In this document: positions 1 through 64,000 of the stretch, in pieces
Numbering within the stretch: the stretch's first letter is position 1
How the letters are laid out: every line of letters begins with the position of its first letter
Notes under the pieces: model-generated
Told to the model about the DNA's origin: nothing
What the model saw: only the letters and a program-made list of their open reading frames with translations
Database searches by the model: none
Position numbers and translations under genes: made by a program
Source of the DNA: Winkia neuii
GTDB lineage: Bacteria > Actinomycetota > Actinomycetes > Actinomycetales > Actinomycetaceae
NCBI RefSeq assembly: GCF_029011175.1
Contig: NZ_CP118946.1
Location: forward strand, 434,001-498,000
DNA: 64,000 bases
Reading direction: 5' to 3'

Positions 1-215
1 TCTTGCAGCAGGCGGCGAATGCGGTTCCCGTTGGCTCCACCCAGCGGACCGGTAGTCGCGACCCGATGCCCAAGACGGGCTGCCACCCGTGCCACGTTGA
101 TTCCCTTGCCGCCAGCGGCAACTGTGGGCGCAACGCGGTAAGAAGACCCCACCTGCAGGTGCTCCACCCGGTAGGTAACGTCGAGGGCGGGATTAGCGGT
201 AAGTGTCAGAATCAT
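1..215 (-). CDS. PfkB-family sugar-phosphate kinase (tagatose-6-P / fructose-1-P kinase type), 5' part only
   Basis: The N-terminal 71 codons of a PfkB (ribokinase-superfamily) kinase are present; the rest lies beyond the left edge. The start MILTLTANPALD and the signature AGGKGINVARVAARLG are typical of the LacC/FruK/PfkB subgroup, which phosphorylates C1 or C6 of ketose phosphates in the cytoplasm. The ATG lies directly after the TAG of the ROK gene, so translation is probably coupled. Next to a SIS isomerase and a ROK kinase, tagatose-6-phosphate kinase (galactosamine/GalNAc branch) is the best guess. 1-phosphofructokinase cannot be excluded from this fragment. Confidence 0.8.
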   Translation of the reverse strand, partial: MILTLTANPALDVTYRVEHLQVGSSYRVAPTVAAGGKGINVARVAARLGHRVATTGPLGGANGNRIRRLLQ

Positions 216-1163
216 CTAATCCACCGCTGGGAAACTAATGGGCAGTGCGCGCCACTGCACGTAGGAATCGAACGAGCGCACTGCAGCCCCCAGAGCCTGA
301 CTGTAAGTACCCAAGGTGGCACTGCGCAGAGGAGCTTCGGGGAGCAGCGGCGAGTACGAGCGCAGCTGCTGTGCAATGGGATTGAGCAGCAGAGGACCAG
401 CCCCAGCCATACCCCCACCCACGACTACGGGAATGGGACCAAGCAAATGAATGGCAGCGGCAATGGAGCGCGACAACTCGCCCAGACCAGAACTAATGAT
501 GTGCCGCGCCAATTCGTTGCCGCCGCGAGCCAGATCGAAGACCTCGCGCGCCCCCGCATCCTCTGCAATGAGGCGCGGATCCGCCCTCCACATGCGGCGT
601 GCGAAAGCGGAGGCCGAACACACCTTTTCCAACGTGGTGTTCTGGCCGGGCCGATCCGGATCGGGCACCAGGTGTTGCCCGATCTCGCCAGACCACGGGT
701 GGGCGGCCACGGGGTAGCCGTCGATGATCAAGGCTGCGGAAACGCCGGTACCCAGGGCAATGTAGAGGCTATCGGCCTCTGCCGCACCCCACCTGCTTTC
801 CCCAAGAGCGCCCGAACGCACGTCATGCGCTAGCACTACGGGTACCTGCAGGGCAGTGGCGAGGGCGTCGCGCAGCGGGTAATCTTTCCACCCCAAATTG
901 ACGGAGTAGACCCCCACCCCGTGTTCCTCGTCAACAATGCCCGGTACTGCCACCGTTACGGTGGGTACCAACTCGGTGACGCCCTCGAGCCCGCTACTTT
1001 CAGCGCGCATAGTGGCATACAGATCCGCGAGCGCGTCGATAATGTCCTCCACCTTGCCGGTGCGCGGAGTGGGGCGATTCCACCTGGCTGCGACCTCGCC
1101 GGTTTTGCTGGCAAGCACCGCCTTGATGTTGGTGCCGCCGACATCTATCCCGAAGGCGTGCAT
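216..1163 (-). CDS. ROK-family sugar kinase lacking the usual zinc-binding cysteine motif
   Basis: This 315-residue protein has the N-terminal ATP-phosphate motif IDVGGTNIKAVLA (about residues 6-18) and the central ALGTGVSAALIIDG, both standard for ROK kinases that phosphorylate glucose, GlcNAc, ManNAc or related hexoses. After GEIGQH, where ROK enzymes normally carry a CxCGxxGCxE zinc loop, the sequence reads PDPDRPGQNTTLEKVCSASA and only one cysteine remains. It is the middle gene of a three-gene leftward operon: its ATG shares one base with the TGA of the SIS gene (TGATG), and its TAG abuts the next ATG. GalNAc 6-kinase is an inference from the neighbouring GalNAc-releasing pathway. Confidence 0.85.
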   Translation of the reverse strand: MHAFGIDVGGTNIKAVLASKTGEVAARWNRPTPRTGKVEDIIDALADLYATMRAESSGLEGVTELVPTVTVAVPGIVDEEHGVGVYSVNLGWKDYPLRDALATALQVPVVLAHDVRSGALGESRWGAAEADSLYIALGTGVSAALIIDGYPVAAHPWSGEIGQHLVPDPDRPGQNTTLEKVCSASAFARRMWRADPRLIAEDAGAREVFDLARGGNELARHIISSGLGELSRSIAAAIHLLGPIPVVVGGGMAGAGPLLLNPIAQQLRSYSPLLPEAPLRSATLGTYSQALGAAVRSFDSYVQWRALPISFPAVD

Positions 1164-2044
1164 CAGTGTTGCCCTTCAGCAAGAATCACCGAACGGGTCA
1201 GGTTCCGAGGGGTGTCTGGGTTTAGGCCGCGATCCTCGGCGCGGGCGACCGCCAGTCGCTGCGCGAGCACCAGGTGTGCTAGCGGGTGCAGCTCGCTGGT
1301 AACCAGTTCTGCGCCGGTCTGGGCCACCTGCTCCGCCAGTCCGGCGGGGAGCTTCCCGAAGGCCCACACCAGCCTGCCGGGTTGGGCGATCGAAATGGGG
1401 CCGTGCCGGTACTCCATGGCCGGGTAGGATTCAGCCCAGGACTGCGAGGCTTCCCTGTTCTTCAGGGCTGCTTCGTTTGCTAGGCCAATGGTCCAGCCGG
1501 TACCCAGGAACGAGATCTGGTCTGCCTTTACCCATCGCTCGGGAATGTCTAGTTGCAGGGCCTTTTCGCAATCGGCGGCGGCCGCCTGTACGTCCTCGCC
1601 AAGAGTAGAGAGCAGCAATAGTAGGGCGGTGGTAGCAAAGCGGGTCTGTACCACCGATTCTTCGTCGGCAAAGGCAAGAGTAATTTCTTCGTCCGCGTAG
1701 TCGCTGCCCGGGCCGGGGGTGACCGCGGTGATCAGGACGTTCGGAACGTTCTGTTCGCGCGTCGCCCGCAGCAGATCGACGATTTCGGTAGTGGTACCGG
1801 AACGAGAGATGCAGATGACCTTCTGCCAGTCGCCCATGGGGAATTCGGTTGCGGTGTAGGCGAAAGTTGCCTCTCCCGTCTTTAGTTCGCGCATCCGGGC
1901 GTATGCCTGCGCCATGAACCATGAGGTGCCGCAGCCAACCACGGCGACGCGCCCCTTCTCAGTGACGAGGGCGGAGGCATCCACCTGCGTAGTTTTCCGC
2001 CAGGTTTCCGGCTGTGAATTGATTTCCTGACTGGTTAGCGACAT
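1163..2044 (-). CDS. SIS-domain sugar isomerase/deaminase (AgaS / GlmS-isomerase-like)
   Basis: Two SIS domains are visible. The first has CGTSW (residues 38-42) and SRSGTTTE (80-87). The second has AALKNREAS and YRHGPIS, and the C-terminus carries GLNPDTPRNLTRSV, typical of GlmS isomerase-domain and AgaS-type proteins without the glutaminase half. These enzymes interconvert aldose and ketose phosphates, often removing the amino group of hexosamine-6-phosphates. I chose the ATG at 2044, preceded by AAAGG, over an upstream in-frame ATG at 2095 without a ribosome site; this gives 293 residues. As first gene of the operon with ROK and PfkB kinases, it plausibly turns galactosamine-6-P into tagatose-6-P. 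Substrate is inferred. Confidence 0.85.
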   Translation of the reverse strand: MSLTSQEINSQPETWRKTTQVDASALVTEKGRVAVVGCGTSWFMAQAYARMRELKTGEATFAYTATEFPMGDWQKVICISRSGTTTEIVDLLRATREQNVPNVLITAVTPGPGSDYADEEITLAFADEESVVQTRFATTALLLLLSTLGEDVQAAAADCEKALQLDIPERWVKADQISFLGTGWTIGLANEAALKNREASQSWAESYPAMEYRHGPISIAQPGRLVWAFGKLPAGLAEQVAQTGAELVTSELHPLAHLVLAQRLAVARAEDRGLNPDTPRNLTRSVILAEGQH

Positions 2045-2204
2045 TGCTGCACCTTTCTGATTGAATTTCGACTCAAGGCTAGGGTTTTCGGTCAAAATCG
2101 GTCAATGAGTCGGGCTTGTGACGGTGAAAAATAAGGGGTTTAGGCAGAAAAAATCATCGCGAAATAGGCTTCTGGGCTGGGCATATAAGCTTCGATCAGC
2201 AAAA

Positions 2205-2258
2205 GTGAGCAAAATTTCTTGCACAGCTTGAGCGAATGTGACAAGATTTTGCTTGTCC
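2205..2258. promoter_or_regulatory. Two inverted repeats between the divergent glycan operons, candidate DeoR operators
   Basis: Two similar inverted repeats lie in the 234-bp divergent intergenic region just before the regulator gene: GCAA-N6-TTGC at 2209-2222 and GACAAG-N6-CTTGTC at 2240-2257. Both have a six-base AT-rich centre and a preceding GTGA. TTGCAC at 2219-2224 could be a -35 element for the rightward operon, which would put the second repeat over the -10. Autoregulation by the adjacent DeoR protein is inferred; the rest of the intergenic region shows nothing I can name. Confidence 0.45.
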
Positions 2259-2278
2259 CGGCTAGCAAAGGAGTGGCA

Positions 2279-3067
2279 GTGGGCAGACAAGACCGACAGT
2301 CAAAAATTGTCGACTTAGTGATCGAGCGTGGAAGTGTGCACGTAGACGATATTGTCGCCGCCCTCGGAGTATCTCCAGCTACGGTTCGCCGCGATCTAGA
2401 TGCCCTGAGCGAGCAGCAACTTATCACCAGGGTACGAGGTGGTGCGAAGGCAAACGCGTCCTCGGGAGAATTGCCCATGCGCTACCGCACTTCGCGGGAA
2501 TGGGACGAAAAGCAGGCCATTGCTCGGCGCGCGTGCCTGCTCGCAAAACCCGGCTCTGTTGTCTCGTTCAACGGCGGTACCACCACCACAGTGGCGGCCT
2601 ACGAACTGGGCGTGCGCACGTCCTCGGAAAGAGCCTTTACCGAACGGCCGCTGACAGTGATCACTAACGCCGTAAACATTGCCAACGACCTGACTGTGCG
2701 CCCCAACGTGCAACTCGTGGTGATCGGTGGGGTGGCGCGCTCCCGCTCCTACGAACTTGTAGGGTCGCTGGCCAAGGCCGTATTGGAGCGCATCAAAGTG
2801 GGACTCTTGTTTTTAGGAGTCACCTCCCTCGATATACAATCAGGTGGCATTTACACAAACAACGAAGCCGAAGCTGTAGTGAATACGGCCTTGGTGGAAG
2901 TGGCTCAGAAAGTTGTAGTTTTGGCAGACCACACCAAATTCGGGCAAAGCGCCTTCGCTAACATCTGCTCTTTCGACAAGATCGACCAAGTTATTACCGA
3001 CGGTGGTACCAGTGCCGATCAGATAGCCGCACTAACACGACACGGAATCGAGGTCACCGTAGCATGA
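2279..3067 (+). CDS. DeoR/GlpR-family transcriptional repressor
   Basis: A 262-residue regulator: an N-terminal DeoR winged helix (RQSKIVDLVIERGSVHVDDI, then VSPATVRRDLDALSEQQLI) is followed by the DeoR C-terminal sugar-phosphate sensor fold, with FNGGTTTTVAAYEL, VVIGGVARSRSYELVGSLA and VVLADHTKFGQSAF. The GTG at 2279 has AAAGGAG in front and leaves a normal DeoR N-terminus; the longer open frame from 2219 has no ribosome site. It is the first gene of the rightward operon and overlaps the next start by four bases (ATGA). Such repressors are released by a phosphorylated sugar of the pathway, here perhaps tagatose-6-P or a galactosyl phosphate (inference). Confidence 0.93.
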   Translation: MGRQDRQSKIVDLVIERGSVHVDDIVAALGVSPATVRRDLDALSEQQLITRVRGGAKANASSGELPMRYRTSREWDEKQAIARRACLLAKPGSVVSFNGGTTTTVAAYELGVRTSSERAFTERPLTVITNAVNIANDLTVRPNVQLVVIGGVARSRSYELVGSLAKAVLERIKVGLLFLGVTSLDIQSGGIYTNNEAEAVVNTALVEVAQKVVVLADHTKFGQSAFANICSFDKIDQVITDGGTSADQIAALTRHGIEVTVA

Positions 3068-3861
3068 GCACGCGCAAGGCAGTCATTATGGCTCGCGGAC
3101 TCGGCACTCGCATGCGCGCCGACGACGGCACGAAACTAGAAGACTCCCAGGTAGGGGCCGCATCCGCCGGCACCAAGGGGCTGATCGACGTGGGCCGTCC
3201 CTTTTTGGACTACGTTATTTCCGCCCTCGTGAAGGCCGGTATCAAGGAAGTTTGCCTGGTAATAGGGCCAGAACAGCAAGCGTTCCGCGACTACTACGAT
3301 TCGCTGGCTACCAAGAAGGTCACCATCTCTTACGCCGTACAAGAGAAGCCGCTAGGCACTGCCGACGCGGTGGCCGCCGCCAAAGATTTTCTTACCGAGG
3401 GCGCATTGGTGCTCAACTCGGACAACTACTATCCGGTCGGCGCGCTCAAGGCACTGGCGCAAACCGATGGTACTGCCACTGTTGGCTTTGACCGCGACGG
3501 GCTAGTAGCTAACTCCAACATTCCTGCCGACCGCATTGCGGCCTTCGCCATCATGGCAACCGAGGACGGCCATCTTCGCGACATCGTGGAAAAGCCGACT
3601 GCGCAGCAGCTGCAAGAATTGCCCGGAGCTCCCGTGTCAATGAACTGCTGGCGGTTCACCCCGCAAGTCATTACTGCCTGCGCCAATATTTCGCCCTCGC
3701 CCCGCGGGGAATACGAGGTAGTGGATGCGGTTAGATATTTGATTGAGCAGGGCGAACAGGTGACGGTAGTGCCTTCTAAAGAGGGCGTGCTGGACATGTC
3801 TTCGCGCCGCGACATTGCGGCGGTCAAAGAAGCCTTGGCAGATGTGTCGGTGAGTCTGTAA
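3064..3861 (+). CDS. Sugar-1-phosphate nucleotidyltransferase-like protein
   Basis: A 265-residue member of the NTP_transferase (GT-A) family, the enzymes that couple a sugar-1-phosphate to an NTP. The glycine-rich NTP loop reads MARGLGTRM instead of the usual AGGxGTRL, and a lysine follows in SAGTKGLIDVG. The product-binding parts VQEKPLGTADAV, LNSDNYYP and DIVEKPTAQQLQ are recognisable. It is translationally coupled to the DeoR gene and followed three bases later by the GHMP kinase. Beside LnpA, which yields galactose-1-phosphate, it could activate Gal-1-P or GalNAc-1-P to a UDP-sugar in place of the bifidobacterial GalT (lnpC). The substrate is not readable from sequence. Confidence 0.75.
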   Translation: MSTRKAVIMARGLGTRMRADDGTKLEDSQVGAASAGTKGLIDVGRPFLDYVISALVKAGIKEVCLVIGPEQQAFRDYYDSLATKKVTISYAVQEKPLGTADAVAAAKDFLTEGALVLNSDNYYPVGALKALAQTDGTATVGFDRDGLVANSNIPADRIAAFAIMATEDGHLRDIVEKPTAQQLQELPGAPVSMNCWRFTPQVITACANISPSPRGEYEVVDAVRYLIEQGEQVTVVPSKEGVLDMSSRRDIAAVKEALADVSVSL

Positions 3862-3864
3862 ATC

Positions 3865-5172
3865 ATGGATCCGGTCCTCTATCCCACAGGCCCCATCACC
3901 GGGGCAATCAACATTGCCGCAAAGGTATCTACCCCCGACGCGTTGCCGGGGCCTGTAAACGAAGTGTCCTGGTTTGTGCCCGGGCGTATTGAAGTGCTGG
4001 GCAAGCACACGGACTATGCGGGTGGCCGGTCACTGCTTGCGGCAGTAGACCGCGGGATTACGTTTACCGCCAGGCGCATCGACGAGCCGGTGGTGCGCGT
4101 GTATTCGTCGGCAGTTGGCGAAAGCGTAGACATTCAGATCAGCGGGGATAGGCCGCCACTGCCGCCGGGGCATTGGGCCGCCTACCCCGAAGCGGTAGTG
4201 ACCCGCCTAGAAGCAAACTTTCCCGGCTACGTGGTGGGGGCACAAATAGATGTGGACTCCACCCTGCCGTTGGCATCGGGCATGTCTTCTTCCTCGGCAA
4301 TGGTCATCGGCATCTCCCGCTGCCTCATTGACCTGGGCGGTATTGCTTCGCTGGCGCTCTTCCGCCGGCACATTCGCGACTACGAATCGTTGGCGGGCTA
4401 CATGGCTTGCATCGAGAACGGAATGACTTTCGGGGATCTAAAAGGCAGACGCGGGGTAGGAACCTTTGGCGGCAGCGAAGACCACACCGCCATGCTGTGC
4501 TGCGAACAGGGCAAACTAGCGGAATACTCCTTCTCGCCGGTGCGGCGCCGGGCATTGGTACCCGTGCCCGAAGGGTATGCCTTCGTGGTGGCAGTGTCCG
4601 GGGTGCTGGCCGAAAAGACCGGTGCTGCCCGCGACGCTTACAACCGGGTGTCTCTGGCGGTGCGCGAAATTGTGGGGTTGTGGAATTCAGATACCGGCCG
4701 TACCGATACCTCGTTGGCCGAGGCAATCGCCTCCTCTGAGCATGCCTTAGACCGCATGCGGGAACTGGTAGGCGAAGACAACTATTTGCGTCGCCGGCTG
4801 GACCAGTTCTACGCGGAATCCGAAGAAATTGTGCCGCTGGCGGCCGACGCGCTAGCAGGCGGTCACTTGAAAGATTTTGGTGAACTGGTGGACCGTTCTC
4901 AGCAGTTGGCGCAGACAGGCCTAGAGAACCAGGTGCAGCAGACCGTTTTCCTAGCCCGCAGCGCCCGGCAGCTAGGCGCGCAGGCAGCCAGTGCATTCGG
5001 GGCTGGTTTCGGGGGCAGCGTCTGGGCCCTTGTCAGGCGCGAGAGTGCTGAAGAATTCGCCAGTAAATGGCTAAAGGAATACCTGCGGGTATTCCCGTAT
5101 TTGAAAGACCGCGCTGCCACCCACGTGGCGGCGTTTGCCGGACGAGCATATAGAAGGAGCACCAATGGATAG
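3865..5172 (+). CDS. GHMP kinase, galactokinase-like
   Basis: A 435-residue GHMP-superfamily kinase. The galactokinase signature appears as PGRIEVLGKHTDYAGGRSL (about residues 35-53), the ATP loop as LPLASGMSSSSAM, and motif 3 as FGAGFGGSVWALV near the C-terminus. ENGMTFGDLKGRRGVGTFGG and SGVLAEKTGAARDAYN also fit this group. It phosphorylates an anomeric hydroxyl, giving galactose-1-P or possibly GalNAc-1-P. It starts three bases after the nucleotidyltransferase and overlaps the lnpA start by eight bases, so the two enzymes are probably made together. In bifidobacteria the equivalent slot is filled by NahK (lnpB); whether this kinase takes N-acetylhexosamines is open. Confidence 0.85.
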   Translation: MDPVLYPTGPITGAINIAAKVSTPDALPGPVNEVSWFVPGRIEVLGKHTDYAGGRSLLAAVDRGITFTARRIDEPVVRVYSSAVGESVDIQISGDRPPLPPGHWAAYPEAVVTRLEANFPGYVVGAQIDVDSTLPLASGMSSSSAMVIGISRCLIDLGGIASLALFRRHIRDYESLAGYMACIENGMTFGDLKGRRGVGTFGGSEDHTAMLCCEQGKLAEYSFSPVRRRALVPVPEGYAFVVAVSGVLAEKTGAARDAYNRVSLAVREIVGLWNSDTGRTDTSLAEAIASSEHALDRMRELVGEDNYLRRRLDQFYAESEEIVPLAADALAGGHLKDFGELVDRSQQLAQTGLENQVQQTVFLARSARQLGAQAASAFGAGFGGSVWALVRRESAEEFASKWLKEYLRVFPYLKDRAATHVAAFAGRAYRRSTNG

Positions 5173-7396
5173 TGGCCGCTTGACCCTACCTATCGAAGAG
5201 GGCATGGACAGCCAGATTCGTGAACTGGTAGCCCGCCTAAAACCGGATGCGGTGCGAAATTCTGACGGCACCGCCCTGCCCGCACTAGCGAAGGAGCTAG
5301 TCGACAAGGTGTATGCCACCTATTTCCCGTCTAGGGGCGACCACGGCTGGTCGCGGGCGCACCCAGATCAGCGCGTGCACCAGTATTTGATGAGCCGCCG
5401 CAAAGTAGCTGGCAGCAATGAAGCGCTCCAGATCGATGTGATGGAGGGGTATTTTGCCCAGCAGTTTGCGCCCGAACTAGAGTGCGACCTGGCTAAGTAC
5501 TGGCAGGTCATAGACCGTACCACCGGCAGGGAAGTGCCTCCCAGCGGGTGGAGCGTAGCGCCGGCCCCCGCCCGCCCAATTGATCGGGAAGCGGAAGCGG
5601 CTAACTCCGGTCCAGAAGACGCAGAATCGGCCTCGGCAATCGTCACCATTGCCAGCCCCGAACTGCTCCACGAATACACGGTAAACTTCCTGGCCCGGCA
5701 GATTTGGGATTCGACCCAGATCTACAACTACCTGACCAACGACTGGGCAAGCGATCCCACCCGCAAGAAGGACAAGACTTACGATCCTGCCTACGCCCAG
5801 ACCTGGCAGTTCATGCAGAAGGCCCTGAAGGAATGGTTGGATGAACACCCCGAAGTAGACGTGGTTCGCTTCACCACCTTCTTCTACCACTTCACCCTGG
5901 TCTTCGGTGAAGATGCCCGCGAGAAGTACGTAGACTGGTTCGGCTATTCTGCCGCGGTTTCCGTGCCCGCCCTGCAGGCGTTTGAAAAAGAAAAGGGCTA
6001 TGCGCTGCGCCCTGAAGACTTTGTGGATGCCGGCTATTACAACTCGCCCTTCCGCCCTCCAAAAGCGCATTTCTTGGACTGGATTGACTTCGTCAGCAAG
6101 CAGGTGGCAGACAAGGCAAAGACCCTGGTGAAGACCACTCACGATGCCGGCAGGGAAGCCATGATGTTCCTGGGCGACAACTGGATTGGCACCGAGCCTT
6201 ACGGGAAGTACTTCCCAGACATCGAATTGGATGCGGTAGTCGGGTCCGTTGGCAACGCCGCGACCTGCCGAATGATCAGTGACATTCCAGGCGTGCGCTA
6301 CACGGAGGGACGGTTTTTGCCCTATTTCTTCCCAGATGTGTTCAACCCCGAGGGCGATCCGGTGGGCGAAGCCAACGAATCGTGGCTGGGCGCTCGCCGA
6401 GCCATCATTCGTAATCCCCTGGATCGCATGGGCTACGGCGGCTACCTCTCACTAGCCATGCAACACCCTGACTTCATCGACCGGGTGGAACAGATTGTTG
6501 CAGAATTCCGTTCCCTCCACTCGGTCACCGATGGGCAGCGCCCGCTGAACAGTCCTATCAAGGTGGGAATCGTCAACGCTTGGGGCGCTCTGCGCAGCTG
6601 GCAGACCCACATGGTGGCGCACGCCCTGCACTACCGCGAGGCCTACTCCTACGTGGGGGTTATTGAAGCGCTCGCGGGGCTACCTTTTGAGGTGCAGTTC
6701 CTCAGTTTCGCCGACGTTGTAGACGGGGCGCTAGAGGGCGTCGACGTGGTAATCAATGCCGGTTCTGCTGGTACTGCTTTCTCGGGTGGTCCGGCATGGG
6801 AGGATCCGAAGTTAGTGGTGGCTATGCGCGAGTTCGTGGCGCGCGGGGGCGGCTTCATCGGGGTAGGGGAACCTACTGCGTTGACCGCGGCAGCTGCCGG
6901 GCGTACGGGCGCTACTTTCGCCCTCTCCGATGTGCTGGGTGTTGACCGGGAACGCGATTGGTCCTTGTCCACTGACAAGTACCCCAGGCGGGCAGAGGAT
7001 CACTTTATTACTGCCGATTTGTCTGCCCCCTTTGCTCCCGGCGAGGCAATAAATGGGGTATTCGCTACCACTGGTACCTCGTTAGCTCATACCGAGGGTG
7101 GGCTGATCCTAGCAGTCAACCAGTACTTTGCGGGACGCGCAGTCTACGCATCCGGGTTGGCCTATTCGATCCCTAATGCGCGCCTTCTACACCGCGCACT
7201 GTACTGGGCGGCTGGAGCCGAAGAGCAGTGGGCCTGCAGCGGCGTAAGCGATAACCCGGCCTTGGAAGTAGCGCATTATCCCAACGGCAAGGTGCTGGTC
7301 GCAAACATCAGCAATACTGATCAATCTGGCACATTTTCTACAGTGTCGAAAGAAGCTATAACTGTTCCATCTATGCAGGTCAAATGGGTTAAGTGA
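5165..7396 (+). CDS. lnpA: 1,3-beta-galactosyl-N-acetylhexosamine phosphorylase (GH112, GNB/LNB phosphorylase)
   Basis: This 743-residue protein matches LnpA of bifidobacteria as I remember it: GRLTLPIEEG and DAVRNSDGTALP at the N-terminus, KYWQVIDRTTGREV, and FLGDNWIGTEPYGKYF, whose Asp338 corresponds to the catalytic acid. It cleaves galacto-N-biose or lacto-N-biose with phosphate to Gal-1-P plus GalNAc or GlcNAc in the cytoplasm. Length is normal for GH112. The ATG at 5165 has AGAAGGAG in front; the open frame from 5135 does not. It sits between the sugar kinase and the ABC importer, as expected for intracellular phosphorolysis of an imported disaccharide. Confidence 0.95.
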   Translation: MDSGRLTLPIEEGMDSQIRELVARLKPDAVRNSDGTALPALAKELVDKVYATYFPSRGDHGWSRAHPDQRVHQYLMSRRKVAGSNEALQIDVMEGYFAQQFAPELECDLAKYWQVIDRTTGREVPPSGWSVAPAPARPIDREAEAANSGPEDAESASAIVTIASPELLHEYTVNFLARQIWDSTQIYNYLTNDWASDPTRKKDKTYDPAYAQTWQFMQKALKEWLDEHPEVDVVRFTTFFYHFTLVFGEDAREKYVDWFGYSAAVSVPALQAFEKEKGYALRPEDFVDAGYYNSPFRPPKAHFLDWIDFVSKQVADKAKTLVKTTHDAGREAMMFLGDNWIGTEPYGKYFPDIELDAVVGSVGNAATCRMISDIPGVRYTEGRFLPYFFPDVFNPEGDPVGEANESWLGARRAIIRNPLDRMGYGGYLSLAMQHPDFIDRVEQIVAEFRSLHSVTDGQRPLNSPIKVGIVNAWGALRSWQTHMVAHALHYREAYSYVGVIEALAGLPFEVQFLSFADVVDGALEGVDVVINAGSAGTAFSGGPAWEDPKLVVAMREFVARGGGFIGVGEPTALTAAAAGRTGATFALSDVLGVDRERDWSLSTDKYPRRAEDHFITADLSAPFAPGEAINGVFATTGTSLAHTEGGLILAVNQYFAGRAVYASGLAYSIPNARLLHRALYWAAGAEEQWACSGVSDNPALEVAHYPNGKVLVANISNTDQSGTFSTVSKEAITVPSMQVKWVK

Positions 7397-7433
7397 GGTT
7401 TTTGTGAGACATGTGCGAAACCGGAAGGGAGGG

Positions 7434-7457
7434 GCGGAAAAGATAAACTAGTTCCGC
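7434..7457 (+). other. Short intercistronic inverted repeat between lnpA and the binding-protein gene
   Basis: GCGGAA (7434-7439) can pair with TTCCGC (7452-7457) across a 12-base AT-rich loop in the 103-base gap before the solute-binding protein gene. There is no U-tract. It could be an mRNA-stabilising or processing hairpin raising binding-protein expression over lnpA, or chance. Confidence 0.25.
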
Positions 7458-7499
7458 ATATTCCCGCGTATTTTATTCACTTCAATGAAGAGGTTCATA

Positions 7500-8819
7500 A
7501 TGAGGAATTTCCGTAAAGCCGGTGCGGGCATCGCTGTGCTCGCGCTTGCGTCCCTATCTCTGGCAGCGTGCTCTTCTGACGCTGACAAGACTAAGAAAGA
7601 TACCGAGACTTCTAGTTCTTCCGATACTCAGATCCAGTTCATCCACCGCCTGCCCGATGGCGAGGGAATGACCAAGGTCGATGAAATTGTGAAGAAGTGG
7701 AACAAGGAAAACCCTGACAAGCAGGTCAAGGCCACCAAGTTCGATGGCAAGGCACAGGAACTGACTAAGAAGCTCGAGACCGACATCAAGGCTGATAACG
7801 GTCCGTGCTTGGCTCAGCTGGGCTACTCCGAGGTCCCGGAGATGTACACCAAGGGACTAGTTGAGGACGTTACGAAGCAGGCTGAAGCATACAAGGATAA
7901 GTTTGCTGCCGGCCCGTTCTCGCTAATGAGCGTCGACGGCAAGACTGTCGGACTGCCCCAGGATACTGGCCCGCTGGTCTACTACTACAACAAGGCAGAA
8001 TTCGAAAAGCTTGGCATCGAAGCCCCGAAGAATCTGGATGATTTCAAGGCTGCTGCCAAGAAGGCTGCTGCTGCTGGCAAGTACATTGCCGACTTCCAGC
8101 CGGACGAATCCGCCTTCTGGCTGAGCGCTCAGGCTGCCGCCGCTGGAGACAGCTGGTACAAGGTGGAAAACAACAAGTGGGCAGTAAAGACTGACGGCGA
8201 GGGGTCGCAGAAGGTTGCCGCGTTCTGGCAGGACTTGCTAGACAGCAAGGCGGTGCTGACCGAAAATCGCTGGGATGACTCCTTCAAGAAGGCACTGGGC
8301 GACAAGAAGCTCATTGGCACCATCGGTGCTGCTTGGGAAGCTCCGCTACTGGTCGACGACATGGCTGGAACTGACAACGAGGGCGAATGGGCCGTTACCC
8401 AGTTGCCGGACTACGGTCAGGGAGTCAAGTCTGGCCCCGACGGTGGTTCTGGCGTAGCCGTGATGAAGGGCTGCAAGGCACCCGAGGCGGCAGTCGACTT
8501 TGCTGGCTGGTTCAACACTCAAATTGAACCGCTCGTGTCTCAGGGTCTAGTAGTGGCCGCCAAGGGCGATGCCAAGACTCCCGAGAAGATCTCCAAGTTC
8601 TACGGTGGCCAGGACGTTTTTGCCGAGCTATCTAAGGCCAACGAGGTAATGGCTCAGGACTTCGGTTACATGCCTGGCTTCAGCGGAGTCATGGAAGAAA
8701 TGAACAAGACCGCAGCTAACACCGCTACTGGCGAGAAGAAGGTTGCTGACGTTTTCAAGACTGCACAGGATGCCTCCGTCAAGTCCTTGCAGGATCAGAA
8801 ACTGCCGGTAGCTAACTAG
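7500..8819 (+). CDS. ABC transporter sugar-binding lipoprotein (probable galacto-N-biose/lacto-N-biose importer)
   Basis: A 439-residue extracellular solute-binding protein of family 1. The signal peptide ends in the lipobox LSLAAC with the lipidated Cys24, followed by a Ser/Thr/Lys linker. ATG 7500 is chosen because GAAGAGG lies six bases upstream; the earlier ATG at 7485 has no ribosome site. The sequence uses AAG almost exclusively for lysine, suggesting high expression. It is followed by two permease genes and preceded by lnpA, the arrangement of the bifidobacterial GNB/LNB transporter, so the ligand is probably galacto-N-biose or lacto-N-biose (inference). No ATPase subunit is encoded nearby. 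Confidence 0.92.
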   Translation: MRNFRKAGAGIAVLALASLSLAACSSDADKTKKDTETSSSSDTQIQFIHRLPDGEGMTKVDEIVKKWNKENPDKQVKATKFDGKAQELTKKLETDIKADNGPCLAQLGYSEVPEMYTKGLVEDVTKQAEAYKDKFAAGPFSLMSVDGKTVGLPQDTGPLVYYYNKAEFEKLGIEAPKNLDDFKAAAKKAAAAGKYIADFQPDESAFWLSAQAAAAGDSWYKVENNKWAVKTDGEGSQKVAAFWQDLLDSKAVLTENRWDDSFKKALGDKKLIGTIGAAWEAPLLVDDMAGTDNEGEWAVTQLPDYGQGVKSGPDGGSGVAVMKGCKAPEAAVDFAGWFNTQIEPLVSQGLVVAAKGDAKTPEKISKFYGGQDVFAELSKANEVMAQDFGYMPGFSGVMEEMNKTAANTATGEKKVADVFKTAQDASVKSLQDQKLPVAN

Positions 8820-8843
8820 CAACATTGATAAGGAATTGAACAA

Positions 8844-9812
8844 GTGAGTGCAGAAAAAGTCCGCGGCTCCTCTGCAATGCCTAAAGGGCTAGCTAACCGA
8901 GGTTCGCGCGCCAGAGAAAGACATGATGCAAGGACCGGGTGGGCGTTCATGGCGCCCTTCTGCCTCCTGTTCATCCTTGTATTCCTAATCCCCATTTGCG
9001 TCTCCATCTTCTCGTCCTTCTTCGCGCAAGAAGCGTCGGGAGGAGGCGCATTTGGGGGTGGGGAATCCGTATCTACCTTCGTTGGCCTCGCCAACTACAA
9101 GGCCGTCCTCGCCAATACAGAATTCTGGCGGGGGATGGGCAGGGTAATCCTGTACACCTTGTTCCAGGTGCCCGTGATGATCATCTTGGCGCTTATATTC
9201 GCGCTATTGCTGGATTCATTCCTAACAAAACACGTAACTATTTACCGGCTTGGCTATTTCTTGCCGTTTGCTATTCCCGGCATCGTAGCAGCAATGATCT
9301 GGCTGTACCTGTACACGCCGGAACTCTCGCCAATCGTTTCTGGGCTCTCCTCACTGGGCATCAACGTAAATTTCTTGTCCCGCAACGTCATCTTGGCTTC
9401 CATGGCAAACATGACCACGTGGACGTATACGGGCTACAACATGCTGATCTTCTTGGCGGCACTGCAAGCTATCCCCGCGGACCTTTCAGAGGCCGCCCGC
9501 ATTGACGGAGCCACCGGGTTCCAGATCGTTACCCGCATCAAGATTCCACTGGTGCGCGGGGCAGCACTGCTGGCAGTGCTCCTGTCTATCATCGGTACGA
9601 TTCAGCTGTTCAACGAGCCTTCCATCATGGCCACCTCCCAAACCTGGATGGGGAAGGCATACACGCCGATGATGATGGCTTACAACACCATGATGGGCAA
9701 CCTCTCGCCCTCGGGCGATGGGCCGGCCTCGGCAGTATCCATTGTGATGGCGGTGTTCGCAGGCGCCCTCGCCATCGTGTACGCCCTAGTAGATAGGAAG
9801 ACCGCAAAATGA
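8844..9812 (+). CDS. Carbohydrate ABC transporter permease (MalF type)
   Basis: A 322-residue integral membrane protein with six or so hydrophobic segments, the first at about residues 35-55. The cytoplasmic EAA loop reads EAARIDGATGFQIVTRIKIP, typical of CUT1 sugar permeases. The GTG start is preceded by AAGGA. It forms the heterodimeric channel with the next gene, whose ATG overlaps its TGA by four bases. Confidence 0.93.
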   Translation: MSAEKVRGSSAMPKGLANRGSRARERHDARTGWAFMAPFCLLFILVFLIPICVSIFSSFFAQEASGGGAFGGGESVSTFVGLANYKAVLANTEFWRGMGRVILYTLFQVPVMIILALIFALLLDSFLTKHVTIYRLGYFLPFAIPGIVAAMIWLYLYTPELSPIVSGLSSLGINVNFLSRNVILASMANMTTWTYTGYNMLIFLAALQAIPADLSEAARIDGATGFQIVTRIKIPLVRGAALLAVLLSIIGTIQLFNEPSIMATSQTWMGKAYTPMMMAYNTMMGNLSPSGDGPASAVSIVMAVFAGALAIVYALVDRKTAK

Positions 9813-10729
9813 GCACTCTGACTACCAAAAGCGGAATCAAATATCGGCCTTCGCTAGAGGGCGTGCCCGTCCGCTCGGTCGCGCCAAGTTCGGCGGCAAA
9901 GTGGATTACCACGGGGTTGTTGCTTCTCGCGCTGGTGTATTTCCTATTCCCCGTCTACTGGGTGATCATTGCTTCCTCGAAGTCGAACCCTGAACTGGTG
10001 GGTTCTTCGGGCGTCTGGTTCGCCTCGGGTTTTGACGGAATCGTGCAGGGGTTCGCCGACAACTACCGGCGGCTGATGAGCTGGACTCACGGCATGTTTT
10101 GGCGGTGGGTGCTGAACTCACTTGTGTATTCTACGGTAGCCGGCGTCATCGGCACCCTCATCTCGGTAATGGCAGGGTACGGCCTGGCCAAATTCCGCTT
10201 CCCCGGCAAGAACGTGGCTATGGGCGTCATTATGGGCGGGTTGCTGCTGCCAGTAGCGTTGCTGACCATTCCCATGTACATCGTGTTCCAGCACCTGGGA
10301 CTCACCAACACTATGGCGGCCATTATTATCCCGTCGTGTGTAAGCCCCTTCGGGGTGTTCTTGGGCCGTGTTTACGCCCAGTCCTCGGTGCCTACTGAAC
10401 TGATCGAGGCCGCCCGTATCGACGGCGCCTCCGAGGCGCGGATTTTCTTCACCATGGTACTTCGACTGCTAGCGCCAGCTATGGTCACCATATTCCTGTT
10501 CATTTTCGTGGCCACCTGGAATAACTTCCTGCTGCCTTTGATGATGGTTTCCTCGCAAGAGATCAAACCGGTCACCCTGGGTCTCTACGGCATGATGAGC
10601 TACTACAACCCCGAAAAGGGAGCCGTAATGATGGGCGCCCTCCTCGGGGTTGTACCACTGATTATTTTGTTCTTGGGACTGCAGAAGTACTGGCAGTCCG
10701 GCCTAGCGGCAGGCTCTGTGAAGGGTTAG
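9809..10729 (+). CDS. Carbohydrate ABC transporter permease (MalG type)
   Basis: A 306-residue inner-membrane permease, last gene of the rightward glycan operon. The EAA motif EAARIDGASEARIFFTMVLR is clear, as are hydrophobic segments starting at about residue 35. No ATPase gene follows, so a shared MsiK/MsmK-like ATPase elsewhere is presumably used. Its TAG overlaps the stop of the convergent surface-protein gene (TTAG), so there is no room for a terminator between them. Confidence 0.93.
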   Translation: MSTLTTKSGIKYRPSLEGVPVRSVAPSSAAKWITTGLLLLALVYFLFPVYWVIIASSKSNPELVGSSGVWFASGFDGIVQGFADNYRRLMSWTHGMFWRWVLNSLVYSTVAGVIGTLISVMAGYGLAKFRFPGKNVAMGVIMGGLLLPVALLTIPMYIVFQHLGLTNTMAAIIIPSCVSPFGVFLGRVYAQSSVPTELIEAARIDGASEARIFFTMVLRLLAPAMVTIFLFIFVATWNNFLLPLMMVSSQEIKPVTLGLYGMMSYYNPEKGAVMMGALLGVVPLIILFLGLQKYWQSGLAAGSVKG

Positions 10730-12957
10730 TCCTCGCGCCTGCGCAAGAACATCAGCGTCCCTCCTACCAGAACTACAGCGGCGACAGTTGCCAAGGTGGC
10801 AGCAAGATTTACGCCGGTGTGGGAAAGGTGGGAGGGCACAGTTCTATTTGCGCCAGAGGCGGACTGGTGCTTTTGCGAAGAACCTTCCGCGGTGGGAGTT
10901 TCGGTGCCGGGTTTGTCAGTTGCCGGCTTGTCAGTTGCCGGCTTGTCAGTTGCCGGCTTGTCAGTTGCCGGCTTGTCCGTGGTGGGGGCCGGTTTATCTG
11001 CGGAGCGGGCAGTCAGCCACTGCTCGGAGCTGAGCGCGTGGTCTACGATTCGGGTTTCCCCGATGTTGCCGTAAAAGCCGGTATTGAGCTTTCCGTCGTA
11101 AATTGACCCTCCAATGAGCCATGCCCCGGCGTTTACCGGGTTGAGGCCGTGCGCGCCGTTGGTTGCGCGCAGTGCCGGAGCGCCGTCGACGTACATGGTT
11201 ACGGCGTCGATCTTAGGATCATCTACAACTGCAATGTGGTGCCATTGCCCCACGGGAATCTCGCAGGACCAGTTCGAGTGCCCAAGGGAGACGTCCTCGG
11301 CATCTGCAAAAGCCCACTGGACCTCTTTCAGGGACGAGATGGCGCCGGCTAGAGGAGGTTCTTCAATGTCGGAATCTTCGCCGAAATTCTTGATGTCAGA
11401 ACGTTTCCCTTCGCGGGTAACAAACGCCATCCAGTGATTGGCTTCGGAATAGTTCTTGTCGATCTTGATGAATGTTTCGAACGTGTAGCCATCCTTCAGA
11501 GCAGCCTTGTTTAGCGGCGCATCCTTAGAGGTGGCGAAGTGGGCAAATTGGCCTTTGCCCTCCGGAGAGAACGCGAGCGAAGAATTTTCAGCCGAATCGG
11601 TGGGGGCATCCTGCGAAAGTGTGACGAGGTCGGCCGGGCCTGCTAGCGCCATGTCGTTGCCGTTTCCGCTCAGATCCTTTAGCGCCAGCTTTCCGTCTTG
11701 CTTGGCTGGCCGCCAGTGGGCAAGAGTCCCATCCACCTTCGGGTAGTCGGTGGAGGAGGTGGGGGCAGGCTTGGCAATGGTCTCGGCGGGGGTGAAGTTG
11801 GCATTTAGCCAGGACCGCAGCTTCGAGGTGGAGGAGGCGACACTGCCCTCGGGAGTGAACTCGGCTCCGAATGCTTCGAAACGTTTCTTGAAATCGATGG
11901 GGACGGTGTAGGTGGCTCCCACACTCTTGTCTATCGCGTGGTCGAAGGGGGTAACCTGCTTTTGCGGCTTCTGCACCACCCAGGGGCTGAAGGAAGTGAG
12001 CGAGAGCTGATTGTGGGTGAAGTCGAATTCGAACATGGACATCTTGCCATTGCCGCCTTGGTAGGCGCCCTGGAAGTCGACCAGCTGCTCGAACACGTCC
12101 AGTCCAGCATCGTTCTTGAGCACGCGGTTGGTGGAGCCGTGGTGGTGACCGTTGATAGTCAGGAAGATTTGCGGGTGGTTACGAATAATCTTGTCCCACA
12201 GCTTGTCGCCAAAATCGGTAGCTAAGGGATTGCCTGCACTGTCGACGTTGATGATCTGGTGCGAGGTGATCACCGTGGGAAGTTTCGGGTTCGCGTCAAG
12301 AATCTTTCCTGCCCACGCGATCTCGGCATCGTCCGCATGCCAGGGCAGGTTGACTGAGCCCATCTTGACCCCGGCCACGGTAAATTCGTGGAAATTGGAT
12401 AGTCCCGAGGGCGAAGCCTCCTGGAAGGTAGAGGATTTAGCCTGACGCGAGACCGGGAAATTCCTTTGGTAGCTAGAGAACAGGTCCGAGGGTTTTCCCT
12501 GCCATTGCGGGACACAGTCGTGGCAGTCGTGGTTGCCGGGAATGATTGCGTACGGAACGCCTGCATCTTCGAGCTTCTTCTGGGACTTGGACGCCAGGTC
12601 CCACTGCCCGTCTACCGTCACCTGATCGACCACGTCCCCAAGGTGCTGGGTGATCGCCAGGTGGTAGTCCTTCTGGTGGTCGATGATCCACTGCATCTGG
12701 GAATCGTAGGGGTTGGGCAGGTCGGGGAAGTTCTTCGTGTACATGTCGTTCTGTCCCTCGCCATAACGAGAGTAGAACTGGGTGTCAGGAACAACGGCGA
12801 TTGAGCCGCGTGCGCCCTCGGACTTATCTAGGTCAATTCCGCCCGTTGCGGATGCCGGCGGTTCCGGGGTTGTATCGGCGCTGGCTGGAAGCGAGAAGCC
12901 TACTGCGCCCAAAGAAATGGCGGCTATACCCGCCAGAGTTTTGTGTAATAGTTTCAC
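10726..12957 (-). CDS. Surface-anchored metallophosphoesterase with LamG-like domain
   Basis: A 743-residue secreted protein. A signal peptide (about residues 1-27) precedes a calcineurin-like phosphoesterase domain with metal-ligand motifs VVPDTQ (Asp58), LGDVVDQ (Asp108), PGNHDC (141-144), TSHQ and NGHHHG. A concanavalin/LamG-like region follows (about 430-640), then a DKPAT repeat stalk, the sorting motif LSHTG, a hydrophobic segment and RRRED. LSHTG departs from LPxTG and resembles class E/F sortase substrates. The role is unknown; a nucleotidase or phosphodiesterase acting on host material is possible. It begins with GTG and a weak ribosome site, is transcribed alone, and ends convergently against the ABC permease with overlapping stops. 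Confidence 0.85.
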   Translation of the reverse strand: MKLLHKTLAGIAAISLGAVGFSLPASADTTPEPPASATGGIDLDKSEGARGSIAVVPDTQFYSRYGEGQNDMYTKNFPDLPNPYDSQMQWIIDHQKDYHLAITQHLGDVVDQVTVDGQWDLASKSQKKLEDAGVPYAIIPGNHDCHDCVPQWQGKPSDLFSSYQRNFPVSRQAKSSTFQEASPSGLSNFHEFTVAGVKMGSVNLPWHADDAEIAWAGKILDANPKLPTVITSHQIINVDSAGNPLATDFGDKLWDKIIRNHPQIFLTINGHHHGSTNRVLKNDAGLDVFEQLVDFQGAYQGGNGKMSMFEFDFTHNQLSLTSFSPWVVQKPQKQVTPFDHAIDKSVGATYTVPIDFKKRFEAFGAEFTPEGSVASSTSKLRSWLNANFTPAETIAKPAPTSSTDYPKVDGTLAHWRPAKQDGKLALKDLSGNGNDMALAGPADLVTLSQDAPTDSAENSSLAFSPEGKGQFAHFATSKDAPLNKAALKDGYTFETFIKIDKNYSEANHWMAFVTREGKRSDIKNFGEDSDIEEPPLAGAISSLKEVQWAFADAEDVSLGHSNWSCEIPVGQWHHIAVVDDPKIDAVTMYVDGAPALRATNGAHGLNPVNAGAWLIGGSIYDGKLNTGFYGNIGETRIVDHALSSEQWLTARSADKPAPTTDKPATDKPATDKPATDKPATDKPGTETPTAEGSSQKHQSASGANRTVPSHLSHTGVNLAATLATVAAVVLVGGTLMFLRRRED
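10913..10972 (-). repeat. Four perfect 15-bp tandem repeats coding for a DKPAT stalk
   Basis: The unit TTGTCAGTTGCCGGC is repeated four times without mismatch, with a fifth imperfect copy on one side. On the coding (minus) strand it gives repeated Asp-Lys-Pro-Ala-Thr just outside the cell-wall sorting signal, a typical wall-spanning stalk. Perfect identity suggests recent slippage, so copy number may vary between strains. Confidence 0.9.
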
Positions 12958-13070
12958 GCCGCCAAAGCTAGCGGCCTACTATTACCCGCAGTTGACTAAT
13001 CGGTGAACGACAGGTTTCCAGGCAGGTCTGCGTAGACAAAAGAAACTACCTGCAAGCTCAAAAGTACCTG

Positions 13071-13084
13071 TACACTTGTTAACC
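13071..13084 (+). promoter_or_regulatory. Candidate -10 element directly before the lysS GTG (possible leaderless mRNA)
   Basis: TACACT at 13071-13076 resembles a TAnnnT -10 box and ends eight bases before the GTG of lysS. No Shine-Dalgarno sequence precedes the start, so transcription could begin at or next to the start codon, as is common in actinobacteria. No convincing -35 is seen. Confidence 0.4.
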
Positions 13085-14656
13085 GTGGCACAAAAAGAAA
13101 CGAATGAAGCAGCAGACGTAAAAGTAGATCTTCCTGAGCAGGTGCGTGTTCGTGCGGAAAAGCGTGAGCGCTTGCTTGCTGATGGGCGTAACCCGTATCC
13201 AGTGTTGGTGCCGGTTACGGCCACGATTAGCGAGGTCCGTGAGAAGTATGATCTGGCTGCTGGCGAAGAGACTGATGATTTTGTTGGTGTTGCTGGGCGC
13301 GTGATGCTTTCGCGTAATACTGGCAAGCTGTGTTTCGTTACTCTGATGGACGGCGAAGGCAACAAGTTGCAGGCTATGTTGTCGGCTCGCGAGATCGGTG
13401 CTGATTCATTGAAGAGTTACAAGGCCGACGTTGACTTGGGCGATCACTTGTTTGTGTATGGTCGGGTTATTTCTTCGCGTACTGGCGAGTTGTCGGTTAT
13501 GGCCATTCCGGGGAGCACTCCTGATGAGCGTACCGGGGTTGTTCCTCCGGCATGGATGCTTACGTGTAAGTCCATTTTGCCCTTGCCGAAGACGTTTGAG
13601 GGCAAGGATGGGGCGTCGGTGCTGTCTGAGGAGCAGCGTGTTCGTAGGCGTGAGCTGGATATGATTATGCGGCCTAGGGCGCGTGAGATGGTGCGTCTTC
13701 GTGCTCGCGTGGTGAAGTCTTTGCGTGATTACTTTGATGAGCAGGGCTTTATCGAGATGGAAACTCCGATTTTGCAGAACCTGCACGGTGGGGCGGCGGC
13801 TCGTCCGTTTACCACTCACATGAATGCTTATGACACGGATCTGTACTTGCGTATTGCGCCTGAGCTGTTCTTGAAGCGGTGCCTGATTGGTGGCATTGAG
13901 CGCAACTTCGAAATTAACAGGAATTTCCGTAATGAGGGCGCTGATTCTTCGCACTCGCCTGAATTCACCATGCTTGAGGCCTACGCGGCTTACGGCAACT
14001 ACGACACTATTGCCCAGTTGACCAAGGAATTGATTCAGAACGCGGCTATTGCGGCTACCGGTTCTACGCTGGTGACTTTGGCTGATGGTACTGAGTATGA
14101 TCTGGGTGGCGAGTGGAAGGAGATGGATTTGTATTCCACTCTTTCCGAGAAGATTGGCGAGCAGATCACTCCCGAGACTCCGCGTGAGCGGCTGGTTGAG
14201 CTGGCTGAAGAGCGTGGGATTGTTGTCGAGGACTACTACGTGCCGGGCAAGCTGGCCGAAATGCTGTGGGAAGAAGAGGTCGGTGACGATCTGTACGAGC
14301 CTACTTTCGTGAAGAACTTCCCCGAGGATACTTCTCCGCTGGTCAAGCAGCACCGTTCGCGCAAGGGTGTTGTAGAGAAGTGGGATTTGTACGTGCGTGG
14401 TTTTGAGTTGGCTACCGGCTACTCCGAGCTGAACGATCCGGTGGTCCAGCGCGAGCGCTTCGAGAAGCAGTCTTTGGATGCCGCTAATGGTGATCCTGAG
14501 GCAATGGAAGTGGACGAAGAGTTCTTGCAGGCTATTGAGCTGGGTATGCCCCCGGCCGGTGGCATGGGTATGGGTATTGACCGCTTGCTCATGGCTATTA
14601 CCGGTCTTGGTATCCGCGAGACCATCACCTTCCCACTAGTGAAGCGGCAAGGCTAG
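13085..14656 (+). CDS. lysS: Lysyl-tRNA synthetase, class II
   Basis: A 523-residue class II synthetase that charges tRNA-Lys. The OB-fold anticodon-binding domain lies first (VGVAGRVMLSRNTGKLCF). The catalytic core follows with motif 2, FEINRNFRNEGADSSHSPEFT, and motif 3, GMGMGIDRLLMAITG, near the C-terminus. The GTG at 13085 is preferred; a TTG at 13076 is in frame but also lacks a ribosome site. Codon use in this gene is noticeably rich in GT-ending codons compared with its neighbours, as for other highly expressed genes. It is followed by a strong hairpin and appears monocistronic. Confidence 0.97.
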   Translation: MAQKETNEAADVKVDLPEQVRVRAEKRERLLADGRNPYPVLVPVTATISEVREKYDLAAGEETDDFVGVAGRVMLSRNTGKLCFVTLMDGEGNKLQAMLSAREIGADSLKSYKADVDLGDHLFVYGRVISSRTGELSVMAIPGSTPDERTGVVPPAWMLTCKSILPLPKTFEGKDGASVLSEEQRVRRRELDMIMRPRAREMVRLRARVVKSLRDYFDEQGFIEMETPILQNLHGGAAARPFTTHMNAYDTDLYLRIAPELFLKRCLIGGIERNFEINRNFRNEGADSSHSPEFTMLEAYAAYGNYDTIAQLTKELIQNAAIAATGSTLVTLADGTEYDLGGEWKEMDLYSTLSEKIGEQITPETPRERLVELAEERGIVVEDYYVPGKLAEMLWEEEVGDDLYEPTFVKNFPEDTSPLVKQHRSRKGVVEKWDLYVRGFELATGYSELNDPVVQRERFEKQSLDAANGDPEAMEVDEEFLQAIELGMPPAGGMGMGIDRLLMAITGLGIRETITFPLVKRQG

Positions 14657-14670
14657 AACAAGTCTCAGCT

Positions 14671-14694
14671 GTGGCCCCGCCTTGGCGGGGCCAC
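14671..14694 (+). terminator. Terminator hairpin after lysS
   Basis: GTGGCCCCGCC pairs perfectly with GGCGGGGCCAC across a very short loop, 14 bases after the lysS stop. The following sequence is ACACATTTGTGG, so the U-tract is poor, but the stem is very stable. Confidence 0.75.
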
Positions 14695-14743
14695 ACACAT
14701 TTGTGGTGATAGATTTTTTACAGGAAATCGAAGGGGGGGATCC

Positions 14744-16369
14744 GTGGCAAATTCGCAGCTCAACGCGTCTCAGAGGGCGCGGGACATAGCCAAGATGGAA
14801 GCCGGAGAGATCTTCGACATCCTGGTAATCGGAGGCGGCATAAATGGGGCGGGTATCGCCCTCGAGGCGGCCAGCCGCGGGCTAAGCGTAGCTCTAATCG
14901 AAGCCCAAGACTGGGGCCAGGGCACCTCTTCTAGAACAAAGGGGCTGATCCACGGCGGCATCTCGTGGCTAGAGGACCGCGAAGTACACGAAATAGCAAA
15001 AGTGGCGGCCGAACGTGGCATTATGCTGCAAACCACGGCGCCACACCTGGTCAAACTCATGCCCTTTATCTGGCCGATCGAATTTGGCATCAAGGATCGC
15101 ATCCGCCAAATTGGCGTAGCCTTCATCCACGACATGGTGGTCCGCGCTGGCGTGCGGGGAGCCGTGCCGCCGCCGCGCACGTGCGGGGTGAAAGAGGCAG
15201 TACGCGCGTTCCCCTCGTTAGCGCGTAGTCCCAGGGCAGGCGCGCTTCGGTTCTTTGACGCCGTCGTAACCGACACCCGACTGGTCATCACCGTGTTGCG
15301 CACGGCGAAACGCTACGGTGCCACGGTGGCTTCGCGCGTGCAGGCAACTAAGATATTGCGCGACGCCTCCGGCAAAGTCAACGGGGCAGAGGTTTCTGAT
15401 CAACTGCGGCCAGGCCACCGCTTCCGCGTACGTGCCCGCCACACCGTTCTGGCAACCGGACCCTGGGTAGCCTCCTCGTCCCTGCAGATGTCACCGGAAC
15501 TGGCCGACAAGGTGCAGCTGCAAAAAGGAGTCAACATTTCTGTGCCGCGCAGTGCCATCCGCGGCTCTACCGGCGTCTACCTAGCTACGCCCTCGCGCCC
15601 AATCACCCTGGTGCCGCGCCGAACCCACTGGATCATCGGCTCCTACTGCCGGCCTTACGACGGCGACAAGTCTCACCCCAAAGTGTTGGAAGAAGACATT
15701 GAGGCACTACTAGAGCAGGTCAACTCCTACCTGTCAGTGCCGATCAGCCGGGCCGACGTGGAATCGGCATGGGCAGGCGTTCGCTATCTGATCGTAGACA
15801 AGGACCACCCGCAGGGAGCCACCATGCGTTGGCCGTACATTTCCGACGTAGGCTCGGGCATCACGGCAATATTTGGGGGAGCAATGACGCTCTACCGGCT
15901 GACGGCCGAACGCACCATCGACCAAATCATGCGCCACCTAGACAAATGGCGGCCATCACGCACCGCCAAGCTGCCGCTGATCGGAGCAGCCGACTACGCC
16001 AAGATGTGGAACACCCGCTATTCCGTGGCCGCCACCGCCGGCCTAGACTCCGTACACATCGCCTCTATGCTGAACAGGTACGGTGACGAGGTCGAAGACA
16101 TGCTGGCGCTAATCAAACAAGAACCGGTGCTGGCCGAAAAGATCCCCGGAGCCCCCGAACGTCTAAAAGTCGAAATTGTGTGGGCACTACGCAGCGAGGG
16201 AGCACTCACCCTAACTGACGTCATAGACCGGCGCCTGATGCTGGGCCGGCGCCACCAAGACGCTGGCAAAGAGGCGGCACCAGCCATCGCCGAAGTGGTG
16301 GCTAGGGCATGCAAGTGGAGCGAAACAAAAAAGGAAGCCGAACTAGCCGACTTCCTTTCTGCCCACTAA
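14744..16369 (+). CDS. glpD: Glycerol-3-phosphate dehydrogenase/oxidase, FAD-dependent
   Basis: A 541-residue flavoprotein of the GlpD/GlpA family, which oxidises glycerol-3-phosphate to dihydroxyacetone phosphate and feeds electrons to the quinone pool at the membrane. The FAD-binding loop is VIGGGINGAGIALEAASRG (residues 28-46), followed by GTSSRTKGLIHGG. FDAVVTDTRLV and the C-terminal helical domain also fit. The middle motif is more often SSRSTKLIHGGLRYLE, so this is a somewhat divergent member. GTG start after GGGGGGATCC. The stop overlaps that of the convergent NYN-domain gene. No glycerol kinase or facilitator lies nearby. Confidence 0.9.
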   Translation: MANSQLNASQRARDIAKMEAGEIFDILVIGGGINGAGIALEAASRGLSVALIEAQDWGQGTSSRTKGLIHGGISWLEDREVHEIAKVAAERGIMLQTTAPHLVKLMPFIWPIEFGIKDRIRQIGVAFIHDMVVRAGVRGAVPPPRTCGVKEAVRAFPSLARSPRAGALRFFDAVVTDTRLVITVLRTAKRYGATVASRVQATKILRDASGKVNGAEVSDQLRPGHRFRVRARHTVLATGPWVASSSLQMSPELADKVQLQKGVNISVPRSAIRGSTGVYLATPSRPITLVPRRTHWIIGSYCRPYDGDKSHPKVLEEDIEALLEQVNSYLSVPISRADVESAWAGVRYLIVDKDHPQGATMRWPYISDVGSGITAIFGGAMTLYRLTAERTIDQIMRHLDKWRPSRTAKLPLIGAADYAKMWNTRYSVAATAGLDSVHIASMLNRYGDEVEDMLALIKQEPVLAEKIPGAPERLKVEIVWALRSEGALTLTDVIDRRLMLGRRHQDAGKEAAPAIAEVVARACKWSETKKEAELADFLSAH

Positions 16370-16932
16370 ATAATCTTCGTAGGATCAAATTCATCAAGCG
16401 GAATAATGTGCAACCTGGGCAACGGCACCTGGAAAGCATGCATGTCATATTCCATATCAATGATCTCGATGCCCTCATCGACAAAATCGTTGAAAGCAAT
16501 AGACAAGAATTCGCGGAAACACATGATTCCTACTCTCCTGTCAGCATCCAACAAGTCCTCGACCTGAGGCAAGAAATCGATGTCATGAGTGCCAAGAATG
16601 ACGTCGCCCTCGCCCTGATCCAAAATGGCATCCAAAGTGCGCTGAATACCAATGTCGACCACCTTGTCGTTGGGATTGGTGGAGGACAGCGGCACGGGCG
16701 TGTACCCCATCGCAACGAGCGCCTGCACGAACGCCATAGGCAAATGCCCCGAAGAAGCATTCAGGAAAAATAGGGCACGTACTTCGCCGCCCCATCGCTC
16801 GCGGGCATATTCCAAAATGCGATCCCACCGGGGACGTTCTTCTGATTCTGGACGATGGCCAAGAACAGACATGCCTAACGTGGCATCAATATTTTCCCCA
16901 TCAATAACTATGTAAGTTAAATTTTTACCCAT
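16366..16932 (-). CDS. NYN-domain (LabA/DUF88-like) putative RNase
   Basis: A 188-residue protein with a NYN/PIN-like fold: TYIVIDGENIDATLG at the start gives the first acidic residue, NDKVVDIGIQRTLDAIL (about residues 87-103) the second, and VILGTHDIDFLP (about 111-122) the third cluster. NYN proteins are metal-dependent ribonucleases or RNA-binding relatives; the acidic pattern here looks intact. It stands alone, convergent with glpD with a four-base overlap of stop codons (CTAA). The target RNA is unknown. Confidence 0.82.
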   Translation of the reverse strand: MGKNLTYIVIDGENIDATLGMSVLGHRPESEERPRWDRILEYARERWGGEVRALFFLNASSGHLPMAFVQALVAMGYTPVPLSSTNPNDKVVDIGIQRTLDAILDQGEGDVILGTHDIDFLPQVEDLLDADRRVGIMCFREFLSIAFNDFVDEGIEIIDMEYDMHAFQVPLPRLHIIPLDEFDPTKII

Positions 16933-17076
16933 GTTTTAAGGCTACTAGTAGCTCGGGCCATATTCATAGGAAAGAAATCATTTCCCGTGCTCAGTTTCAA
17001 TTCTTTACCAAAACTGCTTTCGTCATACAGGTAAGCACAATAGGGTAGTTCCTGAAAAACCATCGAAGGGACAAAG

Positions 17077-20000
17077 ATGTCAACTAAGCCGAAACAGGCG
17101 GGCCGCCTCGCGCGCGCGGGCGGAACCCTGCTTGCAGCCGGAGCTTTAGCGCTATGGGGCGTGACCCCGGCGCTAGCTGAAGAAGAACCCCAACCAGAAC
17201 AAAGCAGCCAGGAAAACGCGGCCAGCCAGGCGCAGGCAGAGCAGCCTGCCGAAGATCAGGCCGAGCCAGAACAAGAGGTTGCGGAAGAATCTGCGGAGTC
17301 TGCGGCAGAGCCGAGCGCGGATCCGGCCCCCGAGCCCTCAGATAAAAGCGCGACGCAACCAAGGAAAGCTAAAGCAGCGGACTCGTTGACTATCAGCGAT
17401 GGCGCCCTCACGGTGGAACTGGCTCGCAAGAGCCCGGCCATCTTGAGCTGGCAGGTAGACGGCAAGAGCGCACCTGGTGCCGGTCAGGGGATCGAATCGA
17501 TTCTGGTTGATGAGCAGGAACAGAAAGTTACCTTCACTCCTGCCAATACCACGTCCTCGAGCGCCACCTGGGACGTGAGCGTAGACAAACTGGACGTCAC
17601 GATGCAGGCTGTAGCCACCGTAAAGGACGGGACGTTCAAGCTCACGCTTACGAACCTGAAGGACCCGCAGCACAAAATACACCGGGTGCGGATCCCCGCC
17701 CTCGGACTGGTGAAAGTAGACCGGGACGGACAGCTCGCCCTGACCCGACTGAGCGTGGATCGGGCGAACAGCGGAGACGTGATCGCCAGTCCGGCCGAAC
17801 TAAAACGGGGATCGTATAGATCCTGGCTGGTAGTGCCCACCACCAGGGGCATATCTTTCGGCATGGAATCGAACGCGGTTGACGACGCGACCGCCGACTA
17901 CCCCGACAAGAATCTGGCGACCAACGGGCGGTGGGACACCCACACCGCCACAGAATCCACCATCTACCCAGGCACCTTCACCTGGCGTGGGGCGGCAGCA
18001 ACCGATGCCATTGGCAATGACGCGGATCCCTGGATTGCAGTAAAGCCAGTAGCGGACGCCAACGAGGACGGCAAGGTTGACTGGCAGGACGGCGCCACCG
18101 CTCTGCGAAGCCTGCGGAAGGCTCCAAACGGCGCCGAAGAAGTACCAACCAAGGTGATCACCCGCATCCCGTTCAACATCGTGTCGCAGGCTACCCACCC
18201 GTTCCTGCGCACTCTAGACGACACGAAGCGAATCGCCCTCGCCACTGATGGGCTGGGCCAGCAGCTGCTGCTGAAGGGCTACCAGGCCGAAGGGCACGAC
18301 AGCGCCCACCCCGACTACGCCGGCCACTACAACGAGCGTGCCGGTGGGCTGAAGGATCTGAAGATCCTAGCCGAGGGCGCCAAACGCTTCAATGCGAACC
18401 TGGGGGTGCACGTCAACGTAACCGAATCTTATTCGGAATCCCATAACTTCGGCGAAGACCTATTGAATTGGCCACCACAGGCAGCCTGGGGGTGGATGAA
18501 CCAGGCTTATACGATCGATTCGGCGAAGGATCTGGGCACCGCGAAGGTACTGGATCGTTTCGCGCAGCTGCGAAAGGAAGCGCCCGAAAATCTGGATTGG
18601 CTGTATATCGACGTCTATCGCGACTTCGGATGGGAACCCAACAGGTTGGGCGCCGAACTGCAGAAGCAGGGCTGGAAGGTAGGCTCCGAATGGTCTTACT
18701 CCCTGCCCGAAATATCCCTGTGGTCGCACTGGTCTAATGACGAGAACTACGGTGGGCAAAATAATAAGGGCATCGAATCGAAGGTGTTCCGTTTCGTCGA
18801 AAACTCCCGGCGCGACACCTTTAACCCCGACCCAATTCTGGGTAACACCAACGTGGTCGAGTTCGAAGGATGGACCGGGCACATCGATTACAACCCGTTT
18901 ATCACCAACGTGTGGGAACGCAACTTGCCCACCAAGTTCTTGCAGCGCTCTGCTATCCGCACCTGGGAAGACGGCAAGATCACTTTTGAAAATGGCACGG
19001 TGGCAACCTCGCCGGTGAAGAAGATCGACGGAAAGACGATTCCGACCAACCGGAAGATCACCTACGACGGCAAAACCGTTTACGAGGACGGCGCCTACCT
19101 GCTGCCGTGGACTAACGATCGCCTGTACCACTACAACATCAAGGGCGGTACCACTACCTGGCAGCTGACCGGGGAGTGGGCAAAGGCGTCGAAACTGAAG
19201 ATGTACCGACTGACCGACATTGGCCGCGAGGCGGTGGGAACTGTGCCCGTGGTAAATGGGCAGGTCACTTTGAAGGCAGACGCAAAGTCGGCCTATGTGC
19301 TGGATACTCAGGACCGGCAGGTAGATCCGGCCTGGGGCGAGGGATCCGGTATTGCAGATCCCGGCTTCTTCTCGGCGGGACTGAAACACTACGCCGTTAC
19401 CGGCGGAGCTAGGGTCGTGCGCACTGATCGAGGCAACTTCCAGGCGGAACTAGGCAAGGACGATTCGTCCATCACTACTACCTTCGAACAGGGCAAACTA
19501 CCGGCCGGTACCTACAATGCGTCGGCATGGATTCAAATTGATCCGCGGAAGGCCCGCCAGGTGAATCTTGCGGTGACCGGTGCCGGGGTGAAGGCAGCGG
19601 GCACTCAGCGAACAGTAAAGGGCGTGCCTACGACCACCCTGAGTTCCACAACGGCGAAGAACTCTACGGCCTCGGATGAAAAACTGGGGACCTACTTCCA
19701 GCGGGCGCGCGTCACCTTTACCACTACCGGCGGCAAGGTGAACTTCACTATCGGAGCGAAGGCAGGCGACGCCACGGTTAGCATCGACGATCTGCGGCTC
19801 ACCTCGTTCACGCCAACCAAGGCACCGAAGAACGCCATTGTTGCCGAAGACTTCGAACACCCGGACGTTGGCTATTGGCCGTTCGTTACCGGCGAGGCCA
19901 ATGCCGGTGGCGACGCGCGCACCCAATTGGCGGAGCGGCATGCCCCGTACTCCCAGCGCGGCTGGTGGGGTAAGAACGATGCTGGCAACGTTGTCGAGGG

Positions 20001-20655
20001 CGGAAAGCTGATTGACAACGTCCTCGACGGCAAGTGGTCGTTGCTGTCGCACGAGGAAAACCCGGGATTGATTCTGCGCACTACCACCGCAACTGTTCCC
20101 TTCCAGAAGGGACACAAATACCGCATTGGTTTCGACTACCAGGTGGCAAGGCCTGACACCTACAAACTGGTGCTGGGAACGGACGTGCCCGGCGAGCAGA
20201 CCAAGCGGATCTTCGAGCACAGTTTTGCTCCCACTGACGGGACCAAGCACTTCAGCCATGAAGTGGAAGTTGGCGAGGGCGCATACTGGTTCGGAATCGA
20301 AAAAGCTGGCGGCGGTGCACAGTCGGACATGACTATCGACAATGTGCTAGTTGAGGATCTGACGGCTGCAGAGCAGGTTGATCCCGACGAGCCGCAAGGC
20401 GGAGATGACGGCCAGGCGGACAAACCCGGTAAGGACGGCCATGATGGGCAGGCCGGACAGCCGGGTAAGGACGGCCATGATGGGCAGACCAGACAGCCGG
20501 GTAAGGACGGCCATTATGGGCAGACCGTAGTTGGTAAAGCCGGCCATGCCGGGGCGCTCGCGCATACCGGTGTAGCGGCAACCGCGCTGCTTTCAGTGGC
20601 AGGCTTATTGCTCGCGGTGGGAGGCGTACTCCTGCAGCGACGACGCACTAAGTAA
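17077..20655 (+). CDS. Cell-wall-anchored endo-alpha-N-acetylgalactosaminidase (GH101)
   Basis: A 1192-residue surface enzyme: signal peptide to about residue 34, an acidic Glu/Pro/Ala-rich spacer to about 100, a beta-rich domain, the GH101 barrel (about 390-680), C-terminal carbohydrate-binding-like modules, a collagen-like repeat, the sorting motif LAHTG, a membrane segment and QRRRTK. The barrel is recognised from HPDYAGHYNERAGGL, NLGVHVNVTESYSE and LYIDVYRDFGWEP. Asp512 and Glu538 are the best nucleophile and acid/base candidates, though their spacing is a little shorter than in the bifidobacterial enzyme. The reaction releases Gal-beta-1,3-GalNAc from Ser/Thr of mucins, the substrate of LnpA. 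Start ATG after GAAGGGAC. Shorter than most GH101 enzymes. Confidence 0.88.
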   Translation: MSTKPKQAGRLARAGGTLLAAGALALWGVTPALAEEEPQPEQSSQENAASQAQAEQPAEDQAEPEQEVAEESAESAAEPSADPAPEPSDKSATQPRKAKAADSLTISDGALTVELARKSPAILSWQVDGKSAPGAGQGIESILVDEQEQKVTFTPANTTSSSATWDVSVDKLDVTMQAVATVKDGTFKLTLTNLKDPQHKIHRVRIPALGLVKVDRDGQLALTRLSVDRANSGDVIASPAELKRGSYRSWLVVPTTRGISFGMESNAVDDATADYPDKNLATNGRWDTHTATESTIYPGTFTWRGAAATDAIGNDADPWIAVKPVADANEDGKVDWQDGATALRSLRKAPNGAEEVPTKVITRIPFNIVSQATHPFLRTLDDTKRIALATDGLGQQLLLKGYQAEGHDSAHPDYAGHYNERAGGLKDLKILAEGAKRFNANLGVHVNVTESYSESHNFGEDLLNWPPQAAWGWMNQAYTIDSAKDLGTAKVLDRFAQLRKEAPENLDWLYIDVYRDFGWEPNRLGAELQKQGWKVGSEWSYSLPEISLWSHWSNDENYGGQNNKGIESKVFRFVENSRRDTFNPDPILGNTNVVEFEGWTGHIDYNPFITNVWERNLPTKFLQRSAIRTWEDGKITFENGTVATSPVKKIDGKTIPTNRKITYDGKTVYEDGAYLLPWTNDRLYHYNIKGGTTTWQLTGEWAKASKLKMYRLTDIGREAVGTVPVVNGQVTLKADAKSAYVLDTQDRQVDPAWGEGSGIADPGFFSAGLKHYAVTGGARVVRTDRGNFQAELGKDDSSITTTFEQGKLPAGTYNASAWIQIDPRKARQVNLAVTGAGVKAAGTQRTVKGVPTTTLSSTTAKNSTASDEKLGTYFQRARVTFTTTGGKVNFTIGAKAGDATVSIDDLRLTSFTPTKAPKNAIVAEDFEHPDVGYWPFVTGEANAGGDARTQLAERHAPYSQRGWWGKNDAGNVVEGGKLIDNVLDGKWSLLSHEENPGLILRTTTATVPFQKGHKYRIGFDYQVARPDTYKLVLGTDVPGEQTKRIFEHSFAPTDGTKHFSHEVEVGEGAYWFGIEKAGGGAQSDMTIDNVLVEDLTAAEQVDPDEPQGGDDGQADKPGKDGHDGQAGQPGKDGHDGQTRQPGKDGHYGQTVVGKAGHAGALAHTGVAATALLSVAGLLLAVGGVLLQRRRTK
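20425..20550 (+). repeat. Three 36-bp repeats plus a partial copy in the GH101 wall stalk
   Basis: Copies at 20425-20460, 20461-20496 and 20497-20532 encode PGKDGHDGQ-type 12-residue units, with a shortened copy to 20550. The Gly-x-x-rich, hydrophilic pattern resembles short collagen-like stalks of Gram-positive surface proteins and lies just before the sorting motif. The copies differ at a few bases, including Asp to Tyr in the third. Confidence 0.85.
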
Positions 20656-20670
20656 TCGGTAGTTTCCGCA

Positions 20671-20701
20671 GTGGCCACCCCTTTCGGGGTGGCCACTTTT
20701 T
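20671..20701 (+). terminator. Rho-independent terminator of the GH101 gene
   Basis: GTGGCCACCCC (20671-20681), a TTTC loop, GGGGTGGCCAC (20686-20696), then TTTTT. Perfect 11-bp stem and a U-tract 16 bases after the stop codon. Confidence 0.93.
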
Positions 20702-20723
20702 GCCCGCGCCTTCGGAGCCAGGG

Positions 20724-20756
20724 CAAAAAGTGCCCCGGAGTTTCCTCCGGGGCACT
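20724..20756 (-). terminator. Terminator of the TPM-pspA operon
   Basis: AGTGCCCCGGAG (20729-20740) pairs with CTCCGGGGCACT (20745-20756). On the minus strand the stem is followed by a CTTTTT run, so it ends the leftward operon 16 bases after the pspA stop. Confidence 0.9.
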
Positions 20757-20771
20757 GCTAGCTAGCGGCTT

Positions 20772-21488
20772 TTACTTCTTGTTTTTCAAAGCGGCGAGGC
20801 GAGCGTCGACCTCGCTTTGCTGACCCATCTTTTCTAGCTCTTCGAACTGCGATTCGAAGGAATCCTTCTGCAGTTCGATCTTGCCAGCAGCCTGTGCTTC
20901 TTGGCGGCGAATGTTCTCTTCCCACCTGCTGAGTTCAGAGGTCGGATCCATGACGTTGATGGAGCCCATCGCGTCGCGCACCTTGTTCTGTGCCTCCGCG
21001 GTCTTCTGGCGGGCGACCAGCTGGTCACGCCTGGACTTTAGCTGGTCCAGCTTCAGTTTCATGTCGTTTAGGCCGGACTTTAGCTTCTCGACTACCTGAG
21101 TCTGGGAGGCGATCATCGGGTCGGCGGTCTTGATTTCGTCCTCGAACTGCATCTGCTTGGTCAGGGCCATCTTGGCCAGGTTGTCGAATTTGTCGGCCTG
21201 GGCAGTGTCGCCGCCAGCACGCAGTTCGTCGGCCTTGGAAGAGGCAGCTTCCGCCTTGCGACCCCATTCGGCAACGGCCTTAGAGTCTTCTTCGCGGTCG
21301 CGCTCGGCCAGGCGCAGGTTTCCTACGGTTTGGGCTACTGCGTTTTCGGCATCAGCGATGGAGTTGGTGTAGTCGCGGATTAGCTGATCTAGCATCTTTT
21401 CGGGGTCTTCTGCCCGATCCAGCAGCGCGTTGATGTTGGCCTTTGCCAGCTGAGTGATGCGTCCTAGAATCGATTGTTTTTCAGCCAT
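20772..21488 (-). CDS. pspA: Phage shock protein A / IM30 family protein
   Basis: A 238-residue, almost fully helical coiled-coil protein with the PspA start KQSILGRITQLAKANINALLD and MLDQLIRDY. PspA/IM30 proteins bind stressed membranes from the cytoplasm, form ESCRT-III-like assemblies and limit ion leakage. The ribosome site GAAAGGC precedes the ATG. It is the second gene of an operon with a TPM-domain membrane protein 42 bases upstream, a pairing that suggests the TPM protein is its membrane partner (inference). The C-terminus ends in a basic LKNKK. Confidence 0.93.
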   Translation of the reverse strand: MAEKQSILGRITQLAKANINALLDRAEDPEKMLDQLIRDYTNSIADAENAVAQTVGNLRLAERDREEDSKAVAEWGRKAEAASSKADELRAGGDTAQADKFDNLAKMALTKQMQFEDEIKTADPMIASQTQVVEKLKSGLNDMKLKLDQLKSRRDQLVARQKTAEAQNKVRDAMGSINVMDPTSELSRWEENIRRQEAQAAGKIELQKDSFESQFEELEKMGQQSEVDARLAALKNKK

Positions 21489-21530
21489 TTCTTGCCTTTC
21501 GTGAATGAAAATTGGTTGGAGGAAATATGG

Positions 21531-23540
21531 TTAGAACTTGCCGCCGCCGAAGGAGCCACCGAAGCCGCCTCCGCCGCCGAAGCTGCCGCCGCCGAAGCTG
21601 CCGCCAAAGCCGCCGTCGGAGGAACCCCAATCAGAGGAGCCCCAGTCTGAAGAGCCCCAGCTGGAGTGGTGCCCGCCCGAGAGTAGGCCGCCCAGTAGGA
21701 ATGAGCCAATGTCGATCCCGCCGGCACCCTGGTAGTTTCCCATGGCGCCTCGCGGCGTGAAGTTGCGCATCTGGTTGATTACTTCCAGGGCATCCTTGTC
21801 GGCTTCAGTAACAAGCGTGAGGGCGGTGGTTATATCTGTGTTTTCCAGTTGGCGGGCGTTTTCGAGTTTGTTCTTGGCTCCCGACACTAGCGAGCGCAGT
21901 TGCACGTCTACCATGCCGCGGTTAGGCGAGATCAGGGATTCGGCCTCGGCAATGTGGGACTGCGCGCTCTGCTTGCGGTCCTGGTAGATGCCGGCTTTGC
22001 GCTGGTCGCGTTCGTTCTGCTGCCTAATTGGATCCAGTACGTTGTCGAGGGCGTCCTCGGCGGTGCGAATGCGCTCTGCGGCGGCCAGCGGATCGGCTTT
22101 GCCTGCGCGTGCCTGCTGCGCAAATTCGATGGCTGCCTTTGCTTCGGCAACTAGCGGTTCGAACAGGGACTGGCCGCGTTTTTGGTTTTCGCGGGCCACG
22201 TCGTCCAAGTCGGAGCTGATGGAGCCGATGGCCCTAAGCAGCGACTCGTTGGACTGAGCCAGGTTCTGGCGGGCATTGGTGATGCCCGAAAGGAGGCCGT
22301 TCGCTTGGGTGATGGCCCGCCGTGCCAAGTGCAGATGTTCTACCGCGCTGGCCCGATTGTCTTGTGAAAACGCCTTCTTGCCTTCTGCTACGGTTTGCGC
22401 CGCGGAATCCAATAGTGCGTTGGCCTGGTCCACGTTGTCGTCAATTGAGGAGAGGTTGACTCCGGGGAAAGACAGGTGCAGGTTCTCTAGTTCTGCCTTG
22501 GCCGGCTGCAGGTTCTGCCTGGATTCGCCAATGCGTTTTTCCGCATCCTGCAAGCCTTTGTCGGCCTGCGCCTGGTCGTTGGACAGCTCCTCGAATTCTT
22601 GGCGCTTGGCCTGGATGATCTGCAGGGCCGTGTTGGCATGCTGGAGTACCTGGTTTGCCAGCGCGAATTTGTCTTGCAGCTGGCTCGCCTGATTCATCTG
22701 GTTGAGCGTGCCGAGTGCCTGGTCGCGTTCCTTGGAGGCACTCTGATATGCCGCCTCGAAGGAGTCGGTGCGGGTGGCGCCGAACTGGGCGCGTGCGAAT
22801 AGGACGTCCTCTTCAGCTGCGCGCACCGCGTTGTCCGCCTCCAGGGCGACGGAGCCGGCCTGCTGGACTACCTGCTGCATCTGCTCTGGCGAATTGGTGG
22901 GTACGCCCTGGCGCTGCCCCGTTACCTGGGAGGGCGACTGCTTGCGTCTGCGCGCCATAACTATCAGTCCGATAACCACCACGCCGAAGCCAAGTAGCAC
23001 GGGTACGCTGCCCAGTAGCGATAAAAGGCCGCTGCCGCCCAAATGGGAGCTGCCGCCCGGTTCCATGTCTTGCATCTGTTTGGCGGGGCGGATGGCCGCT
23101 TCCGCCCAGTTTTCGTTAGACAGTGCCGACACCGCGGCCTGGTCGATGCTGGATTTTTGCGAACTGGACAGCTCCACCTCGTTGCCGAAGCAAAAGCCGT
23201 AATCCCGAGTCTTGACCGCGACCACCATTAGGACGTTGCGACCTAGCAGTGAAGACTCGCGCATCGTCTGCTCACACCAGGTATCAGTGGACATGCCCGA
23301 GAAGTCGTCGACGAAGACCGCGTTGAAGTTGCCCGCCTTGGAAGATCGGGTAGCCTGAGCAGCTTCCCTGGCCTCAGCTAGCCCCTGCGAGTCCAATACG
23401 TTCGCCTTATCCGAAATCATGTCTTCAATAGGGTAGGGCTCCTGCGCGGCAGCCCCAGCCGGGAATGCAAACATGCAGGCGGCGCCAGCCGCTAAGACGG
23501 CCGCTGCTTTGCGGAGACGGGAAAAGTGCTTCATAAGCAT
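21531..23540 (-). CDS. TPM-domain membrane protein with long coiled coil and Gly/Ser-rich tail
   Basis: About 669 residues. A signal peptide (MLMKHFSRLRKAAAVLAAGA...) is followed by an extracytoplasmic TPM domain with IEDMISDKANVLDS, WCEQTMRESSLLGRNVLMVV and DYGFCFGNEVEL. One membrane segment (LLSLLGSVPVLLGFGVVVIG) and basic residues ARRRKQ come next, then about 330 residues of cytoplasmic coiled coil. The tail has GSSDW repeats and a glycine-rich FGGGSFGGGGG end. The start is uncertain: ATG 23540 or 23534; the open frame runs to 23864, but that part overlaps the cold-shock gene and has no signal peptide. It heads the operon with pspA. Similar proteins in mycobacteria are uncharacterised. Confidence 0.85.
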   Translation of the reverse strand: MLMKHFSRLRKAAAVLAAGAACMFAFPAGAAAQEPYPIEDMISDKANVLDSQGLAEAREAAQATRSSKAGNFNAVFVDDFSGMSTDTWCEQTMRESSLLGRNVLMVVAVKTRDYGFCFGNEVELSSSQKSSIDQAAVSALSNENWAEAAIRPAKQMQDMEPGGSSHLGGSGLLSLLGSVPVLLGFGVVVIGLIVMARRRKQSPSQVTGQRQGVPTNSPEQMQQVVQQAGSVALEADNAVRAAEEDVLFARAQFGATRTDSFEAAYQSASKERDQALGTLNQMNQASQLQDKFALANQVLQHANTALQIIQAKRQEFEELSNDQAQADKGLQDAEKRIGESRQNLQPAKAELENLHLSFPGVNLSSIDDNVDQANALLDSAAQTVAEGKKAFSQDNRASAVEHLHLARRAITQANGLLSGITNARQNLAQSNESLLRAIGSISSDLDDVARENQKRGQSLFEPLVAEAKAAIEFAQQARAGKADPLAAAERIRTAEDALDNVLDPIRQQNERDQRKAGIYQDRKQSAQSHIAEAESLISPNRGMVDVQLRSLVSGAKNKLENARQLENTDITTALTLVTEADKDALEVINQMRNFTPRGAMGNYQGAGGIDIGSFLLGGLLSGGHHSSWGSSDWGSSDWGSSDGGFGGSFGGGSFGGGGGFGGSFGGGKF

Positions 23541-23690
23541 ATTGTTGCAAGTATGTTGCTCTTTCGCTGGCCAAGCCGCGCAATTATTCGCAGCTTGCGA
23601 AAAGGTTATGGAAGTGATCAGGCGAATATACTTCCTAGCCCCGCCCTCGGCTATCATTAGATAACGCATAAGAGTACTGAAGGAGTAAAA

Positions 23691-24068
23691 GTGCCAGCTG
23701 GCAAAGTGAAGTGGTTTGACGCCGACCGCGGATTCGGTTTTATCGCGGGCGACGACGGGGCAGAAGTGTTCTTGCACGCCTCGGCTCTTCCCGCCGGTAC
23801 CACGCATCTGAAGGCGGGTACCAGGGTGGAATACTCTGTTGCAGATGGGCGAAAAGGGCCGCAAGCATTTGGGCTAACAGTCGAGGCCCCAATGCCTTCC
23901 CTAGCGAAGCAGGCCCGGCGTAAGCCCTCGGTCATGGTGCCCGTTGTCGAGGACCTGATCAAACTGTTGGATTATTCTTCTACGTCGTTGCGCAAGGGAC
24001 GCTACCCCGCAAATGGGAAAAAGATCGCGTCGGTACTGCGCGCAGTTGCGGATGATTTTGATGCCTGA
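23691..24068 (+). CDS. Cold-shock-domain protein with C-terminal extension
   Basis: A 125-residue protein whose first 65 or so residues are a cold shock domain: GKVKWFDADRGFGFI carries RNP1 and VFLHASAL carries RNP2, the single-stranded nucleic-acid binding surface. Residues about 70-125 form an extension not found in the usual 67-residue CspA proteins; it includes ARRKPSVMVPVVEDLIKLLD and a basic LRKGRYPANGKK. GTG start after GGAG. Its stop overlaps the start of the DUF3027 gene, so both are likely made from one mRNA. An RNA chaperone role is the family expectation; the extension's role is unknown. Confidence 0.9.
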   Translation: MPAGKVKWFDADRGFGFIAGDDGAEVFLHASALPAGTTHLKAGTRVEYSVADGRKGPQAFGLTVEAPMPSLAKQARRKPSVMVPVVEDLIKLLDYSSTSLRKGRYPANGKKIASVLRAVADDFDA

Positions 24069-24801
24069 AACTGACAAGGTGCTAGCCGGGGCGGTAGAGC
24101 TCGCCCGGGAGGCTTTACTGGCAATTGCAAAGCCAGATGAAGTCGGTGAACATCTAGATTTTGTTCTAGATGACGTGCGGCTGGGCACCCATTCCTTTGA
24201 TTGCCTGAAGGCCGGCTATCGCGGGTGGCGCTGGGTCACTACCCTTGCCCGCGTGCCCCGGGGCCGCAAGGCTACTATTTGCGAGGTCGCGCTGATTCCT
24301 GGCCCGGACGCGCTGCTGGCTCCCAAGTGGGTGCCGTGGAAAGAGCGGCTGAAGCCAGGCGACATGCGTCCCGGCGACACGTTGCCCTACCAGGAACAGG
24401 ACGAGCGCCTAGAACCTGGGTACACGCAGGTAGATCAGGAAAACCGGGACGCCCTCCAGATTGACGAGGTCGGACTGGGGCGCAAGCGGGTGCTCTCCCC
24501 TGAGGGGCGTGATCAGGCAGCTAAGCGCTGGTACCGGTCCCGCGAGCACGGTCCGGAACGCGCGCGCAAGAAGAAGGGGGAACAGTGTTCCACCTGCGGT
24601 TTTCTGATGAAGTTGCACGGGTCGATGCGCACCATGTTTGGGGTGTGTGCCAATGAATGGTCGCCCTCTGACGGCAGGGTAGTAAGCCTGGATCACGTGT
24701 GTGGGGCCCACTCAGAAACTGACGAGGACGTAGCGCCCACTACCGTGCCAAAGAATCAGGCGGCGCTCAGCGACGCCGATCTGGAGGTAACTGCCTCGTA
24801 A
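24061..24801 (+). CDS. DUF3027-family protein of unknown function
   Basis: A 246-residue actinobacterial protein that I place in DUF3027 from FDCLKAGYRGWRWVTTLAR, EVALIPGPDALLAPKWVPW and RLKPGDMRPGDTLP. The C-terminal half has CSTCGFLMKLHGSM, then FGVCANEWSPSDG and DHVCGAHSETD, whose Cys/His residues could bind zinc. The ATG at 24061 overlaps the cold-shock gene by eight bases; an ATG nine bases earlier is possible. Function is not known. Coupling to a cold-shock protein points to RNA or ribosome biology, but only by association. Confidence 0.85.
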   Translation: MPETDKVLAGAVELAREALLAIAKPDEVGEHLDFVLDDVRLGTHSFDCLKAGYRGWRWVTTLARVPRGRKATICEVALIPGPDALLAPKWVPWKERLKPGDMRPGDTLPYQEQDERLEPGYTQVDQENRDALQIDEVGLGRKRVLSPEGRDQAAKRWYRSREHGPERARKKKGEQCSTCGFLMKLHGSMRTMFGVCANEWSPSDGRVVSLDHVCGAHSETDEDVAPTTVPKNQAALSDADLEVTAS

Positions 24802-24948
24802 CGTGGCGCGAAGAACATTTATGCAAAAATGGCTTATTTATGCCGTTTTTGGCCCTTATCTACGAAAAGTGTGAGCAAGCAGTTTTCCGCTGCGGGAAAA
24901 ACTCTGAAAATATTGGTGCGGACTGTTCCCCATTGAATTGGAAGAGAC

Positions 24949-26388
24949 GTGGCATCAAACACTACTGCAGCTGCGAACCGCAGCGGGCTTGATAAGTTCT
25001 TTCACATTAGTGAGCGTGGCTCTACAGTTGGGCGCGAATTCCGCGGAGGTCTAGTTACCTTCTTCGCGATGGCCTACATTCTTGTAGTCAACGCCAATCT
25101 TTTAGGGGGAGTCGATTCGTCGATTCCTCCTACTTCTATTGCGGCAGGCACAGCTTTGGTGGCTGGCCTCATGTCCATTCTTATGGGCGTTGTCGCAAAC
25201 TACCCATTGGCGCTTGCTGCGGGCATGGGCCTAAACGCGATGGTGGCATTCACCTTGTGCGGTGCTATGGGACTCAGCTACGCCGAAGCAATGGGATTGA
25301 TTTTCTGGGAGGGCGCAGCGATCACTCTGCTGGTTCTTACCGGGTTGCGCGAGGCCGTATTTAGGGCAGTTCCCGCCGAATTGAAGACTGCTATTTCTGT
25401 GGGCATCGGCCTGTTTATTGCTTTCGTTGGCCTGCTCAATGCTGGCGTCATCCGCCCTGGCGGGACTCCGGTACAGCTGGGTATTGACGGCTCCCTTGCG
25501 GGCTGGCCTGCATTCATCTTCGTGGTTGGCTTGCTCCTGATCGTCATCTTGTACGTGAAGAAAGTTCGCGGTGCGATCCTGATCGGTATCGTCGGTGCCA
25601 CCACTTTGTCGGTAATTGTGCAGGCAATTGCGCACGTTCCGGCCATGCATGACGAAACTGGCAAGGTAGCTCACCCAACCGGGTGGGGGCTTAATGCTCC
25701 GAACCTGACTGGTTCGCCCATCCGCCTTCCCGATTTTGCCACCCTGGGCCAGATCGATTTCTTTGGCGCATTCTCCAAGCTGGGCCCAATAGCCGCAGTG
25801 CTGATCATCTTCTCGCTACTGCTCGCCGACTTCTTTGACACCATGGGCACCATGGTTGCGATCGGTGCCGAGGGCGACCTGCTTGACGAGAACGGCATCC
25901 CGCCGCACTCGGACCGAATCTTGCTGGTTGACTCCATTGCTGCCGCCGTCGGTGGCCTGGCGGGCACGTCCTCGAACACTTCGTACGTGGAATCTTCCGC
26001 AGGCGTTGGCGAGGGCGCACGTACTGGGCTGGCTACCGTGTTTACTGGTGCTTTCTTCTTGCTGTCGGTATTCTTCTCCCCGCTGGTCGAGGTCGTACCG
26101 TCTGAAGCTGCTTCGACCGCGCTGGTCTTCGTTGGTTTCTTGATGATGCAGCAGGTGCTGGACATCGATTGGAAGGATCCCGAGATTGCAATCCCGGCGT
26201 TCCTGACTGTGGCCATGATGCCCTTCGCCTACTCGATCACGGTGGGCATCGGTGCGGGCGTTATCGTCTGGACCATCATCAAGCTGGCCCGCGGCAAGGC
26301 GCGCGAAATTCACCCGCTGATGGCGCTAGTCGCAATCTTGTTCGTGTTCTACTTTGTGCTCGGCCCCATCAAGGCGCTGTTTGCCTGA
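24949..26388 (+). CDS. NCS2-family purine permease (AzgA/guanine-hypoxanthine type)
   Basis: A 479-residue membrane transporter with 12-14 hydrophobic segments. The AzgA-type motifs are FFAMAYILVVNANLL, ALAAGMGLNAMVAFTL and LLLADFFDTMGTMVAIG, followed by GTSSNTSYVESSAGVGEGARTG split across the next segment. Such proteins import adenine, guanine or hypoxanthine with protons. GTG start with GGAAGAGAC in front. The 147-base upstream region has no purine-riboswitch core that I can recognise. A strong terminator follows. Confidence 0.93.
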   Translation: MASNTTAAANRSGLDKFFHISERGSTVGREFRGGLVTFFAMAYILVVNANLLGGVDSSIPPTSIAAGTALVAGLMSILMGVVANYPLALAAGMGLNAMVAFTLCGAMGLSYAEAMGLIFWEGAAITLLVLTGLREAVFRAVPAELKTAISVGIGLFIAFVGLLNAGVIRPGGTPVQLGIDGSLAGWPAFIFVVGLLLIVILYVKKVRGAILIGIVGATTLSVIVQAIAHVPAMHDETGKVAHPTGWGLNAPNLTGSPIRLPDFATLGQIDFFGAFSKLGPIAAVLIIFSLLLADFFDTMGTMVAIGAEGDLLDENGIPPHSDRILLVDSIAAAVGGLAGTSSNTSYVESSAGVGEGARTGLATVFTGAFFLLSVFFSPLVEVVPSEAASTALVFVGFLMMQQVLDIDWKDPEIAIPAFLTVAMMPFAYSITVGIGAGVIVWTIIKLARGKAREIHPLMALVAILFVFYFVLGPIKALFA

Positions 26389-26405
26389 GTAAATAACTCT
26401 TGGAG

Positions 26406-26443
26406 CTGCCCAAGCCACTAGCTGGCTTGGGCAGTTCTTTTTC
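26406..26443 (+). terminator. Terminator after the purine permease gene
   Basis: CTGCCCAAGCCA (26406-26417) pairs perfectly with TGGCTTGGGCAG (26423-26434) across CTAGC, followed by TTCTTTTTC. Confidence 0.93.
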
Positions 26444-26578
26444 TCCTTATATAGGGGGGACAGGTAGCGGCAGATATGTAGGGGCCAGGTTGAGGCAGAA
26501 GGCGGACGCGGATCCCTCGAATAATTTTCATTCCCCGTGCGGCCTGCAAATTTGTATGAAGTGAGCGAAGATGAATGT

Positions 26579-27853
26579 ATGGGAAGAACCTTTGCGTCAC
26601 TGAAGTTTAGAAGCTATCGGCTCTGGTTCATAGCGTCTGTGTTTGCCAATGTTGGTACCTGGATGCAGCGGGTGGCCCAAGATTGGGTGGTTCTTACTGA
26701 GCTGACAGATAACTCTGGTTTTGCGGTGGGGGTAACCACCGCCCTGCAGTTCTTGCCCATGCTGCTGTTCGGCGCCGCAGCGGGAGTGCTGGCGGATCGA
26801 ATGGATAAGCGCAAGCTGTTAATTTTTACGCAGTCCGCAATGGGGATCCTGGCGATTGTGATGGCAGTGCTGCTACTTACCAACACTGCAGCGCTGTGGC
26901 ACCTGTACGTGTTTGCGTTCCTTACTGGCTGCGTGGCAGCAGCTGATACGCCCGTGCGGCTGGTCTATATTTCTTCTCTAGTGCCCCCAAAAATGTTGCC
27001 CAATGCAGTGGGGCTCAATTCGACCTCATTTAATATGGCCAGGCTAGTGGGGCCAGCCGTTGCCGGTGTCGCGGTGGCCGCGGTCGGGCCGGGCTGGGTG
27101 TTTCTGCTGAACGCACTTACTTTTGCCGGCCCGGTGTTCGTCATGTTCCTGATCAAAGAGACTTACGAATCGGCGCCAGCCAAAAAGCCCGAGCGCAAGG
27201 GCATGTTTATGCAGGGCTTCCGCTACATCAAGCGGCGTAGCGACATCATAGTGATCATGTGCATTGCCGGCGTCGTGTCCGCCTTCGGCCTCAATTTCCA
27301 GATGACTACCGCGGTCATGGCCCGCGTCCAGTTCCATCGCGGTCCGGAGGCGTACGGGCTGCTCACTTCTGCCATGGCGGTGGGTACCTTGGCGGGAGCT
27401 TTGCTTGCGGCGCGCCGCAGGTACCCCAGGGTGCGGATCGTAGTCCTCGCCGCCCTCGCCTTTGGGGTGGCCTCGGGAGCGGCAGCGCTAGCACCCGGGT
27501 ACTGGACCTTTGCGTTGCTGCTGATCCCTACCGGGCTTGCCACGCTAACCATGCTCACTACGGCGAACGCGGCAATTCAGATGTATACCCATCCCTCCAT
27601 GCGAGGGCGGGTCATCTCTATTTACCAGACCGTCAACATGGGAGCCACCCCCATAGGGGCGCCGATCGTCGGGTGGGTTGCTGAAGCCTGGGGGCCGCGC
27701 TGGTCGATTGGCATAGGTTCTATCGCAGCGGTGATTATCGCCCTCGTCATGGGCGTTTGGGCGTGGCGCAAGTGGCAGGTAGAGGTGCAGGTGCAACGGT
27801 ATCGCCCGTTCCTCACCAGCTACGGGCCACGCGAACGCGCCGAGGACGACTAG
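26579..27853 (+). CDS. MFS transporter (EntS / MFS_3 type)
   Basis: A 424-residue, 12-helix major facilitator. The start FASLKFRSYRLWFIASVFAN and GTWMQRVAQDWVVLTEL are typical of the MFS_3/EntS exporter group. The loop motif GVLADRMDKRK between helices 2 and 3 and MRGRVISIYQTVNMG in the second half also fit. These proteins export siderophores, drugs or metabolites; the substrate is unknown. Start ATG 26579 is chosen because it places the first helix normally; the frame extends to 26537 without a ribosome site. The stop overlaps that of convergent serC (CTAG). Confidence 0.88.
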   Translation: MGRTFASLKFRSYRLWFIASVFANVGTWMQRVAQDWVVLTELTDNSGFAVGVTTALQFLPMLLFGAAAGVLADRMDKRKLLIFTQSAMGILAIVMAVLLLTNTAALWHLYVFAFLTGCVAAADTPVRLVYISSLVPPKMLPNAVGLNSTSFNMARLVGPAVAGVAVAAVGPGWVFLLNALTFAGPVFVMFLIKETYESAPAKKPERKGMFMQGFRYIKRRSDIIVIMCIAGVVSAFGLNFQMTTAVMARVQFHRGPEAYGLLTSAMAVGTLAGALLAARRRYPRVRIVVLAALAFGVASGAAALAPGYWTFALLLIPTGLATLTMLTTANAAIQMYTHPSMRGRVISIYQTVNMGATPIGAPIVGWVAEAWGPRWSIGIGSIAAVIIALVMGVWAWRKWQVEVQVQRYRPFLTSYGPRERAEDD

Positions 27854-28950
27854 AGGTGCGCGCCAATCCAATCTAGACATTCAAGGAGCGCGCACACGTC
27901 CGCTTCGCTGACTGCGGGGTAGGTGCCTATGCGCAGCTGGTTGCGCCCCAAGGCGCGGTAGGAGTCGATGTCGACAATGCCCGCGCGGCGACAGACGCTA
28001 CTAATGGCCTTTGCGTCCAGTCCTTCTATATCTATTGTGGCAACTACCGGGGAACGCAGTGCAGGTACCTTGACGAAGGGAGTGGCGAAGTCGGAAGACT
28101 CTGCCCATTCGTAGATCAGTTGTGCCTTGCGGGCGCACGCAGCTGCCACTTTCTGTGGCCCACCGGCATCTATCAGCGCGTCCAGTTCTTCCGAGAGCAG
28201 GATCAGCGTGGCCAGTGCGGGGGTGTTCACGGTCTGTTGGGCGGCAGACTTTTCTACTGCCAGCGCCAGGTTCAACACGTCGGGCATCCACCGGCGCTGA
28301 TCGCTTGCCAACTCGTGGGCTCTTTCGACTGCCGCCGGAGAGAGGAAGGCAAACCAGAGGCCCCCGTCGGAGGCAAACACCTTCTGCGGCGAAAAGTAGT
28401 ACGCGTCGGGGAGCGTACTAAGAGGAAGCGCTCCCGCGATGGAGGTGGCGTCCACAAGCCGCAAGCCTCCTGCAGTGGGGACCTGCAACGGACTGACAAC
28501 CCCCGTGGAAGTTTCGTGATGCACCCAGGCGTAGGCGTCGACCTCGGCGTTGGGACGCACCATTGCTAAAGACCCGGGGGCCGCCTTGTATATAACCGGA
28601 TCGCGCAAATGCGGAGCGGCAGCGGTATGCGCAGCAAATTTTTGTCCGAACGCTCCAAACACCGCGTGAGCACTGCGGCGCCGCACCAGGGAAGTGGTGG
28701 CTACAGCCCAAAAAGTGGAGGCGCCTCCGTTGCCTAGCACTACCGCGTATTCCTTGGGTAGGCCGAAGTAGTCGCGGAACCTCTCTTGGATGGAACCCAC
28801 CAGCGCTCGCACCGGTTGCTGCCTATGGGAGGTACCCATCAGGGGCGAGGCCGCCACCTGCTGTAGATGCGAGGGCGGAATCTTTGTTGGGCCACAGCCG
28901 AACCGGCCGTCGCTGGGCAGTAGGGATTTTGGTAGTTGCAGTTCCTCCAT
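27850..28950 (-). CDS. serC: Phosphoserine aminotransferase
   Basis: A 366-residue PLP enzyme of class V, the mycobacterial-type SerC. It transfers the amino group of glutamate to 3-phosphohydroxypyruvate in serine biosynthesis. RFGCGPTKIPPSHL and MGTSHRQQPVRALVGSIQ are diagnostic. The PLP lysine is in YYFSPQKVFASDGG, and the phosphate-site HHETSTGVVSP is present. It is monocistronic and convergent with the MFS gene, with overlapping stop codons. No serA or serB lies in the window. Confidence 0.94.
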   Translation of the reverse strand: MEELQLPKSLLPSDGRFGCGPTKIPPSHLQQVAASPLMGTSHRQQPVRALVGSIQERFRDYFGLPKEYAVVLGNGGASTFWAVATTSLVRRRSAHAVFGAFGQKFAAHTAAAPHLRDPVIYKAAPGSLAMVRPNAEVDAYAWVHHETSTGVVSPLQVPTAGGLRLVDATSIAGALPLSTLPDAYYFSPQKVFASDGGLWFAFLSPAAVERAHELASDQRRWMPDVLNLALAVEKSAAQQTVNTPALATLILLSEELDALIDAGGPQKVAAACARKAQLIYEWAESSDFATPFVKVPALRSPVVATIDIEGLDAKAISSVCRRAGIVDIDSYRALGRNQLRIGTYPAVSEADVCALLECLDWIGAHL

Positions 28951-29033
28951 AAACTAACCCTAGCGATCTCGCCCGGCTAGAACTAGGTAGTCTGGATAGA
29001 ATTAACGGCAACTTGCGCGATAAGGAGGAGCAC

Positions 29034-29702
29034 GTGGGCAATCTGATCGATACCACGGAGATGTATCTGAAGACTATCTTCGAGATGGAAGAAGATGGCA
29101 TCCCTCCTCTGCGTGCCAGAATCGTTGAAAGATTGGGCCAATCTGGGCCTACCGTGTCGCAAACTGTGGCGCGGATGGAACGCGACAAGCTAGTTTTTGT
29201 CGGTGAAGATCGTATTATTCAGCTTTCAAAGGAGGGGCGTTCGCGGGCGATAGAGGTAATAAGAAAACACCGCCTTGTTGAATGCCTGCTTGTTGGCCCC
29301 CTAAAACTGCCATGGGCCGAGGCACATGAAGAGGCCTGTAGGTGGGAGCATGTCCTGTCCAAGAAAGTAGAGGAGCGGCTGGCGGATGTGATGGGGGATC
29401 CCGCGGTGGATCCGTACGGGAACCCGATCCCCGGTCACAAGCCTGTGGCTGAACGGCACGAGGTAGCTGCCTCAGAGCTTGAACTGGACGGCAACAAAGA
29501 GGTGCAGATCACTCGTTTCGGGGAGCCGCTACAGGCAGAGCCAGGCGTTTTAGGGCAATTGCAACAATTTTCCATACAGGTGGGCACAACTGTAACAATT
29601 TTGGTCGAGGGCGACGTCGCCCGCCTGAAATCTGCCTCCACCAGGGGGGATGTGCGTTTCGATGCCTCCTTGCTGGCCCACCTGTTCGTAGCCATAAATT
29701 AA
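29034..29702 (+). CDS. DtxR/IdeR-family metal-dependent repressor
   Basis: A 222-residue regulator with winged helix (TTEMYLKTIFEMEEDGIPPL, then QSGPTVSQTVARMERDKLV), dimerisation domain and C-terminal SH3-like domain. With the GTG at 29034, the primary metal ligands fall at Met10, Cys102, Glu105 and His106 (EACRWEHV), exactly the DtxR numbering, which supports this start. The ribosome site is AAGGAGG. It represses iron- or manganese-responsive genes with Fe(II)/Mn(II) as corepressor. It is a single gene; its regulon is not adjacent. Confidence 0.96.
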   Translation: MGNLIDTTEMYLKTIFEMEEDGIPPLRARIVERLGQSGPTVSQTVARMERDKLVFVGEDRIIQLSKEGRSRAIEVIRKHRLVECLLVGPLKLPWAEAHEEACRWEHVLSKKVEERLADVMGDPAVDPYGNPIPGHKPVAERHEVAASELELDGNKEVQITRFGEPLQAEPGVLGQLQQFSIQVGTTVTILVEGDVARLKSASTRGDVRFDASLLAHLFVAIN

Positions 29703-29740
29703 TATTCGCGTGATCTGTCCCGCGTTTCTGTAATAAAAAC

Positions 29741-29769
29741 GTGACAAACCGTTATCTTCCGGTTATGCT
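29741..29769 (+). promoter_or_regulatory. Predicted promoter of the NlpC/P60 gene
   Basis: GTGACA (29741-29746), a 17-base spacer and TATGCT (29764-29769) form a good housekeeping-sigma promoter. It lies 109 bases before the ATG, giving an untranslated leader of about 100 bases that contains a small TCGC-GCGA hairpin but no riboswitch I recognise. Confidence 0.55.
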
Positions 29770-29878
29770 TTTTCTCGACAGATCTTCAGATCGCGTTTTT
29801 GCGAGTCCTCAAACTTGCCTCGCAGAAGCGGAAATCAATGAGCAAACGGTGCGAGTGCCAGTAGTTGGTGAGGAGCTA

Positions 29879-30661
29879 ATGGGAGTCATCTTGGCTAAGA
29901 AGTCCGCTGGTCGGCATCGCGCAGCTTGCCGCCCCTCGACACCTCTGACCGAACTCGGCAATTCTCTTGCCGCACCTGCTACTCGTCGTCGCGCAGGCGC
30001 CGTCGTAGGTACTTCTATCGCCCTCTCCGGCGTCGTGGTAGTGCCGGCCCTAGCAGGCACCGTCGGCCACCAGGCGCCAGCTAAAGGGGTCAACGTTGCG
30101 AGCGTAGCGAAGACTCTAAAGAGCAGCGTTGCCAAGAACGGCTCGGTCAAGGCCACCATCAAGTCTTGGGACGATTCCAGCACCAAGACCAAGGCTGCTT
30201 ACTCCGAGGCTAAGACTTCCAAGACGCAGGGCCAGAACCGTGCAGCGGTTGCTTCCAGCACCCAGCAGGATGGGGATACCACTGAGGCGTCCTCCACTCA
30301 GCAGCTCGGCCACTCTGACGCTACCGGCAACGCGATCGTTGACATTGCGATGCGCTACCTGGGCATGCCCTACGTTTTTGGTGCTGCTGGCCCGGATGCT
30401 TTCGATTGCTCCGGCTTCACCATGGTTGTGTACGGCCAGTTCGGTATTTCTCTGCCGCACCAGTCTGAAGGTCAGGCAGCTGCTATGGGCTCCTACGAGG
30501 TCTCCGCAGCCGAGGCTCAGCCCGGCGATCTAATGTGGACCCCCGGCCACGTCGGCATCTATCTAGGCAATGGCAAGATGATCCACGCCGCTACACCCGC
30601 AACTGGCGTTGTCATCGGTGATGTATACACTTCCTTCCACTACTACCGGATGGCTCGTTAA
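29879..30661 (+). CDS. Secreted NlpC/P60 peptidoglycan endopeptidase
   Basis: A 260-residue exported hydrolase. After about 40 polar residues comes a signal-anchor (AGAVVGTSIALSGVVVVPALAG), then a Lys/Ser/Thr-rich linker and the C-terminal NlpC/P60 domain. The catalytic Cys177 lies in DAFDCSGF, the histidine in PGHVGIYLG, and the third residue in MIHAAT. Such enzymes cut the stem peptide between D-Glu and the diamino acid during wall turnover and cell separation. ATG 29879 has GAGGAG upstream; the frame extends to 29741 but overlaps the promoter. Followed by a strong terminator. Confidence 0.92.
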   Translation: MGVILAKKSAGRHRAACRPSTPLTELGNSLAAPATRRRAGAVVGTSIALSGVVVVPALAGTVGHQAPAKGVNVASVAKTLKSSVAKNGSVKATIKSWDDSSTKTKAAYSEAKTSKTQGQNRAAVASSTQQDGDTTEASSTQQLGHSDATGNAIVDIAMRYLGMPYVFGAAGPDAFDCSGFTMVVYGQFGISLPHQSEGQAAAMGSYEVSAAEAQPGDLMWTPGHVGIYLGNGKMIHAATPATGVVIGDVYTSFHYYRMAR

Positions 30662-30678
30662 CAAAAACTTTTAGATAG

Positions 30679-30712
30679 AACGCGCCCCTTTTTGCTCGGG
30701 GGCGCGTTTTTT
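30679..30712 (+). terminator. Terminator after the NlpC/P60 gene
   Basis: AACGCGCCCC (30679-30688), a loop of about 10 bases, GGGGCGCGTT (30699-30708) and TTTTTT. Confidence 0.93.
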
Positions 30713-30850
30713 ATGTCTGCGAGGGCGGTAGTTTATCGATATTTTGCCTGCTAGAGGGGTTTATGTGAGAAGTGGCGTACGTAAATTTGTCCCACTAGGC
30801 GTGCTAATAGTGCACAATAGGGAGTAGGTAATACCTTTTGGGAGGTTCCT

Positions 30851-31771
30851 ATGTCTGGTAAAGCAATCCTGGTTGGTGTAGATGGTTCGAAGGAGAGCCT
30901 GCAAGCTGTCGAGTGGGCGGCTGACCGAGCCAGTCGTACCGGCAGTGAGCTCACGATTGTTTGCGCCTATGCGCTCCCTTCCTTTACCGCCGCTTCTTTG
31001 GACGGTGGCTATGCCGCTCTAGATGACGAGACGATCAAGGCCTCCGCGCAGGCAGTTGTTGATGAGGCCGCGCAGGCGGCTAAGCGGGATGGGCTTACTG
31101 TTAATACTGTTCTTGAGCCGGGTGATCCGGCTGGCGTACTGATCGACCTTTCCGAGGACTACCAGATGGTAGTTGTGGGTACCAGGGGAGGCGGGGGCTT
31201 CGCCGACAGGCTGTTGGGGACCGTCTCTTCGGCTCTGCCCGCGCACGCATCTTGTCCGGTAGTGGTAGTGCCTCGTCACCATTCCGGCCCCGCTTTCACT
31301 CCCGCTAAGCGCATCGTCGTCGGTGTGGATGGTTCTTCTGCGGCAAGCCCGTCGCTGCGGTACGCCGTGAAGGAAGCAAAGGCGTGGGGCGCAGAGCTCA
31401 CAGTAGTTTCTGCTGTGCCGCTTGCTACTTCGTCCTCGACCATGGGCTGGTTCCCAGCGTCTGTGGATCGCGATGCAGTCATCGAGGACACGCGCCAGCG
31501 CCTAACTGAACTGGTGCAGAATGTCCAGGACAGGGACGGGGTAACTATTCGTCGCCATGCGCTAGATGGAAACGCGGCGGCATTGCTCACGGAGTTCTCT
31601 ACTGCGGTTGACCTGGTAGTGGTCGGTAGTCGCGGCAAGGGCGGCTTTGCGGGGTTGTTGCTTGGGTCTACCTCCCAGGCGGTGTTGGGGCACTCGCAGT
31701 GCCCGGTCATGGTGGTACCCACCCGTAGCCGAGACGAGGGCGACGCGGTGGCACCGAAGTGGGATAGGTAG
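30851..31771 (+). CDS. Universal stress protein, tandem UspA domains
   Basis: A 306-residue protein of two UspA domains. Each starts with the ILVGVDGS / IVVGVDGS strand and ends with the ATP-binding loop: VVGTRGGGGFADRLLGTVSSAL in domain 1 (split by a few variable residues) and VVGSRGKGGFAGLLLGS in domain 2. The intact Gly-x-Gly loops suggest nucleotide binding, as in mycobacterial tandem USPs that respond to hypoxia or starvation. The ATG has GGGAGG in front. It is monocistronic. Confidence 0.94.
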   Translation: MSGKAILVGVDGSKESLQAVEWAADRASRTGSELTIVCAYALPSFTAASLDGGYAALDDETIKASAQAVVDEAAQAAKRDGLTVNTVLEPGDPAGVLIDLSEDYQMVVVGTRGGGGFADRLLGTVSSALPAHASCPVVVVPRHHSGPAFTPAKRIVVGVDGSSAASPSLRYAVKEAKAWGAELTVVSAVPLATSSSTMGWFPASVDRDAVIEDTRQRLTELVQNVQDRDGVTIRRHALDGNAAALLTEFSTAVDLVVVGSRGKGGFAGLLLGSTSQAVLGHSQCPVMVVPTRSRDEGDAVAPKWDR

Positions 31772-31792
31772 AGTTTTCGCTTACATTTTTTG

Positions 31793-31828
31793 TGAAGGCC
31801 GACTAGGCATTTAGCTAGTCGGCCTTCA
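31793..31828 (+). terminator. Hairpin between the universal stress gene and tRNA-Arg
   Basis: TGAAGGCCGACTA (31793-31805) pairs perfectly with TAGTCGGCCTTCA (31816-31828). A T-run precedes rather than follows the stem, so termination efficiency is uncertain; it separates the USP gene from the tRNA. Confidence 0.6.
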
Positions 31829-31849
31829 TGCTGGTAACCTTATGGCGTT

Positions 31850-31922
31850 GCCCTCGTAGCTCAGGGGATAGAGCACCGCTCTCCTAAAGCGGGTGTCGGA
31901 CGTTCGAATCGTCTCGGGGGCA
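31850..31922 (+). tRNA. tRNA-Arg (anticodon CCT)
   Basis: A 73-base cloverleaf: acceptor GCCCTCG pairs with CGGGGGC (one G-U), the D arm is GCTCAGGGGATAGAGC, the anticodon stem CCGCT/AGCGG holds loop CTCCTAA, and the T arm contains GTTCGAATC. Anticodon CCT reads AGG. CCA is not encoded. Confidence 0.95.
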
Positions 31923-31933
31923 CTTTTTCTTGC

Positions 31934-33145
31934 CTACGCCTCTTTGGCTGTACCTAGGCGGGACCAGGCCAGTTCGGCTAGTACCTTGGCGGTGTCCGCT
32001 ACCGCGTAATCAGCAAAGTTGGCTTTTGCTGAATGGTTGAACTGGGCCTTATTTTCGTCTGTTCCTTCGGGGACCGCGGACACGCCAATGAAGCAGCCGG
32101 GGATCTTTTCGAGGACGTAGGCGAAGTCTTCAGAGGCGGCCATTGCGTGCGACTGGGGCATCCACCGTTCTTTGAATTTCACTGCCAGGGTGTTGGCTAC
32201 GAACTGGTATTCGGCGGCGTCGTTGAAGGTCACTGGGGTGATCTGGTCCAGTACGCACTTCGCTTCCACGTTATTTGCTTGGGCTAGGGAGTGGATTAGT
32301 TCTTGGATCCGCGCCTGCAGGCGGATGCGGGTTTGCGGGTTCACGGAGCGCATGGTGAAGTCCATTTTGGCTTCGCCCGGGATGATGTTTTCGGTGGATC
32401 CGGCATGGATCTGCCCGCAGGTCACAACGACCGGGTCGAAAGCATCGAATTCGCGGGCTACGGTCACCTGTATTTCGCTGAGGATTTGGGCGCACGCCAT
32501 GATTGGGTCGTGAGTTTCGTGGGGCGCACTGCCGTGGCCGCCGCGACCTTTTATGGTTACGTAGAGGTTATCCGAGGACGCCATGGCTCCGGTCGGCCTA
32601 GAGAAGATGGTCTTTGCCGGGTAGCGGGCCGCCCACACGTGGCAGGCATAGGCGTGATCTGGGGTGCGCCCGGCTGCTTCTAGCAGCCCCTCGGCGATCA
32701 TTTTGTCTCCGCCGTGGTGGGCCTCTTCGCCGGGTTGGAACATGAAGAGGACGTCGCCAGCAAGGTGCTCCCTTACGTGATGCAGGGCGCGCATGGCTCC
32801 TACTAGTCCGGCCATGTGCAGGTCGTGCCCGCAGGCGTGCATGTTTCCGTTCTTTGAGGCCCACGGCAGTTTTGTGGCTTCCTTTACGGGAAGGCCGTCC
32901 ATGTCTGCGCGCAGTAGCACTAGGGGACGGTTTTCGCCGGCTGCGCCGCCTCGGAGGATTGCCATGTAGCCGGTAGAAGATTTGGCGGCTACAACCTCAA
33001 GGCCTAAGGAGTCAATCTCGCTGCGGATGCGCCGTGCCGTATTTGGCAGATCCAGTCCTACTTCGGGCATCTGGTGTAGTTCGTGGCGAAGTGCAATCAG
33101 CTGTGGGGTAATCCGATCGATTTCGGTGTCGATCAATGCGGACAT
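31934..33145 (-). CDS. M20-family amidohydrolase (HipO/AbgB-like)
   Basis: A 403-residue cytoplasmic metallo-amidohydrolase of the M20D group (hippurate hydrolase, IAA-amino-acid hydrolase, N-acyl-L-amino acid amidohydrolase). Key parts are LRHELHQMPEVGL, LLRADMDGLPV, HACGHDLHMAGLVG, FQPGEEAHHGGDKMI and HETHDPIMA with the following dimerisation domain. The metal-binding cysteine and histidines of ACGHD are intact. It lies just after tRNA-Arg on the opposite strand and apparently alone. Substrate unknown. Confidence 0.92.
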   Translation of the reverse strand: MSALIDTEIDRITPQLIALRHELHQMPEVGLDLPNTARRIRSEIDSLGLEVVAAKSSTGYMAILRGGAAGENRPLVLLRADMDGLPVKEATKLPWASKNGNMHACGHDLHMAGLVGAMRALHHVREHLAGDVLFMFQPGEEAHHGGDKMIAEGLLEAAGRTPDHAYACHVWAARYPAKTIFSRPTGAMASSDNLYVTIKGRGGHGSAPHETHDPIMACAQILSEIQVTVAREFDAFDPVVVTCGQIHAGSTENIIPGEAKMDFTMRSVNPQTRIRLQARIQELIHSLAQANNVEAKCVLDQITPVTFNDAAEYQFVANTLAVKFKERWMPQSHAMAASEDFAYVLEKIPGCFIGVSAVPEGTDENKAQFNHSAKANFADYAVADTAKVLAELAWSRLGTAKEA

Positions 33146-33215
33146 TGGGACTCCTTAGAGTTGGCTGTAGGCCCAATTATGCCTGCCTCCTTGCCCGCTC
33201 CTCAAAGGGTGCCGG

Positions 33216-33240
33216 CTAGCGGGATGGACTGTCCCGCTAG
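33216..33240 (-). terminator. Hairpin at the end of the sucrose symporter gene
   Basis: CTAGCGGGA (33216-33224) pairs with TCCCGCTAG (33232-33240). The stem includes the TAG stop of the leftward symporter gene; only a short CTTT follows on the minus strand. Confidence 0.6.
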
Positions 33241-34580
33241 TGTGTCAGATCGCCCGCTCCGTCATTGCGTTCGTTGATCCACAGCATTGCGACTGCGGCG
33301 ATGGCCAGGAATATTGCGGCGAAACGCATTGCGTTGGCGGGAGTGGCGTTTAGGAAGTGGGTGTAGATCGCACCGAAGGTCAGCGTCTGTAGTAGCTGAG
33401 GGATAACGATCATCATGTTGATGATGCCCATGTACACGCCGTAGCGCTCCTTGGGGATCATGCGTACCGCCATAATGTAGGGCACGCCCATGATGGATGC
33501 CCAGGCAATGCCTAGACCAATAATGGGTACCAGCAGCATTCCCTTCGTGGTCATGGATGGGAATACGAACAGCCCCACGGCGGCCACTAGCAGGCAGGAA
33601 CAGTGCACGGCTTTGGGGCCAATCTTGTGCGCTAGGGATACGAGGCCGAAAGCGGTGCAGAAGGTGACGATGTTATAGGTGCCGTTGATGACGCCGGTCC
33701 AAGCGGTTGCTTCTCCGAAGGCTTGGCTTGCCGGGTCATGAGTACCCCAGACGGCATCCGAAGCGGTGGCCGCTACGAATTGCCAGTAGACATTCATGGC
33801 GAACCATTGGAACAGGTAGACGAGGGCGAGCTTACGCAACCCCACCGGCATGTCTTTGATTGCCCCCCAAATCTCCTTCAAGGCCCCACCGAAGCCTTTC
33901 TTTTCTGCGCGCAGGCGTTCCAGTTCGCCCTCGGTAGGGGGAATTTCTTTGGTGGAAAGAACGGTAACTAGAACGGATCCGATGGAGCAGACGGCTCCGA
34001 GCATGAAGGAGCCGACTACCCAGTAGGGGATCCCTGCTGCGGTGGAGGAGGTGATTAGTTGCTGGAAGACCCATAGGGATAGGTTTGCCAGCGTGATGCC
34101 TAGTCCGGTGAAGAAGGATTGGGTGAGGAAGCCCTTGGCCAATTGGTTTTCGGGGAGCTTGTCGGCGATGAAAGCACGGAAGGGCTCCATGGCGGTGTTG
34201 TTAGAGGCATCTAGTAGCCAGAGCAGGAGCACTGCCATCCACACGGCCGAGACGAAGGGGAACAAGAACAGGCAGACTGAGCAGCCGATGGCGCCTACCA
34301 GGAAGAATGGCTTCCGACGACCCCATTTCGGGGACCAGGTGCGGTCTGACAGTGCGCCTATCATTGGCTGAATGAACAGCCCGGTGATCGGGCCGGCCAT
34401 GTTTAGGATCGGCAGGGTTGCCGGGTCGGCACCCAGAAACTGGTACACCGGGTTTACAGCGGTTTGCTGCATACCGAAGGAATATTGGATGCCGAAGAAG
34501 CCGAAGTTCATCAGCATGATCTGCAGGGTTGACAGGTGTGGTTTAGTCTCTTCCGGTTTGGAAGGTGTCGGGGCGCTCAC
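33237..34580 (-). CDS. MFS sugar symporter of the SLC45/sucrose-transporter type
   Basis: A 447-residue, 12-helix transporter resembling plant SUC and animal SLC45 carriers. LSDRTWSPKWGRRKPFFLVG is the RRRPF-type loop between helices 2 and 3, and MLMNFGFFGIQYSFGMQQTAVN matches helix 1. The GTG at 34580 has AAGGAG five bases upstream and is preferred over ATG 34604. It is divergent from a sucrose phosphorylase gene and shares a palindromic operator with it, so proton-coupled sucrose uptake is likely (inference). Confidence 0.9.
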   Translation of the reverse strand: MSAPTPSKPEETKPHLSTLQIMLMNFGFFGIQYSFGMQQTAVNPVYQFLGADPATLPILNMAGPITGLFIQPMIGALSDRTWSPKWGRRKPFFLVGAIGCSVCLFLFPFVSAVWMAVLLLWLLDASNNTAMEPFRAFIADKLPENQLAKGFLTQSFFTGLGITLANLSLWVFQQLITSSTAAGIPYWVVGSFMLGAVCSIGSVLVTVLSTKEIPPTEGELERLRAEKKGFGGALKEIWGAIKDMPVGLRKLALVYLFQWFAMNVYWQFVAATASDAVWGTHDPASQAFGEATAWTGVINGTYNIVTFCTAFGLVSLAHKIGPKAVHCSCLLVAAVGLFVFPSMTTKGMLLVPIIGLGIAWASIMGVPYIMAVRMIPKERYGVYMGIINMMIVIPQLLQTLTFGAIYTHFLNATPANAMRFAAIFLAIAAVAMLWINERNDGAGDLTH

Positions 34581-34612
34581 TATTGCTCCTTCGCGAAAAG
34601 ACAATGGCGTTT

Positions 34613-34627
34613 AAACACTAGTGGTTT
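34613..34627. promoter_or_regulatory. Operator-like palindrome upstream of the symporter gene
   Basis: AAACACTAGTGGTTT, core CACTAGTG, lies 33 bases before the symporter start. It shares its core and flanks with a second site 79 bp away (centre to centre) beside the divergent gene. Probably bound by a sucrose-responsive LacI-type repressor encoded elsewhere. Confidence 0.6.
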
Positions 34628-34691
34628 ATGTCCGGTAGTACCCGGCAAACCCTGTTTTACTTTTGCCGGGGCGCAACTTGTCCTAACCTGT

Positions 34692-34705
34692 AAGCACTAG
34701 TGCTT
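34692..34705. promoter_or_regulatory. Operator-like perfect palindrome upstream of sucrose phosphorylase
   Basis: AAGCACTAGTGCTT is a perfect 14-bp palindrome ending one base before the GGAGG ribosome site of the sucrose phosphorylase gene. Its position would block transcription or initiation when occupied. Confidence 0.65.
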
Positions 34706-34715
34706 TGGAGGCGTT

Positions 34716-36191
34716 TTGATTCCACCACATCCAGATGATTCTTTTACTCTGTCCCAGCCGAAGTATTCCGATTCGACTCAGTTAATTACGTACGCCAATA
34801 GGTTCGGGAAAGATCTTTCTGAACTAGCCTCTTTGATGACTGAGCTTCGCGACGCATTCGACGGGGTACATATTCTGCCTTTCTTTACTCCTTTCGATGG
34901 GGCGGATGCGGGCTTTGATCCCTCCGATCACACCAGTGTCGATCCGCGGCTTGGTTCCTGGGATGACGTAAAGAAGATTTCGCAGGATTTTTCGGTCATG
35001 GCAGACATGATCGTCAACCATATGTCTTATAAGTCCGCCCAGTTCCAGGACGTTGTAGAGAAGGGGCAGGGTTCGCCTTATGCGGACATGTTCTTGACTC
35101 TGTCCTCGGTGTTCCCGGAAGGGGCTAGCGAACAGGATTTGGCAGCGATTTATCGTCCTCGCCCCGGGCTGCCTTTCACCCACTACAAGTGGGGGGAGCA
35201 GACACGGCTTGTGTGGACTACGTTTACGCCCCAGCAGATCGACGTGGATATGCGTTCCGAGGGCGGGCGCCGTTACATTGCCTCGATCCTTTCCGCTATG
35301 GCTGCTGGCGGAGTCAGCCAGGTGCGCCTGGACGCGGTGGGGTATTCGGTGAAGACCGCTGGAAGCAGCTGTTTTATGACTCCGCAGACTTACGAGTTCA
35401 TCGGCGAACTCACCGAGCAGGCACGTGCCCTAGGCATGAGTGTTTTAGTCGAGATCCATTCGCATTACAAGAACCAGATTCAGGTGGCACAGAAGGTAGA
35501 TAGTGTCTATGACTTTGCGCTGCCGCCGCTGGTGTTGCACGCCCTCTACACGGGGCAGGTGGGGCCGCTGACTAAGTGGCTGAAGGTTCGTCCCACGAAC
35601 GCGATTACGGTCTTGGATACTCACGATGGAATTGGCATTGTCGACGTGGGGCCTGATCAGCAGAGCGGGGAAGCCGGGCTGCTTTCGGCTGAGGCAGTGG
35701 ACGGCCTTGTCGAAGGCATCCACGAGGCTTCCAAGGGGGCGTCCAGGAAGGCCACTGGCTGGAACGCTTCCAATCTGGATATTTACCAGGTGAACTGCAC
35801 TTTCTTCGATGCTTGTGGGGCAGACGAGGACGCGTACTTTTTGGCGAGGGCGGTGCAGGCCTTCACTCCCGGCGTCTGCCAGGTCTACTACGCGGGGCTG
35901 CTTGCGGCCCCCTGCGATCTGGAACTGCTGGCGCAAACGGGCGTTGGCCGCGACATAAACCGGCCGTACTATAGTGCCGCCCAGGTTCGCGAGGAATTGC
36001 GCTCCCCTGTAGTGCGCCGAATTCTGGGTTTGCTGCAGCTGCGCAAGTCCCACCCCGCCTTCAAGGGGAAGTGCCAGGTGCGCTCCTATGAGCAGGATTC
36101 CCGTCTGGTACTAACTTGGGAAAACAAGGATGACTGGGCAGAACTGGTAGCCGACTTTGCCGAGAAGAAGGCAGAAGTTACCTACAACTGA
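34716..36191 (+). CDS. Sucrose phosphorylase (GH13_18)
   Basis: A 491-residue alpha-amylase-family phosphorylase that converts sucrose plus phosphate to glucose-1-P and fructose in the cytoplasm. VHILPFFTPFDGADAGFDP and MIVNHMSYKSAQF are hallmark segments. Asp206 (VRLDAVGY) is the nucleophile, Glu246 (LVEIHSHY) the acid/base and Asp301 (LDTHDGIG) the stabiliser, with spacing close to the bifidobacterial enzyme. The TTG start follows GGAGG by four bases. The stop is one base from that of the convergent response-regulator gene. Confidence 0.94.
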   Translation: MIPPHPDDSFTLSQPKYSDSTQLITYANRFGKDLSELASLMTELRDAFDGVHILPFFTPFDGADAGFDPSDHTSVDPRLGSWDDVKKISQDFSVMADMIVNHMSYKSAQFQDVVEKGQGSPYADMFLTLSSVFPEGASEQDLAAIYRPRPGLPFTHYKWGEQTRLVWTTFTPQQIDVDMRSEGGRRYIASILSAMAAGGVSQVRLDAVGYSVKTAGSSCFMTPQTYEFIGELTEQARALGMSVLVEIHSHYKNQIQVAQKVDSVYDFALPPLVLHALYTGQVGPLTKWLKVRPTNAITVLDTHDGIGIVDVGPDQQSGEAGLLSAEAVDGLVEGIHEASKGASRKATGWNASNLDIYQVNCTFFDACGADEDAYFLARAVQAFTPGVCQVYYAGLLAAPCDLELLAQTGVGRDINRPYYSAAQVREELRSPVVRRILGLLQLRKSHPAFKGKCQVRSYEQDSRLVLTWENKDDWAELVADFAEKKAEVTYN

Positions 36192-36192
36192 C

Positions 36193-36855
36193 CTAGTGGG
36201 GAGCTTTGTCCTGCAAATAGGTTAAAATGGCGCGCACCCTGCGATTTTCCTGATCGGGGGTGAGCCCCATCTTGGCGAAAATATTCGCCACATGTTTGCC
36301 CACCGCGGCCCCGGACACGAAGAGTGATTCGGCGATCTGCGAATTGGATTTCCCCTGCGCCATTAGGGCCAGGACCTCCAACTCGCGCTCGGTCAGCTGG
36401 TCTATGCCAGTCGAAGACACCATTGCCCCAGCCACCTGCGGGTCTATCACTACCGCACCGCGGCCCACAGCGCGCAGGGTAGAAATGAAATCAGCAACGT
36501 GGCCCACCGAGTCTTTCAGTAGGTATCCGGTACCCGTGCCCGGCTGGGTCATGTCCAGTACCGCCCTGGCATATGCGGGGGCGACATACTGGCTGCAGAT
36601 CAAAATGGCGAGGCGCGGGTGAGCGGCACGGATCTTTTGCGCGGCTTCCAGGCCGTCCTCTGCCATATTCGGGGGCATGCGCACGTCAGTGACCACCAGG
36701 TCGGGAGCATTGTCCTCGGCAAACAGGGCATCTACCAGCACCGGCAGAGTCTGCGCATTATCCGTTTGCCCCACGATCTGGAAGCCTTGCCGTTCCAGCA
36801 TGCCCGCCAAAGATTCCCGCAGCAGGCCGGAGTCGTCAGCTAATACCAATTTCAT
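36193..36855 (-). CDS. NarL/LuxR-type response regulator
   Basis: A 220-residue regulator: receiver domain with ADDS acidic pocket (Asp7-Asp8), phosphoacceptor Asp57 in VVTDVRMPP and Lys in GYLLKDS, then a C-terminal LuxR helix-turn-helix (LTERELEVLALMAQGKSNSQ, SGAAVGKHVANIF). Its ATG overlaps the end of the histidine kinase gene by four bases. It probably controls the divergent ABC exporter operon. Confidence 0.95.
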   Translation of the reverse strand: MKLVLADDSGLLRESLAGMLERQGFQIVGQTDNAQTLPVLVDALFAEDNAPDLVVTDVRMPPNMAEDGLEAAQKIRAAHPRLAILICSQYVAPAYARAVLDMTQPGTGTGYLLKDSVGHVADFISTLRAVGRGAVVIDPQVAGAMVSSTGIDQLTERELEVLALMAQGKSNSQIAESLFVSGAAVGKHVANIFAKMGLTPDQENRRVRAILTYLQDKAPH

Positions 36856-37565
36856 TGTTTCTCCAGTTTTATAGCGCTTTCGCCAGCAAAGAGCAGTAGT
36901 GGGATCGAGCCGATCACCTGGGTGGGACCGCCCAACGGGGAAGAGATGGTTAGGGAGCCGCCGAAGGCTGCCAGCCGTTCTTGAATGCCGGCCAAGCCGT
37001 GCCCCTCAAGGAGCGTGGCTCCGCCCGGACCGTCATCCTGCACAGAAATACGTAACTGCTCTCCTACCGTTATCAACACGTTCACCGGAGCTTCTGCCGC
37101 ATACTTGGTGGCATTGGTGATCGCCTCGGTGGTGAAAAAGTAGGCGCAGGCCAATACGCCCTCGGGAAGTGGGGGAACAGGGGCGGGGCAGCGGATTGTG
37201 ATCGGGATAGCGCTGTGGCGCACTACGTCCTCGAGAGCGGCTACGAGCCCCTTATCTTCCAGCACTTGCGGGTGGATCCCACGCACGGTAGTTCGCAGTT
37301 GTGCCAGTGCGGTATCCAAATTCTCGTGAGTCTTCGCAAGCAAGTCGGCCAGCTGCGGATTTTCTTGCAAGCTTGGATCCAACTCGGCTTCCCCCAAGGT
37401 GAGTGCGGCGGCCACCAAGTACTGCTGCGCCCCATCGTGCAGATCGCGTTCAATGCGGCGACGCTCCACCTCGTACGCGTCGACAATAGCCCGGCGCGAC
37501 TTGGCAAGGCGGCGCACCTCTTCTGCCGCCTCACGACGCTCCTGCCATCTGGAAAATAACCTCAC
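36852..37565 (-). CDS. Soluble histidine kinase (HisKA_3 family), no sensor domain
   Basis: A 237-residue kinase with only the transmitter part: the dimerisation helix with the phosphorylated His43 in ERDLHDGAQQYLV, and an HATPase domain with NATKYA (N box), DDGPGG and GHGLAGIQERLA. No membrane segment or sensor domain is present, so it must sense through another protein, perhaps the neighbouring ABC transporter (inference). The GTG start at 37565 has no ribosome site; a TAGGAT box ends six bases upstream, so the mRNA may be leaderless. Confidence 0.92.
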   Translation of the reverse strand: MRLFSRWQERREAAEEVRRLAKSRRAIVDAYEVERRRIERDLHDGAQQYLVAAALTLGEAELDPSLQENPQLADLLAKTHENLDTALAQLRTTVRGIHPQVLEDKGLVAALEDVVRHSAIPITIRCPAPVPPLPEGVLACAYFFTTEAITNATKYAAEAPVNVLITVGEQLRISVQDDGPGGATLLEGHGLAGIQERLAAFGGSLTISSPLGGPTQVIGSIPLLLFAGESAIKLEKQ

Positions 37566-37566
37566 G

Positions 37567-37587
37567 TGCCTATCCTAACGATAGGCA
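37567..37587. promoter_or_regulatory. Inverted repeat overlapping the putative promoter of the two-component operon
   Basis: TGCCTATC (37567-37574), CTAAC, GATAGGCA (37580-37587): perfect 8-bp arms directly before the kinase GTG, covering the TAGGAT -10 candidate. A site for the response regulator (autoregulation and control of the divergent ABC genes) is the simplest reading. Confidence 0.55.
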
Positions 37588-37699
37588 TCCGGCGGCCCCG
37601 CGAGTCCGCCCGGTAAGGTGAACAAAGTAGGGCAGGCCCTACCACACTATTCAGGCGGCGCATATTCCAAGTCGCCGCAGCAATTAGTGGAATGGAGCT

Positions 37700-38392
37700 A
37701 TGAAGAAAACAATCCTGGCAGCGCGAAACATCAGCAAGTCTTTTGGCAAAGTGCGCGCCTTAGCCGACGTGTCCTTGCAGCTTCGCGCGGGCGAGGCGCT
37801 CGCGGTCATGGGCCCGTCCGGTTCTGGCAAGTCCACTCTGCTGCATTGTCTTTCGGGCGTCCTGACCCCGGATACAGGAAGCATTGTCTTTGAGGGCGAA
37901 GAGCTCTCTACCATGTCCGATGCAGCTAGGTCGGCGATGCGATTAGGCTCGTTCGGGTTCGTGTTCCAAGATGGGGCGCTGTTACCGGAACTGCCGGCGC
38001 GTGACAACGTGGCGTTACCGTTGCAGTTGCGTGGAATGAAGAGGGCCCAGGCGCTGCGGGTGGCTACCGATGCGATGGCCAGGCTTGGGATTGCAGACAA
38101 AGCCAATGTGCTGCCTGGAGACATGTCAGGTGGTCAGGCCCAACGCGTAGCTATTGCCCGTGCCATTGTGACGAATCCGGCGATCATGTTTGCCGACGAG
38201 CCTACCGGTGCGCTTGATCAGCCGACATCACACGAGGTGATGCAAGTACTTACGGCTCTAGCGCGTATTTTCGATACGGCTCTGGTAATAGTTACCCACG
38301 ATCTGAACGTTGCTTCCTGGTGTAATCGGGTGGTGGAAATTCGTGACGGGCTGGTTCATTCTGAACAGCTGATCGGGGGAAAAGATGCCTGA
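37700..38392 (+). CDS. ABC transporter ATP-binding protein (MacB/LolD/BceA type)
   Basis: A 230-residue ATPase with Walker A GPSGSGKST, Q-loop in FVFQDGALLPELPARDNV, signature MSGGQAQRVAIARA, Walker B IMFADEPTGALD and H-loop VTHD. It belongs to the group partnered with FtsX-type permeases that move peptides or lipoproteins or resist antimicrobial peptides. Its end overlaps the permease start by eight bases. Confidence 0.94.
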   Translation: MKKTILAARNISKSFGKVRALADVSLQLRAGEALAVMGPSGSGKSTLLHCLSGVLTPDTGSIVFEGEELSTMSDAARSAMRLGSFGFVFQDGALLPELPARDNVALPLQLRGMKRAQALRVATDAMARLGIADKANVLPGDMSGGQAQRVAIARAIVTNPAIMFADEPTGALDQPTSHEVMQVLTALARIFDTALVIVTHDLNVASWCNRVVEIRDGLVHSEQLIGGKDA

Positions 38393-39815
38393 GCGTGCCT
38401 TGCAGGCGAAAAACCTGCTCTCGACTACCGCGCAAATAGCTAGGCACCGATTCGGGGCGGCCAGCGGTGAGGGGCCGCTGGTGCTAGCTTCTGTAGGGGC
38501 ATTTACGGTGGTGTCGGCCATTACCTACCTGGTTGCCACCGGCACCTACATGTTCTGGCGTAGATTCGTTCACCCGGTGAGTGCGCTGGCAGACTGGACG
38601 TTGGGCAAGTCGACTGCAGGGTTCTACTTTCTTCTGGCATTGCTGGCGTTAGCCCTACTCATCGGCCCTCTGACTACGCTTGCTAGTTCTGCCTCTTTAC
38701 TGGGCGCTAACGCGCGCGAACACAGAATGGCGACCTTGCGGCTGCTGGGAGTGTCCCAGTGGGGAATAGTGAAAATTGCAGGTTTAGAGACGATGCTGCA
38801 GGCGAGCATCGGAACGGTGTGTGGCTTCGCCCTCTGCATGCTGGCACTGCCCCCGTTACACAAACTCTCATTTCAAGGTAGCCCGTTGCTCTGGAGGGAA
38901 ATGTTTCTTCCGCCTCTGGGGTACCTAGCTTGCGCACTGGCTATAGTTCTGCTCAGTGGGGAAGCGGCGACGTTGGGACTGCGGCGCGTAATTATCTCTC
39001 CCCAAGGAGTGGTTAGAAAATCCCGCTCACGCAAGCTGCGCGGAGGACGAGCACTACTGTTTGTGGCTTCGGCAACGGCAGCAATCATCATCCCGTCCAC
39101 CTTTGCTAATAATCAGATGCAGGCCAACCTGCTCCTGGTCATTATGGTGTTGTTGGTGGCCGGGTGGACCATGGTAATGGCAATGCCCTATTTGCTGCGG
39201 CTCGTCGCAAGAGCCTTTGCCGTCTCCTCTAACCTCGTCGTATCCGTGTCGGCAAGACGCATAATGGCAGCCCCGCGTGATACGTGGAGGCGGGTCGCAG
39301 GGGTGGCTTTCCTGTCTGTAATTGCCGGCGCTGCCGCAACTACGCCCCGGTTTGGGATGGGGGTGGCATCACACAAAGACGAACAAATAGTGCTCACCGG
39401 TTTGGCAGACGTAAAGGTCGGGGCCGGCCTTACCGTGCTATTCGGTTTTCTACTGGCTGCCGCCTCCACGTTGCTCGCAGGACTATCGGCAGAATATGAA
39501 CACGCCTGCCAAACGCGAGCCCTTGCCCGAATGGGTGCCCCCGATTCCTTCGCACTGAAAGTGTCAGCTACCGAGGCTCTGGCGCCAGTAGCCGGCGTGT
39601 GCCTAATTGGATACCTCATTGGCGTCCTCAACGCGTTTCCCATGATGCTTCTTGCCCTGAACAATGACGAGCTAAGTAGGTATGACGGGCTAGTAGCGGT
39701 GCTTACAGGGGCAGTGGTAGTTATAGGCGGCATCGCGTTGGTCGCCTTCGCTAACGCGATGACCATCCCCGTGCACAGAAAAATCCTGGCCGAAAACACA
39801 AGAAAAGTGGATTAG
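38385..39815 (+). CDS. FtsX-like ABC transporter permease
   Basis: A 476-residue membrane protein with about eight hydrophobic segments and an FtsX-type core (LLGANAREHRMATLRLLGVSQ after the second segments; RALARMGAPDSFALKVSATE before the last). It forms the membrane part of the exporter with the preceding ATPase. Divergent transcription from a two-component system lacking its own sensor suggests a Bce-like sensing and detoxification module, but no large extracellular loop is evident, so the substrate is open. Confidence 0.85.
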   Translation: MPERALQAKNLLSTTAQIARHRFGAASGEGPLVLASVGAFTVVSAITYLVATGTYMFWRRFVHPVSALADWTLGKSTAGFYFLLALLALALLIGPLTTLASSASLLGANAREHRMATLRLLGVSQWGIVKIAGLETMLQASIGTVCGFALCMLALPPLHKLSFQGSPLLWREMFLPPLGYLACALAIVLLSGEAATLGLRRVIISPQGVVRKSRSRKLRGGRALLFVASATAAIIIPSTFANNQMQANLLLVIMVLLVAGWTMVMAMPYLLRLVARAFAVSSNLVVSVSARRIMAAPRDTWRRVAGVAFLSVIAGAAATTPRFGMGVASHKDEQIVLTGLADVKVGAGLTVLFGFLLAAASTLLAGLSAEYEHACQTRALARMGAPDSFALKVSATEALAPVAGVCLIGYLIGVLNAFPMMLLALNNDELSRYDGLVAVLTGAVVVIGGIALVAFANAMTIPVHRKILAENTRKVD

Positions 39816-39853
39816 GGCGAGGCCTGCGCTATCAGGCATGTACGATTCTATAT

Positions 39854-41107
39854 ATGAACGCGAACCATTTTCCTCTTACTTTGCCCGCCAAGATCCTGCT
39901 CCTGGGAAGCGGCGAATTAGGCAAAGAACTGACCATCTCGCTCAAACGTCTCGGCTGCACGGTTATAGCCGTCGATTCCTACGCCAACGCCCCTGCTATG
40001 CAGGTCGCGGACGACTCGCGCATAGTTTATATGACGGATAACCAGGCGCTTTCGCAGCTACTTTCCGAGGTGAACCCGGATCTGGTCGTCCCCGAAGTTG
40101 AAAAGCTGGCTGCCGGCGTCTTGGAACAGTGGATGGAAGAACAACGCGGTCAGGCCAAGGTTTCGCCAGTACGCGTAGTTCCTAGTGCGCCCGCGGTCCA
40201 GACAACTTTTGATCGCCGGTTTATCCGTACCCTGGCGGCTGAGAAGGCGGGGGTGCCCACTTCGAACTACGGGTTTGCGTCCTCGGAAGAACAATTGGAG
40301 GAATTGGCAAATAAGATTGGCTTCCCGTGTTTTGTGAAGCCCACGATGTCCTCTTCGGGCCACGGCCAAAGCCTAGTAACCGCTCCGGAGCAGATCGCTA
40401 CCGCGTGGAAGAAGGCGCAGAGCGAGGCACGCGCACACACCAACTGGGTCATTTGCGAATCCAAGATCAATTTCGACTACGAAATTACCCTGCTCACGGT
40501 TCGTCACCTAGACGCTCACGGGCAGGTACAAACTAGCTTCTGTGCCCCCATCGGGCACACTCAGTCCCGCGGAGACTACGTCGAAAGCTGGCAGCCGCAC
40601 CAGATGCCACCGAAGGTGCTGGCGCGGGCGCGGGAGGTCTCGAAGGCAGTCACTGATGCGTTGGCAGCCGAAACTCCCGAATGGCAAGGGCCCGTCCTCG
40701 GCATTTTCGGGGTGGAACTGTTCGTGGCCGGGGACGAAGTCATGTTCTCGGAGCTCTCTCCGCGTCCCCACGACACGGGCATGGTAACCCTGATCAGCCA
40801 GTACCACAGCGAATTCGACTTGCATGCCCGCGCCATCTTGGGAATGCCGCTGGACGTGTCGATCCGACGCCCCGGCGCTTCTGTGCCGATCAAATCGCAG
40901 GTACATTCCGACCAGCCTCGTTTCGAGGGCGTCGAAGAGGCCTTGGCAACCACTAACGGTACGAACGCCTGCGTTGACGTGCGCCTGTTTGGAAAGCCTG
41001 AAGCCTATAACGACCGCCGCATGGGGGTCGCCCTCGCAGTGGGAACTTCTACCGCGGAGGCCCGCGAGGCAGCTGGTGTTGCTGCTTCTAGCGTGAAGGT
41101 TCGTTAG
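39854..41107 (+). CDS. purT: Formate-dependent phosphoribosylglycinamide formyltransferase
   Basis: A 417-residue ATP-grasp enzyme that makes formyl-GAR from GAR, formate and ATP, an alternative to PurN in purine synthesis. Recognised from LLLGSGELGKELTISLKRLG, DNQALSQLLSEVNPDLVVPEVE, FVKPTMSSSGHGQS, the VELFVAGDEVMFSELSPRPH metal site and HARAILGMPL. Monocistronic with a terminator downstream. Confidence 0.96.
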   Translation: MNANHFPLTLPAKILLLGSGELGKELTISLKRLGCTVIAVDSYANAPAMQVADDSRIVYMTDNQALSQLLSEVNPDLVVPEVEKLAAGVLEQWMEEQRGQAKVSPVRVVPSAPAVQTTFDRRFIRTLAAEKAGVPTSNYGFASSEEQLEELANKIGFPCFVKPTMSSSGHGQSLVTAPEQIATAWKKAQSEARAHTNWVICESKINFDYEITLLTVRHLDAHGQVQTSFCAPIGHTQSRGDYVESWQPHQMPPKVLARAREVSKAVTDALAAETPEWQGPVLGIFGVELFVAGDEVMFSELSPRPHDTGMVTLISQYHSEFDLHARAILGMPLDVSIRRPGASVPIKSQVHSDQPRFEGVEEALATTNGTNACVDVRLFGKPEAYNDRRMGVALAVGTSTAEAREAAGVAASSVKVR

Positions 41108-41126
41108 CTAGGCCTAAGAGCAAGGA

Positions 41127-41151
41127 TTGCCCCCAGGTGGGGCAATTTTTG
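41127..41151 (+). terminator. Terminator after purT
   Basis: ATTGCCCC, a CAGGT loop, GGGGCAAT and a TTTTT run 20 bases after the stop codon. Confidence 0.92.
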
Positions 41152-41217
41152 TGGCTTATTTTAAGGCGCGCGCGCCCGTCGCTCGGTTCCGGTGTCTGGT
41201 CTGGATAAGGTGGAACG

Positions 41218-44200
41218 GTGAGCAAAAGTGAGAAGTTTTCTAAGCTGCGCCCAAAGAAGGCCACCGAAGGCGCGCCCTCTACCAGGTCTCAGCTGGTAGA
41301 TGAGGCTTTGAACGGGTGGGTAGAGGAACTCCAGGAGTCCGCTACTTCCGCTCCGTCGCTGCCCAAATTGGAGCTGTTTGCGGAGCATCCGACCGGTCTT
41401 GCCCAGCTCTATGCCGGCAGGGCTACACGTCTTACCAACTTGGTGCGCGAACCGAACGCGTTGGCGCACGTGCGCATGCGCGCTCACGACCTCCTTGCGG
41501 CTCAGAGTGAACTGAGCTCGGGCCAGGGGGCAATCCCCATGCACTTGGGGATCGGTACCGCTTCTTGGACGGATGCTACTGACGGCACTTCGTCTGCTCA
41601 CTCTGTCACGGCCTTGCTGCGCCCGCTCACTATGCAGCTTGCCGAGGACGACGACATCCTTCTGACGCTTCGCCCCGGGCTCAGCCTGAATAGTGAATTG
41701 GCGCAGGCCCTTCGCGATAAGGGGCTGAAGCTGGACATCTCCCAATTCGACAAGGTGGGGGATTTTTCGCCGCTCAATGCGTTGCGTTTCCTGCGCGAAG
41801 CTGGGTCGCTGAACCTGGTTGGCTTCGACATGTACGAGTCGCTCACGCTCGGAGTGTTTGTGAAGCCAGCGGACATAGTGATTGGCGATTTGCAGCGGTT
41901 GCGCGAGCGAGCCGTGGAATCTACGGTGGTTGCCGCTCTTGCCGGCGATGATACCGCGCGTGCGGCGCTGGCGAAGCCGCTTGCCGAGCCGATTCGCACC
42001 GACCGGGACCCGCACACCGAAAAAGGGGTGGGCCTGCTCGACCCGCTGCAGCATGACGCCCTCGACGCGGTTGCTGCCGGCAGATCCCTGGTACTCGACA
42101 CCCCGCCCGCATCCGAGAGGGCGGAGACCATTGCGGCTATCATGGTCGATGCAGCTGTCAGCGGCAAACGCGTGGCGTATGTGCCGGGCGAACGCCGTGC
42201 CGCCACAGCCTTGATGGCCTACCTGCGCGAACTGGGGCTAGACGACTTGGTGCTAGATCTATCGGATAGCACCGATTGGGATCGCGGAGCTATCGCCGCG
42301 CTGCGGCACGCGATCACTATCGAACCGACTAATACCCAAGATGCGGACATGGTAGAGGACATCCGCACCGAGTTGGTGAAGGTACGCGAGAAGCTGGGGG
42401 GCTACACCCAGGCTCTGCACAAGCCAAAGGAAACTTGGGGAATCTCCCCATACGATGCCTTGCAGGTTTTGACTGACCTTACTGCGGGTACTTCCGGGCC
42501 ACGCACCAAGGTGCGCTTTTCGGAAGAACGTTTGGACAAGATTGCCGAGGACGGCGCAGCCAGCGCGCGTGCAGCGTTGCAGGAAGCTGCCGAGTTGGGC
42601 ATCTTCAAGGCGGGCAAGAAGTCTAACGCGTGGCACGGGGCAGTAATTTCCGCGCCCGAAGCCGTTGCCGAAACTGTCGAATGCGTCCAGCGCATCTCTA
42701 TCCAATCGCTGCCGCAAGTGCGTGCCAACATTGGGCGCGTTGCACGCGAGACCGGGCTAACCCAGGCCCACACCTTGGAAGACTGGGAACAGCAGCTGGA
42801 ACTGCTAGCCGGAGTCCGCGACAGCCTCGACGTGTTCTTGCCGATGGTGTTCGAACGCTCCGCGGCAGACATGATGATCGCGACCGCGCCCAAGGAATGG
42901 CGTAAGGAACGCGCCCTCAACATGAAGGGATCGACCCGCAGGCGTCTGGTGAGGCAGGCTCGGGACATGGTTCGTCCCGGAGTAAAGGTAGACAACCTGC
43001 ACGAACGCCTTACTAGGGTGCAGAATCTGCGGAGTGTCTGGGCCGAATACGGAGACGCGGCCGGGTGGCCAAAACTGCCGGGCGGCCTTGACGAGATGAT
43101 CAACGTCAACCAGGCCCTGCGCACTGATCTGAAGGCAATTTCGCCGTTCTTCTCTACCGTGCACGGCGATTTGGCCAAGATGCCGGTAGACGACCTAGTG
43201 CGGCTCATGGACGCGCTTGCCCAGGACAAAGACGGCGCTGCCAGGCTCCCTGAACGTGTCAAAGTGCTAAAGAAGATCAAGGCGCTCGGGCTTGAAGATC
43301 TAGTGGATGACCTGCGGGCACGGCAGGTGCCTGACTATCTGATCCCATCCGAGCTAGACTTGGCATGGTGGGCTTCCGCCCTTTCGGTGATGCTGTCCCA
43401 GGATGACCGCCTGGCCCACTACACCGGAAAAACGTTGGCCGGCCTCAGCACGCAGCTACGCAACCTAGATCGGGAACAGGAACGTTCGCTGGTGCCACAG
43501 GCACGATTCAAGATTGCCCAGCAGGTGCGCCGGCGGCTGCTAGATGATCGCGACCAGGCGGGGCTCTTGTACGAGGCCTTGGCTGCCGATAGCGACCTGC
43601 CACTGCCGCAGATACTGGCAGATTACCCGCTGTCGGCGTACGTGATGCCGATCCGCATTGTTCCGCCGCTGCAGATGTCTAGCCTGTTCGACGAGAAGGC
43701 ACGCATTGACGTGGTAGTTCTTGACGGCGTGGAGCGCCTCGAAGTCGCGGAGCTGTTGCCGGCTCTATGCAGGGCCACCCAGGTGGTCGTGGCCGGGGAC
43801 GTGCGGCGTAAACTCGGCGGAGCAGTGACCGAATTTGCCGAAATACTGCCGCATATCACTGTGCCGCCCTCGGTAGGGAAGTCGAACGAAGCGGTTACTG
43901 ATTTCTTGGCGTCGCACGGGTACGGGCGCGCTGTGTTTTCGGTTCCGGTCCCTCGGACGTCCTCGGCGCTGGGACTACATTTGGTAGACGGGCGCGGAAT
44001 GCCCGCCCCCGGACTTTCGGCTATCGAATCTTCTGCTGACGAGGTCGAGGCCGTGGTCGACTTGGTAATTGACCACGCGCTGTCGCGGCCCGATGAGTCC
44101 TTGGCAGTGGTCACGCTGAACGCGCGGCATGCTCAACGTATCCGAGAGGCGATCATTTCCGCGGTGGCGGATTCGCCGGCTATAGATTCGTTCTTCAAGC

Positions 44201-45234
44201 CCACGGCTGTGGAACCGTTCGTGACCTTGGATGCTGCGCACGCGGCGGGACTACGCCGAGACCGCATCATTTTGGCGGTCGGATTTGCTAAGACTCCGCA
44301 CGGACGCGTCTTGCACGACTTCGGGGCAATCAGCGGTTCTACGGGCCCATCTTTGTTGGTTGACGCCCTTTCAGCAGTGCGCGGGGATTTGGACGTGGTT
44401 GCCTCGTTTGCCCCGGAAGATATTGACGAATCTCGGTTGAATTCCGAGGGCGCTCGCATGCTGGTAGATCTGCTAGCTAGCGCCCAGGAATCCGGCAAGG
44501 CGTTGTCTCCGATCGAACTGGCACAGGCTTCTACAGAAGAGGAATCTGAACCGGATCGTTTGCTAGTTGACCTGGCAGAACGCTTGTATCGTCTGGGTCT
44601 TACCGTGCTGCCCAACGTGGGTACAGATAAAGGGGTGCGCATTCCGCTGGCAATTGGCCATCCGGCATTCCCGGATGAACTGCTGGTAGCGGTACTCACC
44701 GACAATGTCGCCTACGCTTCAGAGCCTTCTTTGCGGCGGCGGGAGCGGATCCTGCCTGCCCGCCTAGCCGAATTCGGGTGGGGCGTGTACACGGTGTATT
44801 CCACCGCGGTCTTCATGAATCCCCAGGCAGAGGCCGAGGCTATCTTGAACCTGGTACTCGATATTGTCGAGGAAGCGCAGGGTGAACCGCTGCCGGAGTC
44901 GGCTCCGCAACCTTCGGTGGAGCAGACGGACGAACTGGAAGTGGACGAATCTGGCGAGGTCAGTGAACCGGCTCCGGTTCGCTCCGAACCGCGTCCTCCC
45001 ATCGCGCCGGGGTTGCCGCTCACCGCCTACGGAGATGACCAGCTAGACGAGATGGCGAGGTGGATTGCTTCTGACGGGGTGGAACGGAGCGAGTCGCAGA
45101 TGGTTGCGGAACTGATTGAAGCCCTACAGATCGTACGCCGCGGGGCGCAGGTAAATGCGGTGCTGGCGAACGTAGCTCGTCGCAATGGAGCCGTGGCAGA
45201 CCCGGCAGAAGAATCGGCCGATGAAGAAGCCTAG
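41218..45234 (+). CDS. Large SF1 helicase/Vsr-nuclease-like protein with apparently degenerate active sites
   Basis: A 1338-residue protein. The layout follows the Upf1-like SF1 helicases with a C-terminal Vsr/MTES_1575-type nuclease. Where Walker A (GPPGTGKS) is expected, residues 295-304 read TPPASERAET, without the lysine. Motif II reads VVVLDGVERL with Asp836-Gly837 in place of Asp-Glu, and GDVRRK replaces GDxxQ. The motif V region (IILAVGFAKTPHGRVLHDFG) keeps its frame, but the arginine-rich motif VI is weak (VDALSAVRG). In the nuclease part (about 1120-1220), NVGTDKGVRIPLAI has Pro1143 where an aspartate is usual, yet LAEFGWGVYTVYSTAVFMNP is well kept. GTG start; a role as an inactive scaffold is inferred. 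Confidence 0.7.
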   Translation: MSKSEKFSKLRPKKATEGAPSTRSQLVDEALNGWVEELQESATSAPSLPKLELFAEHPTGLAQLYAGRATRLTNLVREPNALAHVRMRAHDLLAAQSELSSGQGAIPMHLGIGTASWTDATDGTSSAHSVTALLRPLTMQLAEDDDILLTLRPGLSLNSELAQALRDKGLKLDISQFDKVGDFSPLNALRFLREAGSLNLVGFDMYESLTLGVFVKPADIVIGDLQRLRERAVESTVVAALAGDDTARAALAKPLAEPIRTDRDPHTEKGVGLLDPLQHDALDAVAAGRSLVLDTPPASERAETIAAIMVDAAVSGKRVAYVPGERRAATALMAYLRELGLDDLVLDLSDSTDWDRGAIAALRHAITIEPTNTQDADMVEDIRTELVKVREKLGGYTQALHKPKETWGISPYDALQVLTDLTAGTSGPRTKVRFSEERLDKIAEDGAASARAALQEAAELGIFKAGKKSNAWHGAVISAPEAVAETVECVQRISIQSLPQVRANIGRVARETGLTQAHTLEDWEQQLELLAGVRDSLDVFLPMVFERSAADMMIATAPKEWRKERALNMKGSTRRRLVRQARDMVRPGVKVDNLHERLTRVQNLRSVWAEYGDAAGWPKLPGGLDEMINVNQALRTDLKAISPFFSTVHGDLAKMPVDDLVRLMDALAQDKDGAARLPERVKVLKKIKALGLEDLVDDLRARQVPDYLIPSELDLAWWASALSVMLSQDDRLAHYTGKTLAGLSTQLRNLDREQERSLVPQARFKIAQQVRRRLLDDRDQAGLLYEALAADSDLPLPQILADYPLSAYVMPIRIVPPLQMSSLFDEKARIDVVVLDGVERLEVAELLPALCRATQVVVAGDVRRKLGGAVTEFAEILPHITVPPSVGKSNEAVTDFLASHGYGRAVFSVPVPRTSSALGLHLVDGRGMPAPGLSAIESSADEVEAVVDLVIDHALSRPDESLAVVTLNARHAQRIREAIISAVADSPAIDSFFKPTAVEPFVTLDAAHAAGLRRDRIILAVGFAKTPHGRVLHDFGAISGSTGPSLLVDALSAVRGDLDVVASFAPEDIDESRLNSEGARMLVDLLASAQESGKALSPIELAQASTEEESEPDRLLVDLAERLYRLGLTVLPNVGTDKGVRIPLAIGHPAFPDELLVAVLTDNVAYASEPSLRRRERILPARLAEFGWGVYTVYSTAVFMNPQAEAEAILNLVLDIVEEAQGEPLPESAPQPSVEQTDELEVDESGEVSEPAPVRSEPRPPIAPGLPLTAYGDDQLDEMARWIASDGVERSESQMVAELIEALQIVRRGAQVNAVLANVARRNGAVADPAEESADEEA

Positions 45235-45418
45235 ACGACGGGCAGTATTCGTTTCGCAGGCGGACAAGAAGCGCCTCCAGATGGGGCAGGCCCCAAGTTG
45301 GGACGAAGGCACTGTGCAGCCGGATTACGTAAAGCTAGCCAAGACTTCGACTGACCACGGCAAAGGAGAAAATGACGCGCGCTTACGCGACAATGTTCCG
45401 CCGCACTGGGGAAGCTGA
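45221..45418 (+). CDS. Small basic protein of 65 residues, unknown function
   Basis: The ATG lies inside the last codons of the helicase-like gene (14-base overlap), so translation would be coupled. The product begins KKPRRRAVFVSQADKKR and ends NDARLRDNVPPHWGS; the basic start and the Pro-Pro-His-Trp end look like a conserved small actinobacterial protein rather than noise, but I cannot name a family. A terminator follows 13 bases after the stop. Confidence 0.6.
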   Translation: MKKPRRRAVFVSQADKKRLQMGQAPSWDEGTVQPDYVKLAKTSTDHGKGENDARLRDNVPPHWGS

Positions 45419-45430
45419 ATCAGGCAAATA

Positions 45431-45460
45431 AAAATGGGGGCCAAATTGGTCCCCATTTTT
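45431..45460. terminator. Bidirectional terminator between the helicase-like operon and mscL
   Basis: AAATGGGG (45432-45439) pairs with CCCCATTT (45451-45458); the centre can pair further (CCAA/TTGG). Flanking A and T runs on both sides allow termination of both converging transcripts. Confidence 0.88.
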
Positions 45461-45474
45461 ACATTCAGCTCAAA

Positions 45475-45924
45475 TCAGATATCTGCGCGGTGGCGGCCTT
45501 CTGCGCTGGAAATAGAAGCGGTGTCACCGTGCTGGGCTGCAAGAAGGTCACGAATTTCGGTTAGCAGAGCGACGTCCTCGGAAACGGCTGCGTCCTCGAC
45601 TTCTTCGCCAGCCTTACGGCGAGCAGCGATCTTTTCATTGAGCTTGTTCATGGGCAGCACAATCAGGAAATATACGGCTGCAGCTATCAAAATAAAGTTA
45701 ATAATGGCGGTAATTAGCAAGCCGGGTTTGACAGTGGCGTTGCCCAGGTGGAACGCTGCGACCTCGTCAAAGTTAGGTTTGCCGATTAGGCCAGCAATTA
45801 TCGGGTTAATGATGCCGTCGACGATCGCGGTGACGATTGCCGAGAAGGCACCGGCAATAACGACGCCAACGGCAAGTTCTAGTGCATTGCCACGCATTAC
45901 GAATTCTTTGAATCCCTGAAGCAT
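45475..45924 (-). CDS. mscL: Large-conductance mechanosensitive channel
   Basis: A 149-residue membrane protein that opens under high membrane tension to release solutes during hypo-osmotic shock. The N-terminal helix GFKEFVMRGNALELAVGVVIAG leads into TM1; PIIAGLIG, GLLITAIINFILIAAAVYFL (TM2) and a charged C-terminal helix follow. Length and layout are normal. It has its own promoter region and ends at the shared terminator. Confidence 0.96.
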   Translation of the reverse strand: MLQGFKEFVMRGNALELAVGVVIAGAFSAIVTAIVDGIINPIIAGLIGKPNFDEVAAFHLGNATVKPGLLITAIINFILIAAAVYFLIVLPMNKLNEKIAARRKAGEEVEDAAVSEDVALLTEIRDLLAAQHGDTASISSAEGRHRADI

Positions 45925-46039
45925 TCTCTTCTCCTGTGTAAACGGGGTTATTTGCCTCCAAGTTTAGAGGGACGAGTATAGGAAATAATAGTTAGAGTGC
46001 TATGCAGTCTACCTTTTGCAACCAATAAGTTATGAAGGG

Positions 46040-46663
46040 TTAGTTAAGGTATAAGAATCCGGCAGGGGTAAGTACCGCGTTCACCTTCTTGTCATGAGGG
46101 GCAATAGGAAGAGCGTTCTCGGCATCTAAAAATTCCGAAGTGTAGACAACTGCGCAAATGCAGGCATCGGCAGAAGCATTTTCCAAAATGTGGTCATACC
46201 AACCCCCACCTTGGCCCAACCTATTTCCGGAACGGTCGATGCTGAGGGCAGGCAGTATAAGCAGCCCGGCTCTACTGATGACGTCCGGGGAAAGTATTTC
46301 GCCAGACGGGGCAGGAGGACGGCCGGGTGCGTGTACCTGCAGGTCGCCCGGGCCGCGGTAGAGCGCCCAGGTGCGAGAAAGCTTGGGTCCAAGGCGTGGC
46401 AGAAGGACTTCCTTGCCCTGTCTGAACGCCTCATTTGCGATGCCCATTACGTCGGGCTCAGCATTTACCGGAACATAGGAGGCAATAGTTTCGTCCTCGC
46501 GTTCCAGCACGGGAGCAGCTGCGTCAAGGATATTTTTCGCCGCCTCTTTCCGGGCCTGAGAAGTTAACTTCTTGCGGCAGGCGCGCACTTTGGCTCTTAG
46601 AGCTGCCTTTTTGTCCTCGATGTCTTCTTCGACTACCGCGTCAAATGATTGCTCCTTATTCAT
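46040..46663 (-). CDS. 5-formyltetrahydrofolate cyclo-ligase
   Basis: A 207-residue enzyme that converts 5-formyl-THF to 5,10-methenyl-THF with ATP. RAKVRACRKKLTSQARKEAA at the N-terminus, EVLLPRLG, and the nucleotide loop GNRLGQGGGWYDHIL near residue 160 are diagnostic. ATG 46663 is chosen; the open frame to 46708 adds an unlikely Cys/His-rich start. It is divergent from moeA, as in mycobacteria, where galU lies between them; here galU is absent. Confidence 0.93.
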   Translation of the reverse strand: MNKEQSFDAVVEEDIEDKKAALRAKVRACRKKLTSQARKEAAKNILDAAAPVLEREDETIASYVPVNAEPDVMGIANEAFRQGKEVLLPRLGPKLSRTWALYRGPGDLQVHAPGRPPAPSGEILSPDVISRAGLLILPALSIDRSGNRLGQGGGWYDHILENASADACICAVVYTSEFLDAENALPIAPHDKKVNAVLTPAGFLYLN

Positions 46664-46755
46664 GATCCCATCATTGCAGGTTTCGGCGTGCGAGCAAGGT
46701 TGCCACATGGAAAACAGATAGCCTTAAGGAAACTGCAACTTTGAGGGGAGCGCGC

Positions 46756-47964
46756 ATGCGAACTGTCGCCCAGCATTTAGAAGCTTGTTTGGCTCAGGTG
46801 GGTCCGCTTCCACCGCTAGAGGTACTGCTACCGGATGCGGTCGGGTGCATTCTTGCCGAGGACGTAGCCTCCCCGTTCGATCTGCCCGTCACCGATGTTT
46901 CCACGATTGACGGATACGCAGTGCGCAGCGTCGACATTGCGGGGGCTAGCGCTGACGAGCCAGTCTATTTGCGCGTAATTGATGAGGTTCGCGCTGGCGA
47001 TGTTGATCCTACTTCAGTGATTGCCGAAACAGCGGTTCGTATTGCTTCTGGGGCGCCGGTGCCAGCAGGGGCGGATGCCGTGGTGGACCTAGAGGACACC
47101 GACCGGGACGAATCGAATGTGCAGATTAAGAAGCTTTCGTTGCCGGGGCAGAATATTCGTCCCCGAGCAAGCGACGTTGAGGCCTACCAGAACGTGTTGC
47201 AGGAAGGCCAGCGCATCGGCGCCAGGCAGATTGCGTTGCTGGCTGGGGTGGGCAGATTGCGTGTACTGGTGCATCCGCATCCTAGAGTCGTCGTCATGTC
47301 CATTGGTGACGAGCTGGTAGAACCCGGTCGGATCGCTAGCCCCGGTGCTGTTTTCGATGCTAATGGGCACGCCCTTGCGGCTGCGGTGGCGGATGCCGGT
47401 GCCGATACTTTCCGCGTCAATGCCGTGCCAGATGAGCACCGCATCCTGCGGCAAACTATCGAGGACCAGCTAGTACGCGCCGACCTATTGATTACTACCG
47501 GCGGTCTTTCCTACGGGGCAGGGGACACGGTAAAAGAGGTCTTGTCGCCCCTAGGGACTGTCCGTTTCGATTCCGTAGCCATTGCTCCCGGCAAACATAT
47601 GGGCGTGGGCACGGTAGAAGATACTCCGATTTTCTGTTTGCCCGGTGATCCCGTAACCGCTCAGATCTGTTACGAAGTATTTGTGCGGCCGGCACTGCGG
47701 TCCATGGCAGGCTGGTCCGAGCTTTACCGCACGGCCCTTACTGCCCGGGTAGACCGGGGCTGGGCCTCGCCGGCTGGGAAACGAGAATTCGTCCGCGTGG
47801 CGCTCTCTGGTGCTCCCGCTGAAGGCTATGTGGCCAGCGTCTGTGGCGACCCCAAGGATCGGCTACTTTCCAAGCTCACGGAGGCGAACGCCCTCGCTGT
47901 AGTTCCGGAGGATGTTACGGAAGTGCGCGCCGGGGACGAACTAGTGTGCATGGTGCTCGACTAG
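46756..47964 (+). CDS. MoeA/gephyrin-like protein (molybdopterin molybdotransferase or Glp-type division protein)
   Basis: A 402-residue MoeA-family protein with all domains: PFDLPVTDVSTIDGYAVRS, IASGAPVPAGADAVV, VVVMSIGDELVEPG (MPT-binding) and TTGGLSYGAGDTVKEVL. ATG 46756 is preceded by GAGGGGAGC. In actinobacteria this gene, followed by rimJ and a membrane protein, includes Glp, the gephyrin-like protein that binds FtsZ in corynebacteria together with its receptor GlpR. No other molybdenum cofactor gene is in the window, so the division role is a serious alternative to molybdate insertion. Confidence 0.88.
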   Translation: MRTVAQHLEACLAQVGPLPPLEVLLPDAVGCILAEDVASPFDLPVTDVSTIDGYAVRSVDIAGASADEPVYLRVIDEVRAGDVDPTSVIAETAVRIASGAPVPAGADAVVDLEDTDRDESNVQIKKLSLPGQNIRPRASDVEAYQNVLQEGQRIGARQIALLAGVGRLRVLVHPHPRVVVMSIGDELVEPGRIASPGAVFDANGHALAAAVADAGADTFRVNAVPDEHRILRQTIEDQLVRADLLITTGGLSYGAGDTVKEVLSPLGTVRFDSVAIAPGKHMGVGTVEDTPIFCLPGDPVTAQICYEVFVRPALRSMAGWSELYRTALTARVDRGWASPAGKREFVRVALSGAPAEGYVASVCGDPKDRLLSKLTEANALAVVPEDVTEVRAGDELVCMVLD

Positions 47965-48641
47965 TGTTCTCGCTAATAGATCAGGCGCGGTTGGCGCTGC
48001 GCAGACCGCTTGACTTGGTCTATGACAAGCCCGAGCTGGCCGCGATTACCACGGCGAATCTGGGCTATTTGCGGCTTAGGCAAATGAAGCGCGCTGATCA
48101 CCTTCGGGTCAATGAACTTCGCTATGGGGAGCGAGAGTGGTTGGGGCCTTGGGAAGCTAGCGCGCCGGTGGGGTACCCGGTAGACCCACCCACCTTTGAA
48201 CAGTATGTGGCCAGCTGTAACAGGCAGATATTGGATGGCCGCATGATGCCTTTGGTCATCGAAGGTGACGGTCAAGCGATAGGGCAACTTACTATTTCCG
48301 ACATCTCGAGGGCGGCTACGCAAAGTTGCGCTATTGGGTATTGGATTTCGCAGACTTGGGCGAATATGGGTTTGATGACTCTGGCAGTGGCTATGGCTCT
48401 GGACGCCTGCTTTACCGATTTGAACCTGCACCGAGCCGAGATCAATATTCGGCCCGAGAACGCCCGTTCCTTGGCGATTCCGCGCAAGCTTGGCCTGCGT
48501 AAAGAGGGAGTACGGCGGAAATACATCTGTATCGACGGCAGTTGGGCGGACCACGTCTCTTTCGCTGCTACTGTCGAGGACGCCCACGGTGGGTTTGTGG
48601 CCAGGCTGGAGGCTCACAAGCAGAACAACAGTTGTTACTGA
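47964..48641 (+). CDS. rimJ: GNAT acetyltransferase, RimJ family
   Basis: A 225-residue N-acetyltransferase of the RimJ/RimL type, known to acetylate ribosomal protein N-termini. LRLRQMKRADHLRVNELRYG and WLGPWEASAP start the fold; GYWISQTWANMGLMTLAVAM carries the acetyl-CoA loop and HRAEINIRPENARSLAIPRKLG the conserved C-terminal part. The GTG at 47964 shares a base with the moeA TAG; a GTG at 47946 with GGGGA in front would add six residues and is equally possible. Confidence 0.9.
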   Translation: MFSLIDQARLALRRPLDLVYDKPELAAITTANLGYLRLRQMKRADHLRVNELRYGEREWLGPWEASAPVGYPVDPPTFEQYVASCNRQILDGRMMPLVIEGDGQAIGQLTISDISRAATQSCAIGYWISQTWANMGLMTLAVAMALDACFTDLNLHRAEINIRPENARSLAIPRKLGLRKEGVRRKYICIDGSWADHVSFAATVEDAHGGFVARLEAHKQNNSCY

Positions 48642-48751
48642 TGTGAAAGTTGTGACTATTGATAAGGGCGGTTATTGAATCGTTCTCATGGTTTGGAACT
48701 TTCGGGGCGAGTCGTCCACGATCCAGCTGTTTCTTTCATAGATTTAACGAT

Positions 48752-49696
48752 GTGGAGTTTGGAGGAGTGGCTTTCGCAGCAGTCGTGCTTGTTGTACTTG
48801 GGGTTGTCTTCCCCAAGGTCGTCTTGTGGCGTTTGGCAACCAGCCAGGGCAACGAAGCGGATAGGTTCTCCGGAAAACTGCAAATATTGAATACTGAAAG
48901 CGTTCAGTACCAAAGCCGCGGGGAAAACGGTGGGATACTGTTCCCCCAAATAGGAGGCAAAATGAACAACAGCAGGTCTGAATTGGTAAATGCGCGTGCG
49001 CAGCGAGCCGCGTTAGTTGCCCGCAGGCATGCTGCTGCCCAACGCAGGGTGGCGCTTACCGTGTTGATGGTGGCCGCCCTCGTACTCGTGCTGATTGTTG
49101 CCGCGGCCGGGAAGATCTCGTTGCTGTGGGCGCTCCTGCCCACTGCGGGAGTTGGCGCTGCACTCTACTATTCCAGGCGCTCAACTGTTGCTGATCGCAA
49201 GCAGGACGTTGCTGATATGGCACGTATTCGCAAACTGAAGCAGGAAGCGCTTGCGGCCGACCGTCCCGCACCGAAGGCGAACAGGTCTTGGCGGCAGCTT
49301 TCTAGACTCACAAAGTATGATCCCGGGATGACCGAGCAGGTTGAGGCGAAGGATCAGGAGCAAGGTCAGCAGAAGCAAGAAGAGGCCAAGACTGGTTCTA
49401 CTGCGCAGCCGGTTGCGGGAAACGAGCGGCCTCGTAAGTATGCCAAGGGGATGACTTGGTCTCCTATGCCGGTCCCTGCTCCGACTCACAAGTTGAAGCC
49501 GCTGGTCCAGCCACGCACTGTGGCGGTGGAACACATGCGTGGGGATACTCCTGCAGCGGGGGTTGCTGTACCGTACAGGCCGCGCTCGGTTCGGAAGGCC
49601 GAGGTTGCGATGACTTCTGCCGAGGTGGCACGTACTGCGCTTGTTCGTATGGATGGGGACGATATGTTGGAGGCTCGTAGAGCGAACGCGTCCTAA
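48752..49696 (+). CDS. sepX: SepX/GlpR-like membrane protein of cell division (Rv0996 family)
   Basis: A 314-residue protein with an N-terminal membrane segment (VAFAAVVLVVLGVVFPKVVL), a conserved-looking ADRFSGKLQILN, two further hydrophobic stretches (VALTVLMVAALVLVLIVAAA and LLWALLPTAGVGAALYY) and a long polar C-terminus with TWSPMPVPAPTHKL and VPYRPRS. Layout and position after moeA-rimJ match mycobacterial Rv0996 and corynebacterial GlpR, the membrane receptor of Glp, and streptomycete SepX. The first segment requires the GTG at 48752, which has no ribosome site; an in-frame ATG at 48962 has a perfect AGGAGG but would drop that segment. Identity is inferred, not searched. Confidence 0.65.
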   Translation: MEFGGVAFAAVVLVVLGVVFPKVVLWRLATSQGNEADRFSGKLQILNTESVQYQSRGENGGILFPQIGGKMNNSRSELVNARAQRAALVARRHAAAQRRVALTVLMVAALVLVLIVAAAGKISLLWALLPTAGVGAALYYSRRSTVADRKQDVADMARIRKLKQEALAADRPAPKANRSWRQLSRLTKYDPGMTEQVEAKDQEQGQQKQEEAKTGSTAQPVAGNERPRKYAKGMTWSPMPVPAPTHKLKPLVQPRTVAVEHMRGDTPAAGVAVPYRPRSVRKAEVAMTSAEVARTALVRMDGDDMLEARRANAS

Positions 49697-49712
49697 TGAA
49701 TCGCAGCTTTTG

Positions 49713-49745
49713 AGGCCGGTCAGGTGTTCCTGGCCGGCCTTTTTG
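49713..49745 (+). terminator. Terminator after the SepX-like gene
   Basis: AGGCCGGTCAGG (49713-49724), TGTT, CCTGGCCGGCCT (49729-49740), one mismatch in the stem, then TTTT. Confidence 0.92.
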
Positions 49746-49807
49746 TGATCTAAGCTGCGACAGTTGGAAACTGGTGCCCGTTTAGTGCTAACCTGTACAA
49801 GTCTTAA

Positions 49808-49883
49808 GGGGCTATGGCGCAGTTGGTAGCGCGTCTCGTTCGCAATGAGAAGGTCGGGGGTTCGAATCCCCCTAGCTCCACCA
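49808..49883 (+). tRNA. tRNA-Ala (anticodon CGC)
   Basis: A 76-base cloverleaf: acceptor GGGGCTA pairs with TAGCTCC, D arm GCGCAGTTGGTAGCGC, anticodon stem TCTCG/TGAGA with loop TTCGCAA, T arm GGGGGTTCGAATCCCCC. The 3' CCA is encoded. Anticodon CGC reads GCG. Confidence 0.95.
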
Positions 49884-49929
49884 GTTACTCGCGGTTTTGG
49901 CCGCGAGTTTTTTGTATCTTGGGGGCGTT

Positions 49930-50514
49930 TTGAGCGAATACGAAAAGATGCTTGCTGGGCAGTATTATGACGCGAACTATGACAGTGAAATCTTGAGGCT
50001 GCGGCAGCGAGCAGACGAGCTCTGTTTTCAACTGAATAGTTTGCCACCGTCAAGGCAGCAGGAACGCCTGGACGTGCTTGCCAGGCTGTTTCCAACCCTT
50101 GGAGAACGTGCGACGATTTTGTCTCCGGTGTTTGCTGACTATGGGACGCTGACGAAGATTGGCAATGACGTCTTTGTAAACCATAATGCCTACTTTATGG
50201 ACGGTGGCGGCATCACTATCGGGAACCATTGCTTTATTGGCCCCGATTGTGGTTTTTATACTGCCGACCATGCGCGTCTGCCTGAGGACCGAAATAGGGG
50301 TATCGAGAAGGCGAGCCCAATCACGATAGGGGACAACGTGTGGTTGGGCGCGAAGGTGTGTGTACTTCCTGGTGTCACGATCGGTGCCGGCGCGATTGTG
50401 GGTGCCGGTTCGGTGGTAACCCGGGATATTCCGGAGGGGGTTATAGCTGCCGTAAATCCTGCTCGGGTTATCAGACGTGTTACTCAGGAAGATGCGTTGG
50501 AAGAGCGGCCCTAA
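49930..50514 (+). CDS. Maltose/galactoside O-acetyltransferase-like (LacA/Maa, hexapeptide repeat)
   Basis: A 194-residue acetyl-CoA-dependent sugar acetyltransferase. The Mac domain at the N-terminus (SEYEKMLAGQYYDANYDSE) is followed by a left-handed beta-helix of hexapeptide repeats; FVNHNAYFMDGG, TADHARLPEDRN with the catalytic histidine, DNVWLGAKVCVLPGVTIGAG and GSVVTRDIPEGVIAAVNPAR are typical. The TTG start follows GGGGGCG. It lies 46 bases after tRNA-Ala and 79 bases from the convergent GH2 remnant. Confidence 0.92.
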   Translation: MSEYEKMLAGQYYDANYDSEILRLRQRADELCFQLNSLPPSRQQERLDVLARLFPTLGERATILSPVFADYGTLTKIGNDVFVNHNAYFMDGGGITIGNHCFIGPDCGFYTADHARLPEDRNRGIEKASPITIGDNVWLGAKVCVLPGVTIGAGAIVGAGSVVTRDIPEGVIAAVNPARVIRRVTQEDALEERP

Positions 50515-50593
50515 AGCCTCAACGGTCGACGCACCTCCACAGCCACAAGAACATGTTGTCGGCTGCCCTGAGCACGATCTTGTCTATGGTTGC

Positions 50594-52532
50594 CTATTCT
50601 TCATAGGCTGCTGGTTTAGCTTGTATCTTCCTGATCCGTTCTATGTCGAGCTTGGAGCTCCTGTCGAACGCAACGATTCCATTTTTCTCTTGGAATACAT
50701 CGGTCAACTGGGTGTAGCAATAGCCAAATGTCTGCGGCATTGCAGTGAGGACTGAGACCAAGCCGGCAAAACGCTCGTAGAACTCCTCTAGTGAACGGAC
50801 TCTGTCCCCATATCCCCACGAAGCGGCCTGATCATTTACTTCCTGTTGCGCTCTCGCTTCCTCCTCGTTCCACCAGATGCCTCCAAACTCAGAGACGAAG
50901 AATGGTTGGCCCGCGTAGGGTACAGAGAAGCTTCCATCTGCAAAAGGCATCTGATTAGGTGCTAACTCCACACGATTTACATAGGGGCTACCAGTAGTTA
51001 GGCCGGATTGCTCTTCCTGGAATGCCTTTGGATCTTGTTCATAGGAGTGGGAGTCATATATGTCAGCATTACGGACCCTGTGCGCATATCCAGAGGTATC
51101 CAAGACTGGACGAGTAGGATCTGCTAATTTCGTGAGCTGGTACATTCCCAAAGTCACGTCGTCTAGAACGGTGATTCGATCGTGCAATACCTGATGGGTT
51201 TCATTTAATGGGCACCACCCAACGATCGATGGGTGGGAAATGTCGCGGGCGAGTGCCTCGGTCCACTGGGTAATAAATGAAGCAGTCGGTTCTTGATTGT
51301 AGCCGAGTGGGCCACGGCCGGAGACGCCCCAATCGCCGAATTCGCCCCAAAGTAGATAGCCGTGTAGATCGGCCCAGAATAGCATTCGCTCTTCGAACAC
51401 TTTTTGGTGTAGGCGAGCGCCATTGAAGCCGGCAGCTAGTGCAATGCAAATGTCGCGTCTTATTGCGTCGTCGTCAGGGGCAGTCATCAGTGAATCTGGC
51501 CAGTAGCCCTGGTCTAGTACTAACCGTTGGAAGACCTTCTTGCCGTTGAGTAGAAACTGCTGTCCATTTAAGGCAGTTGATCGAAGGCCACAGTAGGACC
51601 GCACAGTATCCAGTTCGTGTCCCGCGTTGTCCGTTAAACTTGGCGCAAACGGCGTATAGCTGAGGATTACCAGGTTCCCACAGGCGGACTTTTTCTGAGG
51701 GAATGGGAATCTCTAGATGCGCGGAGAGGTCCGCAGAGATGTGGCTACGGCGGTTAGCAACGGAATCGCCCTCGGGTGTCGTAAGGTCCACCTGCAGAGT
51801 TAAGCCAGGAATGTTCTGTGATACGGGAACAACAAAAGTAAAACTATTGTTTTCTACTGAAGGGAAGATGCGAAGAGAACGAATATGAGTTCTTGGCACA
51901 GCCTCAAGCCACACTGTCTGCCATATTCCAGTTGTGCGAGTGTACTGGCAATGGGTTGAATCGTACCAGGTTGCCTGCTTGCCGCGGGCTTGCGGGGCGG
52001 TTCGAGAATCTCGAGCCCGGACGACTATTTCTACTTCTTCGCCGCCGCTTGCAACACCGTCTAGATCAGCCGCGAATGGGGTGAACCCACCGCGGTGTCG
52101 TGCTACTTCAATGCCATTGACCCATACCGTGGCATCGTGATCTACAGCTCCGAAGTGTAGTACTGGCCGCTTATCGTCGTTCTTCCATGAGGTCGGAAGA
52201 ATCACTTTCTTGCGGTACCACACCGCTTCCATGAAATCGACATTTTCTACCCCGGATAGTCGAGACTCGGGAGCGTAGGGGACAGTAATAGTGCTCGCTA
52301 ACGGGCGTTGCAGAAGACCTCGCTCACGGCCTGAATCGCCTGGGTCGATTTCGAACTCCCATGGACCGTTCAGATTTAGCCAGTTTTCACGAACAAGGCT
52401 TGGGCGGGGGTGTTCTGGTTTAGGCACAGACGTGTCTTGAATTGAAGGATCCAACAGGGAAGCGAGCTTGCTCGCCTTGTTAGTTAGCGTCTGTAGGGAT
52501 GAAAACTCAGCTACATCATTGGAGCTAGTCAT
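50594..52532 (-). pseudogene. GH2-family glycosidase interrupted by a frameshift
   Basis: Two frames together make one GH2 enzyme of about 645 residues. The upstream frame (52532 to about 51640) has the sugar-binding jelly roll (ENWLNLNGPWEFEIDPG, TVPYAPESRLSGV, AVWYRKKVILP, VDHDATVWVNGIEVARHRGG) and the Ig-like domain up to PGNPQLYAVCA. The downstream frame continues with SLTDNAGHELDTVRSYCGLR and the barrel, with acid/base Glu in CPLNETH and nucleophile Glu in FVSEFGG. Removing one base near 51640 (AAG to AG) joins them exactly. Either a recent inactivating mutation or a sequence error. Beta-galactosidase, beta-glucuronidase or related specificity cannot be decided. Confidence 0.85.
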
Positions 52533-52587
52533 GGTGTCCTAACTTAGTTGTCTGGAAGTACCTACAGTCAACACCCTATGGAACTTA

Positions 52588-52603
52588 ATTTCAACGTGAG
52601 AAT
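52588..52603. promoter_or_regulatory. Candidate LacI operator upstream of the GH2 gene
   Basis: ATTTCAAC-GTGAGAAT has a central CG, and its right half is identical to the better site at 53757-53772. The left half matches symmetry at five of eight positions. It overlaps the last codons of the LacI gene and sits 56 bp upstream of the GH2 start. Confidence 0.4.
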
Positions 52604-53646
52604 GAGGAATCGCGAATTTTCAGTTCGTAAGGAACTGTGATGTCTGTTTCTCCGCCTGCAGTGGATTGTGTTGCCCGGGAAGCGCATTCTTCAAAAGCGG
52701 GTTCTCCTACGGCTGCGAACAGGGCCGCTGACACAAGGCAGGCAAGATCGGGAGCCACCGAGGTTAGGGGTGGAATAGCGAATTGTGATTCGGGGATATT
52801 ATCCCAGCCGGTAACTAAGATATCTGTGCCAGCTTTAATGCCTCTCTCGTGAAGAGCTCGTAGTGCCCCCAAGGCGAGAAGGTCATTTGCTGCTATTAGT
52901 GCATCTATGGGAAGTGAACCGTTGGCTTCGTCTAAGAGCATAGAAGTCTGCCTATAGCCTTCCCTTCTGGTCCACTTGTCAGTCGCGATGAACAGGTCGT
53001 TTTCCAGGCTGCCCTGCGAGAAAAGTAGAGCGGCACGGATCCCGGCGAATCGTTCAGATCCTGTTGAGATTACTCCCGATTGTGCCCCTAGGAAGGCTAT
53101 CCGTTCGGCGCCTTGGTCAACTACGTGGCGGACGATATCTACTGCTGATGCTGTGTTGTCAATGGATACGTGGCGGACAGGGCCGGAGTTAACCACTGCT
53201 TCCCCTAGCAGTACTACTGGTATGTCGTTGCGATGGCTAAGCAATTTGCTTGTTTCGGGGAGCATCGGCGACATTACTAGGGCGTCGACGGAATGAGAAA
53301 GCCGTCCCAAGGCGTACCTGCGCTCTATTTCTCCGTGTACGCCACTAAGGGCAACTTCCACTGTGTAATCCGCTTCGTGTGCCACGTTGTGAAAAGTTTC
53401 TGCCAACCCGGCAAAATATGGGTTTGTGAGGTGCGGGATAACCAGGGCTATCGTTCTGGTTGAACCGCCGCGAATGTCGCGGGCTGAATGGTTAGGGATG
53501 TATCCCAGTTCTTCGATTGCTGCCAGTACCCGATGACGCGTAGCCGAGCGAACACAAGAACGGTCATGGACTACGTTAGAAACTGTCTTCCAGGAGACTC
53601 CTGCTAGCGCAGCGACGTCCTTGATCGTGGCCCTTTTTGCCCCCAT
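52591..53646 (-). CDS. LacI-family transcriptional repressor
   Basis: A 351-residue regulator. The N-terminal helix-turn-helix and hinge (TIKDVAALAGVSWKTVSNVV, GYIPNHSARDIRGG) precede a periplasmic-binding-protein-like sensor domain (TIALVIPHLTNPYFAGLAE, IDALIAANDLLALGALRALH, TGWDNIPES). It is placed between the GH2 gene and a divergent ABC importer and probably controls both in response to the imported sugar. Preceded by GGAGC. Confidence 0.94.
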   Translation of the reverse strand: MGAKRATIKDVAALAGVSWKTVSNVVHDRSCVRSATRHRVLAAIEELGYIPNHSARDIRGGSTRTIALVIPHLTNPYFAGLAETFHNVAHEADYTVEVALSGVHGEIERRYALGRLSHSVDALVMSPMLPETSKLLSHRNDIPVVLLGEAVVNSGPVRHVSIDNTASAVDIVRHVVDQGAERIAFLGAQSGVISTGSERFAGIRAALLFSQGSLENDLFIATDKWTRREGYRQTSMLLDEANGSLPIDALIAANDLLALGALRALHERGIKAGTDILVTGWDNIPESQFAIPPLTSVAPDLACLVSAALFAAVGEPAFEECASRATQSTAGGETDITVPYELKIRDSSFSR

Positions 53647-53756
53647 CGGTGCTCCTTCGGTAACGGCAAGATATTTATGGTTATGCCCTATCTTTGGTAG
53701 TTCTCAGCATAGGGCGAAGATGAAAACTATTTGACCTGTGACTGTCTCAGTGCAAT

Positions 53757-53772
53757 ACTCTCACGTGAGAAT
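53757..53772. promoter_or_regulatory. LacI-type operator upstream of the sugar ABC operon
   Basis: ACTCTCAC-GTGAGAAT is a near-perfect 16-bp palindrome (seven of eight pairs) with the central CG of LacI-family operators, 62 bp before the binding-protein start and 110 bp from the repressor gene, so it could control both. Confidence 0.65.
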
Positions 53773-53834
53773 CCTTTTGGGTTTCTATTCCTTCATGCCG
53801 GTCAAAGAGGACCAGGAAGGTGAGACGGTAAGTC

Positions 53835-55181
53835 ATGGCGCAACAGCATTTGCGGCAAAATGTGGGAATGACGCGACGCTCTTTTCTTCGCGGGAGCGCC
53901 CTAACTGTATTAGGCCTTGGACTAGGGGCGATGACCTCATCGCTAGGTCTCGCGGGTTGTACTGCTGCGAAGACAACGACACAAAGTGTTTCTGTATGGG
54001 ACCTATTTAGTGGCGCTGATGGCGAGAACACAAGAGCGATGATCGCTTCGATCATGAAAGAGAATCCCTCTCTAAAGATAGAACCGACCACACTAAGTTG
54101 GGGTAACCCGTACTACACTAAGTTGGCTATGGCTGCTTCCTCTGAGGCACCACCAAGTACCGCGATCATGCACGTTTCCCGGATGCCTGGTTTTGCGCCC
54201 GGCGGACTCATAGAGCCTTGGGACATGACTCTGTTCAAGGAATTCGGGGTAGATTCCTCGAAATTCACGAAAGCTTTGTTTACTGCGGGGCAGTACGATG
54301 GCAAGCAATTCGCAATTCCTCTAGACACGCATCCTTTCATTACCTTCTTTGATCAAGACATTGCCGATAAAGCGGGAATTCTGCGCAGCGATGGGACCCT
54401 AAATATTGATTCCCCAGACGCTATGTACGAGGCCGGGGTAAAAATGGGCGAAATTGTTGGAGGAGCCGGCATAGCCTTCGGGTATCTGCTGGACACAGCG
54501 CAGGCATGGCGCCTTTTCTGGGGGCTTTATCATCAGACGGGCGGTGAGTACAGCTTTGATGCCGGCACTAAGGCCGAGATGGATGTAGACAAGGCGGCGA
54601 GTGTGGTAGCCGCTATCCATCACTGGATGGATGGAAAATGCATGGCGGCTGATCAGGATTATGCCGGTGGATTATCGGCGTTCGACGGAGGTCGAAACGC
54701 GATGATTCTTTCCGGAGTCTGGGAACTCAACGGCTTTAAAGAAAATGTTCCGGCGCTCGCAGCTTCCCCCATGCCCACGATGTTTGGTCAGCCTGCTAAT
54801 TACGCTGACTCTCACACCTATGTATTTCCGGCGAACAGGCGAATGAACGATGCGCTGAAGCGAGATACCTACGAGTTTGTAGCATCGATGCTTAAACTCG
54901 GCGATAGGTGGGGTAGCGCCGGCCATATCCCTGGATATTTGCCCTCCCAGAAGAAATCCGGATACCAGGAATTGGCCCTGCAAAACGAATACGCTCAGGC
55001 GGCCCAGACGGTCGTTTTTGATCCTCCTGTCTGGTACGCCGGAGCCGGCACGGATTTTCAAAACCGTGTATGTCAGCACTTGATTGAAGGGTTCAAAGGC
55101 ACAACTGAGCCGAAACGAGTCATTGAAAATATGCTCAGCACCATAACGGCAATTGCTAAACAACCCAATCCAACGAACTAG
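53835..55181 (+). CDS. ABC transporter sugar-binding lipoprotein with twin-arginine signal
   Basis: A 448-residue family 1 solute-binding protein. The signal TRRSFLRGSALTVLGLGLG contains a twin-arginine motif, and LGLAGC is a lipobox, so it is likely exported folded by Tat and then lipidated. The mature part has SVWDLFSGADGENTRAMIAS and ends RVIENMLSTI. ATG 53835 is used; the ATG at 53868 gives an 11-residue shorter start. It heads a three-gene operon under the LacI operator. The ligand is unknown; a substrate of the adjacent GH2 enzyme is likely. Confidence 0.92.
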   Translation: MAQQHLRQNVGMTRRSFLRGSALTVLGLGLGAMTSSLGLAGCTAAKTTTQSVSVWDLFSGADGENTRAMIASIMKENPSLKIEPTTLSWGNPYYTKLAMAASSEAPPSTAIMHVSRMPGFAPGGLIEPWDMTLFKEFGVDSSKFTKALFTAGQYDGKQFAIPLDTHPFITFFDQDIADKAGILRSDGTLNIDSPDAMYEAGVKMGEIVGGAGIAFGYLLDTAQAWRLFWGLYHQTGGEYSFDAGTKAEMDVDKAASVVAAIHHWMDGKCMAADQDYAGGLSAFDGGRNAMILSGVWELNGFKENVPALAASPMPTMFGQPANYADSHTYVFPANRRMNDALKRDTYEFVASMLKLGDRWGSAGHIPGYLPSQKKSGYQELALQNEYAQAAQTVVFDPPVWYAGAGTDFQNRVCQHLIEGFKGTTEPKRVIENMLSTITAIAKQPNPTN

Positions 55182-55189
55182 GAACTGAG

Positions 55190-56074
55190 ATGAGATCACA
55201 TTCAAGATTGGCCTCAAAGGGAGCGGGTTGGTTTGCCCTTCCTTATATGGTCGCATTTGGTCTCTTCCTTATCTTGCCCATTCTCTGGGGTATCTGGATG
55301 AGCCTTACCAATCAATCTCTTGCATCAAACCGATTCAAGTTTGTTGGGTTCTCGAACTATATTGAAGCTTTAACTGCGCCAGAGATGTGGCAGAGTCTTG
55401 GCAACACCGTCATTTTTACCCTCATATCTACTGTTCCGCTGGTTATCGTGTCATTCCTACTTGCCTATCTGGTGGTAGCTGGATTACCTGGACAATGGCT
55501 GTGGAGGCTAACCTTTTTCACCCCCTACTTATTGCCCGTATCCGTGGTTACTGCTATGTGGGGAGTAATGTTCGCCAATGATTTTGGCTTTATCAACGGG
55601 ATTTTGCAGCACCTAAATATCGGACAGGTTGGTTGGCTCAGCGATAAGCACGTAGCAATGTGGTCCATAGCCCTCACAACCGTGTGGTGGACGGTAGGGT
55701 TCAACTTTTTGCTTTATCTGTCAGCCTTGCAGAACATCCCGGACCAGGTATATGAAGCTGCACAGATCGATGGAGCTGGCCCATGGCGTCGATTGGTTTC
55801 GGTAACGTTGCCGATCATTAGGCCTACGACCATAATGATTATCCTCTTGCAGATACTTGCATCTTTGAAGGTGTTTGACCAGATATTCCTGCTTACTGCA
55901 GGCGGCCCCGACGGAGCTACAAGGTCGATTATCCAGTACATATACGATACGGGATTCAGCGGCTATAGAGTCGGCTATGCGTCAGCAGTGTCGTACATCT
56001 TCTTCGCGATTATTGTCTTGATATCCCTCTTCCAGATGGCAGTGGTGAGCCGCGGCCGGCAGGAGCACAAATGA
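55190..56074 (+). CDS. Sugar ABC transporter permease (MalF type)
   Basis: A 294-residue CUT1-family permease with the EAA loop EAAQIDGAGPWRRLVSVTLP and six hydrophobic segments beginning with WFALPYMVAFGLFLILPILW. It starts eight bases after the binding-protein gene and overlaps the next gene by four bases. Confidence 0.94.
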   Translation: MRSHSRLASKGAGWFALPYMVAFGLFLILPILWGIWMSLTNQSLASNRFKFVGFSNYIEALTAPEMWQSLGNTVIFTLISTVPLVIVSFLLAYLVVAGLPGQWLWRLTFFTPYLLPVSVVTAMWGVMFANDFGFINGILQHLNIGQVGWLSDKHVAMWSIALTTVWWTVGFNFLLYLSALQNIPDQVYEAAQIDGAGPWRRLVSVTLPIIRPTTIMIILLQILASLKVFDQIFLLTAGGPDGATRSIIQYIYDTGFSGYRVGYASAVSYIFFAIIVLISLFQMAVVSRGRQEHK

Positions 56075-57012
56075 GCACTACTACAGAAAAGCTACCTATC
56101 GCTGGAGGTAGGTTCTTCAAAAAAGGACGTTCTCGCCGTAATGAAAGAGCGGCGGATAACGCGAAGGCTCGCTCTCTAACCCTAGGGAATTCGAAGGGTG
56201 CGCGAATCGGAGCATTTGTGGCTTTGGTTATTGCCGCACTGGCTTGGGCAATCCCGATTTTCTTTGCGCTCCAGATGTCGTTCAAGCACGAGGCCGACGC
56301 TTCGGCAGCGCCCCTCGCTTTCTGGCCCTCTAAGGGATGGACCCTCGATAACTATGCCGCGGTAATTCGCGGCGGAGATATACCTTTGTGGCTGTGGAAC
56401 TCCCTGGTAGTGGCAGCCGTAGTAACTGCGATCACTCTGCTGATATCCGTGCCTGCAGCGTATGTATTCTCGAGAACAGATTTTCCTGGTCGACGGTTAT
56501 GCTACGGCCTTACTGTTGCAGCTATCATGGTGCCTCCTCAGATACTGATAGTTCCTCTGTTTGAACAGATGAAGTTCATGAAGCTATCGGATACGCTTGC
56601 CGGTGTAGCTTTACCGCAGGTAGTGGCCCCCTTGATGGTGATCGTGCTAAAGAATTTCTTCGATCAGCTACCCGTTGAACTGGAAGAATCAGCAAGGTTG
56701 GAAGGCGCCTCCCGGATGAAGATCCTGACTGCAATTATCTTGCCGTTGTCTAGATCGATCATCGTAGCTGTTGCGATCTTTGTATTTATTGGGTGTTGGA
56801 ATAACTTCCTGTGGCCTTTTATCATTACAAACTCGCCGAACCTGATGACCATCCCTGTTGGGTTAGGAACTGTAAAGAATGCTTATGGCGTGCAGTACGC
56901 GCAAGGTATGGCAAGCGCAGTTATTGGTGCACTGCCACTGGTAATTGTTTTCATCCTGTTTCAACGCCAAATCGTCAAAGGCTTTGCTACCACAGGCATG
57001 GGCGGGCAGTAG
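56071..57012 (+). CDS. Sugar ABC transporter permease (MalG type)
   Basis: A 313-residue CUT1 permease with EESARLEGASRMKILTAIIL as EAA loop, where EAA itself has drifted to EES. A basic N-terminal tail of about 45 residues precedes the first membrane segment. Last gene of the operon; no ATPase gene follows, so the importer presumably shares an ATPase encoded elsewhere. Confidence 0.93.
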   Translation: MSTTTEKLPIAGGRFFKKGRSRRNERAADNAKARSLTLGNSKGARIGAFVALVIAALAWAIPIFFALQMSFKHEADASAAPLAFWPSKGWTLDNYAAVIRGGDIPLWLWNSLVVAAVVTAITLLISVPAAYVFSRTDFPGRRLCYGLTVAAIMVPPQILIVPLFEQMKFMKLSDTLAGVALPQVVAPLMVIVLKNFFDQLPVELEESARLEGASRMKILTAIILPLSRSIIVAVAIFVFIGCWNNFLWPFIITNSPNLMTIPVGLGTVKNAYGVQYAQGMASAVIGALPLVIVFILFQRQIVKGFATTGMGGQ

Positions 57013-57037
57013 AGTAGCTGCAGCAGCTTATATAAGA

Positions 57038-57063
57038 AGAGGGCGCCCACAGGGGCGCCCTCT
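57038..57063. terminator. GC-rich hairpin between the converging ABC operon and poxB
   Basis: AGAGGGCGCCC (57038-57048) pairs with GGGCGCCCTCT (57053-57063). No U-tract on either strand, but the position between convergent genes supports a bidirectional terminator. Confidence 0.7.
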
Positions 57064-57080
57064 GTCGTTGCTAGCTGTGC

Positions 57081-58805
57081 TTAGAAGAAGCTGGGCAGCT
57101 GCCTAATGTTGGTCTTTGCCATGTCGATCAATTCTGCGCCGCGGCCGGAAAGCACGGTGCGCATTGCGTATAGGCTGAAGCCCTTCATCTGATCCAGATC
57201 GATCGTCGGAGGAATGGTTAGCTCCTGGCGGTCGGTGATCACGTCAAGGATGGCCGGGCCCTTGTGGGCTAGGAATTCCTTCACGGTCTTTTCTAGGTCC
57301 TTTGCCTTTTCAACGCGGTAGCCCTTCAGATCGCAGGCTTCAGCGATGTTGGCGAAGTTGGGATCAGACAGGTCGGTAGCGTAGTTGACGAAGCCAGCCG
57401 ACTTCATTTCCAACTCGACGAAGTTCAGCGAAGAGTTGTTGAAGACGACGATCTTCACAGGGAGCCCATCCTGCTTCAAGGTGAGCAGATCACCCATGAG
57501 CATCGAGAGGCCTCCGTCACCGGACATGGAGATTACCTGGCGGTTCGGGTATGCCGCCTGTGCGCCCATGCCCATCGGCAGGCCGTTTGCCATCGAGCCG
57601 TGGTTGAAGGAACCGATGATGCGACGCTTGCCGTTGACATCGATGTAGCGGGCTGCCCAGATCACGGGGGAGCCAACGTCGGGAACGAAGATGGCGTCGT
57701 CGTCGGCGTAACGGTTTAGCAGTTCTGCCAAGTACTGCGGGTGAATCTTGCCTCGAGACGGCTTTGCTAGGGCCATCAGGTCCTTGGTGGCTTCCTTGTA
57801 GTCCTTCTGCATCTTCTTTAGATGCCTCGAGGAACGTCCGGGCTTGATGAGCTTTTCCAGTTCAGGCGCCGTGTCTTTCACGGTGCCAACTAGTGGAACG
57901 TCAACCTTAGTGCGGCGGCCAATGTGCTCTCCGGCCAGATCCACCTGAATTACCTTCGCATTCTTCGGGTAGAACTGCCTGTAGGGCAGGTCCGCGCCCA
58001 GCATCAGCAAAGTGTCGCAGTCGGTCATTGCGTTGTAGCCGGAGGTGAAGCCCAGCAGGCCGGTCATGCCGACGTCGAAGGGATTGTCATAGGCAACCCA
58101 TTCTTTACCGCGCATCGTGTGCACGATAGGGGCCTGTAGCTTGTCTGCCAAGGAGACGAGTTCGTCATGTGCGCCCTCGCAACCAGCGCCTGCCAGAATC
58201 GATACCTTCTTGGAGTGATTCAGGATTTCGGCGGCCTTGTCCAGTGCTTCCTGGGCGGGAATGGCGCGAGTGGGGGAATGGAATACGACTTCCGGTTCGC
58301 CCTTGACCTCGGCCTGCAGAATGTTACCCGGGATTACTAGAACGGCAACGCCCTTCTTGTCGAGGGCGGCGCGCATAGCTACGCGAAGGATGCGTGGCAT
58401 CTGAGCGGGGTTCGAAACAAGTTCGCAGTATACGGAGCATTCCTGGAAAAGGTTCTCGGGGTGAGTTTCCTGGAAATAGCTCCCGCCGATCTCGTCGTGA
58501 GGAATGTGAGCGGCGATCGCAAGAACGGGTTGGTGGGAACGGTTTGCGTCGAACAAACCGTTAATAAGGTGTAGGTTTCCGGGCCCACAGGAGCCTACGG
58601 TTACTGCTAATTTGCCGGTGACGGCTGCTTCAGCACCAGCAGCGAAGGCGCCAGCCTCCTCATGACGGACTGGAATCCAGCCAATTCCGTCAGTCAGGCG
58701 GATCGCATCGGTAAGTGCGTTCAGGGAGTCTCCTGCAACGCCCCAAACTTTGGAGACGCCGCTAGCTTTGAGGCTAGCAACAATGTTTTCTGCAACAGAC
58801 GGCAT
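57081..58805 (-). CDS. poxB: Pyruvate oxidase / pyruvate:quinone dehydrogenase (TPP and FAD dependent)
   Basis: A 574-residue enzyme of the acetohydroxyacid-synthase superfamily. VWGVAGDSLNALTDAI and RHEEAGAFAAGAEA (catalytic Glu), the FAD-domain middle part, and the TPP-magnesium motif GDGGLSMLMGDLLTLKQDGLPVKIVVFNN (split across residues about 435-465) are present. PoxB decarboxylates pyruvate to acetate and CO2, reducing the quinone pool. The ATG at 58805 has GAGG upstream. The E. coli enzyme has a lipid-activated C-terminal helix; here the tail is short, so electron acceptor and activation are uncertain. Confidence 0.92.
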   Translation of the reverse strand: MPSVAENIVASLKASGVSKVWGVAGDSLNALTDAIRLTDGIGWIPVRHEEAGAFAAGAEAAVTGKLAVTVGSCGPGNLHLINGLFDANRSHQPVLAIAAHIPHDEIGGSYFQETHPENLFQECSVYCELVSNPAQMPRILRVAMRAALDKKGVAVLVIPGNILQAEVKGEPEVVFHSPTRAIPAQEALDKAAEILNHSKKVSILAGAGCEGAHDELVSLADKLQAPIVHTMRGKEWVAYDNPFDVGMTGLLGFTSGYNAMTDCDTLLMLGADLPYRQFYPKNAKVIQVDLAGEHIGRRTKVDVPLVGTVKDTAPELEKLIKPGRSSRHLKKMQKDYKEATKDLMALAKPSRGKIHPQYLAELLNRYADDDAIFVPDVGSPVIWAARYIDVNGKRRIIGSFNHGSMANGLPMGMGAQAAYPNRQVISMSGDGGLSMLMGDLLTLKQDGLPVKIVVFNNSSLNFVELEMKSAGFVNYATDLSDPNFANIAEACDLKGYRVEKAKDLEKTVKEFLAHKGPAILDVITDRQELTIPPTIDLDQMKGFSLYAMRTVLSGRGAELIDMAKTNIRQLPSFF

Positions 58806-58882
58806 CAATACCTCATTCCGAAAAACTTTATCTTCGGTTAAAGTCTATGCTCTAGTCCGCCTGTTTCGAAGAACTGGTGTCC

Positions 58883-59860
58883 TTAATCATCTTTTTGTTT
58901 GCGACACTTGAATGATGGTTTTTTATTGAAATGACGCCGAGTTTTCTTTTTCGGTAAGATTGCCGCCTCATCTTCTAGTAGCTCGGTAACATTTTGTTCG
59001 GTGAGAGCTTCGGGGTCGCGGGCAGCATTTTGCTGTGAGCCTGCCCCGGCAATTACTACTACGGCTACGCCAAGGGCCTGGAGCCAGTTCGGAATCTGTC
59101 CCAGGATCAGTATGCCGATGAGGATGCTTACTGCCGGCTCCAAAGAAGTAAGAGTGCCAAATGCGGTTGGGTTCATCCTGCGCAGCGCCATCATTTCGAG
59201 GGCGAATGGGATTACGGGGTGTAGTAGCGCGATACCGAAAGCAATTGCCACCATTTTGAGGTCGAACTGGCTGATGATTGTTGGAGCGCCGACTGCGCCC
59301 GCAACGAGTGAGGCAATGGGAACGGTAATGGACAGTGCACTGAGTCCTGTGAAGTGGTCACCCACTTTCTGCGTGAGCAGGATGTAGGTGCCCCAGCACA
59401 CCCCGGCAAAGGCCGCCATCATTACACCTTTTAGGTTGAAGGCCGACGACCATGGTTGGGTCATTGCTAGCACTCCCGCGAAGGCTAGAAACAGCCAGCC
59501 CACGGGTTTTAGTGAACGTGACCGAAGCGCCGCCACACTGAGCGGGCCAAGGTATTCGATCGCGACCGCCGTGCCCAGGTTGATGTAGGGCAGGGCCAGT
59601 ATGAATAGGGTGGACATGGATCCAGTGGCTAACCCCAGCCCGATCAGAGGCAGTATGTCTTTGCGACGGATAGAGCGAATTGGCGGCCTACTAATTAGCC
59701 AGAAAATTACCGTTCCCGCCACTAGTCGCATCCATGCGACTCCTCCGGCACTGTAGGTGTCTATAAGACCTACCGAAAGTGCTGAGCCAATTTGTACGGA
59801 CACCATGCCGGTTACTGCTAGCGACCAAGCGGGCAGGTGCTTTTGCGGGGATGCGGTCAC
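58883..59860 (-). CDS. EamA-family (DMT) exporter, RhtA-like
   Basis: A 325-residue protein with ten predicted membrane helices in two EamA repeats, e.g. TAVAIEYLGPLSVAAL in the first and MNPTAFGTLTSLEPAVSILI in the second, both typical of the RhtA homoserine/threonine exporter group. The tail after residue 285 is long, charged and basic (PKKKTRRHFNKKPSFKCRKQ). GTG start with AGAAAG upstream. Substrate unknown; amino acids are the usual guess. Confidence 0.88.
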   Translation of the reverse strand: MTASPQKHLPAWSLAVTGMVSVQIGSALSVGLIDTYSAGGVAWMRLVAGTVIFWLISRPPIRSIRRKDILPLIGLGLATGSMSTLFILALPYINLGTAVAIEYLGPLSVAALRSRSLKPVGWLFLAFAGVLAMTQPWSSAFNLKGVMMAAFAGVCWGTYILLTQKVGDHFTGLSALSITVPIASLVAGAVGAPTIISQFDLKMVAIAFGIALLHPVIPFALEMMALRRMNPTAFGTLTSLEPAVSILIGILILGQIPNWLQALGVAVVVIAGAGSQQNAARDPEALTEQNVTELLEDEAAILPKKKTRRHFNKKPSFKCRKQKDD

Positions 59861-60032
59861 CGTCTTTCTCCGTTCGCGCTTGTAGATGGGGATTTATATA
59901 CAGATTTCGCACATTTTTCTTCGTGATGCAAATACCTGTTTGCCTATCGCTAATCCGCCTTTGGCGCAATCGGCAGAATTGTCTTGCTATTTTTGAGCAA
60001 ATTACTGCAAGATCATTGACTTAGGTATCAGT

Positions 60033-60046
60033 TAAGCAATTGTTTA
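60033..60046. promoter_or_regulatory. Palindromic operator candidate upstream of the old-yellow-enzyme gene
   Basis: TAAGCAATTGTTTA is a palindrome with one mismatched pair, 32 bp before the reductase start in a 217-bp divergent region. Size and AT-rich form fit MarR- or TetR-type sites, but no regulator gene is adjacent. Confidence 0.4.
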
Positions 60047-60077
60047 GGTTATCTACTAATACTTGTTGGAGGTTTAG

Positions 60078-61163
60078 TTGAAAGATGCTGCCGCCCTCTT
60101 TACGCCGGTTACTATGGGGAGTCTTCACCTAAAGAACCGTCTGGTTATGGCTCCGCTTACTCGCCTTCGGGCCGAGGATGACGGCGTTCCGAACGAGTTG
60201 CACGCCTTGTATTACGAGCAGAGGGCTTCCCTTGGGCTAATTGTTGCCGAGGGGACTTGGCCTACTTTGGAGGGGCGCACTTGGTACGGTCAGCCGGGCA
60301 TTTGCACGGAGGCTCAGCTGGAGGGGTGGAAGAAGGTCACGGAGGCAGTCCATGCCAAGGGTGGCCTAATTGTCCTCCAGCTCATGCATGGTGGCCGGGT
60401 GTCGCACCCCGAGATCACGCAGACTGGGCGGACGGTGTCTGCATCCAGTGAGCAGCTGGACGGTTTCGCACGTACCAAAAAGGGGAAGGTTGTCCCGCCG
60501 CCTCCGCACGCTTTGACTGAGGCCGAGATCGCTACCATCATTTCCGAATTTGCTCAGGCTGCGAAGAATGCGATCGAGGTAGGTATGGATGGCGTGCAGC
60601 TGCATGCGGCTAATGGCTACCTACTTCACCAGTTCTTCGCTCCCTCTTCTAATAAGCGTACGGATCGCTATGGCGGCTCGCCGGTGAAGCGGGCGCAGTT
60701 CCCGATTGAGGTAACTAAGGCTGTCGTCGATGCGATCGGCGCTGACAAAGTTGGAGTACGTCTTTCTCCCCAGCACAATGTTCAGGGAGCGCTGGAGCCG
60801 GATCTGGAAGAGACCCGCGCTACGTATCTGGAGTATGCCCGTTTCGCAGCCGAGGCCGACTTGGCTTTCTTGGACGTCATCTACGGGGATCCGACCTCTA
60901 AGTTGGTGGCGGACATTAGGAAGGCTTTCGGCGGGCCCTTCATTTTGAACAATGGCTTCGACCGAGTAACTACCCGCGAAGAGGCCCTTGAAATTGTCGA
61001 GGGCGATTACGCCGATGCAGTCAGCGTAGGGCGCGCAGCCTTGGCTAACCCGGACTTGGCTCGTAGGTGGCAGGAGGGCTTGCCTGTAAACGAGCCCGTG
61101 CAGTCCACTTTCTACGCGAAAGGCGAGTTGGGTTATACCGACTACCCGTTCTATGAAGGCTAG
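60078..61163 (+). CDS. NADH:flavin oxidoreductase, old yellow enzyme family (NemA-like)
   Basis: A 361-residue FMN enzyme that reduces activated alkenes, quinones or nitro compounds with NAD(P)H. LFTPVTMGSLHLKNRLVMAP and TRLRA at the start, LQLMHGGRVSHPE, GVQLHAANGYLLHQFFAPSS with the substrate-binding His-Asn-type pair (HAAN), NKRTDRYGGS and SVGRAALANPDL are all typical. The TTG start follows GGAGG by five bases. A likely role is electrophile detoxification. Confidence 0.94.
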   Translation: MKDAAALFTPVTMGSLHLKNRLVMAPLTRLRAEDDGVPNELHALYYEQRASLGLIVAEGTWPTLEGRTWYGQPGICTEAQLEGWKKVTEAVHAKGGLIVLQLMHGGRVSHPEITQTGRTVSASSEQLDGFARTKKGKVVPPPPHALTEAEIATIISEFAQAAKNAIEVGMDGVQLHAANGYLLHQFFAPSSNKRTDRYGGSPVKRAQFPIEVTKAVVDAIGADKVGVRLSPQHNVQGALEPDLEETRATYLEYARFAAEADLAFLDVIYGDPTSKLVADIRKAFGGPFILNNGFDRVTTREEALEIVEGDYADAVSVGRAALANPDLARRWQEGLPVNEPVQSTFYAKGELGYTDYPFYEG

Positions 61164-61182
61164 TTCTTAGTAGTCTTTGTTT

Positions 61183-61221
61183 GCCGCCCCACATTTTCGA
61201 ATGTGTGGGCGGTTGCTTTTT
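61183..61221 (+). terminator. Terminator after the old-yellow-enzyme gene
   Basis: CCGCCC-CACATT, TTCG loop, AATGTG-TGGGCGG with small bulges, followed shortly by TTTTT. A second small hairpin (CCGGAAA/TTTCCGG, 61251-61266) with CCCGTTTTT follows and may back it up. Confidence 0.88.
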
Positions 61222-61339
61222 GTTGAAACGAGGGTGAAAAGCCCGCTTTCCCGGAAAACTTTCCGGCCCGTTTTTGGCAGTATTTAGCCCTTTACGGATT
61301 GCTGAGGAAAGTGTGTGTGCAGCGTCACCGCAAATTGGT

Positions 61340-61369
61340 TTGCATTTGGGTGGCAATCCTGCCTAAAGT
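61340..61369 (+). promoter_or_regulatory. Candidate rRNA operon promoter
   Basis: TTGCAT (61340-61345), 18-base spacer, TAAAGT (61364-61369), about 210 bases before the mature 16S end. Position and quality fit an rrn promoter, though other start sites may exist. Confidence 0.45.
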
Positions 61370-61580
61370 ATTTCTCGTTGCGCCGGTGATCAACCGGTTC
61401 GACACGGCCCCTGACCTGGGTTTTTGGGTTGGTGTGGTGTGGTTGTTTTTGTTCTCGATAGTGTGTTTTTGTTTTTGCTCTTTTTGTGTGTGGGCTTTGC
61501 GCAACTGTTTTGGTTGTGTTTGGTCTTTTTTGTTTTTTTGGTTGGGATTGCCCTTTTTTGGGGTGTTTTCTGAATGTTTT
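61370..61580 (+). other. rRNA leader, strongly G+T-rich
   Basis: The 5' external transcribed spacer of the rRNA operon. From about 61425 to 61580 the plus strand is built almost entirely of G and T, with very few A and C. It probably carries processing and antitermination signals, but I could not find a clear RNase III stem with the sequence after 16S. No protein gene is credible here. Confidence 0.7.
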
Positions 61581-63440
<1,860 letters not shown>

Positions 63441-64000
63441 GTTAGTTGCTATGGGCGTTCGGTGGATGTCTTGGCACAAGTGGCTGATGAAGGACGTGGC
63501 GGCCTGCGTTATTCCCTGGGGAGTTGGCGAGCGAGCGTTGATCTGGGGGTTTCCGAATGGGGTAACCTAGCCTCCTGTTTGGGGGTTACTGCGCACTGAA
63601 TTGATAGGTGTGTGGGAGGTACGAGGGGAAGTGAAACATCTTAGTACCCTTAGGAGAAGATATTTCGTGAGTAGTGGTGAGCGAAAGCGGATGATGGCTA
63701 AACCGTGTGCGTGTGATACTCGGCAGGGGTTGCGTGTGCGGTGTTGTGGGGTCTTTTTGTTGCTTGTCTGCCGGCGAGTAGATTCCGGGATGATTGTTTT
63801 GGCGAAGGGTTTGGAATGGCCTGCCGTAGTGCGTGAGAGTCGTGTAGTTTTTGATGATTGTTCTGGTTTGGAGAAGGTGCCCGAGTAGTGCGGGACTCGT
63901 GGAATCTCGTGTGAATCTGCCCAGACCACTGGGTAAGCCTGAATACTTACTTGTGACCGATAGTGGATTAGTACCGTGAGGGAATGGTGAAAAGTACCCC
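63441..64000 (+). rRNA. 23S ribosomal RNA, 5' part
   Basis: The beginning of large-subunit rRNA, recognised by GTTCGGTGGATGTCTTGGCA and GATGAAGGACGTGG near the 5' end and by GTACCGTGAGGGAATGGTGAAAAGTACCCC at the window edge (split in the conserved 450-500 region). The gene continues beyond the window. The exact 5' end is estimated from alignment to E. coli numbering. Confidence 0.96.

Follow-up and report, generated by a model that had tools for sequence, protein, structure and literature searches.

The succession of a DUF4011 domain, a superfamily 1 (SF1) helicase, a Vsr-like restriction endonuclease and a winged helix-turn-helix domain is known as the ProA/Hhe/MTES_1575 architecture (PMC3710099), and pseudohelicases are likewise already known. 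The PriA protein of Deinococcus radiodurans has lost motifs I and II together with ATPase and unwinding activities, and it still binds DNA and DnaB (PMC4504706). Utp25 is described as a pseudohelicase of the SSU processome (PMC9539457), and ImuB as the catalytically dead polymerase of the mutasome (PMC6511836). The papers retrieved describe only a few pseudohelicases from bacteria, of which Deinococcus PriA is the clearest case. Literature searches retrieved no paper naming the protein family described below and no transposon essentiality data; none of the literature searched describes a pseudohelicase that is retained almost throughout an order, dead in two catalytic domains, syntenic and accompanied by intact counterparts at its locus. 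The gene encoding such a protein is located in the window, i.e. the whole 64,000-nucleotide stretch of Winkia DNA that was analysed.

Domain organization and predicted fold

The gene is a single uninterrupted frame for a protein of 1,338 aa, as the initial annotation had stated (Table 1). A PDB sequence search with its product gave 0 matches, and only the nuclease domain scores over any Pfam cut-off, PF18741 (MTES_1575) reaching 40.1 bits versus the curated 38.2 bits. Helicase models gave, by sequence, only a sub-threshold match to IGHMBP2 (TIGR00376, E 0.1) and partial ProA/Hhe matches. The AlphaFold2 (AF2) model of residues 225–1338, for which 52 homologues were used in the alignment, had a pLDDT of 90.4 and displays two RecA-like domains in the SF1B arrangement. 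Foldseek and VIA-align matched its core to IGHMBP2 (4b3g; Z 19.3, rmsd 3.1, 364 residues), Dna2 (Z 18.1) and Upf1 (Z 17.8), and also to Senataxin and Aquarius. The predicted fold is clearly SF1B of the Upf1/IGHMBP2/Dna2 type and, since the model is confident and its structural matches are SF1B proteins, the prediction is that the helicase fold persists while its chemistry is gone. The order originally proposed, an SF1 helicase followed by a Vsr/MTES_1575 nuclease, thus agrees with both the structural overlay and the PF18741 profile.

Table 1. Features of the pseudo-helicase/pseudo-nuclease gene in the window
Feature	Residues	Position in window	Strand	Evidence or remark
Complete gene, pseudo-helicase/pseudo-nuclease		41218..45234	+	uninterrupted ORF, GTG start, stop included, 1,338 aa
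N terminus, unstructured, fast-evolving	1-50	41218..41367	+	48% identity between Winkia species; low pLDDT residues 1-9
N-terminal DUF4011-like domain	51-230	41368..41907	+	PF13195 in homologues; AF2 pLDDT 88.6
Former Walker A (motif I), TPPASERAET	295-304	42100..42129	+	aligned to GPPGTGKSQ of intact homologues; no Lys
Large helical insertion in helicase core	about 354-809	42277..43644	+	AF2 helices, conservation profile
Former motif II, Asp836-Gly837	836-837	43723..43728	+	Asp-Glu in intact homologues (alignment)
Former motif III, GDVRRK	860-865	43795..43812	+	GDERQL in intact homologues (alignment)
RecA-like domain 2A	about 901-1100	43918..44517	+	AF2; SF1B structural match over model 1-871
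Former motif VI, LVDALSAVR	1047-1055	44356..44382	+	aligned to LNVAITRAR; arginine-finger column = Ala1053
Vsr/MTES_1575-type nuclease fold, catalytically dead by sequence	1119-1211	44572..44850	+	PF18741
C-terminal three-helix domain	1256-1326	44983..45195	+	AF2 helices 1273-1322

PF13195 (DUF4011) passes its cut-off in the homologues L189, L216, L195 and L234, and the domain family shares the motif AHPxGxAQLYAGRPTRLSxLVRE. The Pfam search returned no PF13195 match in the window protein itself, and from the alignment we infer that its N-terminal domain descends from DUF4011; the model of this domain found no PDB fold match with E under 0.001. The helical insertion (~450 residues) is the most family-specific part of the protein and contains the conserved residues W472, R574, A581, L598, W608, E712 and W717-W718. 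The C-terminal three-helix domain had no Pfam match; judged from its position and from PMC3710099, it may correspond to the winged helix seen in proteins of the MTES_1575 type.

Loss of the catalytic residues

The catalytic columns were set by alignment to intact syntenic homologues, which carry GPPGTGKSQ, FDEAS, GDERQLPP and NVAITRxR. The Walker column falls within TPPASERAET, and in the alignment no other part of the P-loop of the window protein supplies the missing lysine. Motif II has its glutamate replaced by glycine and the glutamine of motif III is gone. All three motifs had been read in this way in the initial annotation; its description of motif VI as weak was correct as to degradation but understated, the arginine-finger column itself being occupied by alanine. 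The Walker A GxxxxGK[ST], the DE pair, the motif-III glutamine and the arginine finger of active SF1B helicases are therefore all absent. According to the conservation profile, Arg1014-Asp1015 of motif V is retained. Motif Ia, usually a contact to single-stranded DNA, is also altered from VLFVAEK to VAYVPGE in the alignment.

In the nuclease domain, alignment to intact homologues places Pro1143 (RIPLAIGHP; PIDLAV in intact homologues) at the position of the catalytic aspartate, as had been claimed, and Leu1160 at that of the glutamate (VAVETDG in intact homologues), so that neither catalytic acid of MTES_1575 is present. The structural residues D1162, R1173, R1175, G1187 and W1188, which form invariant columns, are retained. 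In the motif-column survey of 157 aligned homologues, proline occupies the aspartate column in 99/157 and leucine the glutamate column in 84/157. Replacement of the glutamate by leucine or methionine was also seen in the nuclease of ATPase-intact ProA/Hhe-like paralogues, and the glutamate change alone is therefore not special.

Conservation, distribution and genomic context

The locus is conserved and the gene is under strong purifying constraint. In the comparison with a close relative, W. neuii DSM 8576 (L032), the window protein is 84% identical to its homologue, the values for purT and the neighbouring rimJ being 84% and 79%, respectively; the window accordingly derives most likely from Winkia (Actinomycetaceae). 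The overall dN/dS is ~0.056, with dS near saturation, and the lowest value of all domains, 0.018 (subject to the same near-saturation of dS), belongs to the dead nuclease, which is 92% identical to its W. neuii counterpart. Only residues 1–50 and the linker 1216–1255 are loose in this comparison.

A homologue was present in 127/129 genomes and 56/56 genera sampled in the order of Winkia at a threshold of E 1e-60; the two genomes lacking a match at that threshold belong to a genus of which two other sampled members match. Long homologues were found in 59/59 relatives searched, and a genome of 0.8 Mb (G225) retains a copy of 1,200 aa (L187). Across the class, 43/148 genomes were matched, many only via distant paralogues, and most other class genomes have no homologue or distant paralogues only; long homologues beyond the order are those of one family (c38) and the sporadic c45 and c25. 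The suggested conservation in actinobacteria thus holds as near-universality within the order and presence in one or more additional families (c38), but does not extend class-wide. Since the same state is found across the order under purifying selection, a chance open frame is ruled out. ATPase-intact (by motif) ProA/Hhe-like paralogues of about 2,000–2,400 aa occur in some relatives. The complete 2.2-Mb Winkia genome contains a single copy of the gene, with 0 further Upf1-type AAA_12 domains over cut-off and 0 further MTES_1575 domains, so that no active paralogue is available there to compensate for it, an explanation that was therefore rejected.

In most families and in c38, the homologue is usually located directly upstream of, and convergent with, mscL, beyond which 5-formyl-THF cyclo-ligase (5-FCL), galU, moeA-like and rimJ genes follow in varying subsets. 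Immediately downstream lie metabolic genes in convergent orientation; neighbourhood clustering revealed no adjacent co-conserved gene as an operon partner, the upstream context being variable. The mscL synteny is absent in f11, most of f14, part of f7, c45 and c25. It is common to intact copies (L189 and L190 of f4; L216, L217 and L220–L222 of f17) and dead members, so that the gene itself was passed on vertically while its catalytic function disappeared. Xenologous replacement as the source of the intact copies was rejected, the f4 and f17 copies being at the mscL locus.

Course of catalytic loss

Among the 157 homologues, the Walker lysine and the motif-II DE stand in canonical context only in two families of the order (f4 and most of f17) and in the outsider c45 (L232), the only intact copy without synteny; c25 (L233), without the lysine, also lacks synteny. 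Elsewhere the catalytic columns degrade by degrees: in lineages with an otherwise readable P-loop the lysine is replaced by arginine (c38 and c25), glutamine (most of f5), alanine (f2, f6, f7, f14 and f18), alanine, leucine or histidine (f15), glycine (f19) or valine (one f17 member). Nothing of the P-loop is left in f1, the family of the window protein, or in f3, f8, f9, f11, f13 and f20. The aspartate and glutamate of the nuclease are often still present in the lysine-less f5 and f6. In the sampled homologues, the change of aspartate to proline was confined to sequences lacking the canonical P-loop: once in f14 and f7, generally in f1, f3, f8, f9, f13 and f20, and in part of f19. This distribution suggests that ATP hydrolysis was lost ahead of the nuclease in the Winkia branch. 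The claim that every catalytic centre was lost stands for both sites of the window protein, but the losses were not simultaneous, as several lysine-less lineages keep the nuclease acids.

When the motif columns were left out of the tree, the lysine state required at least three changes. The AU test did not reject a single lysine-less clade, with p 0.13 for all homologues and p 0.20 for the order only, and the multiplicity of losses therefore rests on taxon membership and synteny. Catalysis was apparently lost at least three times, a course that is favoured by tree, taxonomy and synteny, yet not proven.

Probable role and alternatives

The window protein is probably an ancient pseudo-helicase/pseudo-nuclease that the order has inherited vertically as a core protein and that works as an ATP-independent binding scaffold. 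The structural or regulatory pseudo-enzyme derived from an SF1 helicase-nuclease, as originally suggested, is supported as probable by a full-length, constrained protein in which both sites are lost. By analogy with D. radiodurans PriA and with ImuB (PMC6511836), we infer a static role in binding nucleic acids and/or a partner. The ancestor would have been a Upf1-like helicase, driven by ATP and joined to an MTES_1575 (Vsr-like) nuclease in the architecture of the ProA/Hhe type. Once catalysis had become dispensable, the P-loop would have been lost first, followed in the Winkia branch by the nuclease acids; the groove of the helicase and the helical insertion, together with the dead nuclease and the C-terminal helices, may clamp DNA or RNA structures, hold a partner protein or do both. 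The altered motif Ia speaks against such a scaffold, as do the N-terminal domain without a PDB match, the unconserved upstream genes and the synteny missing at some loci. With this N-terminal domain and upstream context, no partner or pathway can be named. More tentatively, an antiviral-type helicase-nuclease may have been domesticated at the base of the order and repeatedly and independently disarmed, to serve now as an obligatory ATP-independent core factor of chromosome or RNA; it would then be among the largest and most widely retained bacterial pseudo-helicases.

A large, predictedly folded and constrained protein whose own catalytic residues are gone could also be an inactive subunit that docks onto, positions or regulates an active enzyme, like ImuB in the mutasome. 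We consider this rather unlikely in view of the genomic context, where no operon neighbour is co-conserved, the downstream genes are convergent and metabolic and those upstream are variable.

Another reading is that the protein still serves antiphage defence, where it would decoy, sense or inhibit in connection with ProA, Hhe or PDC-S37 systems. These are its nearest curated models (276, 113 and 272 bits, respectively), and some relatives do possess ATPase-intact ProA/Hhe-like paralogues. These scores are, however, far under the NCBIfam cut-offs (1500 and 2000 bits), the gene is near-universal at a fixed housekeeping locus whereas defence genes are patchy, and the Winkia genome offers no active paralogue to regulate, which makes a defence role improbable. 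The phage-defence decoy of the initial annotation finds no support in the housekeeping neighbourhood (mscL, 5-FCL, moeA-like, rimJ), the single copy in Winkia and a distribution without the patchiness of defence islands; beyond ancestry, nothing speaks for it. The other setting proposed there, DNA repair, is conceivable.

Cryptic nucleotide binding or hydrolysis by substitute residues is very doubtful. Homologues often retain PPG from the former P-loop as well as the first aspartate of motif II, and a few relatives, Varibaculum cambriense L033 (PPESEKTS) and L243 (PPGSDKLS), have a lysine at the old Walker column. That lysine, however, does not stand in a GK[ST] context and is variable within Varibaculum, the loop differing freely among close relatives (PPESEKTS vs PPESEITS), and the lysine, glutamate, glutamine and arginine-finger columns are all altered in the window protein. 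In E. coli PriA, the change of lysine to arginine alone abolishes ATPase activity (cited in PMC4504706). An ordinary decaying gene heading for loss, as the two missing active sites might imply, can hardly be reconciled with a dN/dS of ~0.06, long intact frames in almost all members and a copy kept in a 0.8-Mb genome.

Retention in nearly the whole order suggests that Actinomyces, Schaalia, Varibaculum and their relatives share a core function that has so far gone unrecognised. Dead homologues and, in sister lineages, intact ones at one locus represent a natural experiment on the non-catalytic roles of helicase-nucleases, and such pairs make this question directly testable.

Comparison with known systems

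The ProA/Hhe/MTES_1575 family (NF058533, NF042953) has the same domain order, from a DUF4011-like N terminus through an SF1 helicase to an MTES_1575 nuclease, and its models, together with PADLOC PDC-S37, are the nearest curated ones. The window protein scores 275.9 bits with ProA NF058533 (cut-off 1500), 112.7 with Hhe NF042953 (cut-off 2000) and 272 with PDC-S37; intact homologues are also below the ProA and Hhe cut-offs, at only about 780–870 and 500–640 bits. In contrast to ProA/Hhe, Winkia-type proteins are mostly shorter (1,200–1,700 vs about 1,700–2,400 aa); they are passed on vertically, stay at one fixed locus and, in most lineages, are catalytically dead by motif.

With the Upf1-like SF1B helicases (IGHMBP2, Upf1, Sen1/Senataxin, Dna2 and Aquarius) the window protein shares the predicted core fold (Z 17–19), and its intact homologues match AAA_11/AAA_12. 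It differs from them in having no Walker-A lysine, DE pair, motif-III glutamine or arginine finger, and in the added helical insertion of ~450 aa. Because its locus carries intact homologues in other lineages and the paralogous outgroup is ATPase-intact, it can be regarded as a pseudohelicase, that is, a descendant of an active family whose ATPase motifs were lost. Utp25 is similarly helicase-like, called a pseudohelicase and part of a conserved cellular machine, but is eukaryotic and of another lineage. Deinococcus radiodurans PriA is likewise a bacterial helicase that has lost motifs I and II and is retained across its lineage; it belongs, however, to another helicase family, acts in a known pathway and has no nuclease domain, whereas the window protein combines two dead catalytic domains.

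Catalytic positions in homologues and paralogues

Alignment columns of the ATPase-intact ProA/Hhe-like paralogues demonstrated that the second catalytic acid of the MTES_1575 nuclease, a glutamate, is replaced by leucine or methionine in 10 of 13, and many of these presumed nucleases may thus also be impaired. At the position of the former Walker A lysine, a lysine is found in L033 of Varibaculum cambriense (PPESEKTS) and in L243 (PPGSDKLS); it lacks the flanking consensus, varies within the genus and probably represents drift. The homologue of Nanchangia anserum (L068, complete genome) consists of two overlapping frames of 554 and 1,089 aa, a split that is due to a frameshift or sequencing error confined to this one species.

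Genomic context

In the strongly reduced 0.8-Mb genome G225, both the dead 1,200-aa protein (L187) and its mscL neighbour are kept. The fully intact homologue L232 has no mscL nearby, and it may represent a form of this protein architecture that is mobile or serves in defence. The window also carries, a few kb away from the pseudo-helicase gene, a row of genes resembling the gephyrin-like cell-division pair Glp/GlpR of Corynebacterium (PMC10522489).

Positions of the loci discussed
Feature	Position	Remark
moeA-like gene, rimJ, membrane-protein gene	window 46741-49696	in a row
ATPase-intact ProA/Hhe-like paralogues	L140-L152, L154	about 1,700-2,400 aa
Fully intact homologue	L232:7207-11214	1,336 aa; source outside Winkia's order
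Split homologue	L068, about 10650

What the first reader, a model, noticed from the sequence alone, without database searches (positions are those of the whole stretch)
46756..49696. Gephyrin-like / RimJ / SepX-GlpR cell-division module without galU
Seen: moeA-like, rimJ and a membrane protein whose N-terminal segment, RFS motif and C-terminal WSPMPVPAP motif resemble Rv0996. Known: in corynebacteria the MoeA paralogue Glp and its receptor GlpR link FtsZ to the membrane; SepX is the streptomycete relative. The galU gene that normally precedes moeA is missing, leaving the cyclo-ligase directly divergent.
Basis: partly seen in the sequence, partly recalled or inferred. Interest (0 to 1): 0.55.

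Follow-up and report, generated by a model that had tools for sequence, protein, structure and literature searches.

The report
Molybdenum-enzyme relative repurposed for cell division
The three genes look like a known cell-division set (a retired molybdenum-cofactor enzyme, a neighbouring acetyltransferase and its membrane partner), and comparing relatives suggests that the retired enzyme comes from a working cofactor gene cluster and may have been retired more than once.

Summary
In detail: 46756-49696 encodes a MoeA-like protein, a RimJ-type acetyltransferase and a SepX/GlpR-type membrane protein, divergent from a 5-FTHF cyclo-ligase. The MoeA is a Glp orthologue: one clade with C. glutamicum Glp (99/99), Pro-rich hinges, the hairpin Tyr, an FtsZ tail ending DLDIPPFLR, and a separate Moco cluster with its own MoeA. 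It is a new member of a known kind; FtsZ/GlpR binding is inferred.

GalU's absence is ordinary: 17 of 24 same-family genomes examined lack a strong galU too. More telling, elsewhere the order is galU-moeA-moaC-mogA-rimJ-glpR; this locus lacks moaC and mogA as well. MoeA genes beside moaC and glpR keep Thr100 (66 of 66); glp loci without moaC seldom do (2 of 69). The window's lineage and a C. glutamicum-like family lost different residues. Twenty of 119 genomes have MoaA and one MoeA, near glpR: candidates for a MoeA that moonlights, as gephyrin does. Nine genomes without MoaA keep only Glp; others keep glpR-like genes without glp.

The parts
46756..47964 (+). glp: MoeA paralogue, gephyrin-like divisome protein (402 aa)
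   Evidence: Pfam MoeA_N/MoCF/MoeA_C; NCBIfam Glp_gephyrin 462.8 bits (cut-off 475) against MoeA_actino 367.2; clade with C. glutamicum Glp 99/99
46801..46821 (+). Pro-rich hinge 1 (GPLPPLE)
   Evidence: alignment to C. glutamicum Glp
47272..47286 (+). Pro-rich hinge 2 (HPHPR)
   Evidence: aligns with YPRPR of C. glutamicum Glp; own canonical MoeA has SPQLR
47788..47835 (+). domain IV hairpin equivalent to the FtsZ-binding loop; Tyr358 = C. glutamicum Tyr369
   Evidence: AlphaFold2 model has strands 343-353 and 357-362 here
47964..48641 (+). rimJ-type GNAT acetyltransferase
   Evidence: PF13302 E 8.8e-18; start overlaps the glp stop by one base
48767..49696 (+). glpR/sepX-type membrane protein (309 aa; open frame from TTG 48659)
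   Evidence: NCBIfam SepX_GlpR_2 E 3.1e-13, below its cut-off; alignment with 29 counterparts from glp loci, 19 of them also
48770..48826 (+). TM1 of GlpR
   Evidence: hydropathy peak 2.6
48863..48871 (+). RFS motif of GlpR (DRFS)
   Evidence: R33 and S35 nearly invariant in 20 rows
49049..49171 (+). TM2 and TM3 of GlpR
   Evidence: hydropathy peaks 3.1 and 1.4; TM3 is weak
49457..49483 (+). WSPMPVPAP motif of GlpR
   Evidence: P237 nearly invariant and P239 invariant in 20 rows
46040..46708 (-). 5-formyltetrahydrofolate cyclo-ligase, divergent neighbour conserved at the locus
   Evidence: PF01812 E 5.1e-27; TIGR02727 above cut-off
46709..46755 (.). junction where galU stands in 7 of 24 same-family genomes examined
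47962..47966 (.). glp-rimJ overlap; at this place moaC stands in 81 of 151 loci read and in 24 of the 30 loci of a class sample, mostly with mogA behind it

Best explanation
A Glp-RimJ-GlpR divisome module of a bacterium of the Actinomyces kind (nearest named relatives found: Gleimia, Georgenia, Schaalia, Buchananella, Actinomyces). Glp, a MoeA-fold protein that should form a dimer, most likely binds the C-terminal tail of FtsZ through the domain IV hairpin around Tyr358 and docks on the cytoplasmic part of GlpR, so that the Z-ring is tied to the membrane and, by analogy with C. glutamicum, to the DivIVA/Wag31 elongasome. Molybdenum insertion is done by the separate canonical MoeA in the Moco cluster; the window protein has Ser98 and Asp368 where E. 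coli MoeA has Thr100 and Ser371. The role of RimJ is unknown; it is probably co-transcribed, being overlapped with glp. Shown here: orthology, hinges, hairpin Tyr, FtsZ tail, gene order, second MoeA. Inferred: every interaction, localisation and the loss of catalysis.
For: Clade with C. glutamicum Glp, 33 glp-locus rows against 34 others, 99/99. Closest solved sequence is C. glutamicum Glp 8bve, 222 bits against 197.4 for the next. Both Pro-rich hinges and the Tyr369 equivalent. Own FtsZ ends DDDLDIPPFLR. GlpR neighbour in the SepX/GlpR family. A separate Moco cluster with mobA-, moaA-, mogA-moaE-, moeB-, moeA- and moaC-type genes and a weak moaD candidate. Nine genomes without MoaA keep a glp-locus gene as their only full MoeA: G003, G012, G019, G020, G021, G022 and G137, G092, G118, which points to a function other than Moco. 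The window keeps 55 of 82 columns conserved in canonical MoeA.
Against: Of seven hydrophobic FtsZ-contact residues named for C. glutamicum (PMC10522489), six were compared: Leu343 is Asp and Met361 is Ser here, and the loop is one residue shorter; Phe414 was not compared. The AlphaFold2 monomer does not show the open hinge: 8bve Z 40.9 rmsd 4.8 is tied with plant Cnx1E Z 40.0 rmsd 2.7. GlpR IDR1 is basic (pI 11.65) where C. glutamicum's is acidic (PMC10522489). NCBIfam cut-offs are missed, Glp by 12 bits and GlpR by 100. R137 and the acids D59, D142, E188, D228 and D259 remain, so loss of catalysis is not certain.
Confidence: 0.8

Rival explanations
1. The window gene is a second working molybdotransferase, redundant with or specialised beside the MoeA of the Moco cluster.
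For: MoeA fold throughout; R137, five acids and the GGLS..D motif kept.
Against: Thr100 to Ser, Ser371 to Asp, NPV to DPV, PGKP to PGKH; 55 of 82 canonical columns kept (0.67) against 0.89-0.93 in five single-copy Moco-positive relatives; orthologues persist in nine genomes without MoaA.
Confidence: 0.08
2. The window protein is bifunctional: it still inserts molybdenum and also serves division.
For: R137 and five acids kept; single-copy relatives look bifunctional.
Against: A canonical MoeA sits in the Moco cluster. Of 69 glp loci without moaC (nearly all of the window's clade; L247 and L276 lie elsewhere), 67 lost Thr100 and 59 lost Ser371.
Confidence: 0.1
3. The membrane protein is not GlpR but an unrelated neighbour kept near glp by chance.
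For: No Pfam match above cut-off, NCBIfam match below cut-off.
Against: Profile match E 3.1e-13, shared DRFS and W-x-P-x-PVPxP motifs in a 20-row alignment, same place after glp or rimJ in dozens of loci.
Confidence: 0.03

Closest known systems
Glp-GlpR of Corynebacterium glutamicum (Cgl0883/Cgl0885; PDB 8bve/8bvf; PMC10522489, Results section read in full, other parts in passages)
   Same: One MoeA clade, both Pro-rich hinges, hairpin Tyr, one gene between glp and glpR by locus tag, a conserved FtsZ tail, other MoeA copies in the genome
   Different: No galU in the window's genome; hairpin one residue shorter, Met361 and Leu343 not kept; GlpR IDR1 short and basic; different catalytic residues lost
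SepX of Streptomyces (PMC8748795, passages read)
   Same: Three predicted TM segments with two cytoplasmic disordered regions; NCBIfam joins SepX and GlpR under one name
   Different: The nine Streptomyces loci found here carry moaC beside an intact-looking MoeA (9 of 9, 0.91-0.94 of canonical columns), mogA (8 of 9) and galU (9 of 9); SepX was found to bind DynB, which was not searched here
Canonical MoeA (E. coli) and gephyrin E domain
   Same: Same four-domain fold
   Different: Window keeps 55 of 82 columns conserved in 19 canonical rows and lacks Thr100 and Ser371 equivalents

Membership tests
Glp (gephyrin-like divisome protein) | One clade with C. glutamicum Glp, apart from other MoeA | tested here: met
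   33 glp-locus rows, window and 8bve included, against 34 other rows: 99/99
Glp (gephyrin-like divisome protein) | Two Pro-rich hinge regions | tested here: met
   GPLPPLE and HPHPR
Glp (gephyrin-like divisome protein) | FtsZ-binding loop delimited by Met361 and Tyr369 | tested here: inconclusive
   Tyr kept; Met361 is Ser and the loop is one residue shorter; 63 of 70 loci without moaC keep the Tyr
Glp (gephyrin-like divisome protein) | glpR near glp | tested here: met
   window 48767-49696
Glp (gephyrin-like divisome protein) | Conserved FtsZ C-terminal tail in the genome | tested here: met
   DDDLDIPPFLR
Glp (gephyrin-like divisome protein) | Second MoeA in the genome (PMC11733289, abstract) | tested here: met
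   G000:C1:223538-224764; but this feature fails in relatives
Glp (gephyrin-like divisome protein) | Best curated model | tested here: inconclusive
   Glp_gephyrin is the best model by 95 bits, but 462.8 bits is 12 below its cut-off of 475
Glp (gephyrin-like divisome protein) | Open dimer with the binding site at its centre | tested here: inconclusive
   Monomer model only; 8bve and Cnx1E tied in Z, with lower rmsd for Cnx1E
Glp (gephyrin-like divisome protein) | Binds FtsZ tail and GlpR; septal localisation; division phenotype | not testable with these tools
   needs the bench
SepX/GlpR membrane protein | Three TM helices with cytoplasmic disordered regions | tested here: met
   Hydropathy peaks 2.6, 3.1 and 1.4; TM3 weak; disorder not computed
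SepX/GlpR membrane protein | Sequence profile | tested here: inconclusive
   SepX_GlpR_2 E 3.1e-13, 50.3 bits, cut-off 150
C. glutamicum GlpR | Acidic IDR1 (pI 4.05) and basic IDR2 (pI 10.87), as reported for the C. glutamicum protein | tested here: not met
   IDR1 pI 11.65, IDR2 10.29; all 30 rows examined have a basic IDR1, so it is a trait of the C. glutamicum protein rather than of the family as sampled here
Catalytic MoeA | Thr100 and Ser371 of E. coli MoeA (sites named in PDB titles) | tested here: not met
   Ser98 and Asp368 in the window

The most novel reading that the evidence does not exclude
Bacterial gephyrin moonlights. The ancestral glp-locus gene is a working MoeA in a galU-moeA-moaC-mogA-rimJ-glpR cluster, and in many Actinomycetes this one gene still both inserts molybdenum and serves division with GlpR. 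The dedicated, catalytically retired Glp evolved at least twice, once in the window's lineage and once in the C. glutamicum lineage, each time with loss of moaC and mogA from the locus and with different catalytic residues lost. [quoted passage not shown]
Probability: 0.5. Interest if true: 0.66.

Novelty: new member of a known kind. Interest (0 to 1): 0.43.

Why it matters
The window locus is ordinary for its lineage, but it opened a comparison that makes an open question testable. The 2025 study predicts that Glp lost catalysis and does not moonlight (PMC11733289, abstract, section 9 and passages). Genomes whose only MoeA sits near glpR, with MoaA and in 18 of 20 cases a strong molybdopterin oxidoreductase match, are natural places to test whether one bacterial protein does both jobs. 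Genomes without MoaA that keep only Glp are the reciprocal experiment, and genomes that keep a glpR-like gene without glp ask what GlpR does alone.

Tried and rejected
Second working MoeA: set aside because of the catalytic losses and the keepers without MoaA. Local galU deletion as something special: rejected, since 17 of 24 same-family genomes examined lack a strong galU. Structure as proof of the open hinge: the models did not separate open from closed. Hairpin Tyr as a marker of dedicated Glp: weakened, because 19 of 24 moaC-linked genes of the class sample also have it (these are the best matches to a C. glutamicum query, so a biased set), beside 15 of 81 loci with moaC. E. coli sites K279 and R350 say nothing here: 0 of 19 canonical rows keep either. 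Two independent origins by tree alone: the test of one clade gave p 0.027 for the 22 degraded rows, but p 0.124 with the intact, moaC-less L276 added, so the tree favours two origins without proving them; the complementary residue losses are the stronger argument. A paired test of moaC linkage against site state found two or three independent pairs, in none of which the site state differed, so it gives no support. In the trees the 81-82 conserved columns were left out. D259 as a catalytic residue and Rv0996 are recalled, from no call. Wag31, SepF and DynB were not searched. Supplementary files and figures could not be read, so the moaC-mogA context may already be drawn in Extended Data Fig. 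6 of PMC10522489.
Full report
What is there. The window is G000:C1:434001-498000 of a 2.217-Mb genome in one contig. Between a divergent 5-formyltetrahydrofolate cyclo-ligase (46040-46708, minus) and a tRNA-Ala (49808-49883) stand three genes on the plus strand: a MoeA-fold protein (46756-47964), a GNAT acetyltransferase of RimJ type (47964-48641) and a membrane protein (open frame 48659-49696, probable GTG start 48767). NCBIfam's best model for the first is Glp_gephyrin, 462.8 bits against a cut-off of 475 and 367.2 for MoeA_actino; for the third it is SepX_GlpR_2, E 3.1e-13, 50.3 bits against a cut-off of 150. Both fall short of automatic naming. The own canonical MoeA prefers MoeA_actino (391.8) to Glp (366.0), the reverse of the window protein.

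Second MoeA and Moco pathway. The genome has two MoeA_N genes. The other lies at C1:223538-224764 in a cluster with genes of mobA, moaA, fused mogA-moaE, moeB and moaC type and of molybdate transport type. An 84-aa ORF ending in GG directly behind moaA is the moaD candidate, with a weak ThiS match of 16.8 bits against a cut-off of 22.5. Several of these reach Pfam but not NCBIfam cut-offs. The genome also has two strong molybdopterin oxidoreductase matches. So Moco is very probably made and has its own MoeA.

Membership. A tree of 67 MoeA proteins puts all 33 glp-locus rows, the window and C. glutamicum Glp (8bve) included, on one side of a branch supported 99/99. The window has both Pro-rich hinges (GPLPPLE, HPHPR) and Tyr358 in place of Tyr369. 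Six of the seven hydrophobic FtsZ contacts named in PMC10522489 were compared and read L, D, L, S, Y, V here, so four are kept in kind and two are not. FtsZ of this genome ends DDDLDIPPFLR. GlpR-like proteins follow glp in most relatives read, with an N-terminal helix, DRFS, two further helices and W-x-P-x-PVPxP, the last motif altered or absent in some. C. glutamicum GlpR has an acidic IDR1; all 30 rows here have a basic one. AlphaFold2 models of the window protein (pLDDT 94.3) and of G025's (90.7) are MoeA folds; 8bve ranks first for both, but tied in Z with plant Cnx1E, which has a lower rmsd, so the open hinge is not shown.

GalU. Of 39 genomes in the relatives set, own included, 14 have a strong galU (E below 1e-40); among the 24 same-family genomes of that set 7 have it, and in all 7 it stands directly before glp. 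The own genome and both genus mates have none. The missing galU is a loss shared by most of the family as sampled.

The wider locus. I read 151 loci (31 from the relatives set, 40 from the order sample, 80 named). Outside the window's lineage the common order is cyclo-ligase (divergent), galU, moeA, moaC, mogA, rimJ, glpR, for example in Actinomadura and Streptomyces, and the same without galU in the Kribbella and Nocardioides loci. The window lacks galU, moaC and mogA. In a class sample, 24 of the 30 best loci have moaC beside moeA, and the six of family f21 (60-61% identical to C. glutamicum Glp) do not.

Active site. Of 81 columns conserved in 19 canonical MoeAs, loci with moaC keep 0.85-0.98 (81 of 81 loci at 0.8 or more); loci without keep 0.53-0.74 in 68 of 70, the exceptions being L247 (0.83) and L276 (0.86). 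At sites studied in E. coli MoeA: with moaC and glpR, T100 66 of 66, D228 66 of 66, D259 63 of 66, S371 65 of 66; moaC-linked class loci, T100 24 of 24, D142 23 of 24, D228 24 of 24, S371 24 of 24; glp loci without moaC, T100 2 of 69, D228 69 of 69, D259 67 of 69, S371 10 of 69; family f21, T100 6 of 6, D228 0 of 6, D259 1 of 6, S371 6 of 6. K279 and R350 are kept by 0 of 19 canonical rows and are no guide. The two dedicated groups thus lost different catalytic residues. With the conserved columns removed, C. glutamicum and two f21 rows group with L276, away from the window's clade of 19 rows (100/99 for each group, 42 rows); forcing the 22 degraded rows together is rejected at p 0.027, but not when L276 is added (p 0.124). 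Two origins are favoured and not proven.

Single-copy genomes. In an order-wide sample of 119 genomes, own included, 38 have MoaA and exactly one MoeA_N match; in 20 of these (G025, G027, G037, G038, G045, G053, G055, G067, G069, G082, G083, G095, G097, G108, G110, G121, G122, G134, G135, G136) that MoeA lies within 5 kb of a GlpR match on the same strand. I read 19 of the 20 loci (not G108), and all 19 carry moaC and mogA behind moeA. PF00384 at E 1e-40 or better is found in 18 of the 20, not in G027 and G038; weaker single hits may be NuoG (that reading is from memory). In the other 18 single-copy genomes no GlpR match lies near the MoeA, and some of those have no GlpR match at all. [quoted passage not shown] In the trees these genes fall in or beside the Glp clade and most of those read carry the hinge, but their FtsZ binding is untested.

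Genomes without MoaA. In the relatives set, 9 of 39 lack MoaA; six keep a glp-locus gene as their only full MoeA (G003, G012, G019-G022; G020 has a further hit below the cut-off), G008 keeps one and another MoeA-like gene, and G026 and G033 have none. In the order sample 19 of 119 lack MoaA; four keep one MoeA beside GlpR (G021, G092, G118, G137) and 15 have no MoeA. Of those 15, 12 still show a GlpR match, several of them weak. I read four such loci: in three rimJ stands beside the GlpR-like gene, in one of these the cyclo-ligase is still divergent from them, and no MoeA matched in any; three of the four GlpR scores carry a composition bias larger than the score. G006 has only a canonical MoeA but a GlpR at E 3.3e-39. 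So glpR does not always need glp.

Literature. PMC10522489 (Results in full, passages elsewhere) reports conserved glp-glpR context and co-occurrence; 'moaC' and 'galU' do not occur in its main text. PMC11733289 (abstract, section 9 and passages) predicts loss of catalysis and no moonlighting; 'moaC' and 'synten' do not occur in its main text. PMC8748795 was read in passages. No paper of the library has both SepX and GlpR, and two further searches listed no account of a single-copy, Moco-linked glp. Supplementary files and figures were not seen.

Verdict. The finding is real and, as far as sequence can tell, correctly interpreted: a new member of a known kind. The moonlighting reading of the wider family is the part worth a specialist's time.

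Noticed in passing
G000:C1:244467-245831 (outside the window): A strong molybdopterin oxidoreductase match with one in-frame TGA, possibly a selenocysteine formate dehydrogenase.
   Followed up: no
L003:9670-10692 and 13298-14815: In the own Moco cluster a MogA-type and a MoaE domain are fused, and an ABC permease and an ABC ATPase domain are fused.
   Followed up: partly
L068 (G013), after rimJ at 6350: glpR is not next to rimJ; ORFs that look like transposases by eye lie between, and the GlpR match is found about 8 kb after glp.
   Followed up: partly
L096 (G008:C4:1-5616): A genome without MoaA has two MoeA-like genes flanking the cyclo-ligase, one Glp-type and one highly diverged.
   Followed up: partly
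L318-L321 (G044, G042, G057, G026): Genomes without any MoeA keep a GlpR-like gene, in three of the four loci beside rimJ.
   Followed up: partly
window 50594-52532 (-): Two overlapping ORFs in different frames look, by eye, like pieces of one family 2 glycosidase, perhaps a frameshift (not tested).
   Followed up: no
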